Part shown: positions 1 to 29,990 of the stretch, piece by piece
How positions within the stretch are numbered: the stretch's first letter is position 1
Layout: every line of letters begins with the position of its first letter
Source: a virus
Virus record (IMG/VR): IMGVR_UViG_3300046660_000261
Location: 1-29,990 of that record
DNA: 29,990 nucleotides
Strand: one strand, 5' to 3'
Position numbers and translations under genes: made by a program
The notes under the pieces: model-generated
What the model was told of the DNA's origin: nothing
Database searches by the model: none
The model's input: only the letters and a program-made list of their open reading frames with translations

Positions 1-117
1 ATAAAGCGCGTGGTCGTCCGTGAGAGAGACATAAATAGGTCCGACAAGTGGCGAGAAGAATGGGAGAGCTCCCAAGCCATGTTCAACGAAGCCGGAGTGA
101 AAGTCACTATAGCATGA
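1..117 (+). CDS. 3' end of an upstream gene (partial), product unknown
   Basis: An open frame enters from the left edge and ends at the TGA at 115-117, giving the last 38 residues of a protein (ending GVKVTIA). The stop overlaps the ATG of the next gene as ATGA, the tight coupling seen at many junctions in this window, which supports a real gene end. The visible part is charged (KWREEWESS) and has no motif I recognise. The codons ATA AAT AGG in it also form a late-promoter-like element. Confidence 0.6.
   Translation: MKRVVVRERDINRSDKWREEWESSQAMFNEAGVKVTIA
30..37 (+). promoter_or_regulatory. putative T4-type late promoter (CATAAATA)
   Basis: CATAAATA differs from the T4 late consensus TATAAATA only in the first base. 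It lies inside the end of the upstream gene and uses ATA, AAT and AGG codons that are uncommon here; the same codon trio carries the element at 22916. It would start RNA near 43 and serve the sugar cassette starting at 114. Confidence 0.5.
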
Positions 118-1220
118 AGAAAATCCTCATCAACGGACTGAACAAAAATCAATGCGTCCGCGATTTCTGGCGCAAGCAGGAGCTGAAGGTGGTCCCGAGC
201 CACTACGCCCTGGCGCACGCGCTCGAGGACATGGGCTTCGAGGTAGACCAGCGACCCGTCGTGATCGGGGAAGACCTGTCACAGTACGACGAGGTCATCA
301 CCTACATCCACTCTCCCAAGGCGTTCTGTCAGTTCCTCTGGTCAGGACTCTGGGCAGTCTACGCCCGCCAGGACGCGATCTTCGCGTTCGACGACTGGCA
401 GACCGACCAGATCATGTACAGCATCAAGTCTTACCACGACTACTTCGTCGCGGGAGACCTGGACAAGGCGTTCAAGGATTACTACTTCGACCTCTGGCAG
501 GGCAAGGAGTCAAAGGAAGAGGTCGCGAAGTACGCTGCCCAGTACAAGGAAGCGTGCGAGCTCATCCTCGAGCGTAAGAACCGGCTCCTGATCTCGGCCT
601 TCGCGGGCGGAGACCTCTCACTGCTCAAGCTGAACTGGAAGGGTGAGGTGTTCACCTTCAACCCGAACCCGTATCACTTCAACCGCACGCCTGAGAACAA
701 CTACGGCGTCGAGAAGGTCGCGACTTTTGACGACTTTTTCGGAGTTGACGAGGAAGACGCCGGCAAGAAGCGGGAGTGGAACTTCGCCTCGCTCGTGCAG
801 AAGAAGACCCGCAAGTGGGTCGAGTCCCAGGGAGTCAAGTCCTGGCCGATCACTTACTACGGCTCGAAGCGCAATGAAGAAAAGTGCGAGCGCCTCACCG
901 AGGACCAGATGTGCAAGAAGTTCAACGCCCAGTGGGGCGTACTGATGCCCGGCTACTTCCACTCCGGCTCCGGATGGTGGAGGGCGCGACCGCTCCAGGT
1001 GGCCGACGCCGGCTCGATCCTCGTAGGCGACAAGCGAGAGCTGATGGTCTACTACAAGGACGCCGCACTCATTCAGAGCGCGTCCACGATCGAGAGCCTC
1101 ACTGACTCGCAGTTGACCAAGCTGGCGCAGTGGCAGCGAGAGGCGATCTATTCGGTACACCCGCTCGACAAGGCAGTGACTCGCTCTGAACTCACGGCGG
1201 CGCTCGATGCACCCCGATAA
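114..1220 (+). CDS. glycosyltransferase-like protein of the sugar cassette
   Basis: A 368-residue protein. I place the start at the ATG at 114 (MKKILINGL), because it overlaps the upstream stop as ATGA; an in-frame GTG at 48 would add an implausible arginine-rich tail inside the upstream gene. The N-terminus reads like a Rossmann-type beta strand, and the C-terminal third (WWRARPLQVADAGSILVGD, about residues 290-310) resembles the sugar-nucleotide-binding end of GT-B glycosyltransferases. No clear DxD motif is visible. It overlaps the UDP-galactopyranose mutase gene by 14 nt, so a role in transferring the sugar that enzyme makes is a reasonable inference. Acceptor unknown. Confidence 0.6.
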   Translation: MKKILINGLNKNQCVRDFWRKQELKVVPSHYALAHALEDMGFEVDQRPVVIGEDLSQYDEVITYIHSPKAFCQFLWSGLWAVYARQDAIFAFDDWQTDQIMYSIKSYHDYFVAGDLDKAFKDYYFDLWQGKESKEEVAKYAAQYKEACELILERKNRLLISAFAGGDLSLLKLNWKGEVFTFNPNPYHFNRTPENNYGVEKVATFDDFFGVDEEDAGKKREWNFASLVQKKTRKWVESQGVKSWPITYYGSKRNEEKCERLTEDQMCKKFNAQWGVLMPGYFHSGSGWWRARPLQVADAGSILVGDKRELMVYYKDAALIQSASTIESLTDSQLTKLAQWQREAIYSVHPLDKAVTRSELTAALDAPR

Positions 1221-2286
1221 GAACAGACGCATACTCGTAGTCGGTGCCGGCTTCTCGGGCGCCACCATCGCCCGTGAGCTGGCCGAGCTCGGCTGGGACG
1301 TGCACGTCATCGACAAGAGGTCGCACGTCGCGGGCAACGCCTACGACTACGAACACAGCGTAGGGCCGCGCGTACACAAGTACGGACCTCACCTGTTCCA
1401 TACGAACAACCGGGCGGTGTGGGAGTACCTCGCGAAGTTCACCCACTGGATCCCGTACAAGCACAAGGTGAAGGCTTACTGGCGCGGCCAGTTCCTGACC
1501 CTCCCGGTCAACCGGGCCACTAAGGAAGCAGTCGGCGAAGAGAACGTCCTCGACGTCTTCTTTCGCCCGTACACCAAGAAGATGTGGGGAGTCAGCCTCG
1601 ATGAGCTCGACCCGTCCATCGCCTCCCGCGTGCCGATCCGTGACGACGACAACGAGTTCTACTTCCCGAACGACGAGTTCCAGGGCCTCCCGTCTATAGG
1701 ATACACTCGCTTGGTACAAGAGATGCTGGACCATCCCAGCATTTATGTCAGGATCAACACGGCGTTTGACAAGAGTATGGAAGCGGAATACTTTCACGTT
1801 TTCAACTCGATGCCGATCGATGAGTACTACGACTTCGAGCACGGCGAGCTCCCGTACCGGTCCATCAAGTTCAAAATCTTGGCGACGCTCGCGATGCACA
1901 AGTCAGGCTACTTTCCCGGCCTGCTCAACTGGCCAGAAGACGTCGCGACAGTCAACTACACCGACGACGGCCCGTACACCCGCATCACCTGCTGGGACAA
2001 GCTCCCGAACTCTCCTAAGGCTGAAGCCGAGAACTACAGTCTGTTCACCGCCGAAATACCTTGCGACTACCGCGACAACGACATGGAGCGGTACTACCCG
2101 GTGAAGGACCGAGACGGCAAGAACCGTGAGGTCTACGAGAAGTACAGAGCCATTCCAAACGAGAAGGTGACGTTCATCGGCCGGACCGGTCTCTACGCCT
2201 ACCTCGACATGCACCAGGCAGTGAACATCGCCCTCCAGACAGCCAAGAAGTTTGACATTGCGAACAGCCGCTATCTTCACGACTAG
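1207..2286 (+). CDS. glf: UDP-galactopyranose mutase
   Basis: A 359-residue FAD flavoenzyme interconverting UDP-galactopyranose and UDP-galactofuranose in the cytoplasm. The N-terminal dinucleotide-binding motif GAGFSGATIARELAELG (residues about 11-27) leads into a conserved GNAYDYE stretch; GPHLFHTN follows near residue 60, and the family motif WGVSLDELDPSIASRVPIR near 131-149. Length is usual for bacterial Glf. The ATG at 1207 overlaps the preceding gene by 14 nt. A phage carrying its own mutase between two glycosyltransferase-like genes implies that it builds a galactofuranose-type (or related furanose) decoration, on virion protein, DNA or host envelope. The enzyme family is clear; the target is not. 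Confidence 0.92.
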   Translation: MHPDKNRRILVVGAGFSGATIARELAELGWDVHVIDKRSHVAGNAYDYEHSVGPRVHKYGPHLFHTNNRAVWEYLAKFTHWIPYKHKVKAYWRGQFLTLPVNRATKEAVGEENVLDVFFRPYTKKMWGVSLDELDPSIASRVPIRDDDNEFYFPNDEFQGLPSIGYTRLVQEMLDHPSIYVRINTAFDKSMEAEYFHVFNSMPIDEYYDFEHGELPYRSIKFKILATLAMHKSGYFPGLLNWPEDVATVNYTDDGPYTRITCWDKLPNSPKAEAENYSLFTAEIPCDYRDNDMERYYPVKDRDGKNREVYEKYRAIPNEKVTFIGRTGLYAYLDMHQAVNIALQTAKKFDIANSRYLHD

Positions 2287-3337
2287 AGCCTTCAGCTCTG
2301 ACTTCACCTCCCTGTACGAGTCAATGCACTTCCTGAGGGAGTACGACCGCGTCGTGCTCTTCCACGCGTACAAGACAGACAAGATCAAGGACTTCGTGGA
2401 GAAGACCGCGAGGATCACCGTTCACGAGTCGGTCTCTGTCCAGGAGTGGTTCGACAAGTGCACCACCAACCAGTTCAAGACCTGGAGAGACTTCTATGAA
2501 GCGTTCGACCCTGCGGTCTATTTCGGAGACTTTGACGACGTCTACCTGTTTGGCGCACCCCTCTCTGACGGAGGAGCACTCAAGCGTAAGAAGAACGGCC
2601 TCGAGAAGAACCTCGACACTAACAAATTCATCACCTTCGTCAGCGTCGCCAAGCACTACTTCGTGGCCTACGCTGCAGTTAAGGTCGCAAACCTATCTGG
2701 AGCCAGGTTCCTCGAGATGTGCTACGATCCTGGAGAAAATTCTGTGGCACAGCTGGGAGACGACATACGGCCCGTCGACACCCACGTTTATCACGGCTAC
2801 GGCATAGAGCGCCTGGGCATCGAGAAGCATCCGTTCTTCGTGGACGGCATGGTACTGCCCGAGAGTTCACCGTTCGATGAAGAAACGGTTGACTACGACG
2901 TCGTCTTCGGTTATTCTTACATGACCAAGGACCGAAAGGCCTCGCACGAGTACGCCCAGAGAGTGATCTCGGCCGTGTCTCCCGAGTTCCGGTCGAGGTT
3001 CCTCATCAAGGACAAGATCAACGACGTCGACACGTCCGTCCCACGCGGCGAGTACGTGAAGCTGCTTTCGAGGTCTCGCTTCACGTTCGTGGCGCCGGCG
3101 TACGAGCCTGGCATATTCTCACCCTTCCGTTACCAGGAAGCACTGAAGGTCGGCTGCCTCCCGCTCGTCTTCGAGACGTGCCCGTGGAGGGAGTTTGTCG
3201 ACAGCTTCGACATCGACGAGGGGACCTTCCGCTCGCTCGTGGTGAACCCGTCGGACGTCACTCCGACGATGCAGATGCGCGAAGAGACGCGCCTCGACCT
3301 GGTGCGTTACCTGTCGTCAAAGGTCCTCAACTTCTGA
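2258..3337 (+). CDS. glycosyltransferase-like protein, second in the sugar cassette
   Basis: A protein of about 359 residues. The C-terminal region YVKLLSRSRFTFVAPAYEP followed by SPFRYQEALKVGCLPLVFE is the typical donor-binding end of GT-B or exostosin-like glycosyltransferases (small residue, E, A, GC-P pattern). I prefer the TTG at 2258 (MRTAAIFTTRAF), which has an AAGAAG ribosome site 8 nt upstream, over the in-frame TTG at 2252; there is no good ATG before 2324. It overlaps the end of glf by 29 nt. No terminator follows; 68 nt separate it from the methyltransferase. It probably uses the UDP-furanose made by Glf, but specificity cannot be read from sequence. Confidence 0.65.
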   Translation: MRTAAIFTTRAFSSDFTSLYESMHFLREYDRVVLFHAYKTDKIKDFVEKTARITVHESVSVQEWFDKCTTNQFKTWRDFYEAFDPAVYFGDFDDVYLFGAPLSDGGALKRKKNGLEKNLDTNKFITFVSVAKHYFVAYAAVKVANLSGARFLEMCYDPGENSVAQLGDDIRPVDTHVYHGYGIERLGIEKHPFFVDGMVLPESSPFDEETVDYDVVFGYSYMTKDRKASHEYAQRVISAVSPEFRSRFLIKDKINDVDTSVPRGEYVKLLSRSRFTFVAPAYEPGIFSPFRYQEALKVGCLPLVFETCPWREFVDSFDIDEGTFRSLVVNPSDVTPTMQMREETRLDLVRYLSSKVLNF

Positions 3338-3366
3338 TAAATTTCCGTTCTGCGTCGTCTCCGACC

Positions 3367-3374
3367 TATAAATA
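3367..3374 (+). promoter_or_regulatory. T4-type late promoter (TATAAATA)
   Basis: A perfect TATAAATA lies in the 68-nt gap before the methyltransferase gene. RNA would start near 3380. Five-base inverted arms, GACCT (3363-3367) and AGGTC (3375-3379), flank it. A six-codon ORF (MQLEID, 3385-3405) lies between promoter and gene, and its TGA directly abuts the methyltransferase ATG; it may be chance or a coupling leader. Confidence 0.8.
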
Positions 3375-3405
3375 AGGTCATACGATGCAACTGGAAATTG
3401 ACTGA

Positions 3406-4593
3406 ATGAGTGACTTTACCTGGGGGAGCATAGTTCCCCTCATCGGCGGCGAGACCATCGCCATGGAGAGAACTTTCGGCACTCGACCTGAGTACATCCT
3501 CTCTTACTCGCCCTTCGTGGCGAACGACCTCCACCTACTGAACTACTACGACAACGAGGTGCCCTACCACCTGATCGACAAGGAAGAGGGCTTCACGCCG
3601 AAGCGCGTTGACGTCGTCAACGCCGTCTGCCCCTGCGCCGGCCTCTCGTCTCTCTCGCCGACTTCCTCGGCAGACTCCAAGACGAACGACTGGATGTTCG
3701 ACTCCGCGAAGTACGTCTTCGAGAACGTCAAGCCCAAGGTCCTCTGGGGTGAGAACGCCCCGCAGTTCGCGACCAACAAGGGCACGAAGATCCGTGAGAA
3801 GCTCCGTGACCTCGCCTTCGAGAACGACTACTCCATGAGCGTCATCAAGACGAAGTCGCTCGTGCACGGCCTGCCGCAGATCAGGGTGCGGTCGTTCTAC
3901 TTCTTCTGGCAGGGCATGGACGCGCCGCTGTTCGACTACTACAGCCGCCCACACGTGCGCTTCGAGGACCTCCTGCGCGGAGTCACCTCCAACACCCAGC
4001 GCGAGCCGATCGGTCAGGGCAAGCCCTCCGACAACAAGTACCTCAAGTTCATCCTCGAGAGTGTGCGCAAGCAGACCTTCCAGGAGTTCTACGACTCGCT
4101 CGAGAAGTCTGTGGGCGTCATCGACGTGATTGAACGTGAGTCTGACTGGACCACCTGTGCTGAGTGGATGGAGGCCAACGGCTACGACCGCGAGGCCAAG
4201 TCTTCTCGCCGGCGCCAGGCCAAGCTCGACGACCACAAGGGGTACATGAAGAAAGACCTCGTGATCGCCAAGGACTACATCGGCGCCTTCGTGGGCCACA
4301 TGCCGTCCTCGATCAAGCACCCCGACTACGACCGGTACATCGACTACCGCGAGGCGATGACCATCATGGGACTGCCGCAAGACTTCATCCTCGGCGACCC
4401 GAAGAAGTCGACCAACCACATCTGTCAGAACGTGCCGGTGCAGACCGCTACCGACATGGCCACCGAGGTCCGTGAAGCACTGCTCGGTAACAGGAAGTCC
4501 TCGGGCCACCGCTACGTAGTCCAGGACAACATCCACCAGAAGGTGGAAGAGACTCTCTACCCGACCAGGACTCTGGTTGACTTCGCGGTCTGA
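3406..4593 (+). CDS. DNA (cytosine-5-)methyltransferase
   Basis: A 395-residue enzyme expected to transfer methyl from S-adenosylmethionine to C5 of cytosine in DNA. Motif I is present in reduced form as PLIGG (11-15). The catalytic Pro-Cys motif IV is CPCAGLS (75-81), motif VI is WGENAP (114-119), motif VIII is QIRVR (158-162), and motifs IX/X appear near 304-348 (YREAMTIMGLPQDF, QNVPVQTATDMA). All key residues, including the nucleophilic Cys, are there, so it should be active. The target site is unknown. A perfect late promoter precedes it, which fits methylation of newly made phage DNA before packaging, for example against host restriction. It follows the sugar cassette, so a combined modification is possible but unproven. 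Confidence 0.9.
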   Translation: MSDFTWGSIVPLIGGETIAMERTFGTRPEYILSYSPFVANDLHLLNYYDNEVPYHLIDKEEGFTPKRVDVVNAVCPCAGLSSLSPTSSADSKTNDWMFDSAKYVFENVKPKVLWGENAPQFATNKGTKIREKLRDLAFENDYSMSVIKTKSLVHGLPQIRVRSFYFFWQGMDAPLFDYYSRPHVRFEDLLRGVTSNTQREPIGQGKPSDNKYLKFILESVRKQTFQEFYDSLEKSVGVIDVIERESDWTTCAEWMEANGYDREAKSSRRRQAKLDDHKGYMKKDLVIAKDYIGAFVGHMPSSIKHPDYDRYIDYREAMTIMGLPQDFILGDPKKSTNHICQNVPVQTATDMATEVREALLGNRKSSGHRYVVQDNIHQKVEETLYPTRTLVDFAV

Positions 4594-4603
4594 CCGGTAT
4601 ACT
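4577..4603 (+). promoter_or_regulatory. putative early promoter
   Basis: TTGACT (4577-4582), inside the end of the methyltransferase gene, is followed by TATACT (4598-4603). The spacing is 15 nt, or 17 nt if TACTAT at 4600 is taken as the -10. It would serve the operon starting at 4626. Confidence 0.5.
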
Positions 4604-4625
4604 ATCTCAACACTATGGAGACTAT

Positions 4626-4874
4626 ATGAAGTTTAGCGGAAGTGACGCTGACTACTACAAGATACCTGAGGGAGCGCGAGAGCTCCAAGACCTCATCGAG
4701 CTTCGCGGGATGAACTTCGCCCGAGGCAACATCTTCAAGAGCTGTTTCCGACTCGGACTCAAGGAAGGCACGTCAGACGTGTACGACCTGGAGAAGATCA
4801 TCTTCTTCGCCAAGCGAGAGCTCGAACGCATCAAGAGGGAGAGAGAAGAGTGTACACCTCCGTCCGAGTCCTGA
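4626..4874 (+). CDS. DUF3310-like phage protein
   Basis: An 82-residue acidic/basic protein. The pattern is that of DUF3310 proteins common in phages: an N-terminal DYYKIP, a central NIFKSCFRLGLKEG, and DLEKIIFFAKRELERI at the C-terminus. The family has no settled function; it often sits with nucleotide-metabolism and replication genes, as here, upstream of gp45. The ATG at 4626 has a GGAG a few bases upstream and follows a candidate early promoter. Confidence 0.7.
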   Translation: MKFSGSDADYYKIPEGARELQDLIELRGMNFARGNIFKSCFRLGLKEGTSDVYDLEKIIFFAKRELERIKREREECTPPSES

Positions 4875-5095
4875 ACCACCGCGACTTCCAGCTCCTGTGG
4901 CTGTTCGGCGAGGTCGCAAAGATCATGAGCACGTTCGGCTACGTGCTGACGGGGACCTGCGACTCTCCTGTGCAGTACGAGTTCCTGTTCGACTCAGAGC
5001 CCACCGTTGAACCCAGCACGGAGGAGCTCACCAAGATCTTCCGTCAGCTGACTGACTTTGAAACAGAGATCGAGAGATACGACCTTGCAGTTTGA
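4850..5095 (+). CDS. small phage protein, unknown
   Basis: An 81-residue protein starting at a GTG that overlaps the previous gene by 25 nt, with AGAGAGA just upstream as a ribosome site. It is aromatic-rich at the N-terminus (FQLLWLFGEV) and acidic at the C-terminus (EELTKIFRQLTDFETEIERYD). No recognised domain. It belongs to the tightly overlapped operon running from 4626 into the replication genes. Confidence 0.55.
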   Translation: MYTSVRVLNHRDFQLLWLFGEVAKIMSTFGYVLTGTCDSPVQYEFLFDSEPTVEPSTEELTKIFRQLTDFETEIERYDLAV

Positions 5096-6068
5096 AATAT
5101 CCATTGAGAAGCTCCGCGAGTGCAAGCTGTTCGTTGCCAGCCCCCAGTACGGCGGCATGTGCACGGGCAACTTCACGAGGTCCATGATGGACCTGACGGC
5201 GCTCTGCTCCAAGTACGGCATGCAGATGAGGACCTACTTCCTCTTCAACGAGAGCCTCATCACCCGCGCCCGCAACTACTGCGTGGACGAGTTCCTCCGC
5301 TCTGACGCCACCCACCTGATGTTCATCGACGCCGACATCACGTTCAACGCGAACGACGTCATCGCGCTGGTCGCGACGCAGCTGATGGACCCCGAGAACA
5401 AGAACGTCGTGGCGGCGGCGTACCCCAAGAAGTGCATTACCTGGGAGAAGATCAAGGCCGCGGTCGACAAGGGCTTCGCGGACAACGACCCGAACGTCCT
5501 CGAGGACTTCGTGGGCGACTTCGTCTTCAACCCCGCGAGCGGCACCTCCATCCCGCTGAACGAGCCCGCTGAGGTCTCTGAGGCCGGCACCGGCTTCATG
5601 CTCATCTCGCGCGAGACGTTCGAGAAGTACGCGAAGGCCTACCCCGAGTACATGTACGTGCCCGACCACGCCCGCTCGGAGAACTTCGACGGCAGCCGTC
5701 AGATCATGACGTACTTTGACTGCTTCATCGACAAGAACCGCAAGGAGAGCGAGTTCGAGGCGATTATGGACGAGATACTCGAGACCGACGCCGAGGACGG
5801 CAAGGACTCCGTGCTGACGATAGCGAGCCTCCAGGCCAAGGTCAAGGACATCCGCGAGCGTGAGAAACACAGCTCGAAGCGGTACCTGAGCGAGGACTAC
5901 ATGTTCTGTCAGAACGTGCGCCGCGCCGGCATGAAGGTCTGGATGTGCCCCTGGATCGAACTCAAGCACAGCGGATTCTACACCTTCGGCGGCAAGCTGG
6001 CGGCCCTCGCGGCCATCGGCGCCTCCGCTACGGTCGACAAGGACGCCATCAAGAAGGTCAAGAAATGA
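5085..6068 (+). CDS. GT-A (family 2-like) glycosyltransferase
   Basis: About 327 residues. FVASPQYGGMCTGNF at the N-terminus, then ESLITRARNYCVDEFL and the metal/nucleotide-sugar motif MFIDADITF (a DxD), followed much later by SEDYMFCQNVRRAG, match the GT-A glycosyltransferases found in many T4-like phages. Its position upstream of replication genes, apart from the Glf cassette, suggests a separate acceptor. The start is uncertain: I prefer the TTG at 5085 (MQFEISIEKL), overlapping the previous gene by 11 nt; a TTG at 5058 would add nine residues. Likely cytoplasmic; the sugar and acceptor are unknown. Confidence 0.75.
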   Translation: MQFEISIEKLRECKLFVASPQYGGMCTGNFTRSMMDLTALCSKYGMQMRTYFLFNESLITRARNYCVDEFLRSDATHLMFIDADITFNANDVIALVATQLMDPENKNVVAAAYPKKCITWEKIKAAVDKGFADNDPNVLEDFVGDFVFNPASGTSIPLNEPAEVSEAGTGFMLISRETFEKYAKAYPEYMYVPDHARSENFDGSRQIMTYFDCFIDKNRKESEFEAIMDEILETDAEDGKDSVLTIASLQAKVKDIREREKHSSKRYLSEDYMFCQNVRRAGMKVWMCPWIELKHSGFYTFGGKLAALAAIGASATVDKDAIKKVKK

Positions 6069-6253
6069 TCCTCACCGTAGTGAACGAAGAAGACGAGACC
6101 GACACCATCGACATCGAGATAGAGACCTCGGTCATCCGAGACCTCGTCGCGGGGCGCAACATCGAGACTCACGAACAGCTCATGGAAGTGCTCCGCGAGT
6201 ACCTCCTAGAGTTACTGGAGCAAGAAGGACTATTTGACAATGGACAACACTGA
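6065..6253 (+). CDS. small acidic protein, unknown
   Basis: A 62-residue acidic protein. Its ATG overlaps the glycosyltransferase stop as ATGA. The first half is rich in Asp/Glu/Thr (NEEDETDTIDIEIET); the second half is probably helical (LMEVLREYLLELLEQEGLF). No known family. Translational coupling to the genes on both sides supports it being real. Confidence 0.6.
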   Translation: MILTVVNEEDETDTIDIEIETSVIRDLVAGRNIETHEQLMEVLREYLLELLEQEGLFDNGQH

Positions 6254-6404
6254 GTATAAATTCTCTCTGATAGACCACGCCCGCAAGATACTGCTCGACG
6301 CCGGCATAAATCACCACGGAAACTACGAAAAGAAAGTCTTGGCCCTCGCCGAGACCATCCACGCATGGGTAAAAAAGGACCTGGATAAGAATGAAACTGA
6401 GTGA
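6240..6404 (+). CDS. small protein upstream of the clamp gene, unknown
   Basis: A 54-residue protein (MDNTEYKFSLIDHARKILL to DKNETE) with ATG at 6240 and TGA at 6402-6404. It overlaps its neighbours by 14 nt on each side, consistent with operon coupling into gp45. It is predicted helical and lysine-rich at the end. The first codons contain TTGACA (6234-6239) and TATAAA (6255-6260), but with only 15 nt between them, so I do not claim a promoter. Confidence 0.55.
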   Translation: MDNTEYKFSLIDHARKILLDAGINHHGNYEKKVLALAETIHAWVKKDLDKNETE

Positions 6405-7035
6405 ACAGACCGTCAACATCCTGAAGAACTTCTCCACGATCAACAAGGCGATCGAGGTGAAGGCCGGCAACGTGATCGCGACGATCTCCCCCGCGAAGAC
6501 GATCTTCGCCAAGACGACCGTCACGGAGAACTTCGAGACCGGGTTCGCAATCTACGAGCTGCCGAAGTTCCTCGGCGCCCTGAGCCTCTTCTCGTCTCCC
6601 GAGTTGACTTTCAGTGAGAAATACGTTACCATATCTGAGAACTCGACGAAGATCCGGTACACTTTCTGTGACCCCTCCACCATCGTCGTGGCCCCCACGA
6701 AAGACATCAAGCTGCCCGACGAGCTCGTCTCGTTCGCGGTGTCCGGCGCCACCATCCAGAGCCTGCTGAAGTCCCTGGGCGTCCTCGGCCTGCCCGAGAT
6801 CGCGGTCTACGGTGACGGCCAGTCGGTCTACATCGCGGCTGCCAACAGCAAGAACCCCTCGGCCGACGAGTTCTCGGTCAAGCTCGCTGACGCTGACGCC
6901 GAGTTCAAGGTGTACTTCAACAAGGAAAACTTCAAGCTCCTCGAGCGGGACTACACCGTCACGATGTCGAAGTCGGGACTCGCTGAGTTCGTCTCGGGCG
7001 ACCTGAAGTACTTCATCATCGGCGAGGCCAAGTGA
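6391..7035 (+). CDS. 45: gp45-like sliding clamp (DNA polymerase processivity factor)
   Basis: A 214-residue protein. In T4 gp45 forms a trimeric ring that tethers DNA polymerase to DNA and activates late transcription. The N-terminus MKLSEQTVNILKNFSTINK closely parallels T4 gp45 (MKLSKDTTALLKNFATINS), and FAIYELPKFLGALSLF matches the conserved strand region; length agrees with the family (T4: 228). The 45-44-62-regA order downstream confirms the call. The late promoters in this window would depend on this clamp if regulation follows T4. Codons near 6601-6635 are unusually AT-rich for this gene (see findings). Confidence 0.95.
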   Translation: MKLSEQTVNILKNFSTINKAIEVKAGNVIATISPAKTIFAKTTVTENFETGFAIYELPKFLGALSLFSSPELTFSEKYVTISENSTKIRYTFCDPSTIVVAPTKDIKLPDELVSFAVSGATIQSLLKSLGVLGLPEIAVYGDGQSVYIAAANSKNPSADEFSVKLADADAEFKVYFNKENFKLLERDYTVTMSKSGLAEFVSGDLKYFIIGEAK

Positions 7036-7232
7036 ACAGAGACGAGCTGAACTTCACGTTGGAGTTCATTGACGCCATGGCGGCCCGCGGTTCTATCCGC
7101 GGGTCAGAACTTTTGCAGGTGGGCACGCTGCGCTCGCGGGTGCTCGAAGAGATCATGAGGCTTAACGATGGAACTGAGCGAAACGTTGAAGAACGCGCTG
7201 TGGGTGGAGAAGTACCGACCACAGAAGATTGA
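7032..7232 (+). CDS. small protein between gp45 and gp44, unknown
   Basis: A 66-residue protein from a GTG that overlaps the gp45 stop (GTGA). It reads MNRDELNFTLEFIDAMAAR and ends VPTTED, overlapping the first 65 nt of gp44 in another frame. No recognised domain; probably helical and acidic. The long overlap makes it less certain, but GTGA coupling is a recurring start style here. Confidence 0.45.
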   Translation: MNRDELNFTLEFIDAMAARGSIRGSELLQVGTLRSRVLEEIMRLNDGTERNVEERAVGGEVPTTED

Positions 7233-8124
7233 AGACTGCATACTGCCCGATGACCTGAAGAAGACCTTCCGTGGCTTCGTCGACAAGGGGAACATCCCCA
7301 ACCTGCTGCTCCACGGCGGCCCGGGCATCGGCAAGACTACCGTGGCCCGCGCGATGCTCCGAGAGCTCGACGCCGACTACATCGTGGTCAACGGGTCTCT
7401 CAACGGCAACATCGACACCCTCAGGAACGAGATCAAGGACTTCGCGTCCTCAGTCTCCCTGTTCAAGTCGGGCCGCAAGTACGTCATCCTCGACGAGGCG
7501 GACTACCTGAACGCCAACAGCACCCAGCCCTCCCTGCGTAACTTCATGGAGGAGTACAGCAAGAACTGCGGCTTCATCCTTACCTGTAACTACAAGAACC
7601 GCATCATCGAGCCTCTCCACTCGAGACTCGTCGGCGTGGACTTCTCGTCGTCGCCGAAGGAAGTCGACATGCTCAAGCTGCAGTTCTTCAAGCGGCTGAA
7701 GTTCATCCTCGAGAACGAGGGCATAGAGTACGACAAGAACGTCCTGATCGAGCTGATCAAGAAGCACTTCCCGGACATGCGACGCATCATCAACGAGGTC
7801 GAGCGGTACTCCGCGAACGGCAAGATCGACTCGGGCGTACTGCTGAACTTCATGGAGGAAAACTTCTCGAAGCTCGTGAACATCCTCAAGGACAAGAAGT
7901 TCAACGAGATGCGCAAGTGGGTGGCCGAGAACTCCCACCTCGACACCAACGACATCATCCGTAAGGTCTACGACTCGGCCGACGGTCTACTGACTCCCCA
8001 GAGCATCGCGGCCATCGTCGTCCTGGCGGCCCGCTACCAGTACTGGGCGGCCTTCGTGGTCGACAGTGAGATCAACGTCACGTCGTTCCTGACGGAGTTC
8101 ATGGTGGAGGCGGTATGGCTCTGA
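7168..8124 (+). CDS. 44: gp44-like clamp loader ATPase, large subunit
   Basis: A 318-residue AAA+ ATPase (T4 gp44: 319). Four copies with one gp62 are expected to open and load the gp45 ring at primer ends. Walker A is GGPGIGKT (50-57), Walker B VILDEAD (106-112), and the sensor and arginine-finger region is TCNYKNRI to PLHSR (139-153). The N-terminal WVEKYRPQK is the usual clamp-loader opening. The ATG at 7168 lies inside the preceding small ORF with GAGG upstream. The C-terminal collar domain ends at 8124, overlapping the next small gene by 10 nt. Confidence 0.96.
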   Translation: MELSETLKNALWVEKYRPQKIEDCILPDDLKKTFRGFVDKGNIPNLLLHGGPGIGKTTVARAMLRELDADYIVVNGSLNGNIDTLRNEIKDFASSVSLFKSGRKYVILDEADYLNANSTQPSLRNFMEEYSKNCGFILTCNYKNRIIEPLHSRLVGVDFSSSPKEVDMLKLQFFKRLKFILENEGIEYDKNVLIELIKKHFPDMRRIINEVERYSANGKIDSGVLLNFMEENFSKLVNILKDKKFNEMRKWVAENSHLDTNDIIRKVYDSADGLLTPQSIAAIVVLAARYQYWAAFVVDSEINVTSFLTEFMVEAVWL

Positions 8125-8321
8125 AGAGATGCCTAGTCTGCAGGAAGCGACTCTGGAGGAAGTACGACGAAGTCCGGTACATGACTGCTGCCGGCGAGCG
8201 AGTCGCATACCTCTGCCTGCCCCACGCCGAAGAGATAATGCGAGAAGGAGACACCCTTGAACCCGTTCGACTTCGTGAACGACCTTTCCCAGGCGAAGAA
8301 GGACCTGATACGCTCGAGTGA
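8115..8321 (+). CDS. small putative zinc-binding protein
   Basis: A 68-residue basic protein. CLVC at residues 7-10 and CLPH near 34-37 form a C-x2-C/C-x2-H pattern that could bind zinc. It overlaps gp44 by 10 nt and gp62 by 65 nt, sitting between the two clamp-loader subunit genes, where T4 has none. Function unknown; a DNA- or RNA-binding accessory is a guess. Confidence 0.5.
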   Translation: MALKRCLVCRKRLWRKYDEVRYMTAAGERVAYLCLPHAEEIMREGDTLEPVRLRERPFPGEEGPDTLE

Positions 8322-8646
8322 CGACCGCGAGGCCGCTGCCAAGGCGTACTCGCCCTTCATGGTGAACCGGGCCTTCTCGTACTACCCCGACACAGTCCTC
8401 CACGCCAACGAGATGAACCGCGCCTCGGGCATCGACAACCTGCTGCAGCACGACTACTACAAGGCAGCAGTGAGGTCCAAGAAGCGATTCTCAAAGTGGC
8501 ACAAGGCAGAAGCCGACGCGACCGCCGCGCTCGTAGCCGAGGCCTACGGTATAAATATCAACCGAGCGAGGGAGTACCTCTCGCTGATGTCTCGTGAAGA
8601 CATCGAAGCCGTGAAGAACATAACAAACAAAGGCGGGTTGAAATGA
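8257..8646 (+). CDS. 62: gp62-like clamp loader, small subunit
   Basis: A 129-residue protein, shorter than T4 gp62 (187) and like the shorter forms of other T4-like phages. MNPFDFVNDLSQAKKDL, then AYSPFMVNRAFSYYPDTVL with ANEMNR, and KKRFSKWHK are the characteristic gp62 features. It starts at a TTG with a strong AAGGAG seven bases upstream. It joins gp44 in the loader complex and overlaps regA as ATGA. Late-promoter-like TATAAATA is embedded in its codons at 8550. Confidence 0.9.
   Translation: MNPFDFVNDLSQAKKDLIRSSDDREAAAKAYSPFMVNRAFSYYPDTVLHANEMNRASGIDNLLQHDYYKAAVRSKKRFSKWHKAEADATAALVAEAYGININRAREYLSLMSREDIEAVKNITNKGGLK
8550..8557 (+). promoter_or_regulatory. putative late promoter inside gene 62
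   Basis: A perfect TATAAATA formed by the codons for Gly-Ile-Asn-Ile, using ATA where this phage usually writes ATC. RNA would start near 8563, about 80 nt before regA. It could be chance within coding sequence. Confidence 0.45.
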
Positions 8647-9041
8647 ACGGAGACGTCTTCCGAGGTCTGGGAGTCAAAGTGACACTCAAGAACCCCGACG
8701 ACTTCCTCAAGGTAATGGAGACGCTGACTCGCATCGGGTTCGCTTCGAAGAAGGACAAGACGCTCTACCAGTCCTGTCACATACTCCACAAGCAGGGCGA
8801 GTACGCGATCATACACTTCAAGGAGCTCTTCGTCCTCGACGGGAAGTACTCCGACGTGACGGAGAACGACGTGGCTCGACGGAACTCCATCGCGAAGCTG
8901 CTCCACGAGTGGGGGCTGGTCACCATCGTGCCTGGCCAGGACGTCGCCGACGTGGCGCCGATGAGCCAGATAAAGGTCGTGGCGTTCAAGGACAAGAAGG
9001 ACTGGACGCTGTCCGCGAAGTACACGGTGGGGAAGAAGTGA
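8643..9041 (+). CDS. regA: RegA translational repressor
   Basis: A 132-residue RNA-binding protein. In T4, RegA represses early mRNAs by binding at their initiation regions. Conservation is strong: VTLKNPDDFLKVMETLTRIG, DKTLYQSCHILHKQGEYAI, HFKELFVLDG, RRNSIAKLLHEWGLVTIVPG and the C-terminal W-L-AKYTVG. The N-terminus has about seven extra residues (MNGDVFRGLG) relative to T4. It overlaps gp62 as ATGA, preserving the T4 45-44-62-regA order, but the polymerase gene that follows in T4 lies 7 kb further on here. Confidence 0.95.
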   Translation: MNGDVFRGLGVKVTLKNPDDFLKVMETLTRIGFASKKDKTLYQSCHILHKQGEYAIIHFKELFVLDGKYSDVTENDVARRNSIAKLLHEWGLVTIVPGQDVADVAPMSQIKVVAFKDKKDWTLSAKYTVGKK

Positions 9042-9142
9042 TGGGTCTGATCATACTGGTGATGTTCGTGACTCTAGTGACAGTTGACGTGAGGAGACAG
9101 AATGAAAGTACACATCGGGAAGTACCCGTCCGCGCGCTCTAA
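9041..9142 (+). CDS. possible 33-residue membrane peptide
   Basis: The ATG at 9041 shares one base with the regA stop (TGATG). The product begins MGLIILVMFVTLVTVDV, a single hydrophobic segment, then a charged tail (RRQNESTHREVPVRAL). It overlaps the next gene by 41 nt. Tiny membrane proteins are common in such phages, but coding evidence is limited to coupling and hydrophobicity. Confidence 0.35.
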   Translation: MGLIILVMFVTLVTVDVRRQNESTHREVPVRAL

Positions 9143-9608
9143 GAAAGAGCGCAAGATAAAGGTCGAGATCCACGACCACGACGTGTGGTCGTTCGACAAC
9201 ACGCTTGCACACATCGTCCACCCCGCACTCGTGAGACTTCGAGAGATCAAGCACGGCGCGCCGAACACTGACGATCAGGACGCTCCCGAGCACCTCCGCT
9301 CGACGGCCGCTGCCCCGAAGGAGAACGACTGGGACACCGACGCGCTTCACTTCAAGCGCTGGGACTGGATCCTCGATGAGATGATCTGGGCGTTCGGTCA
9401 GGAGATCGCCGATCCGAACTGGGAGAACCAGTTCCACCACGGCAAGTTCGACGACGAGTTCATCGACAACGACGACGGCACCGTGACGTGGCGTCAGAAG
9501 TCGGGCAGCACCTACAGGTTCGACCGAGAAGGCTGGCAGGCTCACCACGCGCGGATGCAGAACGGCTTCAGGCTGTTCGGCAAATATTATTCCTCACTGT
9601 GGGATTGA
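9102..9608 (+). CDS. conserved phage protein of unknown function
   Basis: A 168-residue protein with a good ribosome site (GAGGAG) before the ATG. VWSFDNTLAHIVHPALVRL with REIKHGAP, and RWDWILDEMIWAFGQE, form a pattern I know from a protein family shared by many tailed phages (the DxWSxDxTLA..I.P and W..LDEMIWAF blocks). No biochemical role is established. It is Trp/His-rich with a D/E-rich middle. It closes the operon that began upstream of gp45; a 45-nt AT-rich gap follows. Confidence 0.7.
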   Translation: MKVHIGKYPSARSKKERKIKVEIHDHDVWSFDNTLAHIVHPALVRLREIKHGAPNTDDQDAPEHLRSTAAAPKENDWDTDALHFKRWDWILDEMIWAFGQEIADPNWENQFHHGKFDDEFIDNDDGTVTWRQKSGSTYRFDREGWQAHHARMQNGFRLFGKYYSSLWD

Positions 9609-9653
9609 GAATTAGTTAATTTCTGAGTTGACATCTAGAAAGGGTGATATAAA

Positions 9654-9962
9654 ATGTGCACAGTATCATACGTATCGGATTACGCCCGCCGCGAGTGGGA
9701 GGACTGGGTCTTCAAGCCTCAGCCAGGCACGACGGGATACCCCGCGCTCGGCCCGTACGTGGTCCCGCCCAAGCCGGTGAGCCGCGAAGAGTTTGAAGAG
9801 CTCAAGGCGAAGGTGGAAGAGCTCAAGACTCTGCTCCTGGCCGCAAAGGCTTACGACGAGAAGACAGGACAGCCACACTGTGAGGCTGAGGACAAAGTCG
9901 CAGTTCTCAAGAAGATCGCCGACTACTTCGGCGTAGACCTTAAGGAGGTCTTTGATGATTGA
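9654..9962 (+). CDS. small phage protein with coiled-coil segment, unknown
   Basis: A 102-residue protein. The opening MCTVSYVSDYAR resembles a widespread short phage protein family of unknown function. A Pro-rich linker (GPYVVPPKPV) leads to a heptad-like helix (EEFEELKAKVEELKTLLLAAK, about 46-66). AAAGGG lies upstream of the ATG. A TTGACA (9628) and TATAAA (9648) precede it, but with 14-nt spacing and the -10 touching the ATG they are not a convincing promoter. Confidence 0.65.
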   Translation: MCTVSYVSDYARREWEDWVFKPQPGTTGYPALGPYVVPPKPVSREEFEELKAKVEELKTLLLAAKAYDEKTGQPHCEAEDKVAVLKKIADYFGVDLKEVFDD

Positions 9963-10347
9963 TCCGTTCACCGGAGTAATGCTAGGAATTTTTGCGGCGC
10001 TGGCTTCCCCGACGGGACCGGCGCCGTCGCTCGATCACGCGGCGGCATGCCACGCGAAGGGCGGAAAGACAGAGGTGGAGTTCGCCCAGGCCAACGCTCC
10101 CCAGGCCCAGGTCGTGGCGAAGATAGACTCGAAGGACTCATCGTTCGACGACGCCAAAGAGAAGATTGAAGCCATCGCCGGCGCCCCCATCCCGTGGGAG
10201 TACGACGCGGTGCTCGTGTTCACGCTCTCAAACGATGAAGACGCCAAGCAGGGCGGCATCGTCGTCTTTTCAAAGGACGACTGCGTCGTGGGAGCAGCAG
10301 CGCTCCCGTCGAAGGCCGCCCGTCTCTTGATCGGCATAGCGATCTAA
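9955..10347 (+). CDS. putative exported small protein, unknown
   Basis: A 130-residue protein. Its ATG has a near-perfect TAAGGAGG ribosome site 6 nt upstream, inside the end of the previous gene, which it overlaps by 8 nt. The N-terminus (VMLGIFAALASPTGPAPS) is weakly signal-like but lacks the usual basic n-region. Two cysteines are visible (near residues 31 and 108). No known domain. Export is an inference only. Confidence 0.6.
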   Translation: MIDPFTGVMLGIFAALASPTGPAPSLDHAAACHAKGGKTEVEFAQANAPQAQVVAKIDSKDSSFDDAKEKIEAIAGAPIPWEYDAVLVFTLSNDEDAKQGGIVVFSKDDCVVGAAALPSKAARLLIGIAI

Positions 10348-10366
10348 ACTTTTTTCAAAATAGTCG

Positions 10367-10394
10367 TTTACATCCTTGAGAAACCGTTTATATT
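10367..10394 (+). promoter_or_regulatory. early promoter
   Basis: TTTACA (10367-10372), 16 nt, then TATATT (10389-10394), in an 83-nt AT-rich gap. The leader that follows (ATCAAAACGG, then GGAAAGGA and CGCGACAATG) closely resembles the leader at 26876, suggesting a shared early cassette. Confidence 0.75.
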
Positions 10395-10430
10395 GAAAAT
10401 ATCAAAACGGTAACGGAAAGGACCGCGACA

Positions 10431-10841
10431 ATGAAGAAAGTAACCTCATTCGACAAGCAGAACCTCAACGAACTCCGCAAGGAGATGAACGAGCTCCTCT
10501 CTAAGTACGGGGCGTCGATCAACCTCAACTTCGAGGTCGGCAACATGAAGTTCCTGGCCGGTGAAGTCGAGATCAAGGTGACCGCGAAGGTCGTCGGCGG
10601 CAAAGACAAGTTCGCCGAGGCCCTTGAGCTTAAGCTCAACTCTCTGATCTCTCCTCCCGGCACGACTGATTTCAAGCTCCTCAAGGAGTTCGTCACGATA
10701 AAGAACGACCGCGGTGACGAGCTCGTCGGGTACAACTCCAAGAAGTACTCGAAGCCGTTCCTCTTCAAGTCCGGCCTCGACGGCAAGACCTACGTCTGCG
10801 ACGAGCGCTACGTCCTCCACTACTTCAAGAAGAAGGCCTGA
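10431..10841 (+). CDS. conserved phage protein of unknown function
   Basis: A 136-residue lysine-rich protein. The opening SFDKQNLNELRKEMNELLSKYG, then INLNFEVGNMKF and VEIKVTAKV, recalls a family of short early phage proteins (helix followed by beta strands) of unknown role. It has its own early promoter and a GGAAAGGA ribosome site. The tail (YVCDERYVLHYFKKKA) is basic. No neighbour gives a functional clue. Confidence 0.7.
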   Translation: MKKVTSFDKQNLNELRKEMNELLSKYGASINLNFEVGNMKFLAGEVEIKVTAKVVGGKDKFAEALELKLNSLISPPGTTDFKLLKEFVTIKNDRGDELVGYNSKKYSKPFLFKSGLDGKTYVCDERYVLHYFKKKA

Positions 10842-10842
10842 C

Positions 10843-10850
10843 TATAAATA
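10843..10850 (+). promoter_or_regulatory. T4-type late promoter (TATAAATA)
   Basis: A perfect TATAAATA 21 nt before the next start codon. CTCC (10851-10854) just after it could pair with the GGAG (10860-10863) of the ribosome site, and the predicted start near 10856 would exclude the CTCC arm. Confidence 0.75.
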
Positions 10851-10871
10851 CTCCAAACAGGAGAAGAAGTC

Positions 10872-11111
10872 ATGGCATACAAACCACCCGTGGGTAAGAC
10901 GCCCGAACAGAAGGCGAAGGACGCTAGGGAGATGAAGCTCCGACAGGAGATCATCGCCCACGCCATGAAACACGGGACGAAGCACATCAACGCGGCGGCT
11001 CACATGAAGGCCCACGTGGAAGCCGAGTGGAAGAAGAGAGTGCTCGCGGCCGCAAAGAAGCGGGCGGGCGAGAAACGAAAGTATGGAGACTCGCGTGACG
11101 CGAACATTTGA
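10872..11111 (+). CDS. small basic protein, unknown
   Basis: A 79-residue, strongly basic, Lys/Ala/His-rich protein (AAKKRAGEKRKYG near the C-terminus), predicted mostly helical. AGGAGAAG precedes the ATG. A perfect late promoter upstream marks it as a late gene, so a DNA-binding or virion-internal protein is possible, but nothing identifies a family. Confidence 0.6.
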   Translation: MAYKPPVGKTPEQKAKDAREMKLRQEIIAHAMKHGTKHINAAAHMKAHVEAEWKKRVLAAAKKRAGEKRKYGDSRDANI

Positions 11112-11199
11112 GTTCATCATCCTGGCCGTCCTGGCGGCCCTCGGAGGGTTCGAGATGGCCCTCTTCATTTCCCAAAAAGTAGCAGAAGCCTCGGTGTAA
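11083..11199 (+). CDS. 38-residue single-span membrane protein
   Basis: The ATG at 11083 overlaps the end of the basic protein gene. The product METRVTRTFEF is followed by IILAVLAALGGFEMALFI, a clear transmembrane segment, and a short polar tail. The TAA stop lies in the loop of the terminator hairpin that follows, so gene end and terminator are fused. Function unknown. Confidence 0.5.
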   Translation: METRVTRTFEFIILAVLAALGGFEMALFISQKVAEASV

Positions 11200-11211
11200 A
11201 CCGGGGCTTTT
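11187..11211 (+). terminator. Rho-independent terminator
   Basis: AGCCTCGG (11187-11194), loop TGTAAA, then CCGGGGCT (11201-11208) running into TTTT. The stem is 8 bp with one G-U pair. It ends the transcript of the 10843 late unit and is followed at once by an early promoter. Confidence 0.8.
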
Positions 11212-11214
11212 CAG

Positions 11215-11243
11215 TTGACAAACGTCTAGAAATGAGTTATATC
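11215..11243 (+). promoter_or_regulatory. early promoter
   Basis: TTGACA (11215-11220), 17 nt, TATATC (11238-11243). RNA would start near 11250, inside the inverted repeat described next. Confidence 0.85.
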
Positions 11244-11244
11244 T

Positions 11245-11267
11245 GATTCTCAATCAACGTGAGAATC
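11245..11267 (+). repeat. perfect inverted repeat at the transcription start (operator candidate)
   Basis: GATTCTCA (11245-11252), 7-nt spacer, TGAGAATC (11260-11267). It spans the predicted start of RNA and ends two bases before the nucleotidyltransferase ATG. TGAGAAT recurs at 11271-11277. A repressor operator is the likeliest role, since RNA from this promoter would lack part of the left arm. Confidence 0.65.
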
Positions 11268-11269
11268 GC

Positions 11270-12259
11270 ATGAGAATTTTGTTCGAGACCGTCTTCGGCT
11301 CGCACCTCTACGGTACGAGCACGCCGACTTCTGACCACGACTTCAAGGGCGTCTACCTCCCTTCTGCGCGGGAGATACTCCTGCCGAAGACTCCCGACGT
11401 GAAGACCTTCAACACCGGCTCCTCGTCCGTGAAGAACACCGCCGAGGACGTCGACCGCGAGCTCTACTCGCTCCACAAGTTCTTCGACATGCTCATCAAG
11501 GGCGACATGAACGCCTACGAGATGCTGTTCGCTCCGCATGACGGGTCGTCCATTGACTGGAACCACATCGTGAAGAACCGCGACAGGATGCTCACGCGCG
11601 AGTGCAGGGGCTTCGTCGGCTACGTGCAGCGCCAGGCCGCGACCTACGGGGTGCGCGGTGAGAGGTTCAACGAGGTGCAAGCCCTCGTGGACCACCTGCT
11701 GAACGAGCTGTGGGGCTACAACACCGGAACGAAGCTCCAAGACGTCCCCGGAGTGGAGCAGAAACTCAAGGCGTTCTGCGAGGGCAAGCTGTTCACGTCG
11801 TGGGAACTCATCACTAACAACGGACGTGAGTTGTTCCACCTCGTGTGCTGCGACCGAAAAGTTCCCCTGTCGGCGACGATCAAGACCGCGCTCGACGTGT
11901 ACTCGAGGGTCCTGGACAACTACGGCGCCCGCGCCCGCGCCGCTGCGACCAACGAGGGGCTCGACTGGAAAGCCGTCTCCCACGCAGTCCGCATCGGCGA
12001 GCAGGCGGTAGACCTCCTAATGACCGGCGAGATCGTCTTCCCTCGACCGAACGCTGAGCGTCTCAAAGCGATCAAGCGCGGCGAGGTGCCCTACGACGAG
12101 ATCGCACCGTACCTCGACTACCTGCTCGAGACGGTCGAGCAGCTCGGACACAGCTCGACTCTGCCGGCAAAGCCGGACGTCGAGTTCATGGACAACCTGA
12201 GGAACGACCACTACGAGTGGGAAGTCATCCGGAACAGGATCGGAGGCAGGAATGGCTGA
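11270..12259 (+). CDS. RlaP-like nucleotidyltransferase (pol beta superfamily)
   Basis: A 329-residue protein. The N-terminal GSHLYGTSTPTSDHDFKGVY (residues 10-29) is the pol-beta-type active site: GS motif plus the metal-binding aspartates D22 and D24. This arrangement is typical of the RlaP group, named for its association with RNA ligases. The rest is helical (substrate-binding domain) and lacks the second-half motifs of CCA enzymes. It has its own early promoter and an operator-like palindrome, so it may be tightly regulated. With the CCA enzyme and ligase-like protein downstream it could serve RNA repair; the substrate is not known. Confidence 0.8.
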   Translation: MRILFETVFGSHLYGTSTPTSDHDFKGVYLPSAREILLPKTPDVKTFNTGSSSVKNTAEDVDRELYSLHKFFDMLIKGDMNAYEMLFAPHDGSSIDWNHIVKNRDRMLTRECRGFVGYVQRQAATYGVRGERFNEVQALVDHLLNELWGYNTGTKLQDVPGVEQKLKAFCEGKLFTSWELITNNGRELFHLVCCDRKVPLSATIKTALDVYSRVLDNYGARARAAATNEGLDWKAVSHAVRIGEQAVDLLMTGEIVFPRPNAERLKAIKRGEVPYDEIAPYLDYLLETVEQLGHSSTLPAKPDVEFMDNLRNDHYEWEVIRNRIGGRNG

Positions 12260-12635
12260 GGCTAAGTTTACGTACGACCAGCTGAAAGCAGCGTGCGACG
12301 TGATGTCGGCACGAGTGAGTAAAGCCCGACAGAGCATCGAGAAGGCAGTCGTCGGGAGGGCCTACCGCAAGTGGCGGTGGAAGTCTCTCCGGAAGGTCAA
12401 GATGATCGTCACGACCTACACCGAGTGGACGCTCACGCGTTACGACGCCGTGGAGCTCTGCGGGTACACGCTCGTGAGCGAAGGGCTAGTCACGGCAGCC
12501 GAGCTCGATGACCACGACTGGTTGCCGTATAAGCTGTCCAGGACCCTCACGTACCTCGACATGGCCGCTAATGCCGCCGACAGCGCTGTCACCCTCACCT
12601 CGTACGAGTTTGACAACTTCAAGGACTTCCTGTGA
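12252..12635 (+). CDS. small basic protein, unknown
   Basis: A 127-residue protein overlapping the nucleotidyltransferase by 8 nt, with GGAGGCAGG before the ATG. The first half is basic and helical (KARQSIEKAVVGRAYRKWRW), the second half more acidic. No recognised domain. Coupling suggests it is made with the nucleotidyltransferase. Confidence 0.6.
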   Translation: MAEAKFTYDQLKAACDVMSARVSKARQSIEKAVVGRAYRKWRWKSLRKVKMIVTTYTEWTLTRYDAVELCGYTLVSEGLVTAAELDDHDWLPYKLSRTLTYLDMAANAADSAVTLTSYEFDNFKDFL

Positions 12636-13129
12636 GCAAGAGAGTATCTACAGACTGGCAGCCGGTCGACATCGAGAAGTTCAAGGTCGCGCCTCACAAT
12701 TACTTCGTCCAGAGCATGGGCTGCGAGGTCAAGTTCCGTGACGTCGAAGCGCAGCGTGCCTCCGTCATAACTCAGTTCCGCGTCGACAACAAGTGGACTG
12801 AGCCCGGGCTCATCCCGGCGATCGTGCGGCTGTATCGCTGGCCACTCAACCACGTCGACGTGCCGCTCGAAGACTTCGCTCGCGAGGCCCTCGTGCGACC
12901 GCCGCTCAAGGAGGCCAAGGGATGGAACGCGTGGATCGATGAGATCGCGGTGGGTGACTTCGTCCGCTGCAAGAACCAGCGGAACGCCAAGGTCTGGAAG
13001 AAGATCATCGCGATCAACGACCACCAGATCGTCTCCATGCAGTACCGTCAGCCGATAGATGACCCGAAGCACCTCGACGGTCACTCGTCTGAGAACTTCA
13101 TCTGGTTCATCAAGGAGAAACACTCTTGA
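12632..13129 (+). CDS. phage protein, unknown
   Basis: A 165-residue protein from a GTG overlapping the previous stop (GTGA). It contains several Trp residues and a section GDFVRCKNQRNAKVWKKIIAIND followed by HQIVSMQYRQ that looks like a small beta-barrel, possibly nucleic-acid binding. No family recognised. Third gene of the operon from the 11215 promoter. Confidence 0.6.
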   Translation: MSKRVSTDWQPVDIEKFKVAPHNYFVQSMGCEVKFRDVEAQRASVITQFRVDNKWTEPGLIPAIVRLYRWPLNHVDVPLEDFAREALVRPPLKEAKGWNAWIDEIAVGDFVRCKNQRNAKVWKKIIAINDHQIVSMQYRQPIDDPKHLDGHSSENFIWFIKEKHS

Positions 13130-13287
13130 AAATGCTCATTTTCGCCGCCATCAGCATCGTCGCCTACTACTTGTTCCTCACGGTAGGTCTGGGCATCACC
13201 GTCGCCAACTGGCCGGTGACCATCATCGCCTACGTCATCATGATCTTCGCCAACGCCATCGCGGAAAACCTCTCCAAACAAAAATAA
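13126..13287 (+). CDS. small membrane protein with two transmembrane segments
   Basis: A 53-residue protein. The TTG at 13126 (TTGA overlap with the preceding stop) lies 8 nt after AGGAG, better placed than the in-frame ATG at 13132. Two hydrophobic spans (LIFAAISIVAYYLFLTVGL and VTIIAYVIMIFANAI) leave a short lysine-ended tail. It could be an inner-membrane regulator; nothing links it specifically to lysis. Confidence 0.6.
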   Translation: MKMLIFAAISIVAYYLFLTVGLGITVANWPVTIIAYVIMIFANAIAENLSKQK

Positions 13288-13297
13288 AAATAGTTGG

Positions 13298-13326
13298 TTG
13301 ACAATCCTCACGACTGGTGATATACT
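13298..13326 (+). promoter_or_regulatory. early promoter
   Basis: TTGACA (13298-13303), 17 nt, TATACT (13321-13326). The leader carries AAAGGAGAG before the DUF932 gene. Confidence 0.9.
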
Positions 13327-13355
13327 CTCTATATCGACAACGAAAGGAGAGTAGC

Positions 13356-14312
13356 ATGGCACACGAATTGGAATTCATCGACGGCAAGGCGGCTATTGCG
13401 TACGCCGGTGAGGTACCCTGGCACGGCCTCGGAAAGCCTGTCCCGGCCGACCTGACTCCCACGCAGATGCTCGAGGCCGCCCAGCTTGACTGGTCGGTCG
13501 TGAAGGTCCCGCTCTTCGCGGAACGGAACGGCAAGAGGCTCCCCACGAGCCGCTCGGCACTCGTCCGCGACAGGGACGACCGGGTACTCGACGTCATCTC
13601 CAACGACTGGGAGCCGGTCCAGAACGCTGAGGCCTTCGGCTTCTTCCACGACTGGGTCATGGCAGGCGACATGGAGATGAACACCGCCGGCTCGCTCCGC
13701 GGAGGCCGGATGATCTGGGCGCTCGCCAAGATCAAGGACGGCGCCTTCGACGCGGTCAAGGGAGACAAGGTGGAGTCCTTCCTCCTCTTCTCCAACCCGC
13801 ACCAGTACGGACGCTCCATCGAGGTCCGGGCGACGAACATCCGGGTGGTCTGCAACAACACGCTGACCTACGCCCTCTCCAAGAAGGCGAACAGCATGAT
13901 CCGGCTGAACCACTCGAGGAAGTTCGACGCCGAGATGGTCAAGGAGACCCTGGGCTTCACCAAGGCGAACACCGAGATCTACAAGGAGCGCTCGCGGTTC
14001 CTCGCCACGAAGCACTGCACGAAGGAGCAGATCCACGAGTACCTCAACCGGCTCTTCCCGATCGGCGAGGGCTCGGTACGCCCCGACCGCGACTTCACGA
14101 AGCCGGCCAAGGTGGTGTACGACGTCATCGAGACCCAGCCCGGAGCCAACCTGGCGCCCGGTACGTTCTGGAACCTCTTCAACGCGGTGACCTACGCCAC
14201 CGACCACAAGCTCGGCATCTCGGCCGACACCCGGCTGGACTCCTCGTGGTTCGGCCGGTACCAGCAGAAGAAGATCGAAGCACTCCAGATCGCCCTCGAG
14301 ATGGCGGCCTGA
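13356..14312 (+). CDS. DUF932 phage/plasmid-like protein
   Basis: A 318-residue protein. The opening ELEFIDGKAAIAYAGEVPWHGLG, with VPADLTPTQMLEAA, is the signature of DUF932 proteins, which are common in phages and plasmids and whose function is unresolved. VVCNNTLTYAL near residue 170 is another family block. The ATG at 13356 follows AAAGGAGAG; an upstream in-frame ATG at 13317 lies within the promoter and cannot be used. A strong dedicated early promoter and a hairpin behind it make this a single-gene early unit. Confidence 0.85.
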   Translation: MAHELEFIDGKAAIAYAGEVPWHGLGKPVPADLTPTQMLEAAQLDWSVVKVPLFAERNGKRLPTSRSALVRDRDDRVLDVISNDWEPVQNAEAFGFFHDWVMAGDMEMNTAGSLRGGRMIWALAKIKDGAFDAVKGDKVESFLLFSNPHQYGRSIEVRATNIRVVCNNTLTYALSKKANSMIRLNHSRKFDAEMVKETLGFTKANTEIYKERSRFLATKHCTKEQIHEYLNRLFPIGEGSVRPDRDFTKPAKVVYDVIETQPGANLAPGTFWNLFNAVTYATDHKLGISADTRLDSSWFGRYQQKKIEALQIALEMAA

Positions 14313-14318
14313 CACACC

Positions 14319-14336
14319 GGGGAGCTTCGGCTCCCC
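14319..14336 (+). terminator. hairpin terminator (UUCG loop)
   Basis: GGGGAGC, TTCG, GCTCCCC: a 7-bp perfect stem with a very stable UUCG tetraloop, 6 nt after the DUF932 stop. No good T-run follows, so termination may be partial, or the hairpin may protect the RNA 3' end. Confidence 0.65.
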
Positions 14337-14357
14337 TACTCTAACTCCTGGGATGAC

Positions 14358-14540
14358 ATGAACTATACCGTAGAAGAAATGCTGGTCCTCATGGGCCAGC
14401 TCAGCGACTCCCTCACCTTCTTCAACTTCCGCCAGGACTGGGTCGACCCGTCCATGAGGGCTCAGAACGAGCTCGAGCGGCGGGAGTGCATCGGCCAGCT
14501 AGAACGCCTCGCTGCCTCCATTTCTCAAAAGAATGGTTGA
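14358..14540 (+). CDS. small acidic protein, unknown
   Basis: A 60-residue protein (MNYTVEEMLVLMGQLSDSL to SISQKNG), helical, no known family. Its last codons overlap the direct repeat and the -35 box of the next promoter, and its TGA is part of that TTGACA. GGGATG upstream gives only a weak ribosome site. Confidence 0.5.
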   Translation: MNYTVEEMLVLMGQLSDSLTFFNFRQDWVDPSMRAQNELERRECIGQLERLAASISQKNG

Positions 14541-14555
14541 CATTTCTCAAAAGAA
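14519..14555 (+). repeat. 15-bp direct repeat spanning an early promoter
   Basis: CATTTCTCAAAAGAA occurs at 14519-14533 and again at 14541-14555, a period of 22 bp (two helical turns). The second copy fills most of the spacer of the 14537 promoter. The spacing suggests paired protein-binding sites; a slipped duplication is the alternative. Confidence 0.7.
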
Positions 14556-14565
14556 GTGTTATAAT
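14537..14565 (+). promoter_or_regulatory. consensus early promoter
   Basis: TTGACA (14537-14542), 17 nt, TATAAT (14560-14565): a perfect match to the sigma70 consensus, with a late-type element right behind it. Confidence 0.93.
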
Positions 14566-14567
14566 GC

Positions 14568-14575
14568 GATAAATA
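14568..14575 (+). promoter_or_regulatory. putative late promoter (GATAAATA)
   Basis: One mismatch to TATAAATA, three bases after the early -10 box, so the gene at 14598 may have tandem early and late starts. The late RNA would begin near 14581, just before the GGGAG ribosome site. Confidence 0.5.
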
Positions 14576-14597
14576 CTGAGAATGTAGGGAGCATGCC

Positions 14598-14768
14598 ATG
14601 GCTTGTGTAGCGATCGTCGAACGTTTCATCTCAAACAAGATCAAGACGAACTCCCTGACCGTCGTAGAGAAGTACCACCTCGACGATTACGAGAGCGCGT
14701 CTTTCTTCGCGTCCAACCTCAAGAAGATCGACAGTCGAGTCGTGAACTACCGCATCAAGGAGCTGTGA
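14598..14768 (+). CDS. small protein, unknown
   Basis: A 56-residue protein (MACVAIVERFISNKIKTNSL to VVNYRIKEL). GGGAG lies 7 nt before the ATG. An ATG at 14593 opens only a four-codon frame. It may form a short beta-alpha fold; no family is recognised. The strong tandem promoter region marks it as well expressed. Confidence 0.6.
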   Translation: MACVAIVERFISNKIKTNSLTVVEKYHLDDYESASFFASNLKKIDSRVVNYRIKEL

Positions 14769-15040
14769 TGATCATCGGGATGAAGAAGACCGTGAACGTC
14801 GACGTGAAGACGATCGACATGTACCTTAAGGTGTGCGACGAGATGCACTTCCTGTTGAAGGACGCCCAGGGAGACACGGTCGTGAACTACGAGGGCTACG
14901 TCCCTCACACTCTGATCCCGGGGGAGTACAGCGAATACATGCACCTGATCATCGACATCGAGACGGGCCAGATCACGAACTGGAAAGTTCCTGGCCGTCT
15001 AGACATCGAGTCGTTCATCTCTGAGTTCAGCGAAGACTGA
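14768..15040 (+). CDS. small phage protein, unknown
   Basis: A 90-residue protein whose ATG shares one base with the previous stop (TGATG). It begins MIIGMKKTVNVDVKTIDMYLKV and has a G/Y/P-rich centre (YEGYVPHTLIPGEYSEYM), then IDIETGQITNW. It looks like a compact alpha/beta protein and resembles hypothetical proteins of other large phages. It ends base-to-base against the convergent holin gene. Confidence 0.65.
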   Translation: MIIGMKKTVNVDVKTIDMYLKVCDEMHFLLKDAQGDTVVNYEGYVPHTLIPGEYSEYMHLIIDIETGQITNWKVPGRLDIESFISEFSED

Positions 15041-15352
15041 TCACTGCGGAGGACCGGGGTCCTCGGTGGGTCCTGAGTCTTTCCCGAAGTCGTACGAGCG
15101 CTTCGCGCGCTCGATCTCTTCTCGGCCCTTCTGCCACGTGGTGGCGCCGAGGATCGCACCGATAGCCAGGTAGAAAGTCCCCGCGCCGTCCATAGTGAGC
15201 GGCGTCCAGGGGGCTATCGCTATCCCCGCCTTTATCATCGTCAGCACGATGCTTGGCGCGACTACGAAGTCGAACAAGATGATCACCACGAAGGCCCATC
15301 CGATCGCTGCTCGCCAGTGTTTCTGGAATACGTTTTCTATTTCTCTCTTCAT
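15041..15352 (-). CDS. holin-like protein (3TM gene-transfer-agent holin type)
   Basis: The only convincing minus-strand gene here: 103 residues. HWRAAIGWAFVVIILFDFVV, then APSIVLTMIKAGIAIAPW, and a last span around GTFYLAIGAILGATTW followed by charged QKGREEIERAKRS match the layout of the 3TM holins of alphaproteobacterial gene transfer agents. Holins pierce the inner membrane to release endolysin. It lies 8 kb from the endolysin and faces the replication genes, which is unusual. No ribosome site is visible, but GATAAATA on the minus strand (15364-15357) ends five bases before the ATG, so a nearly leaderless late RNA is conceivable. Confidence 0.75.
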   Translation of the reverse strand: MKREIENVFQKHWRAAIGWAFVVIILFDFVVAPSIVLTMIKAGIAIAPWTPLTMDGAGTFYLAIGAILGATTWQKGREEIERAKRSYDFGKDSGPTEDPGPPQ

Positions 15353-15378
15353 ACGCTATTTATCGAAAGGAAGTCCCC

Positions 15379-15525
15379 ATGCTAGGACGCATAGAACGAT
15401 ACCGCAAGTACAGGAAGACCGTCTCGGAGCTCGATTCCCTGAGCGACCGCGACCTCCGAGACATGGGAGTGTCACGCTGCGACATACGGAGGCTCGCGCG
15501 AGACGCGTCGAGGAGTGGAGAATGA
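15379..15525 (+). CDS. DUF1127 small arginine-rich protein
   Basis: A 48-residue protein. YRKYRKTVSELDSLSDRDL followed by RDMGVSRCDIRRLA is the DUF1127 (YjiS-like) signature, abundant in alphaproteobacterial chromosomes. Members in Agrobacterium and Rhodobacter are linked to RNA turnover and phosphate or stress responses. GAAAGGAAG precedes the ATG. Its presence suggests capture from an alphaproteobacterial host and perhaps control of host mRNA, which is inference. Confidence 0.8.
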   Translation: MLGRIERYRKYRKTVSELDSLSDRDLRDMGVSRCDIRRLARDASRSGE

Positions 15526-15968
15526 GCGACGTGAAGAAGTGGTTCTACCTCGCGTACGAGTCGAGATCGAGCGAAGGAGGGACGGAAGAGCTCTCCTTCG
15601 TCGTGCAGTCTTTCCCTGTCTCGCAGACATTCGGCAGCGTCGCCGAGCTAATCAACTCGCTCGAAGGGGTTGAGGAAGTGAACGTCGAGACGTGCATGGA
15701 TGTACTGCGACTCGGTAAAGAGATGACGACGAGGTACCGTCAAGCTCCTGCGAGGACTGTCATCACGAACTCGACGTTTATCGCAGACCTCTTCAAGCTC
15801 GCCGCCCGCGATGTGATCGACGTCCAGTTTGACGCCGACGTGAACGCAACTTACCTGTACTTCACGGGAGCGACGAAGGTGTCAGGCCTGGTCCTCAACC
15901 AGGAAGAAGGACATTTTGTGCCGCACCCGCATTACAGCGGATACGTTCGTCGACTCATGTTCAATTGA
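15522..15968 (+). CDS. phage protein, unknown
   Basis: A 148-residue protein overlapping the DUF1127 gene as ATGA, with GGAG upstream. The sequence MSDVKKWFYLAYESRSSEGG to HYSGYVRRLMFN shows no motif I recognise; the alternating hydrophobic pattern suggests an alpha/beta fold. It ends one base before the promoter of the polymerase gene. Confidence 0.6.
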   Translation: MSDVKKWFYLAYESRSSEGGTEELSFVVQSFPVSQTFGSVAELINSLEGVEEVNVETCMDVLRLGKEMTTRYRQAPARTVITNSTFIADLFKLAARDVIDVQFDADVNATYLYFTGATKVSGLVLNQEEGHFVPHPHYSGYVRRLMFN

Positions 15969-15969
15969 G

Positions 15970-15998
15970 TTGACATTTTCTTGAGATCGGTATAGAAT
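15970..15998 (+). promoter_or_regulatory. early promoter of the DNA polymerase N-terminal gene
   Basis: TTGACA (15970-15975), 17 nt, TAGAAT (15993-15998). The expected RNA start (7 nt after the -10) is 16005, the A of the polymerase ATG. Confidence 0.8.
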
Positions 15999-16004
15999 CA
16001 GTCA

Positions 16005-17495
16005 ATGCTAAAATTTTATACGAACGTCGCCCACTGGGGCGGACGAGTACGCGTCCGTGGATGGAACAACGGCCGCCGCTTTCAAGAGTCTATCCCCTAC
16101 AAGCCGTACCTCTTCACTCGCTCGAGGAACCTCGAGTCGACGACGAGCTACAGGACCCTCCGAGGCCAGCCAGTAGAGAAGGTCGACTTCGACTCTATCT
16201 ACGACGCCAAGGAGTTCGTCGAGAGGTACGACGAGGTCCACAACTTCGAGGTCTACGGGTCGACTAACTGGCCGTACGTGTACCTCTATGACGAGTACCG
16301 GGACGTGCCTTACGACCCGAAGCAGATCAGCGTGGTCAACGTCGACATCGAAGTCGGAGCCGATGAGTTCCCCGACCCCTGGAAGGCCGACTGGCCGATC
16401 ACCGCGATCACCATCGAGAAGAACAAGAAGGTCTACTCGCTGGGGCTCATGCCGTACGAGCCGAGCCTGCCGAACGTCACTTACATCCTGTGTAAGAACG
16501 AGAACGACCTCCTCGACAAGTTCATCCAGATCTGGCTCAACTTCGACCCCGACGTGGTGACCGGCTGGAACATCGACTACTTCGACATCCCGTACATCGT
16601 GAACCGCGTCAAGAAGCTGCTCGGCGACGACTCCGTCCTGCTGCTCTCGCCGTGGAAGAAGATCAAAGAGAGCACGGTGTTCTACCACGGGTCCAACAAG
16701 ACCCTGTACGAGCTCGTGGGCATCACGTCCCTCGACTACCTCCCGCTCTACAAGAAGTTCTCGTTCTCCAACGAGGAGTCCTACCGACTCGACAACATCG
16801 CGTTCGTGGTGATCGGCGAGAAGAAGCTGGACTACTCCGAGTACGAGTCGCTCAACGACCTCTACAAGAACGACTTCAAGAAGTACATGGACTACAACAT
16901 CCACGACGTCATGCTGGTGTCGCGGATCAACGACAAGCTCGGGTTCATCGAGCAGGTATTCGCCATCGCGTACGACTCCCTGGTCAACTTCGCTGACACG
17001 TTCACGTCGGTGAAGATCTGGGAGATCATCATGCACAACTACCTGCTCGGACAGGGCATCGTGTCGCCGCCCAAGAAGCACTCCATGAAGGAGAAGCAGA
17101 TCGCGGGCGGGTACGTCAAGGAGCCCATCACGGGCCGACATGAGTGGGTGGCGAGCTTCGACTTGAACTCCCTGTACCCGCACCTGATCATGCAGTACAA
17201 CATATCGCCCGAGACGTTCGTCGACGTGCTGGACGAGCTGCCGTCGGACGAAACTTCACCGGACCGGATCATCAACGGCTTCATGAACGACGAGAGGCAG
17301 GCCCAGCTGAGGGAGGCCAACCTCGCACTGACTGCCGGCGGCGCCCTCTACTCCCGTGAGAAGCAGGGCTTCGTGCCGGTCCTCATGGAGCAGATGTACA
17401 ACGACCGATCGAAGTTCAAGTCCATGATGATCGAAGAGAAACAGAACCTAGAGGCCATAGAGGCCGAGATGAAGAAGAGAGGCATACTCACGTGA
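16005..17495 (+). CDS. 43A: DNA polymerase gp43, N-terminal fragment (exonuclease and motif A)
   Basis: 496 residues of a T4-type family B polymerase. MLKFYTNVAHWG and VPYKPYLF-like IPYKPYLFTRS open the N-terminal domain. The 3'-5' exonuclease has Exo I VDIE (D114, E116), Exo II GWNIDYFDIPY (187-197) and Exo III Y297-D301. Palm motif A is DLNSLYPHL (386-394). The frame stops after MKKRGILT, in the fingers region, before motif B, so this half alone cannot polymerise but could be an exonuclease. It must pair with the fragment from 18253 (together about 862 residues; T4: 898). There is no ribosome site before the ATG, and the promoter places the RNA start on the ATG itself, so translation may be leaderless. 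Confidence 0.95.
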   Translation: MLKFYTNVAHWGGRVRVRGWNNGRRFQESIPYKPYLFTRSRNLESTTSYRTLRGQPVEKVDFDSIYDAKEFVERYDEVHNFEVYGSTNWPYVYLYDEYRDVPYDPKQISVVNVDIEVGADEFPDPWKADWPITAITIEKNKKVYSLGLMPYEPSLPNVTYILCKNENDLLDKFIQIWLNFDPDVVTGWNIDYFDIPYIVNRVKKLLGDDSVLLLSPWKKIKESTVFYHGSNKTLYELVGITSLDYLPLYKKFSFSNEESYRLDNIAFVVIGEKKLDYSEYESLNDLYKNDFKKYMDYNIHDVMLVSRINDKLGFIEQVFAIAYDSLVNFADTFTSVKIWEIIMHNYLLGQGIVSPPKKHSMKEKQIAGGYVKEPITGRHEWVASFDLNSLYPHLIMQYNISPETFVDVLDELPSDETSPDRIINGFMNDERQAQLREANLALTAGGALYSREKQGFVPVLMEQMYNDRSKFKSMMIEEKQNLEAIEAEMKKRGILT

Positions 17496-18031
17496 GAGAC
17501 CTTTTCGTCGTAAGCGACACGCACTTCAACCACAAGAACATCCTCAACTTCGAGGACGGACACCACATCAAGTTCAGAGGCGAGCTCTTCGAGTCCGTCG
17601 AGCACATGAACGAGACGATGATCGAGAACTGGAACCGAGTCGTAGGAGTGAGCGACCATGTTTATCACCTTGGGGACGTTTACTTTGGTCATCGCGATGA
17701 TGCTGATAAAATTCTCGCTCGGCTGAACGGGAAGAAGCGTCTCATCCTGGGCAACCACGACGACGGCAAGTGCCCCGTCCTGCAGCGTCACTTCCAGAAG
17801 ATCATGATGTGGCGCTTCGTGCCGGAGCTCGACCTGCTGCTCAGCCACACGCCGCAGCACGAGTCGTCCCTCTACAAGGTGACGTACAACGTCCACGGCC
17901 ACATCCACCAGAACGACGCACCGACGACGCGTCACGTCAACGTGTCGGTCGAGAAGACGAGTTACGCGCCGGTACTGCTCGAGGACGTGATCAATGAGCA
18001 CAAGAAGCTGATCGAGGAGACGTTCGGATGA
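17492..18031 (+). CDS. metallophosphoesterase inserted within the polymerase gene
   Basis: A 179-residue calcineurin-like phosphoesterase. All metal-site motifs are visible: DTHFNH (9-14), GDVYFG, GNHD, SHTP and HGHIHQ. The substrate is unknown; relatives cut nucleotides, cyclic phosphates or proteins' phosphates. The GTG start overlaps the stop of the polymerase N-terminal fragment (GTGA), so it is translated with it. It and the next ORF separate the two polymerase halves. It lacks GIY-YIG, HNH or LAGLIDADG motifs, so it is not an obvious homing endonuclease. Codons at about 17658-17720 are unusually AT-rich compared with the rest of the gene. Confidence 0.9.
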   Translation: MRDLFVVSDTHFNHKNILNFEDGHHIKFRGELFESVEHMNETMIENWNRVVGVSDHVYHLGDVYFGHRDDADKILARLNGKKRLILGNHDDGKCPVLQRHFQKIMMWRFVPELDLLLSHTPQHESSLYKVTYNVHGHIHQNDAPTTRHVNVSVEKTSYAPVLLEDVINEHKKLIEETFG

Positions 18032-18195
18032 TCTACACGCTAGTGTTCGTGGCGTTCAACTGGGCGGCCGGCGGTTACGTGAACGTGTCCACCACTTTCT
18101 CTTCTCAAGAGAAGTGTGAGCAGGCACTCGCAGAGCTCAAGACGACGTCTGAGTCCACTCGCAGTCAGACCATCCAGATCGCGAAGTGCTACTAA
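18028..18195 (+). CDS. small putative membrane/exported peptide, unknown
   Basis: A 55-residue protein, ATGA-coupled to the phosphoesterase. MIYTLVFVAFNWAAGGYV is a hydrophobic start, followed by STTFSSQEKCEQALAELKT and a C-terminal Cys (AKCY). The two cysteines and helix suggest a small periplasmic protein. An inverted repeat, CTTCTC AA GAGAAG (18101-18114), lies inside it. It ends immediately before the promoter of the polymerase C-terminal fragment. Confidence 0.55.
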   Translation: MIYTLVFVAFNWAAGGYVNVSTTFSSQEKCEQALAELKTTSESTRSQTIQIAKCY

Positions 18196-18199
18196 ACTG

Positions 18200-18228
18200 T
18201 TTACATTCTCGACGGAATAGTTTATACT
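18200..18228 (+). promoter_or_regulatory. early promoter of the DNA polymerase C-terminal gene
   Basis: TTTACA (18200-18205), 17 nt, TATACT (18223-18228). RNA would start near 18235, a few bases before AAGGA (18240-18244). The TTTACATTCTCGA-type -35 region and AAGGA leader resemble the cassettes at 10367, 26842 and 27285. Confidence 0.85.
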
Positions 18229-18252
18229 AGATCTTTCTCAAGGACATTCCCC

Positions 18253-19353
18253 ATCGACTACTCAACTCTGACCGACGCAGAGCTCAAAACTCTGCGCCGT
18301 GAGACTGAAGTCAAGGTCTCTAAGTATCACAACATCCAGCTCGCCAAGAAGATCCTGCTGAACTCCTGCTACGGCGCTATGAGTAACCAGTACTTCCTGT
18401 ACTACTCAGACGTCCTGGCCGAGAGCATCACGTTGTCCGGCCAGCTCTCGATCAAGTGGATCGCGAAGAAGTTCAACGAGTACCTCAACCGGGTGCTCAA
18501 GACGGACGGAGTTGACTACGTCCTCGCGGTCGACACAGACTCCAACTACATCAAGCTCGACCTGCTCGTCAAGAAAGTCTTCGGCGAGACCTCCGACAAG
18601 GAGAAGGTCGTCAACTTCGTGGACAAGTTCTGTCGTGAAGTCCTCGAGCCCTACGTCGAAGAGTCGTACCAAGAGCTCGCCGACATGATGAACGCGTTCT
18701 CCCAGAAGATGAAGATGAAGCGCGAGAACATCGCGGACGTCGCCATCTGGACGGGCAAGAAGAAGTACGTCATGAACGTGTGGGACTCCGAGAACGTGCG
18801 GTACAAGGAGCCCAAGGTCAAGATGACTGGCATCGAGGCCGTGCGGTCCAACACCCCGTACGTCTGCCGCGAGTACATCAAGAAGTCGATCAGCATCATC
18901 ATGAACGGCACCGAGGAGCAGCTCCACGAGTACGTCGCGAAGTGCCGGGACGAGTTCTCGAAGATGCGCTTCGAGGAGGTCGGCAAGCCGTCAGGCGTCA
19001 ACGGGATGCGTGACTACGCCGACAAGCACACCGTCTACCGCAAGGGCACCCCGATGCACGTCCGGGCCGCGCTGGTCTACAACGCGACCATCAAGGAGCA
19101 CGGCCTCGACAAGAAGTTCCCGCTGATCAACGACGGCGACAAGATCAAGTTCACGTACATGAAGGTCCCGAACCCGATCCGTGAGAACGTCTTCGCGGTC
19201 TCGTCGTCCCTGCCGCCGAGCCTCAACCTCGAGCAGTACATCGACTACGAGACGCAGTTCGACAAGACGTTCATAAGCCCACTCAACATCATCCTGAAAG
19301 AGATCGATTGGTCGTACGAGAAGCGGCTGTCGTTAGAGGAGTTTTTCTCATGA
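18253..19353 (+). CDS. 43B: DNA polymerase gp43, C-terminal fragment (motifs B and C)
   Basis: About 366 residues completing the polymerase. Motif B is AKKILLNSCYG (31-41 counted from 18253), motif C is VDTDSNY (D94, D96), then WTGKKKYVMNVWD and a C-terminal SLEEFF that resembles the clamp-binding tail of T4 gp43. The only early ATG (18379) falls after motif B and would remove the catalytic lysine, so it cannot be the start of a working enzyme. Upstream the frame is open to the TAA at 18193 with no ATG, GTG or TTG. AUC at 18253 is 8 nt after AAGGA, where sister leaders have ATG, so I take it as the likely start; CTG at 18268 is an alternative. Identity is sure, start is not. Confidence 0.88.
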   Translation: MDYSTLTDAELKTLRRETEVKVSKYHNIQLAKKILLNSCYGAMSNQYFLYYSDVLAESITLSGQLSIKWIAKKFNEYLNRVLKTDGVDYVLAVDTDSNYIKLDLLVKKVFGETSDKEKVVNFVDKFCREVLEPYVEESYQELADMMNAFSQKMKMKRENIADVAIWTGKKKYVMNVWDSENVRYKEPKVKMTGIEAVRSNTPYVCREYIKKSISIIMNGTEEQLHEYVAKCRDEFSKMRFEEVGKPSGVNGMRDYADKHTVYRKGTPMHVRAALVYNATIKEHGLDKKFPLINDGDKIKFTYMKVPNPIRENVFAVSSSLPPSLNLEQYIDYETQFDKTFISPLNIILKEIDWSYEKRLSLEEFFS

Positions 19354-19931
19354 CCAAAGACTATTCTGACCGCATCGGAAACTGGATGCAGGTCTACTCC
19401 GGCGGGTGCTTCTACCCGTTGGACCCGAGGCCCGAGGACGTGCACATCGGCGACATCGCCCACTCGCTCGCTCACCAGTGTCGGTACGCCGGCCACTCGA
19501 TGCGCTTCTACTCCATCGCTGAGCACTGCTGTCACATCCACGACGCGATCGAGGACGAGCACAAGTTTGCTGCCCTGATGCACGACGCCGCCGAGGCGTA
19601 CCTCGTGGACGTGCCGCGCCCGGTCAAGCCGTACCTCACGGAGTACAGGGGAATCGAGGAGAACATCGAGCGGGTCATCTTCAAGAAGTTCGGGCTGCCG
19701 TTCCCGTTCCACGTACGCGTGAAGCAGCTCGACAACAGCATCATCGTGGACGAGAAGGCCGCGCTGATGTACGAATGCGACCAGGACTGGTACCTCATCG
19801 GCTTCGAGCCGCTCGGGGTCGAGATCGAGTGCTGGACGCCCGAGCGGGCCAAGGCGGCGTTCCTCAACAGGTTCCTGCGCCACTACAACGTGCTGGAGCG
19901 AACCCGCATCGCGGAGCCACACGGTGCGTGA
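19350..19931 (+). CDS. HD-domain phosphohydrolase
   Basis: A 193-residue metal-dependent hydrolase. RYAGH (45-49), YSIAEHC (54-60), the HD pair (78-79, in LMHDAAEAYLVD) and a late DNSIIVDEKAAL form the HD-domain pattern of nucleotidase-like phage proteins (YfbR-related). It probably removes phosphates from nucleotides and supports dNTP supply. The ATG overlaps the polymerase stop (ATGA) with AGAGGAG upstream; the in-frame start at 19308 lies inside gp43 and is unlikely. Confidence 0.85.
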   Translation: MTKDYSDRIGNWMQVYSGGCFYPLDPRPEDVHIGDIAHSLAHQCRYAGHSMRFYSIAEHCCHIHDAIEDEHKFAALMHDAAEAYLVDVPRPVKPYLTEYRGIEENIERVIFKKFGLPFPFHVRVKQLDNSIIVDEKAALMYECDQDWYLIGFEPLGVEIECWTPERAKAAFLNRFLRHYNVLERTRIAEPHGA

Positions 19932-20109
19932 CCTGGACGCCATAACAGACGCGCGGATCGACCAGATGCTCCTCACGGGAGAGCTGGTCGAGAAGCTGTG
20001 CTTCGCGTACTGCGGAGAAGACCGGTGCAACTGCGTGGGCGGGCGCCGGGTATACATATACCAGGAAGAACTGAAGAGATACAAGGAAGATAATGAGCCT
20101 CAGGGATAA
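19924..20109 (+). CDS. small cysteine-rich protein, unknown
   Basis: A 61-residue protein from a GTG overlapping the HD gene by 8 nt. CFAYCGEDRCNC contains four cysteines within 12 residues, which could bind zinc. It overlaps uvsX by 17 nt. No family recognised; coupling to recombination and replication genes is the only clue. Confidence 0.5.
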   Translation: MRDLDAITDARIDQMLLTGELVEKLCFAYCGEDRCNCVGGRRVYIYQEELKRYKEDNEPQG

Positions 20110-21148
20110 GCTGCTTAAGAACTCCACCATCAAAGAGACCGCCATCCTCTCAGAGTCGAAGATCTACGGTCACAAGGACATGATCCCGACGCAAGTGCCG
20201 ATGATCAACGTCGCCCTCTCGGGCCGCATGGACGGCGGCATCACTCCCGGCCTCACGGTCATCGCCGGCGCCTCCAAACACTTCAAGACCGCCTACACGC
20301 TGCTCATGGCCTCGGCCTTCCTGAAGCAGTACTCCGACGGCATCATCCTGTTCTACGACTCTGAGTTCGGCACCCCCGAGTCGTACATCTCGAGCTTTGG
20401 CATCGACCCCGACAAGGTCGTCCACACGCCGCTGCTGAACATCGAGCAGCTCAAGTTCGACATCATGGCGCAGCTCGACGGCCTCGACCGCAAGGACAAG
20501 GTCTTCATCATGGTCGACTCGATCGGCAACCTGGCCTCCAAGAAGGAAGTCGAGGACGCGCTCGAGGGCAAGAGCGTGGCAGACATGTCTCGCGCGAAGC
20601 AGCTGAAGTCACTCTTCAGGATGATCACGCCGCACCTCACGATCAAGGACATCCCGATGATCGTGGTGAACCACACGTACAAGACCCAAGAGCTCTACTC
20701 GAAGGACGTCGTGTCGGGCGGCACGGGCATCTACTACTCCGCCGACAACATCTGGATCATCGGTCGTCAGCAGGACAAGGAAGGCACCGAGATCAAGGGA
20801 TGGCACTTCGTGATCAACATCGAGAAGAGCCGTTACGTCAAGGAGAAGTCCAAGATACCGATCAGCGTCTCCTACGAGAACGGCATCATGAAGTGGTCGG
20901 GCTTCCTCGACCTCGCGCTCGAGGGCCAGTACGTCGGCAAGCCGTCGAACGGCTGGTACCAGCTAGTCGACCGCACGACGGGCGAGCTCGTGGGTGAGAA
21001 GTACCGCGAGAAGCAGATCGTCAACAACGGAGATTTCTGGAAAGAAGTGTTGACAAACACCGACATGGCCGATTATATTAAGGCCAAGTACTCCATCGGT
21101 ACCGGGAAGATCCTCGAAGAGGACTCTCCCTCGAGCGAAGAAGAGTGA
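20093..21148 (+). CDS. uvsX: UvsX-like RecA-family recombinase
   Basis: A 351-residue strand-exchange ATPase. In T4, UvsX drives recombination-dependent replication and repair on single-stranded DNA. Walker A is GASKHFKT (59-66), Walker B VFIMVDSIG (137-145), and VVNHTYKTQELYSKDVVSGG is the characteristic UvsX block. The acidic C-terminal tail (EEDSPSSEEE) is typical. The length is a little under T4 UvsX (391). AAGGAAG-like sequence precedes the ATG. The 3' end carries an embedded promoter in rare codons. Confidence 0.95.
   Translation: MSLRDKLLKNSTIKETAILSESKIYGHKDMIPTQVPMINVALSGRMDGGITPGLTVIAGASKHFKTAYTLLMASAFLKQYSDGIILFYDSEFGTPESYISSFGIDPDKVVHTPLLNIEQLKFDIMAQLDGLDRKDKVFIMVDSIGNLASKKEVEDALEGKSVADMSRAKQLKSLFRMITPHLTIKDIPMIVVNHTYKTQELYSKDVVSGGTGIYYSADNIWIIGRQQDKEGTEIKGWHFVINIEKSRYVKEKSKIPISVSYENGIMKWSGFLDLALEGQYVGKPSNGWYQLVDRTTGELVGEKYREKQIVNNGDFWKEVLTNTDMADYIKAKYSIGTGKILEEDSPSSEEE
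21050..21079 (+). promoter_or_regulatory. early promoter inside the 3' end of uvsX
   Basis: TTGACA (21050-21055), 18 nt, TATATT (21074-21079). The codons used (TTG, ACA, TAT, ATT) are exactly the ones this gene otherwise avoids, so the boxes look selected. It would drive gp41. Confidence 0.75.
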
Positions 21149-21165
21149 GGGCCTAGCGCCCTCAC
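21145..21165 (+). terminator. hairpin after uvsX (weak terminator or processing site)
   Basis: GTGAGGGC, loop CTAGC, GCCCTCAC: a perfect 8-bp stem that includes the uvsX stop codon. No T-run follows (CACGCTCCC), so intrinsic termination is doubtful. Confidence 0.45.
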
Positions 21166-21198
21166 CACGCTCCCTCCCCTCATACTCTCCGGCGACGA

Positions 21199-22554
21199 AT
21201 GATAGAACAGACCATACTCTCGAGCCTCGTCCTCAATGAGGATTTCGCTCGGAAGACGATCCCGTACCTCCGCGAGGAGTACTTCTCTGACGCGTCTGAC
21301 AAGCTCGTCTACTCACTCATCGATTCTTTCTTTCGAAAGTACAACAGGCTACCCAACCGAGAGATACTGAAGATCGAACTGGAGACCATGTCTGTCTCAC
21401 AGACGATCTTCGACTCAGCACTCGAGAAGATAGGTTCTCTCTCGACGGTCGTGACGAACGACTTGGACTGGCTGCTCGACCAGGCGGAGAAATTCTGCCA
21501 GGACAAGGCGATCTACAACTCGATCCACGAGAGCATCCAGATCCTCGACGGCAAGTCGAAGCTCGACAAGGGAGCGATCCCGACTCTGCTCCAGGAGGCC
21601 CTCGCGGTCTCCTTCGACGAGTCAGTTGGCCACGACTACCTCGAGGACGCCGAGGCTCGCTTTGACTCCTACAACGAGACCGACGAGCGCATCAAGTTCT
21701 CTCTCGACCTGATGAACAAGATCACCCACGGCGGCCTGTCGAGGAAGACGCTGAACATCTACATGGCAGGCACCGGCGCGGGCAAGTCGATGCTCATGTG
21801 TCACGAGGCCGCGAACAACCTGATGGACGGGCGAAACGTCCTGTACATCACCCTCGAGATGAGTCAGAAGAAGATCTCTGAGCGCATCGACGCGAACCTC
21901 CTCGACGTCAACGTGAACTCGGTCAAGGACATGCCGAAGGAGGTCTTCAAGAAGAAGATCGCCAAGCTTAAGGAGAAGACGCTCGGACGCCTGATCGTCA
22001 AGGAGTACCCGACTTCTCAGGCCCACGCGGGTCACATCCGGTTCCTCCTGAACGAGCTGAAGACGAAGAAGAACTTCGTCCCCGACATCATCTACGTCGA
22101 CTACATCAACCTCTGCGCGTCGTCACGACTGAAGGCGGGAAACGTGAACTCCTACACCTACATCAAGGCCATCGCCGAAGAGCTCCGAGGGCTCGCGGTC
22201 GAGTTCAACGTGGCACTCGTCAGCGCGACTCAGGTCACGCGATCAGGCTACGGAGCATCCGACATCGACCTGACCGACACCTCTGAGTCGTTCGGTCTGC
22301 CCGCGACGGCCGACCTGATGATAGCGTTGATCGTCACGGAGGAGCTCGAGGAGCTCAACCAGGTGATGTTCAAGCAGCTCAAGAACAGGTACGGCGACCC
22401 CAACTTCTACAAGAAATTCCTCGTCGGCCGTGACAGCGGCAAGATGCGGTTCTACGACATCGCCAACGACAACGACGAGCCCGTGTTCGACAAGACCACA
22501 ACTGGAGAAAGGACCTCAAGTGGAGGCAAATTCAGCAATCTTAGCTTCGGATGA
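21199..22554 (+). CDS. 41: gp41-like replicative DNA helicase
   Basis: A 451-residue DnaB-family hexameric helicase (T4 gp41: 475) that unwinds DNA at the fork and works with primase. Walker A is GTGAGKS (191-197), preceded by the family's SRKTLNIYMA; TLEMS (219-223) is the DnaB H1a block and DIIYVDYINL (296-305) is Walker B. ATQVTRSGYGASDI and DLTDTSESFGL are further DnaB motifs. The ATG at 21199 lacks a strong ribosome site. It follows uvsX, as in related phages, and is likely served by the promoter inside that gene. Confidence 0.95.
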   Translation: MIEQTILSSLVLNEDFARKTIPYLREEYFSDASDKLVYSLIDSFFRKYNRLPNREILKIELETMSVSQTIFDSALEKIGSLSTVVTNDLDWLLDQAEKFCQDKAIYNSIHESIQILDGKSKLDKGAIPTLLQEALAVSFDESVGHDYLEDAEARFDSYNETDERIKFSLDLMNKITHGGLSRKTLNIYMAGTGAGKSMLMCHEAANNLMDGRNVLYITLEMSQKKISERIDANLLDVNVNSVKDMPKEVFKKKIAKLKEKTLGRLIVKEYPTSQAHAGHIRFLLNELKTKKNFVPDIIYVDYINLCASSRLKAGNVNSYTYIKAIAEELRGLAVEFNVALVSATQVTRSGYGASDIDLTDTSESFGLPATADLMIALIVTEELEELNQVMFKQLKNRYGDPNFYKKFLVGRDSGKMRFYDIANDNDEPVFDKTTTGERTSSGGKFSNLSFG

Positions 22555-22810
22555 AGACGTCGCGCTCTACGCCGGCGTCGATTACCTCTTCAACCTGAAG
22601 GACTACCCGAGCGTGTACCCGATCGACGAGACCTCGGTGCTCCAGGCGTGGTTCCACTACCGTAACGAGCCTGAGGCCGGCTACGACAAGATCATCGACC
22701 GGGCGACGTTCTTCTCGAGGCACGGCCTCACCCCGGCCTACTACACCAACGCGACCGGGACGATGTTCCTGGTCACGTCTCAGGAACACATTGACAAAAA
22801 GTTGCATTAG
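22520..22810 (+). CDS. small phage protein, unknown
   Basis: A 96-residue protein starting at a GTG 6 nt after AAAGGA, overlapping the helicase end by 35 nt. MEANSAILASDEDVALYAGV leads into an aromatic-rich body (YPIDETSVLQAWFHYRN, FFSRHGLTPAYYTN). No recognised domain. It ends one base before the next ATG. Confidence 0.6.
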   Translation: MEANSAILASDEDVALYAGVDYLFNLKDYPSVYPIDETSVLQAWFHYRNEPEAGYDKIIDRATFFSRHGLTPAYYTNATGTMFLVTSQEHIDKKLH

Positions 22811-22811
22811 G

Positions 22812-22991
22812 ATGGAACAGAAGACCCTCACCGAAGTGTTCGACTGGTACGTCAAGACAGACGACTTCAGGGTCTTCTTCTCGGACGTCACCGAGGAGGA
22901 GTTTAAGGCCGAGATGATAAATAGGCCGAGGTCGATGAAGAAGCTCATCGACGACTACTGGGACAACTACCTGAATGGCCGTCATCCATAG
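22812..22991 (+). CDS. small acidic protein, unknown
   Basis: A 59-residue protein (MEQKTLTEVFDWYVKTDDF to DYWDNYLNGRHP), helical and acidic. It overlaps the PAAR gene by 17 nt and contains a late-promoter element in the codons Met-Ile-Asn-Arg (ATG ATA AAT AGG). The ribosome site is weak (TTAGG). Function unknown. Confidence 0.55.
   Translation: MEQKTLTEVFDWYVKTDDFRVFFSDVTEEEFKAEMINRPRSMKKLIDDYWDNYLNGRHP
22916..22923 (+). promoter_or_regulatory. putative late promoter (GATAAATA)
   Basis: One mismatch to TATAAATA, written in rare codons (ATA AAT AGG). RNA would start near 22929, 46 nt before the PAAR gene, a structural gene expected to be late. Confidence 0.6.
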
Positions 22992-23241
22992 GAACTCCGA
23001 CCTCAGGACGTGCGGGGCCTCCACCATAGCCTCGCAGTCCAAGGTCACCGTCGGCGGCCAGGCCGTCGCCCGAGTCGGCGACGTAGAGTCCCACGGCGGA
23101 GGCGCGTTCAATGAGAACGGCCGGAAGGTGTCCATAGACGGCATCCACGTGGTCTGCATCGGAGACTCTGCCGTGACCGACTCCCTCCTGCACCCCGACC
23201 CCGCGGCCGCCACGGGCTTCGCGAAGTTGACTATTTCGTAA
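22975..23241 (+). CDS. PAAR-repeat tail spike tip protein
   Basis: An 88-residue PAAR protein. These form a sharp, metal-capped cone at the tip of the tail spike (T4 gp5.4) and help pierce the host outer membrane. The glycine- and His-rich repeats (VTVGGQAVARVGDVESHGGG and VSIDGIHVVCIGDS) with CG and H/C metal ligands match the family. It overlaps the preceding gene and has a late-type promoter upstream. It is separate from other tail genes, as gp5.4-like genes often are. Confidence 0.85.
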   Translation: MAVIHRNSDLRTCGASTIASQSKVTVGGQAVARVGDVESHGGGAFNENGRKVSIDGIHVVCIGDSAVTDSLLHPDPAAATGFAKLTIS

Positions 23242-23244
23242 CGC

Positions 23245-23281
23245 GTGACTCCTCCTTATAAATATCACAAAGGAGAATCAC
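23245..23281 (+). promoter_or_regulatory. late promoter within a ribosome-site-masking hairpin
   Basis: TATAAATA (23257-23264) lies at the loop of an imperfect inverted repeat. The left arm 23245-23257 (GTGA...CTCCTT) pairs with 23270-23281 (AAGGAG...TCAC): six pairs, a small internal loop, then four pairs. The right arm holds the endolysin ribosome site. RNA from the late promoter would start near 23270 and lack the left arm, so only late RNA would expose the site. Confidence 0.8.
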
Positions 23282-24106
23282 ATGCTCACGAGAGACCAGT
23301 TCACTAAAGTCGTGGCGGGCGCGTCTTCGTCTAAGATCGCAGCCTACGTCGACCCAATCTTTAACGCGATGCACGAGTTCGGTATCGACACTTCTGACCG
23401 CCAGGTGATGTTCCTGGCCCAGGTCATGACGGAGTCGGGAGCTCTCTCGGTCGTCGTCGAGAACCTCAACTACTCGGCAGACGGCCTGCTCAGGACGTTC
23501 CCGAAGTACTACCGTAACGCCTCCGAGGCCAACGCGCACGCGAAGCAGCCTATCAAGATCGCTTCCCGAGTCTACGCCAACCGCATGGGCAACGGCAACG
23601 AGGCCTCTCAGGACGGCTGGAAGTTTCGCGGCCGCGGCCTGATCCAGATCACCGGCAAGAACAACTACGTCTCGTTCGGCGAAGAGATCGGCATGGACCT
23701 GACGGAAGACCCCTCCTACCTCGAGACCGCTGAGGGCGCTGCCCGCTCAGCCGCTTGGTTCTGGAAGGTTAACAACCTGAACCGCTTCGCGGACTCACAC
23801 GACATCGTGGGCTGCTCGAAGGCCGTCAACGGCGGCACTAACGGGCTAGACGAGCGTAAGAAGTACTACGCCCGCGGCATGGCCGTCCTCGGCGCTGCCC
23901 CGGCCCCCGTCAGCCCGGCGTTCACGACGTTGACGATCGGCTCCTCGGGCCCGGCGGTAGAAGAGATCCAGACGCTGCTCGGCATCGAAGCCGACGGCAA
24001 GTTCGGCCCGGGCACGGCTGCTGCCGTCAAGGCGTTCCAGACCAGGAACGGACTGGTCGCAGACGGAGTCGTCGGTCCCAAGACGTACGCGGAGATGAAG
24101 AAGTAA
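23282..24106 (+). CDS. endolysin: GH19 muramidase/chitinase-like domain plus PG-binding domain
   Basis: A 274-residue peptidoglycan-degrading enzyme. The N-terminal GH19 domain (about 1-195) shows AQVMTESGAL with E51, ENLNYSADGLL with E60, and FRGRGLIQITGKNNY (116-130), all conserved in phage GH19 lysozymes. The C-terminal domain (about 205-273; AVEEIQTLLGIEADGKFGPGT) is a PG_binding_1 repeat. No signal peptide is seen, so it needs a holin for export. AAAGGAGAATCAC gives a strong ribosome site, probably masked in early RNA. It heads the lysis cassette with the two spanin candidates. Confidence 0.93.
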   Translation: MLTRDQFTKVVAGASSSKIAAYVDPIFNAMHEFGIDTSDRQVMFLAQVMTESGALSVVVENLNYSADGLLRTFPKYYRNASEANAHAKQPIKIASRVYANRMGNGNEASQDGWKFRGRGLIQITGKNNYVSFGEEIGMDLTEDPSYLETAEGAARSAAWFWKVNNLNRFADSHDIVGCSKAVNGGTNGLDERKKYYARGMAVLGAAPAPVSPAFTTLTIGSSGPAVEEIQTLLGIEADGKFGPGTAAAVKAFQTRNGLVADGVVGPKTYAEMKK

Positions 24107-24532
24107 ATGTTCACCGGCATCCAGTCCTACCTAGTCGCCGGCCTCGCGGTCCTCATCCTCCTCTCAGGCGTAGGCTTCTACGTCTACAAGAAGACTATGG
24201 ACGCTGAGGTCGCACAGCTGACTGCCGACAAGGCACAGCTCCAGTCCAACGTGGACAAGCTCAACCTGGCCGTCTCGCTCAACGAGCAGACGATCCAGTA
24301 CCAGAAAGACCAGGCCGCCAAGCAGGCCGACGCCAACCTGGCGCTCTCGAAGTCCCTGTCGGACGCCGAGGCCCAGAACTTCGCTACGGTCTCGAAGAAC
24401 AAAGACCAGGACCTCGTGGCGCAGTCCCTCGCAGACCCCGACGCGGTCGAGAAAGATATCAATGAAGAATACGGTGCTTCCAATGACTCGCTCACTTCTG
24501 CTTCTGGCGCTCCTGTCCCTGTCGCTAAGTAA
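24107..24532 (+). CDS. inner-membrane spanin candidate (i-spanin)
   Basis: A 141-residue protein. One N-terminal transmembrane segment (YLVAGLAVLILLSGVGFYVY, about 7-26) is followed by a long Gln/Ala-rich coiled coil (AQLTADKAQLQSNVDKLNLA and on to about 100), the layout of Rz-type i-spanins that span the periplasm and fuse the membranes at lysis. It directly follows the endolysin stop and overlaps the lipoprotein gene by 71 nt, as Rz/Rz1 genes do. The call rests on topology and context, not sequence identity. Confidence 0.75.
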   Translation: MFTGIQSYLVAGLAVLILLSGVGFYVYKKTMDAEVAQLTADKAQLQSNVDKLNLAVSLNEQTIQYQKDQAAKQADANLALSKSLSDAEAQNFATVSKNKDQDLVAQSLADPDAVEKDINEEYGASNDSLTSASGAPVPVAK

Positions 24533-24830
24533 CTGCGCCTCGACCGGTCAGGTCGCTAAGGTACAGGTCACCACGACTCCGATCTCCCGGAACGTGACGA
24601 TACAGCCACACCCACGCGCAGTCCAGCTGAAGAACCCGAAGTGGTACGTCATCACTGACAAGAACTACAACGACTTCAAGAAGAAGTTCCTCGCGAACAA
24701 CAAGGACTTCGTCGTCTACGGTGTCTCGCCCGAGGACTTCAAGAAGCTGCTGAACAACCAGGCCGAGCTGCTCCGCTACATTCGCCAGCAGAACGCCACC
24801 ATCCTCTACTACGAGAAGACCGTCAACTAA
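24462..24830 (+). CDS. outer-membrane spanin candidate (lipoprotein, o-spanin)
   Basis: A 122-residue protein with a lipoprotein signal: MTRSLLLLALLSLSLSNC, with the lipobox ending SNC. I give the ATG at 24462; the ATG at 24483 gives a cleaner signal peptide. The mature part (KWYVITDKNYNDFKKKFLAN and LLRYIRQQNATILYYEKTV) is larger than classical Rz1 but of a type seen next to phage i-spanins. The partial nesting within the i-spanin gene in another frame strongly supports the spanin pair. Confidence 0.75.
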   Translation: MKNTVLPMTRSLLLLALLSLSLSNCASTGQVAKVQVTTTPISRNVTIQPHPRAVQLKNPKWYVITDKNYNDFKKKFLANNKDFVVYGVSPEDFKKLLNNQAELLRYIRQQNATILYYEKTVN

Positions 24831-24841
24831 GGATCATCATC

Positions 24842-25495
24842 ATGCGTTTCATTGGAGACGTCCACGGCGGGATGTCGCGCTACCTCCAGCTCATCGACGG
24901 CGCGGACGAGTCAGTCCAGGTCGGTGACTTCGGGATCGGCTTCGTCCGCAACCCGATCGAGCAATACGACGTAGAGAAGCACACCTTCATCCGTGGAAAC
25001 CACGACTGGCCGCAGGGCTGCGTCTTTGAACCGAACTGGCTGCCCGACGGCTCCGTCACGGTGATCCCCGGCACGAGCGACGCTGTCATGTACGTCGGCG
25101 GCGCGTGGTCGATCGACTGGGCGTACCGCACCGAGGGCAAGTCCTGGTGGAGGGACGAGGAGCTCTCTCAGTCCGAACTCGACAGGATCGTCGAGGAGTA
25201 TGCCGCGATCAAGCCGAAGGTGATGGTCACTCACGAGGTGCCCGACTTCCTCCCCTACGGCTTCGGCATCAAGATCTACGACGTTCCGTCTCGCACGCGC
25301 GAGGCGTTCGGCAAGATGTTCGCGGTCCACCAGCCCAAGGTGTGGCTCGCGGGACACTGGCACCTGAAGTTCGACCGAGTGATCAACGACTGCCGCTTCG
25401 TCGTCCTTGACTGCGACTCCTACATAGACATAGACATCACGGGCGACTGCCGTGAGAACGAGCAGCAGACGCTCTCGAAGTATCACTATCTCTAA
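24842..25495 (+). CDS. metallophosphoesterase, second copy type
   Basis: A 217-residue calcineurin-like phosphoesterase: GDVHGG (5-10), QVGDFGIG, RGNHDWP, VTHEVPDF and AGHWHLKF supply the metal ligands. It is clearly different from the enzyme at 17492, which has the short DTHFNH/HGHIHQ form. AAGGATCATCATC precedes the ATG. Substrate unknown; phosphatases of this fold act on nucleotides, RNA ends or proteins. It follows the lysis genes and precedes the depolymerase, so it may be late. Confidence 0.88.
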   Translation: MRFIGDVHGGMSRYLQLIDGADESVQVGDFGIGFVRNPIEQYDVEKHTFIRGNHDWPQGCVFEPNWLPDGSVTVIPGTSDAVMYVGGAWSIDWAYRTEGKSWWRDEELSQSELDRIVEEYAAIKPKVMVTHEVPDFLPYGFGIKIYDVPSRTREAFGKMFAVHQPKVWLAGHWHLKFDRVINDCRFVVLDCDSYIDIDITGDCRENEQQTLSKYHYL

Positions 25496-25505
25496 CGAGG
25501 AACAG

Positions 25506-26795
25506 ATGGAACTCACAGACGAACAGAAGACTGCCGCGGGCGACATGATCGCGGTCTTGACGAAGGCCCTGGAGGTGACGGTAGTCCCCGCCCCGGCCTT
25601 CAACTACGTGGGACTCACGGTGACCGTGTACGACGCGTTCGTCGAAGCCGGCGAGCGGACCGTGCTCGTGCCGGTCGCGCTCAGCGCTCCGGCCGAACAG
25701 ACCATGGTGATCCGGTACCTGAGCCAGAACGGCACCGCGGTCGAGAACTTTCAGTACAGCCGAGCCGACGGGTACCTCTCCTTCCAGCCCGGAGAGCAGG
25801 TCAAGTCAGTCCCGGTCAAGCTGCTCCAGGACCTCGGCACTAAGAAGTTCACCCTCATCCTCGGGTGGGCGCAGAACAGCCCTCCCCTCACCCTGTCTCG
25901 CAGCACGGCGACGATCTCGGGTGACCGCTCAAACCTCACCGTCACCTACCCCGGCGCAGCCCTCCCGAAGGTGTCAGCGCTCTCTCCGCGGCCGGCCAAC
26001 CTCTCACTCGCGTTCGTCGAGAAGTTCACGTCGTTCGCTGCGAGCGACAGCGGCTTCAAGGCCGACGGCACCCCCTGCTGGAGGACGCGACTGAACCAGG
26101 GACGCACCCAGGCCGGCAACCGTGAAGTGGGCTACTACGCTGACTCGACGGTGAACCCGAACACGACTCCCTACTCGATAGTCTCGGGCAAGCTGGTGCT
26201 CAACTCGGCGTACCACCCCGAGGGCGTGCTCGACGTCAACGGCGCGCAGATACCGTGCCCTTGGGACGTGGTCAACAACGTCATCCAGCCGTTCAAGTAC
26301 TCGGCCAGCATCGTCACGACCGAGAAGAACTTCGGCACGATCCGTCGCGGCTCCTACGTCGAGGCGAAGATGACCATGCCCCTGGCACAGGGTTCCTGGC
26401 CGGCTTTCTGGATGGTCGCGACCGACCAGTCCTGGCCGTCCATCGAGCTCGACATGTTCGAGGGGTTCTTCTCTACGGCAGGCACGCTCGACCAGGTCGG
26501 AACGACCGTGCACTGGAAGGACGCCGCCACGGGGAACCACACGCTGTTCTCGTCACGACTCAAGCAGCTGGGCATCGACGTCGCCGTCGCCCACGTCTGG
26601 GGAGTCTACTGGGGAGACGACGAGGTGGTCTTCTACTGCGACGACGTGCCGTACTTCGCTGTCCCGAACGTGTTCCCCGACAAGGACTGCTACCTGCAGA
26701 TCAACATCGCGGTGGGTGGCCTGGTGACCAAGCCGGCCGTCCCAACTTCTTACTCGGCCCAGATGCCGATCGAGTGGGTGAAGGTCTGGCAGTGA
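25506..26795 (+). CDS. GH16 endoglycanase (exopolysaccharide depolymerase candidate) with Calx-beta-like domain
   Basis: A 429-residue protein. The N-terminal 25-140 region is Calx-beta-like (NGTAVENFQYSRADGYLSF and FQPGEQVKSVPVKL), a beta-sandwich often used for attachment. The C-terminal region is a GH16 jelly roll with the catalytic motif ELDMFE (E314, D316, E319; family pattern ExDxxE) and GSWPAFWMV upstream of it. GH16 enzymes cut beta-glucans; rhizobial ExoK and ExsH cut succinoglycan. No signal peptide is visible, so it is probably virion-bound or freed at lysis. I prefer the ATG at 25506, after GAGGA. Target polysaccharide is inference. Confidence 0.88.
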   Translation: MELTDEQKTAAGDMIAVLTKALEVTVVPAPAFNYVGLTVTVYDAFVEAGERTVLVPVALSAPAEQTMVIRYLSQNGTAVENFQYSRADGYLSFQPGEQVKSVPVKLLQDLGTKKFTLILGWAQNSPPLTLSRSTATISGDRSNLTVTYPGAALPKVSALSPRPANLSLAFVEKFTSFAASDSGFKADGTPCWRTRLNQGRTQAGNREVGYYADSTVNPNTTPYSIVSGKLVLNSAYHPEGVLDVNGAQIPCPWDVVNNVIQPFKYSASIVTTEKNFGTIRRGSYVEAKMTMPLAQGSWPAFWMVATDQSWPSIELDMFEGFFSTAGTLDQVGTTVHWKDAATGNHTLFSSRLKQLGIDVAVAHVWGVYWGDDEVVFYCDDVPYFAVPNVFPDKDCYLQINIAVGGLVTKPAVPTSYSAQMPIEWVKVWQ

Positions 26796-26799
26796 CCCT

Positions 26800-26847
26800 A
26801 CAAAAATTTTAAAAGAAAGAGGCCTCCGGGCCTCTTTTTCGTTTACA
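26800..26847 (+). repeat. terminator-promoter cassette, copy 1 (48-bp direct repeat)
   Basis: 48 bases that recur at 27243-27290 with one mismatch (26807 versus 27250). The repeat covers an A/T-rich run, the terminator hairpin and the -35 box TTTACA of the next promoter. Confidence 0.95.
26816..26839 (+). terminator. strong, possibly bidirectional Rho-independent terminator
   Basis: AAAGAGGCC, loop TCCG, GGCCTCTTT followed by TT: a 9-bp stem ending in a T-run, with an A-run before it. It ends the late transcript of the depolymerase. Confidence 0.93.
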
Positions 26848-26870
26848 TCCTCTCCGAAGTGGTATATCTT
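26842..26870 (+). promoter_or_regulatory. early promoter
   Basis: TTTACA (26842-26847), then TATCTT (26865-26870) at 17 nt or TATATC (26863) at 15 nt. The leader (ATCAAATCGGAAAGGAACGC, then ACAATG) is close to that at 10399. Confidence 0.75.
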
Positions 26871-26899
26871 TAAATTATCAAATCGGAAAGGAACGCACA

Positions 26900-27238
26900 A
26901 TGAACAAGTTCAACGAAGTAATGAAGAACCGCTCTACCGGTAAGTTCTACGTGAAGGTGATGTTCCGCCCTCCAATGGAAGACATGTTCGAGACGATCAC
27001 TTCAGCGGCCCAGTTCGAGAACATCATCGATGCTAACCGCTACCTCGAACGAGTCAACGAAGCAGTCCGCAAGCTGAAGTGCTTCCAGTGCGCATACGAG
27101 GCCCTCGACCTCGCTAACTGGCTCTGGAGCGTTACTAAGGCTTCTCCATGTGGGTTCCTCCACGAGCCCTCAAAGGCCAAGGAGTACGTAGTCCCTACTT
27201 CGGATTACGCTAAGAAGCTGGTAGCTCGTTCTGACTGA
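26900..27238 (+). CDS. small phage protein, unknown
   Basis: A 112-residue protein (MNKFNEVMKNRSTGKFYVKV to YAKKLVARSD). It has a helical CFQCAYEALDLANWLWSV block with a CxxC and is framed on both sides by the repeated terminator-promoter cassette, making it a self-contained early unit. Codon use (TCT, GCT, AAG mixes) is somewhat less GC-biased than its neighbours. No known family. Confidence 0.7.
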   Translation: MNKFNEVMKNRSTGKFYVKVMFRPPMEDMFETITSAAQFENIIDANRYLERVNEAVRKLKCFQCAYEALDLANWLWSVTKASPCGFLHEPSKAKEYVVPTSDYAKKLVARSD

Positions 27239-27242
27239 TCCG

Positions 27243-27290
27243 ACAAAAACTTTAAAAGAAAGAGGCCTCCGGGCCTCTTTTTCGTTTACA
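27243..27290 (+). repeat. terminator-promoter cassette, copy 2 (48-bp direct repeat)
   Basis: Matches 26800-26847 at 47 of 48 bases. After TTTACA the copies diverge completely, each leading into its own -10 and gene. Confidence 0.95.
27259..27282 (+). terminator. strong, possibly bidirectional Rho-independent terminator
   Basis: Same hairpin as at 26816: AAAGAGGCC, TCCG, GGCCTCTTT, TT. It isolates the 26900 gene from the next unit. Confidence 0.93.
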
Positions 27291-27313
27291 ACGCATTCTC
27301 GATAGAATATAGT
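27285..27313 (+). promoter_or_regulatory. early promoter
   Basis: TTTACA (27285-27290), 17 nt, TATAGT (27308-27313). The leader has GGAAAGGA before the next ATG. Confidence 0.85.
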
Positions 27314-27338
27314 GTTGAGAAATGGAAAGGAATTCGTC

Positions 27339-27521
27339 ATGCTCTCACTCATCATACTCTACGGCATATCCCTCGGTTCGATAGCCCTCGCCGTCCTCTT
27401 CGGCTCAGCACTCTTCAACAAGGAGATCACGCCGCAGGGCGCCTTCGTCGCAGTCGTCTTATTCATGGTCTGCCTCTGTATGGCGGCCGGAACAGCATTC
27501 CTCGCAGGAGTAGTATCATGA
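27339..27521 (+). CDS. small membrane protein with two transmembrane segments
   Basis: A 60-residue hydrophobic protein (MLSLIILYGISLGSIALAVL, then FVAVVLFMVCLCMAAGTAFL). The ATG at 27339 lies 8 nt after AAAGGAA; an in-frame ATG at 27312 falls in the promoter's -10 box and is excluded. It overlaps the CCA enzyme gene as ATGA. It could be an early inner-membrane protein (superinfection exclusion or holin-like), but this is open. Confidence 0.65.
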   Translation: MLSLIILYGISLGSIALAVLFGSALFNKEITPQGAFVAVVLFMVCLCMAAGTAFLAGVVS

Positions 27522-28756
27522 AGTTCTATAAAGTCGGCGGCTGCGTGCGGGACACCTTCATGAACGCTTACGCCAAAGACGTCGACTGGGTCGTCGTCGG
27601 CTCGTCCGAGCAGGAGATGCTGGACATGGGCTACAAGAAAGTCGGGGCTGACTTCCCGGTCTTCTTGCACCCCGTGACCGGCGAGGAGCACGCGCTGGCC
27701 CGAACCGAGAAGAAGAGCGGGAACGGCTACCACGGCTTCACGGTCGAGACCGAGGGTGTGTCTCTGGAGGACGACCTGCGCCGACGAGACCTGACCGTGA
27801 ACGCCATGGCGATGGCCGACGGCGTCCTGTACGACCCGTTCAACGGCGAGCGAGACCTGCGCGACGGCGTCCTGCGCCACGTCGACGACGAGGGCTTCAA
27901 GGAAGACCCGGTGCGCGTGCTGCGGCTGGCACGCTTCCTGTCGAGGTGGACTGACTTCGTTGTCCACAAGACAACCGTGAAGCTGTGCCGTGAGATGGTC
28001 GCGGCCGGCGAGCTGGCACACTTGACTCCCGAGCGAGTCTCGGCCGAGATGGTCAAGGCGCTGGGCGAGAAGAGGCCCTCACGGTTCTTCGTGTTCCTGC
28101 AGATGGTCGGCGCCCTGGAAGTCGTCTTCCCCGAGGTGCACCGACTGGTCGGAGTCCCTGCGGGCTCCTACGAGCACCACCCCGAGGGCGACTCGTTCAC
28201 TCACACCATGATGGTTCTGGACGAGGCCACGAAGGCCTCACATCACCCGCTGACGAGGTACTGCGCGCTGGTCCACGACCTGGGCAAGGGCACCACTCCG
28301 GCCGACGTGCTGCCGCACCACTACGGCCACGAGGCGCGCGGCTACTTCATAGCTCGAGACATGGCCGACCGGTTGAAGATGCCGTCGGAGTGGCGTCACG
28401 CCAGCGCGGTGGTGGCGAAGTACCACACCCACGTGCACAACTTCCACCTGCTGAAGGGCACGACGATAGCTGACATGGTCGACGACCTGCAGCTGCCAAA
28501 GTGCCCGGGTCTGGCGGAAATACTGCCGACCGTGTCCATGTGTGACTCTCGCGGTCGATCCAGCTTCTACTCCGACAGGGACTACCCGAACGCCGAGACT
28601 GCCAAGACAGTCATACGCGCCGTCTCGAAGGTGAAGCTGTCCGACGTGGTCGAAGACCCGGCCGAGATAGAGGCCATGCCGATAAACCGCCGCAAGGACG
28701 TGCTGCACAGGGCTAAGGCTGACGCGGCCAACATACACAGGAAGAAACATGTCTAA
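27518..28756 (+). CDS. cca: CCA-adding tRNA nucleotidyltransferase with HD domain
   Basis: A 412-residue class II enzyme that adds or repairs the CCA end of tRNA. GGCVRD (7-12) and the metal aspartates D21/D23 in KDVDWVVVG form the catalytic head; RRRDLTVNAM (88-97) and EDPVRVLRLARF (130-141) are the neck and base motifs. An HD phosphohydrolase domain follows (LVHDLGKG, H253-D254). Blocks such as QEMLDMGYKKVGADFPVFL and ELAHLTPERV match E. coli Cca closely, so this is the gammaproteobacterial type. It is coupled to the preceding membrane protein. Phage CCA enzymes probably maintain phage or damaged host tRNAs. Confidence 0.96.
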   Translation: MKFYKVGGCVRDTFMNAYAKDVDWVVVGSSEQEMLDMGYKKVGADFPVFLHPVTGEEHALARTEKKSGNGYHGFTVETEGVSLEDDLRRRDLTVNAMAMADGVLYDPFNGERDLRDGVLRHVDDEGFKEDPVRVLRLARFLSRWTDFVVHKTTVKLCREMVAAGELAHLTPERVSAEMVKALGEKRPSRFFVFLQMVGALEVVFPEVHRLVGVPAGSYEHHPEGDSFTHTMMVLDEATKASHHPLTRYCALVHDLGKGTTPADVLPHHYGHEARGYFIARDMADRLKMPSEWRHASAVVAKYHTHVHNFHLLKGTTIADMVDDLQLPKCPGLAEILPTVSMCDSRGRSSFYSDRDYPNAETAKTVIRAVSKVKLSDVVEDPAEIEAMPINRRKDVLHRAKADAANIHRKKHV

Positions 28757-29045
28757 GATCAGATACCCAGTGTTCGTCGACGAGGACGGAAACCGCTTCC
28801 TGTTCTGCGGCCTCTACGAGGACGACATAACGTCTGTCTCGGCATCGAGGTGCTGGGAACTGGCGATTGTGTTAGGACTCACTCAAGAGACTGACATGAT
28901 GGAGATACCGGTTGAAGACGGCTCGCTCGTCTTCCCTCACGTCTGCATCGACATTACTCATCCGAACCTAATGTCCGCGACGCCGGGCTACCTGGTCGGC
29001 GGTCCGAAGTTCGACGAGGTAGCGAGGGAGTCCGCCGGTGCCTGA
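28749..29045 (+). CDS. small phage protein, unknown
   Basis: A 98-residue acidic protein overlapping the CCA gene by 8 nt. MSKIRYPVFVDEDGNRFLFC begins a likely beta-rich fold; three cysteines are scattered. AGGAAGAAAC precedes the ATG. No family recognised; it is coupled between two candidate RNA-processing genes. Confidence 0.6.
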   Translation: MSKIRYPVFVDEDGNRFLFCGLYEDDITSVSASRCWELAIVLGLTQETDMMEIPVEDGSLVFPHVCIDITHPNLMSATPGYLVGGPKFDEVARESAGA

Positions 29046-29990
29046 CCACCTACCTCACCTAGAAGACCTGATCCTCCTAGAGGGGGAGGTAGGTTTCTTG
29101 AAGGCCGAGCAGGTCCTCCGAGACCTCACCTCGGGAGTCGACTGCGCCCCTCGCTTCTCGATGAAGTACGACGGCGCGCCGGCAGTCTTCTTCGGCACAG
29201 ACGTGGACGGGCACCGGTTCGTCGCGAGCAAGGGAATCTTCAACAAGAAGCCGATCGTCTACCGGTGCGAGGAGGACATCGACCTGCGGTGCCCGCGCGA
29301 AGACCTGCGCGTGAAGATGAAGGCCGTCCTGGCAGTCGGCGTCAGACTTCGCACCGGCACTGCGGTCCAGTGCGAGCTACTGTTCAGCTCGCAGGAAGAG
29401 GTGACGTGGACGACTCTGTACGACGGGTCTCACCAGAAAGGCCGGACGAGGTCCTACTACACGTTCCACCCGAACGTCATCCGGTACCACTACCGGGGAT
29501 CGAGTGACGCCGCGAGAGAAGTCTCAAGGTGTCGAGTCGGGATAGTCCCGCACAGCTACTACGCGGTCGACGAGTTTCTGGACTTGAAGCGGTGCGACAA
29601 GTTCTCGGTCCACTGGCCGCACGACGTCTTCGTGATGCGCAACGAGCTCGTGAGGCCGCTGCCGGCGGCGTCGCCGATGATGACCCGCATTCGGCCGCCT
29701 TCCTCGTACGAGACAGCCCACACGACGAAGAGCATGAACGGGTGCGTCCGCAGGGGCACCCCCTTCCCGGCCGACGACGAGGTCTCGATAGCGTACTCAA
29801 GGGTCTCATCGATGAAGAACATGCTCCTCCGCCAGGTCCTAGAGGCGGAGCAGTCGTGGTACGAGAAGACCACTTTCATGAAGGAAGACGGGACAGAAGT
29901 CGACACCTCTCACGAGGGGCTGGTCTACTGGGACGGCGATTTCTCGTGCAAGCTCGTGAACCGGGCCAAGTTCTCCGCAGCCAACTTCGG
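29038..29990 (+). CDS. ligase/nucleotidyltransferase-fold-like protein (5' part, runs off window)
   Basis: At least 317 residues from a GTG overlapping the previous gene by 8 nt; the frame is open to the window end. SMKYDGAPAVFF holds KYDG (K43, D45, G46), the KxDG nucleotidyl-lysine motif of ATP-dependent DNA/RNA ligases. ASKGIFNKK is near 63-71; HEGLVYW (292-298) resembles motif IV and CKLVNRAKF (304-312) motif V. The spacing is wide and the rest is unfamiliar, so it may be an RNA/DNA ligase, a capping-type enzyme or a degenerate relative. Its position after cca supports an RNA-end role. Confidence 0.6.
   Translation, partial: MPDHLPHLEDLILLEGEVGFLKAEQVLRDLTSGVDCAPRFSMKYDGAPAVFFGTDVDGHRFVASKGIFNKKPIVYRCEEDIDLRCPREDLRVKMKAVLAVGVRLRTGTAVQCELLFSSQEEVTWTTLYDGSHQKGRTRSYYTFHPNVIRYHYRGSSDAAREVSRCRVGIVPHSYYAVDEFLDLKRCDKFSVHWPHDVFVMRNELVRPLPAASPMMTRIRPPSSYETAHTTKSMNGCVRRGTPFPADDEVSIAYSRVSSMKNMLLRQVLEAEQSWYEKTTFMKEDGTEVDTSHEGLVYWDGDFSCKLVNRAKFSAANF

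Follow-up and report, generated by a model that had tools for sequence, protein, structure and literature searches.

A T4-type DNA polymerase gene split at the fingertip around a phosphoesterase gene, with a probable AUC start codon for its second half

Split replicative polymerases have so far mostly been regarded as a curiosity of Aeromonas phages. In phages 44RR2.8t, 25, Aes508, and CC2, gene 43 is cut at the fingertip of the encoded polymerase (gp43), and the gap between the two parts (43A and 43B) holds an untranslated spacer in 44RR, a homing endonuclease gene in 25 (seg43) and Aes508, and nothing in CC2 (44RR and 25: PMC2988022). The 43A protein of 44RR ends in ...ILASRGVKLDH and its 43B protein begins with MELELFRDF..., with ATG as the 43B start codon in 44RR, Aes508, and CC2. 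The halves of phage 25 gp43 co-purify with polymerase activity (PMC2988022). A different essential gene, nrdA of Aeh1, is split by the homing gene mobE, and its chains also assemble into an active enzyme (PMC2988022); an earlier note on the DNA studied here had cited mobE as the gp43 precedent, a role that belongs to seg43 instead. Among other phages, Acinetobacter phage Stupor (Lazarusvirus, Straboviridae) carries 43A and 43B with six unrelated ORFs and no annotated endonuclease between them and an ATG start for 43B, and cyanophage ACG-2014f (Atlauavirus) has the same cut with small non-endonuclease ORFs in the gap.

The locus described here lies in a 29,990-nt stretch of a virus record from IMG/VR, referred to as the window (Table 1). 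Its gp43 is cut at the same fingertip site as in the Aeromonas phages, whereas its gap is occupied by a phosphoesterase gene and a small ORF, and its 43B apparently starts with AUC. It resembles Stupor in having separate 43A and 43B genes but differs in cargo and start codon; it resembles ACG-2014f in the cut, in the non-endonuclease content of the gap, and, by our reading of the sequences, in an AUU/AUC start for 43B, but carries other cargo and does not share its origin. While split gp43 itself was already known, the phosphoesterase cargo, the probable AUC start, and the independent origin are new. We consider it probable that the locus encodes a functional two-subunit T4-type polymerase derived from an old homing-type split, whose endonuclease gene has since been lost or replaced by cargo and whose 43B is translated from AUC.

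Table 1. Features of the split gp43 locus, in window coordinates (L004 is an independent related contig; see text)
Feature	Position	Strand	Basis
Sigma-70-like promoter TTGACA-17-TAGAAT, directly 5' of 43A	15970..15998	+	Consensus scan, 11/12 matches
Gene 43A (exonuclease, N-terminal domain, palm motif A, first fingers helix; 496 aa)	16005..17495	+	Pfam PF03104 and PF00136; RB69 gp43 alignment; AlphaFold
Metallophosphoesterase (phrog_547), 179 aa, GTG start overlapping 43A stop	17492..18031	+	Active-site motifs all present
55-aa ORF, overlapping phosphoesterase stop; L004 copy 36% identical	18028..18195	+	ORF list; L004 comparison
Sigma-70-like promoter TTTACA-17-TATACT for 43B	18200..18228	+	Consensus match; L004 has both hexamers in the matching position, 16 nt apart
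Shine-Dalgarno-like AAGGA, 8 nt before ATC 18253	18240..18244	+	Sequence; duplex energy -5.1 kcal/mol
Proposed AUC start codon of 43B	18253..18255	+	Sequence comparison with L004
Gene 43B (second fingers helix with motif B, palm motif C, thumb, C-terminal tail; 366 aa)	18253..19353	+	PF00136; T4 gp43 alignment; AlphaFold

All of the motifs of the T4-type gp43 branch of family B (Exo I–III and motifs A, B, and C) were found, spread over both chains. 43A contains the exonuclease motifs DIE, GWNIDYFDIPY, and YNIHD and motif A (DLNSLYPHLI) and stops after MKKRGILT, and 43B contains motif B (KKILLNSCYG), motif C (DTDS), and an FF tail at its C-terminus. PF00136 (PolB) was matched by both 43A (E = 5e-14) and 43B (E = 2.5e-11). 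These matches and the complementary motifs bear out the earlier note, which had read the two frames in this way and described a polymerase gene split between motifs A and B and not decayed. Alignment to the gp43 proteins of relatives also showed the halves to be complementary, with the break at the same alignment site as in 44RR, CC2, Stupor, and ACG-2014f: 43A covers RB69 gp43 as far as residue 501 and 43B covers T4 gp43 from residue 528, which places the cut at the tip of the fingers, a domain formed by residues 469–571 in RB69 gp43. When each chain was modelled alone with AlphaFold, 43A showed a C-terminal helix of 36 residues (456–491) and 43B a helix of 35 residues close to its N-terminus (8–42), which in these models represent the two antiparallel fingers helices; the motif A segment of 43A (361–393) had pLDDT values below 50 in the model without 43B. 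The best fold match for either model was RB69 gp43.

Comparison of the window with a 135,816-bp IMG/VR contig revealed a single mismatch in 29,926 bp (99.997% identity), and an independent 126-kb contig, L004, which is 79% identical, keeps the gene order (43A, an extra 80-aa ORF, phosphoesterase, small ORF, 43B). The split is real and not a product of chance, and misassembly is probably not its cause, given the contig match and the order in L004. A near phage record for the window was not found, and a host search of the genome contigs gave only a distant match to a WOR-3 MAG (47%). An interrupted gene could also mark the loss of a polymerase, in a phage that uses another one or in a dead lineage, but this is scarcely credible here: every catalytic motif is intact, the order is kept at 79% identity, and the mismatches between the 43B genes of the window and L004 are concentrated at third codon positions (115 of 217), so that 43B appears to be under coding constraint. 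Furthermore, no second intact polymerase, whether PolB or any PolA, was present in the 135.8-kb contig or in L004 (126.3 kb), both of which may be incomplete, a point that leaves some room for such a loss.

If the gap were a self-splicing intron with its own ORFs, the spliced RNA would encode an unbroken polymerase, and the lack of an ATG start in 43B would fit a second exon; gp43 introns are known from Aeromonas and JSE phages (PMC2993671). However, no group I or II intron was detected in the window or L004 with Rfam at E values up to 5, while the same library found the gp43 intron of Aes508 with 73 bits. Stop and start codons overlap (ACGTGA) in the manner of an operon, a promoter and a Shine-Dalgarno sequence are conserved ahead of 43B, and the bare splits of cyanophage relatives (TAATG) leave no sequence that could be spliced out, all of which makes an intron very improbable. 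An intein-split gene was rejected, as neither 43A nor 43B matched an intein (Hint) family; 43A ends only 5 residues past its last helix.

The gap contents agreed with the earlier description of a complete metallophosphoesterase with no endonuclease motif and a 55-residue ORF. The phosphoesterase has a full set of active-site motifs (D9xH11, GD62, GNHD88–90, H119, GHIH137–139), the 55-aa ORF had no family match, and a family search of the gap for GIY-YIG, HNH, and Vsr/DUF559 endonuclease genes found none. A role of the phosphoesterase as a mobile endonuclease was rejected: it is an ordinary phage phosphoesterase (phrog_547) with relatives near unsplit gp43 genes, either immediately upstream (L110, L112) or about 3.5 kb downstream (L094, L099). 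Because these relatives adjoin or sit near unsplit gp43, the gene looks like a resident of the replication region that fills the slot rather than a mobile element.

The rarity of split gp43 implied by the earlier note was contradicted by a wider comparison. A split at this fingertip site also occurs in Aeromonas phages 44RR, CC2, and Aes508, Acinetobacter phages Stupor and vB_AbaM_Porter, cyanophage ACG-2014f, and approximately 15 IMG/VR contigs, and hence in at least four lineages of public phages and in many known from metagenomes. In some cases the gap is empty (overlapping TAATG); in others it contains small ORFs, a GIY-YIG gene, a DUF559/Vsr-like gene, or, in the window, the phosphoesterase; among the relatives compared, endonuclease-type genes at the split site were confined to L130/131 (DUF559/Vsr-like), L148 and L157 (GIY-YIG), and Aes508. 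Phylogenetic analysis of PolB showed at least seven changes of the split state on supported branches and nine in the mixture tree, a count of changes that does not separate gains from losses. The AU test rejected joining the window pair with the Atlauavirus splits (p = 3.5e-8), and thus a shared origin of the window split with those of cyanophages. It likewise rejected the grouping of every non-Straboviridae split into a single clade (p = 1.3e-5). Columns present only in split proteins were kept in the trees, and since these should favour joining, the rejections are conservative. Among the papers covered by the literature search, none dealt with gp43 splits in cyanophages or with AUU/AUC starts of 43B.

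Comparison among cyanophage-type relatives revealed how split alleles move. L148 and L157 share 0.99–1.00 identity over positions ~3187–4186, a tract of about 1 kb comprising the end of 43A, the GIY-YIG gene, and the start of 43B, against 0.64–0.88 outside it. The junctions of L144, without the endonuclease gene, and L148, with it, are ~100% identical, and identity between split L144 and unsplit L151 falls from ~0.93 to 0.70–0.84 within some 250 bp of the cut. This pattern is the footprint expected of homing with co-conversion. In contrast, identity between the window and L004 is even (~0.8), with no cassette-like footprint, and the window lineage yielded neither an endonuclease gene nor a remnant of one, so that a homing origin of the window split rests on analogy.

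Split alleles also carry additional sequence at the tip. Between the GF(L/V)P motif and motif B, the window split has 82 residues and T4 99 (alignment count), compared with 58–72 in unsplit relatives outside Straboviridae, where 58 is the length in 88 of about 111–112 proteins. The statement in the earlier note that no residues are missing therefore holds against T4 but not against the nearest unsplit relatives, whose tips are ~24 residues shorter (82 vs 58). Similarly, its view of a gene interrupted and not decayed was right about decay, but plain interruption is an incomplete description, because the extra tip sequence is absent from close unsplit relatives and because split alleles of the cyanophage type travel as cassettes with homing endonucleases. 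The split alleles have a common 43A tail (LxxIExEMKxRG) and a common 43B head (DYSxLSDxxLxxLR), which may be docking ends. The resemblance of the split tips to one another and to the long T4 tip would also fit an ancestral two-gene state in which repeated deletions fused the halves and shortened the fingertip of the unsplit relatives, and the tree cannot tell gains from losses. We judge this order of events quite unlikely, since the unsplit tips across the tree are so largely of one short length and many share YEKTPTKELEKEIAR, which independent repeated deletions would not produce, and since a split cassette that was recently transferred horizontally is seen in L148 and L157.

In the explanation that we favour, a functional polymerase of two subunits that descends from an old homing-type split, 43A would contribute the exonuclease, motif A, and one long antiparallel fingers helix. 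The other long helix, which bears motif B, would come from 43B together with motif C and the thumb, and non-covalent pairing of the chains would restore the palm and the coiled coil of the fingers. Assembly of 43A with 43B, which the earlier note had also called for, and polymerase activity of the complex would be expected by analogy with phage 25. The cut lies at a solvent-exposed fingertip and is of a kind that homing endonuclease genes spread; a split allele bringing tip extensions of its own may have replaced an intact tip, and an endonuclease gene, if the window lineage once had one as some of its relatives do, would later have been lost or swapped for the resident phosphoesterase gene and small ORFs. 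43B would be expressed separately, from its own promoter, ribosome-binding site, and AUC start. Distant phages repeat one cut, homing with co-conversion offers a traceable route, and the extra tip sequence may dock the halves. Such loci provide naturally occurring blueprints for a polymerase in two parts and a direct way to test how a cut essential enzyme survives.

The separate promoter that the earlier note had assigned to the second half was recovered as a consensus match with its hexamers kept in L004. The first ATG of the 43B frame (18379) lies 3' of motif B, so the true start must be an upstream non-ATG codon; ATG 18379 was rejected, as a protein starting there would lack motif B and no Shine-Dalgarno sequence precedes it (-1.7 kcal/mol). 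The L004 frame opens 7 codons 5' of the corresponding ATC and has no ATG, GTG, or TTG ahead of motif B. Near-cognate codons in the interval from the preceding in-frame stop to motif B are limited to this ATC and one CTG (6040), 13 codons later. The ATC is conserved between the window and L004, follows AAGGA (AGGA in L004) at a spacing of 8–9 nt, and lies ~25 nt 3' of the conserved promoter (TTTACA-16/17-TATACT). The Shine-Dalgarno sequence of the window ATC is ordinary, with ~20% of the window ATC/ATT codons scoring as well. From these comparisons, we regard initiation of 43B at AUC 18253 as likely. Initiation elsewhere, at CTG 18268 or 18292 or an upstream ATT/ATA, or entry into 43B through bypass or readthrough of the small ORF, is unlikely: CUG starts exist, and the small ORF of the window is in frame with 43B, but a CTG start would cut off much of the conserved head IDYSTLTDAELK, which directly follows the start in other split 43B proteins (these begin 1–3 residues before the common D-Y/F-S head, as in MELDYS, MNLDYT, and MKLDFS). 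Readthrough was rejected, since in L004 the frames of the small ORF and 43B differ and the 43B frame has a stop 7 codons 5' of the ATC.

The use of such codons extends to the Atlauavirus-type group, in which eight loci have ATG as the homologous start codon (xGYLIGG), L136 has GTG, L083 and L217 have ATT, and L129, L130/131, L218, and L219 have ATC; the 43B start of L131 has a near-perfect Shine-Dalgarno sequence (-12.9 kcal/mol). AUU and AUC starts are held down by IF3, and a noncanonical start can set the ratio of partner proteins (PMC5472188). Cellular infC (ATT; ATC in Streptomyces) and sigR (GTC) likewise have start codons disfavoured by IF3, that of sigR setting the ratio of two partner proteins (PMC5472188), and both have experimental proof, whereas the window AUC is deduced from sequence comparison. 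By the same principle, the AUC start may hold 43B output low relative to 43A. More tentatively, and with rather more doubt than belief, the splits could be portable alleles in which homing cassettes, cutting at a tolerant loop, add docking helices to both new ends, the site becomes a cargo slot after loss of the endonuclease, and AUU/AUC codons, recruited independently in cyanophages and the window lineage, throttle 43B; phage polymerase splits would then not be accidents, and these starts would balance the two chains. Apparent AUU/AUC starts are missed by annotation pipelines, and the annotated start of ACG-2014f 43B differs in each of four isolates.

The T4-type family B DNA polymerase gp43 is cut about 20 aa past motif A, at a second recurrent split site, in the relative loci L046, L066, L068, L156, L171, L173, L190, L192, and L197, with an HNH gene inside the gap in L046, L066, and L156 and a GIY-YIG gene in L192 and L197. 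Most of these split loci carry an extension of about 40 residues, with ELNNRIVELEKML as the tail and MWKDVRxMSxEEIxEEL as the head, that most unsplit relatives lack. Two further loci, L064 and L078, have gp43 interrupted by approximately 1 kb at the exonuclease II motif (residue ~190), and an Rfam intron search of both interruptions gave zero matches at the gathering score.

Among the cyanophage ACG-2014f isolates (L083, L217, L218, and L219), the annotated start of 43B, the second gp43 half, differed in all four and lay at or past motif B in two. This discordance likely reflects an overlooked AUU or AUC start, judging from the sequences.

In the window, the predicted promoter of 43A, the first gp43 half, places the expected transcription start on or beside the 43A ATG, which suggests a leaderless 43A mRNA. 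Within the intervening phosphoesterase gene, an AT-rich-codon block coinciding with the catalytic-motif region had a GC3 of 0.37, versus 0.82 for the gene, and ~90% identity to the independent contig L004.

Coordinates of promoters, the phosphoesterase block, and gp43 interruptions
Feature	Sequence	Positions	Location	Basis
Perfect sigma-70 consensus promoter (predicted), TTGACA-17-TATAAT with TG extension	window	14537-14565	5' of 56-aa ORF	consensus match
43A promoter (predicted) through 43A ATG	window	15970-16007		
Low-GC3 block	window	17667-17723	phosphoesterase	
gp43 interruption	L064	4110-5110		
gp43 interruption	L078	202-1226		

A gp43 relative (47%) was also found within the chromosome of a candidate division WOR-3 MAG (L220), possibly phage DNA binned into that MAG.

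Follow-up and report, generated by a model that had tools for sequence, protein, structure and literature searches.

The window analysed here is a 29,990-bp virus record (IMG/VR IMGVR_UViG_3300046660_000261, positions 1-29,990), in which the T4-type DNA polymerase gp43 is split in two genes with two further genes lying between the halves. The C-terminal half very probably starts at an AUC codon at position 18253, as judged from the start region of this virus and of two relatives that remove the alternatives. Similar AUC, AUA or AUU codons (collectively AUH) were found at the start of the C-half in several other split polymerases. The features concerned are the following.

16005..17495, plus strand: gp43 N-terminal half, 496 aa, with exonuclease domain and motif A (Pfam, PHROG)
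17492..18031, plus strand: phosphoesterase gene between the halves (phrog_547, 1e-46)
18028..18195, plus strand: small ORF, 55 aa (sequence comparison; no Pfam or PHROG match)
18200..18228, plus strand: sigma70-type promoter of the C-half, TTTACA-17-TATACT (exact-match scan)
18240..18244, plus strand: Shine-Dalgarno (SD) sequence AAGGA (anti-SD duplex energy -5.1 kcal/mol)
18253..18255, plus strand: proposed C-half start codon AUC (relatives' start column, stops, spacing)
18253..19353, plus strand: gp43 C-terminal half, 366 aa, motif B onward (Pfam, PHROG, homology to solved chains)
18268..18270, plus strand: CTG, rejected as start (CTC in relative L003)
18379..18381, plus strand: first in-frame ATG, rejected as start (behind motif B; CAG in L003)

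Gene order and start region in the window

The N-half matches the Pfam families DNA_pol_B_exo1 (6e-21) and DNA_pol_B (5e-14), as well as phrog_262 and phrog_2062, the latter over residues 3-494. As for the C-half, it matches DNA_pol_B (2.5e-11), phrog_262 and phrog_1918, and is homologous to solved T4-type polymerase chains (best 1.4e-58). The first gene carries the exonuclease domain and motif A and the second the region from motif B, the break falling just before motif B (position compared by eye with Aeromonas phage 44RR2.8t). Between them, the phosphoesterase start overlaps the N-half stop, and the 55-aa ORF had no match in the Pfam and PHROG searches. Compared with G001, a 135,816-bp record of this virus, the window shows a single mismatch over 29,990 bases, and no difference in the 9,098 bases around the C-half gene. 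Upstream of the N-half (15970-16010), a TTGACA and a -10 box TAGAAT were seen by eye; 6 nt separate the latter from the ATG, and the N-half message may therefore be leaderless.

The stop-to-stop frame of the C-half opens at 18196, after the TAA at 18193-18195, and runs to 19353. A preliminary description of this DNA had stated that no ATG, GTG or TTG precedes motif B and that the use of ATG 18379 would delete this motif. The frame scan (18196 to 18379) agrees with both points: ATG 18379 is the first such codon and corresponds to residue 43 when numbering from AUC 18253, whereas motif B (KKILLNSCYG) covers residues 32-41, and a start at this ATG would therefore lose it. The promoter attributed to the C-half also held, being the sole exact match in the window with none in 100 dinucleotide shuffles, and the counterpart in L003 reads TTTACA-16-TATACT. 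AAGGA at 18240-18244 is indeed followed, after 8 nt, by the in-frame AUC, while in the sister leaders near 10367, 26842 and 27285 AAAGGA is followed after 7 or 8 nt by ATG. Similar promoters occur in both genomes compared (G001 and G002), where by eye many of the genes behind them have an SD and an ATG. The duplex energy of the C-half SD (-5.1 vs. a median of -5.85 kcal/mol for 86 chosen NTG starts) is ordinary, and there is consequently no obvious compensation for the weak start codon.

Two other features of the start region were considered. A hairpin about 24 nt downstream of the AUC folds in both the window and L003, but the leaders are only modestly more stable than their shuffles (z of -1.6 and -1.9, respectively), and no claim of a role in initiation is drawn from it. 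Concerning a special AUC initiator tRNA, tRNA-Ile(GAT) and tRNA-Met(CAT) genes are present in the two genomes compared, and inspection of the cloverleaves by eye gave no feature making an AUC initiator likely.

The rarity of this arrangement was assessed by mechanically listing the stop-to-stop ORFs of G001 and G002, which left 130 orthologous pairs. Only in the C-half pair (1 of 130) does the conserved region extend, in both genomes, more than 20 codons ahead of the first ATG, GTG or TTG (43 and 90 codons). Seventeen of the 130 pairs lay beyond a 12-codon margin in at least one genome; most of these were shadow frames or overlapped an upstream gene. In a narrow-window start survey, 27 of 113 ORFs had no NTG close by; as its alignment ends are ragged, it was left out of the claim. 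The AUC start of the C-half is more than a chance occurrence.

The start column in close relatives

Besides the same virus, the IMG/VR search provided two close relatives of the C-half, L003 (a 126,343-bp contig, protein 79% identical) and L209 (19,936 bp, 75% identical). A genome-contig search matched 135 stretches, with no relative among them, and a pattern scan with the window start region returned five stretches, of which only two, from G001 and G002, carried the polymerase. Both relatives have the N-half and a phosphoesterase between the halves. In L003 the order is N-half, an extra ORF, phosphoesterase, the small ORF (the 55-aa ORF is kept) and C-half, with promoter, AGGA and AUC present; in L209 it is N-half, phosphoesterase, a different small ORF in place of the 55-aa one, and C-half.

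At the start column, the window and L003 have AUC and L209 has AUA, AUG occurring in none of the three phages. Upstream of this codon, an in-frame TAA leaves seven codons in L003 and an in-frame TGA leaves three (GGT, AAT, CCC) in L209. In these two relatives, the AUH is the sole near-cognate codon from the in-frame stop to the conserved protein. The distance from the SD to the AUH is 8 nt for AAGGA in the window, 9 nt for AGGA in L003 and 6 nt for GAGGT in L209; as AGGA and AUC are one base farther apart in L003 than in the window (9 vs. 8 nt), the upstream reading frames disagree. A start upstream of AUC 18253 is ruled out by these stops together with the frame change in L003 and L209. No ordinary upstream start, which the preliminary description had named as an argument against the AUC, was found in either relative.

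Protein conservation begins at the AUH, residues 1-6 (IDYSTL) being identical in the window, L003 and L209. Over codons 1-13 of the three sequences, pairwise differences number 6, 7 and 18 at codon positions 1, 2 and 3, respectively, and this third-position bias from the AUH onward indicates that these codons evolve as coding DNA. The sequence pattern resembles that of infC-type genes (AUH-initiated, IF3-sensitive): no AUG, GUG or UUG at the start in any of the three sequences, a well-placed SD and a retained AUH.

Initiation at AUC 18253 is weighed here against starts at other codons, RNA splicing and a base error. A start downstream, at CTG 18292 or ATG 18379, so that the first residues are not made, is improbable: although no canonical codon precedes ATG 18379 in the frame and CTG 18292 is also CTG in L003, the former loses motif B and is CAG in L003, the latter is CTT in L209, and codons 1-13 behave as coding sequence. 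CTG 18268, put forward earlier as an alternative start, is contradicted by the CTC of L003. An ATG at residue 31 of L209 would retain motif B; it is not conserved. More improbable still is splicing that joins the N-half and C-half and makes a start codon unneeded. Group I introns are indeed known in gene 43 of T4-like phages, according to a passage of PMC2993671, but no Rfam match was found at 17000-19400 of the window (E<=1), nor in L003, L209, L223 and L231 (E<=0.1), and the Rfam search placed no group I intron in the interval between the halves. Furthermore, this interval is full of genes, whose content differs among relatives, and includes the C-half's own promoter. Finally, the window being a metagenomic contig, the AUC might be an assembly or sequencing error for AUG; this is exceedingly unlikely, as AUC is read in the second record of the same virus (G001) and in the independent relative L003, AUA in L209, and no record with ATG at 18253 was seen.

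AUH starts in other split polymerases

The search for other interrupted genes covered 234 loci, obtained from four scans (best 80 loci per scan) and from a phosphoesterase scan that added two loci. Among these, 187 are uninterrupted from the N-half, 13 run off the contig and 34 contain a break. Twenty-eight of the 34 are split near motif B and mostly belong to a lineage whose C-half begins with GYLIGG; in the other six (L045, L065, L067, L247, L249 and L283), the break lies in another part of the gene or a base is doubtful. In L045, L065, L067, L247 and L249, gp43 is interrupted near N-half residue 407-435, possibly by other inserts.

After two further scans (best 80 loci each), a table of 74 distinct GYLIGG loci was drawn from L212-L455, dropping identical copies and loci whose match began after residue 4 or that had less than 30 nt upstream. 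Their start column reads ATG in 50 loci, GTG in 12, ATT in 8, ATC in 3 and TTG in 1, i.e. AUU or AUC in 11 and a usual start in the other 63, counts which, taken from the best 80 loci per scan, are not population frequencies. C-half start and N-half stop overlap or adjoin in 45 loci, none of them AUH. The halves lie at least 70 nt apart in 27, with 11 AUH, 12 ATG, 3 GTG and 1 TTG, and two loci give no distance. This apparent link between AUH and separation (11 of 27 vs. 0 of 45) was not retained, as it is not significant once relatedness is considered (sign test on tree-independent pairs, p 0.06-0.25) and four of the six AUH origins share one insert. Besides the 12 GYLIGG loci, ATG is kept in the separated C-halves of L213, L214, L219, L229, L240 and L251; a weak start is thus not required whenever the halves part.

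A quick tree of 93 rows needs six changes to AUH, all forced by starred branches: one for the window, L003 and L209, one for Synechococcus phage ACG-2014f and L377, and four for loci with an HNH endonuclease insert. Counting this insert once leaves three independent AUH settings. The GYLIGG start column lies about 20 residues upstream of that of the window (alignment on the DYS motif, by eye), which implies that the AUH starts of the window and of the GYLIGG lineage arose apart. The AUC at 18253 had been presented as a single oddity: the codon stands and its uniqueness does not, since AUH starts occur in several split gp43 genes. In L377, an upstream start can be discarded, as its AUC is preceded by just two codons of open frame.

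Synechococcus phage ACG-2014f (Kyanoviridae, Atlauavirus) belongs to the GYLIGG lineage. Forty-five records were listed with full coverage, some being RefSeq copies, and 15 of them, with at least one per identity class listed, were examined (10 haplotypes). Behind GTGAGGT, the start column is ATT in 11 records and ATC in 4, with ATG in none of the 15. Of 48 variable sites within the first 150 nt of the C-half, 32 fall on third positions, and the 120 nt upstream contain seven variable sites. The GenBank annotation starts the C-half at residue 63 (TTG, just past motif B) in eight records, at residue 51 (GTG, just before motif B) in three, at residue 4 (TTG) in one, and at a GTG two codons upstream of the ATC in the remaining three. 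A start at this upstream GTG is possible in those three records; the GAGG overlaps it, so that the SD fits the ATC better. Two small conserved ORFs (phrog_3538 and phrog_3571; L372, 2120-2490) part the halves in this phage. In L383 and L408, inserts with a left end similar to that of L372 were observed, the ATG being left in place.

An HNH endonuclease gene lies between the gp43 halves in L223, L231, L384 and L388; the L231 protein matches phrog_374 (1e-56) and had no match in the Pfam search. Compared with relatives lacking the insert, the insertion site is the former start codon of the C-half, AAGTA-ATGGGTTAT becoming AAGTAG (or AAGTAA)-insert-GGAGGNNNTT-ATT-GGNTA. The right end of the insert is also present on L382, from which the HNH gene is gone, and occurs in 12 fetched loci, several of which are the same contig fetched twice. 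An out-of-frame ATG upstream of the AUU and an in-frame GTG a few codons upstream of it were found in L231, L382, L384 and L388, whereas L223 has no such GTG. L384 combines an N-half tail like that of L231 with a C-half like those of L379 and L386, as expected if the HNH element moved with its flank. From these junctions, the AUU appears to arrive with the HNH element. If so, a selfish element can supply the signal that keeps the gene it splits functional. In the window, the interval holds the phosphoesterase and the small ORF, and no HNH gene.

Expression and possible role of the C-terminal half

Neither split T4-type polymerases nor AUH starts are new in themselves. In Aeromonas phage 25, the products of 43A and 43B co-purify and are active, according to a passage of PMC2988022. 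In this phage and in 44RR2.8t, the polymerase is broken at about the same place as in the window, just before motif B. The two 44RR2.8t proteins (gp43 and gp43B) have 498 and 391 aa, and the C-half matches PHROG 1918, like that of the window. However, its 43B gene begins some 50 nt past the N-half with an ATG preceded by AGAGGA, whereas in the window two genes intervene and the start is AUC.

In E. coli, infC has an AUU start, through which IF3 exerts autocontrol, and pcnB also has an AUU start. The gene of the window resembles them in being apparently translated from an AUH codon disfavoured by IF3, and differs in coding for a phage replication enzyme, with no IF3 feedback loop known. The gene 43 of T4 offers another parallel, as autogenous repression holds gp43 down at translation initiation (stated in part of PMC3014915), the level at which polymerase would be limited in the window. 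In T4, gp43 binds an operator hairpin, whereas in the window a weak start codon would have this effect. Free-standing homing endonucleases are associated with split phage genes (mobE in Aeh1 nrdA, mobA in T4 gene 60 and seg43 in phage 25, all named in a section of PMC2988022). The HNH genes of L223, L231, L384 and L388 are placed alike, but unlike these cases, a conserved GGAGGNNNTT-ATT end gives the downstream half its start.

Bacterial genes rarely start at AUC, AUA or AUU. Standard gene finders are not known to offer these three codons, and genes using them would hence be truncated or lost in annotation. A core replication enzyme is affected, the annotated C-half beginning at residue 51 or 63 in 11 of the 15 ACG-2014f records. 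Searches of open-licence papers brought up no description of a phage polymerase with an AUH start, which does not prove that none exists.

Given the gene structure, the start column, the conservation of AUH in three phages and its recurrence in split polymerases, all established at the sequence level, we infer the following course of expression. The C-half would be transcribed as a separate gene from its own promoter; ribosomes would be recruited at AAGGA and use fMet-tRNA to initiate at AUC 18253, and the resulting 366-residue protein would join the N-half to form the polymerase. IF3 discriminates against AUU, AUC and AUA, unlike AUG, GUG and UUG (in the relevant passage of PMC4611024). Because of this rejection, the AUC would keep C-half synthesis low despite a strong promoter. 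That fMet initiation at an IF3-sensitive AUH codon limits the synthesis of the C-half is, in our view, likely. The low yield would probably bring the amount of C-half in line with that of the N-half, or cap the polymerase; balance with the N-half would be the simplest benefit, the translation of the latter being no longer coupled to that of the C-half. A cap or a regulation of polymerase level through IF3, as suggested in the preliminary description, would fit the recurrence of AUH starts.

Whether the AUH start has a selected regulatory role is, on present evidence, evenly balanced. Such a role is weakened by the separated C-halves that often keep ATG, by the few independent changes and by the non-significant association on the tree. 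A somewhat less probable alternative is that AUC is indeed the start and no regulator, a tolerated leftover: the old start would have been lost when inserts parted the halves, and an in-frame isoleucine codon behind a fair SD would have sufficed. The HNH insert sitting at the former start codon and the ATG retained in some separated relatives agree with it. On the other side, one base change would give AUG, and yet the third base varies between C, A and T and is G in none of the three settings (the window with L003 and L209, the 15 ACG-2014f records and the HNH cassettes); with so few counted changes, this absence of G is weak evidence for selection. The AUH column might also reflect an isoleucine kept for another reason. 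A further reading, in which AUH codons evolved as a dimmer of the second half in split phage polymerases and the HNH cassette carries this weak start, is unlikely. Were it true, phages whose halves were uncoupled by inserted genes would settle on a promoter, an SD and an AUH, or acquire them with the HNH cassette, with an output tracking the IF3-to-ribosome ratio, and the weak start of the cassette would make its insertion in a core replication gene harmless.

Two minor observations were made apart from the polymerase. Strong promoters of the TTGACA-17-TATAAT type, followed by two tandem CTTG-loop hairpins and no obvious ORF, were seen in G001 at 30294 (minus strand) and 75535 (plus) and in G002 at 19114 (minus), 64188 (plus) and 104413 (plus), none being in the window; they look like a small-RNA family common to both phages. 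Also, a tRNA with the anticodon CTA (amber) was observed in L201 (11587-11661, minus strand) and in L208 (6204-6277, plus strand), and in the two phages with this tRNA 8 and 20 of 113 orthologous ORFs still end in TAG.

Follow-up and report, generated by a model that had tools for sequence, protein, structure and literature searches.

PeSLs, composites of a terminator stem-loop and an early sigma70 promoter between small genes of T4-type phages, were reportedly described by Arbiol et al. in 2010 and Comeau et al. in 2014. RB49 and Phi1 are said to be the pair of phages in which they were first described, and the 2010 paper reportedly describes mini-circles that arise when adjacent cassettes recombine. 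PMC4503421 and PMC3950731 likewise describe PeSLs of T4-type phages; in the latter, PeSL-like motifs consist of a TATA region and an inverted repeat. In T4-type phages, exchange through short homologies at intergenic signals is documented (PMC4177764), and the -35 element of T4 early promoters is GTTTAC (PMC1524935). Related systems are the hairpins that sequester the ribosome-binding sites of T4 genes e, soc, 49 and I-TevI (PMC3014915, PMC2988022) and the morons of lambdoid phages (PMC1524935).

The locus described here lies in a virus record of 29,990 nt (the window) and is PeSL-like, with terminator and promoter functions that are predicted. A single gene of 112 aa, termed X, is flanked by two repeated cassettes. 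Like a PeSL, each cassette is a composite of a terminator stem-loop and an early sigma70 promoter between small genes of a T4-type phage, is repeated, and is probably tied to gene gain or loss. Unlike the PeSL case, the hairpin is shared in two copies only, the virus has a probable rhizobial host and a GC content of 59%, and it is known from a single lineage.

Results

The virus and its probable host

Comparison of the window with a 135,816-base IMG/VR contig (3300046507_000639) revealed 1 differing base in 29,990; this 135.8-kb contig was treated as a fuller assembly of the same virus, which adds no independent support. Pfam and PHROGs searches detected the T4-type core genes gp23 (phrog_138, 5e-160), gp20 (phrog_213, 4e-190), tail sheath, UvsX (C-domain) and UvsW. 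The nearest gp23 was that of Stenotrophomonas phage DLP6 (67%). The virus is T4-type on the evidence of gp23, gp20, UvsX and UvsW, which makes the comparison with PeSLs apt. The only phage relatives of the glycosyl hydrolase family 16 (GH16) gene upstream of the locus come from phages of Sinorhizobium and Rhizobium; the best matches of the CCA-adding enzyme downstream are rhizobial as well. The virus therefore probably infects a rhizobium, likely one of soil. Genes were called with an ad hoc codon-usage caller (199 genes); promoters and terminators were predicted from consensus.

Several features outside the locus were also observed. In the fuller assembly, 1 of 23 tRNA genes (11587-11661, minus strand) has the anticodon CTA, of amber-suppressor type, and was labelled tRNA-Pyl by ARAGORN. 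Family B DNA polymerase is encoded in two genes of the window, with a phrog_2062-like N half (16005-17495) and a phrog_1918-like C half (18379-19353); the halves are separated by a gene resembling a phosphoesterase (phrog_547) and by a promoter of early type near 18200. Directly 3′ of a chitinase-like lysis gene, two overlapping frames at 24107-24830 of the window, taken from the ORF list only, resemble an Rz/Rz1 spanin pair: one of 141 aa with an N-terminal membrane helix, and one of 122 aa with a lipoprotein-like signal.

Table 1. Sequence features at the X locus and one further composite (positions in the window)
Feature	Position	Strand	Basis
Another composite: terminator hairpin (different stem), then early promoter TTGACA-17-TATATC	11188-11244	+	Terminator and promoter scans
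Upstream gene ending at copy 1: Calx-beta and glycosyl hydrolase family 16 domains	25506-26795	+	Domain search; phage relatives only in Sinorhizobium/Rhizobium phages
Repeat copy 1: upstream-gene stop codon, A/T-rich run, terminator hairpin, -35 box	26793-26847	+	Repeat search, alignment
Predicted intrinsic terminator hairpin, copy 1: 11-bp stem, TCCG loop, T run	26814-26839	+	-17.8 kcal/mol, z -4.4 vs shuffles
X promoter and leader unit	26841-26899	+	91.5% over 59 nt vs 14143-14200 of reoriented 135.8-kb assembly
Predicted early-type promoter of X: TTTACA-17-TATCTT, 9/12	26842-26870	+	Sigma70 consensus
Promoter-leader inverted repeat of X: spacer arm 26848-26864, leader arm 26876-26892	26848-26892	+	Duplex computation, folding
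Gene X, 112 aa, no known family	26900-27238	+	Homology; relatives only in rhizobial phages (66-71% aa)
Repeat copy 2: X stop codon, A/T-rich run, terminator hairpin, -35 box	27236-27290	+	52/55 vs copy 1
Predicted intrinsic terminator hairpin, copy 2: same sequence as copy 1	27257-27282	+	-17.8 kcal/mol, z -4.3 vs shuffles
Predicted early-type promoter of 60-aa gene: TTTACA-17-TATAGT, 10/12; spacer and leader unlike copy 1	27285-27313	+	Sigma70 consensus
Small hydrophobic protein, 60 aa	27339-27521	+	Searches; no relatives found
Downstream gene: CCA-adding tRNA nucleotidyltransferase	27518-28756	+	Domain and homology searches

A terminator repeat flanks gene X

The initial annotation described a 48-bp unit occurring twice, with one mismatch and 443 bp apart, around one small gene. 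Both copies are present as claimed (26800-26847 and 27243-27290) and form part of a 55-nt direct repeat with the same spacing, in which 52 of 55 positions are identical. Each copy begins at the stop codon of the preceding gene and ends with the -35 box TTTACA; the sequence on either side is unrelated between the copies. All three mismatches fall within the first 15 nt; the last 40 nt, including the hairpin and TTTACA, are identical. In a self-comparison of the fuller assembly the pair gave E = 2e-16. The recent duplication that had been suggested is plausible on the strength of the 40 identical nt.

Each copy contains the A/T-rich run, strong predicted hairpin terminator (z about -4.3) and -35 box that had been reported, and each leads into a predicted early promoter of sigma70 type (Table 1). 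A simple terminator scan skipped both hairpins because the stem takes in the T run; a modified scan detected both. The terminator half is common to the two cassettes and the promoter half differs, the switch being at the -35 box.

The only ORF between the copies is X, a real gene by homology. Profile searches assigned X to no Pfam or PHROGs family, and no relative was found in bacterial or archaeal genomes; the predicted structure was poor (mean pLDDT 51). X is a compositional outlier: its GC3 of 0.70 is the 7th lowest among the 199 called genes (gene mean 0.83; large neighbours 0.86-0.89). Searches with the 60-aa protein downstream gave no relatives. When viral contigs were searched for relatives of X, of the CCA-adding enzyme and of the GH16 protein, only the fuller assembly was returned, plus one 66% homologue of X (via alignment).

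Recurrence of composites and cassettes

The initial annotation proposed a search of the genome and its relatives for the 48-bp unit. With up to 3 mismatches allowed, the 135.8-kb contig contained no third copy of the hairpin core, and the core was not found in the other T4-type phages searched. Viral contig scans with the exact repeat and with a looser hairpin-plus-promoter pattern returned only the fuller assembly of the same virus. Other terminators in the genome have stems unrelated to the repeat hairpin. With only two copies in the virus, the hairpin is therefore not a widely scattered element; what does recur is the promoter-leader half and the composite layout. The copy of the X promoter-leader unit at 14143-14200 of the reoriented assembly lies upstream of another gene, and weaker relatives occur at 83119, 135093 and other positions.

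Composites were scanned for as a terminator no more than 45 nt upstream of an early promoter. They were found at 4 of the 25 promoters of the virus, relative to 0.13 in shuffles, and two of the four have other stems; a fifth, at 128589, was spotted by eye in the scan lists. In all, a terminator followed directly by an early promoter occurs, with different stems, at about three places in the virus besides the X locus. In RB49 and Phi1 the scan found composites at 6 of 67 and 6 of 63 promoters, respectively. The likeness to T-even PeSLs, first proposed from the window, is supported: the virus is T4-type, and both phages show the same architecture in the same scan.

A 116-nt inverted repeat (86% identical) was also observed at 60244-60359 and 105446-105561 of the reoriented assembly. 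Both copies carry a promoter that matches the consensus perfectly, TTGACA-17-TATAAT, and after it a stretch rich in hairpins; they may represent a non-coding RNA or a regulatory unit that was duplicated.

Gene X at cassettes of Rhizobium phages

Relatives of X were found in Rhizobium phages RHph_Y68 and RHph_N34 (Pootjesviridae; 70-71% aa) and, at 66%, in a metagenomic contig of 20 kb from the same group, in gene contexts unrelated to that of the window virus. The flanking genes of the X site are orthologous in eight phages; the downstream gene of the metagenomic contig was judged by its start. The site is occupied in the metagenomic contig (by X) and in Y68 (by gp247 and X), with a cassette on each side; it is empty, with one promoter cassette and no X, in six relatives (P10VF, AF3, RL2RES, RL38J1, I1_9 and N34). 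X in Y68 and the metagenomic contig sits between genes that are adjacent in relatives, and its junctions are at repeats. In N34, X is located elsewhere, at a second site: the match to I1_9 spans the cassette up to the X start codon, skips X, and resumes at the X stop. Roughly 15-25 such cassettes are present per Rhizobium phage genome. For phages other than the window virus, these comparisons are direct evidence that X comes and goes at repeated regulatory cassettes, and they are good evidence that X is a mobile gene. They also favour the earlier suggestion that cassettes of this kind spread and shuffle novel genes, in that X is common to distant rhizobial phages and lies at cassette-bounded sites there.

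The Pootjesviridae promoter-leader cassettes (in Y68, N34, P10VF and others) resemble the window cassettes in flanking the X homologue and marking its junctions, in their T4-like early -35 (GTTTAC), and in spacer-leader complementarity. They differ in that the unit is a promoter plus a leader ending in CCACGGAG, mostly without a separate terminator in front, and they have no sequence identity to the window cassette. Because the repeat unit at the X site of the Rhizobium phages is promoter plus leader rather than terminator plus promoter, the parallel is one of logic and not of sequence.

Spacer-leader complementarity of early promoters

The spacer of the X promoter is complementary to its own leader, and the leader arm spans the AGGA of the X ribosome-binding site (Table 1). 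This duplex (-16.4) was the strongest among the 25 promoters of the virus. Both arms are present in read-through RNA only. The read-through RNA was predicted to fold (-15.6 kcal/mol, z -2.6) so that the ribosome-binding site is covered, whereas the transcript of the X promoter itself did not fold in this way. Folding analysis of the copy 2 leader revealed no unusual read-through fold. As in T4 e, soc, 49 and I-TevI, the 5′ arm at X is upstream of its own start, and only read-through RNA is predicted to cover the Shine-Dalgarno sequence; however, the known cases are late genes (PMC2988022), and the X promoter is early-type.

In T4-type phages the -35/-10 spacer often shows complementarity to the leader of the same promoter: matched duplexes were stronger than permuted ones in 10 of the 10 phages tested. 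The z value was -3.0 (p 0.002) in this virus, -9.0 in T4, -4.1 in RB49, -4.3 in Phi1, -4.0 in DLP6, -3.4 in phiM12, -1.9 in I1_18, -4.0 in Y68, and -5.5 in both P10VF and phiM9. When upstream sequence was substituted for the spacer, or gene start for the leader, the signal was gone, except that DLP6 retained a weaker residue and this virus a marginal one. Occlusion of the ribosome site as such is not the common factor: T4, phiM12 and phiM9 showed more of it than expected from permutation, whereas RB49 and this virus did not. The complementarity encloses the -10 element and is strongest in T4.

Early promoters of the T4 superfamily might, tentatively, carry a built-in insulator against read-through, a role that we propose from the complementarity. 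RNA from upstream would fold into a stem that encloses the -10, often over the ribosome-binding site, and RNA started at the promoter would have no 5′ arm and would be translated. PeSLs as published may already include this promoter-enclosing stem, because PMC3950731 describes a TATA region together with an inverted repeat.

Discussion

We interpret the repeats as PeSL-like cassettes of a T4-type phage, at one of which X was probably gained, or can be lost, by homologous recombination, and we assign this reading a probability of about 0.75. It is backed by data on the repeat, on the composite layout and its recurrence, on T4-type membership, and on the mobility of X with cassette-bounded junctions in other rhizobial phages. 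What we infer is that the terminators and promoters are active, that the crossover took place, and which way it went in the window virus. An intrinsic terminator would end the upstream transcript, and the strong host-sigma70 early promoter fused to it would begin the next, so that such 'stop then start' joints would make each gene an independent unit. Because the joints are repeated, they would also place short homology at gene borders for the phage recombination system. X and its promoter were most likely brought in, or are removable, through homologous recombination at a joint. In the simplest account, a promoter-X segment would have entered with one terminator unit, and a single crossover of that unit with the resident one would yield the observed order terminator, promoter, X, terminator, promoter.

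Like the morons of lambdoid phages, X is a single gene with its own predicted promoter and terminator and deviant base composition (GC3), and it could have been inserted as such an autonomous unit by illegitimate recombination, the repeat being a by-product of terminator copying. This is improbable: illegitimate insertion does not predict a resident terminator upstream of X nearly identical to the one of X itself, the junctions of X in other phages lie at repeated cassettes, and the repeat at both ends of X points to homologous exchange. The T4-type genome is a further difference from the lambdoid morons. Alternatively, a terminator segment might simply have been duplicated, or one terminator converted to match the other by gene conversion, to serve regulation and with no tie to movement of X. 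The copies do have only the terminator half in common, with different promoter halves, and the other terminators of the genome are unrelated to it; however, the repeat brackets the one gene here that is both common to unrelated phages and compositionally odd, and we regard such an origin as quite improbable. GC-rich hairpins with T runs generally look alike, so that chance or convergent likeness of two terminators was also considered. Its probability is negligible in view of the 40 consecutive identical nt, which take in the loop and the -35 box, and of the different stems elsewhere in the genome; with E = 2e-16 and the 40-nt identity, chance similarity of the terminators is effectively refuted.

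Recombination at PeSL-like joints, the reading we prefer, fits the existing idea that repeated switches serve as gene-swapping sites; the new element is the PeSL-like pair in this virus. With this finding, PeSL-like joints are also described from an uncultivated T4-type phage of high GC content, and a gene common to distant phages is tied, in several genomes, to junctions that lie at cassettes. X is a ready marker for tests of accessory-gene movement between T4-type phages. If the insulator proposal is true, the combination of an upstream terminator and a spacer-leader stem would make every early gene a plug-in whose expression is independent of its landing place, and this would explain how genes are correctly expressed after landing anywhere.
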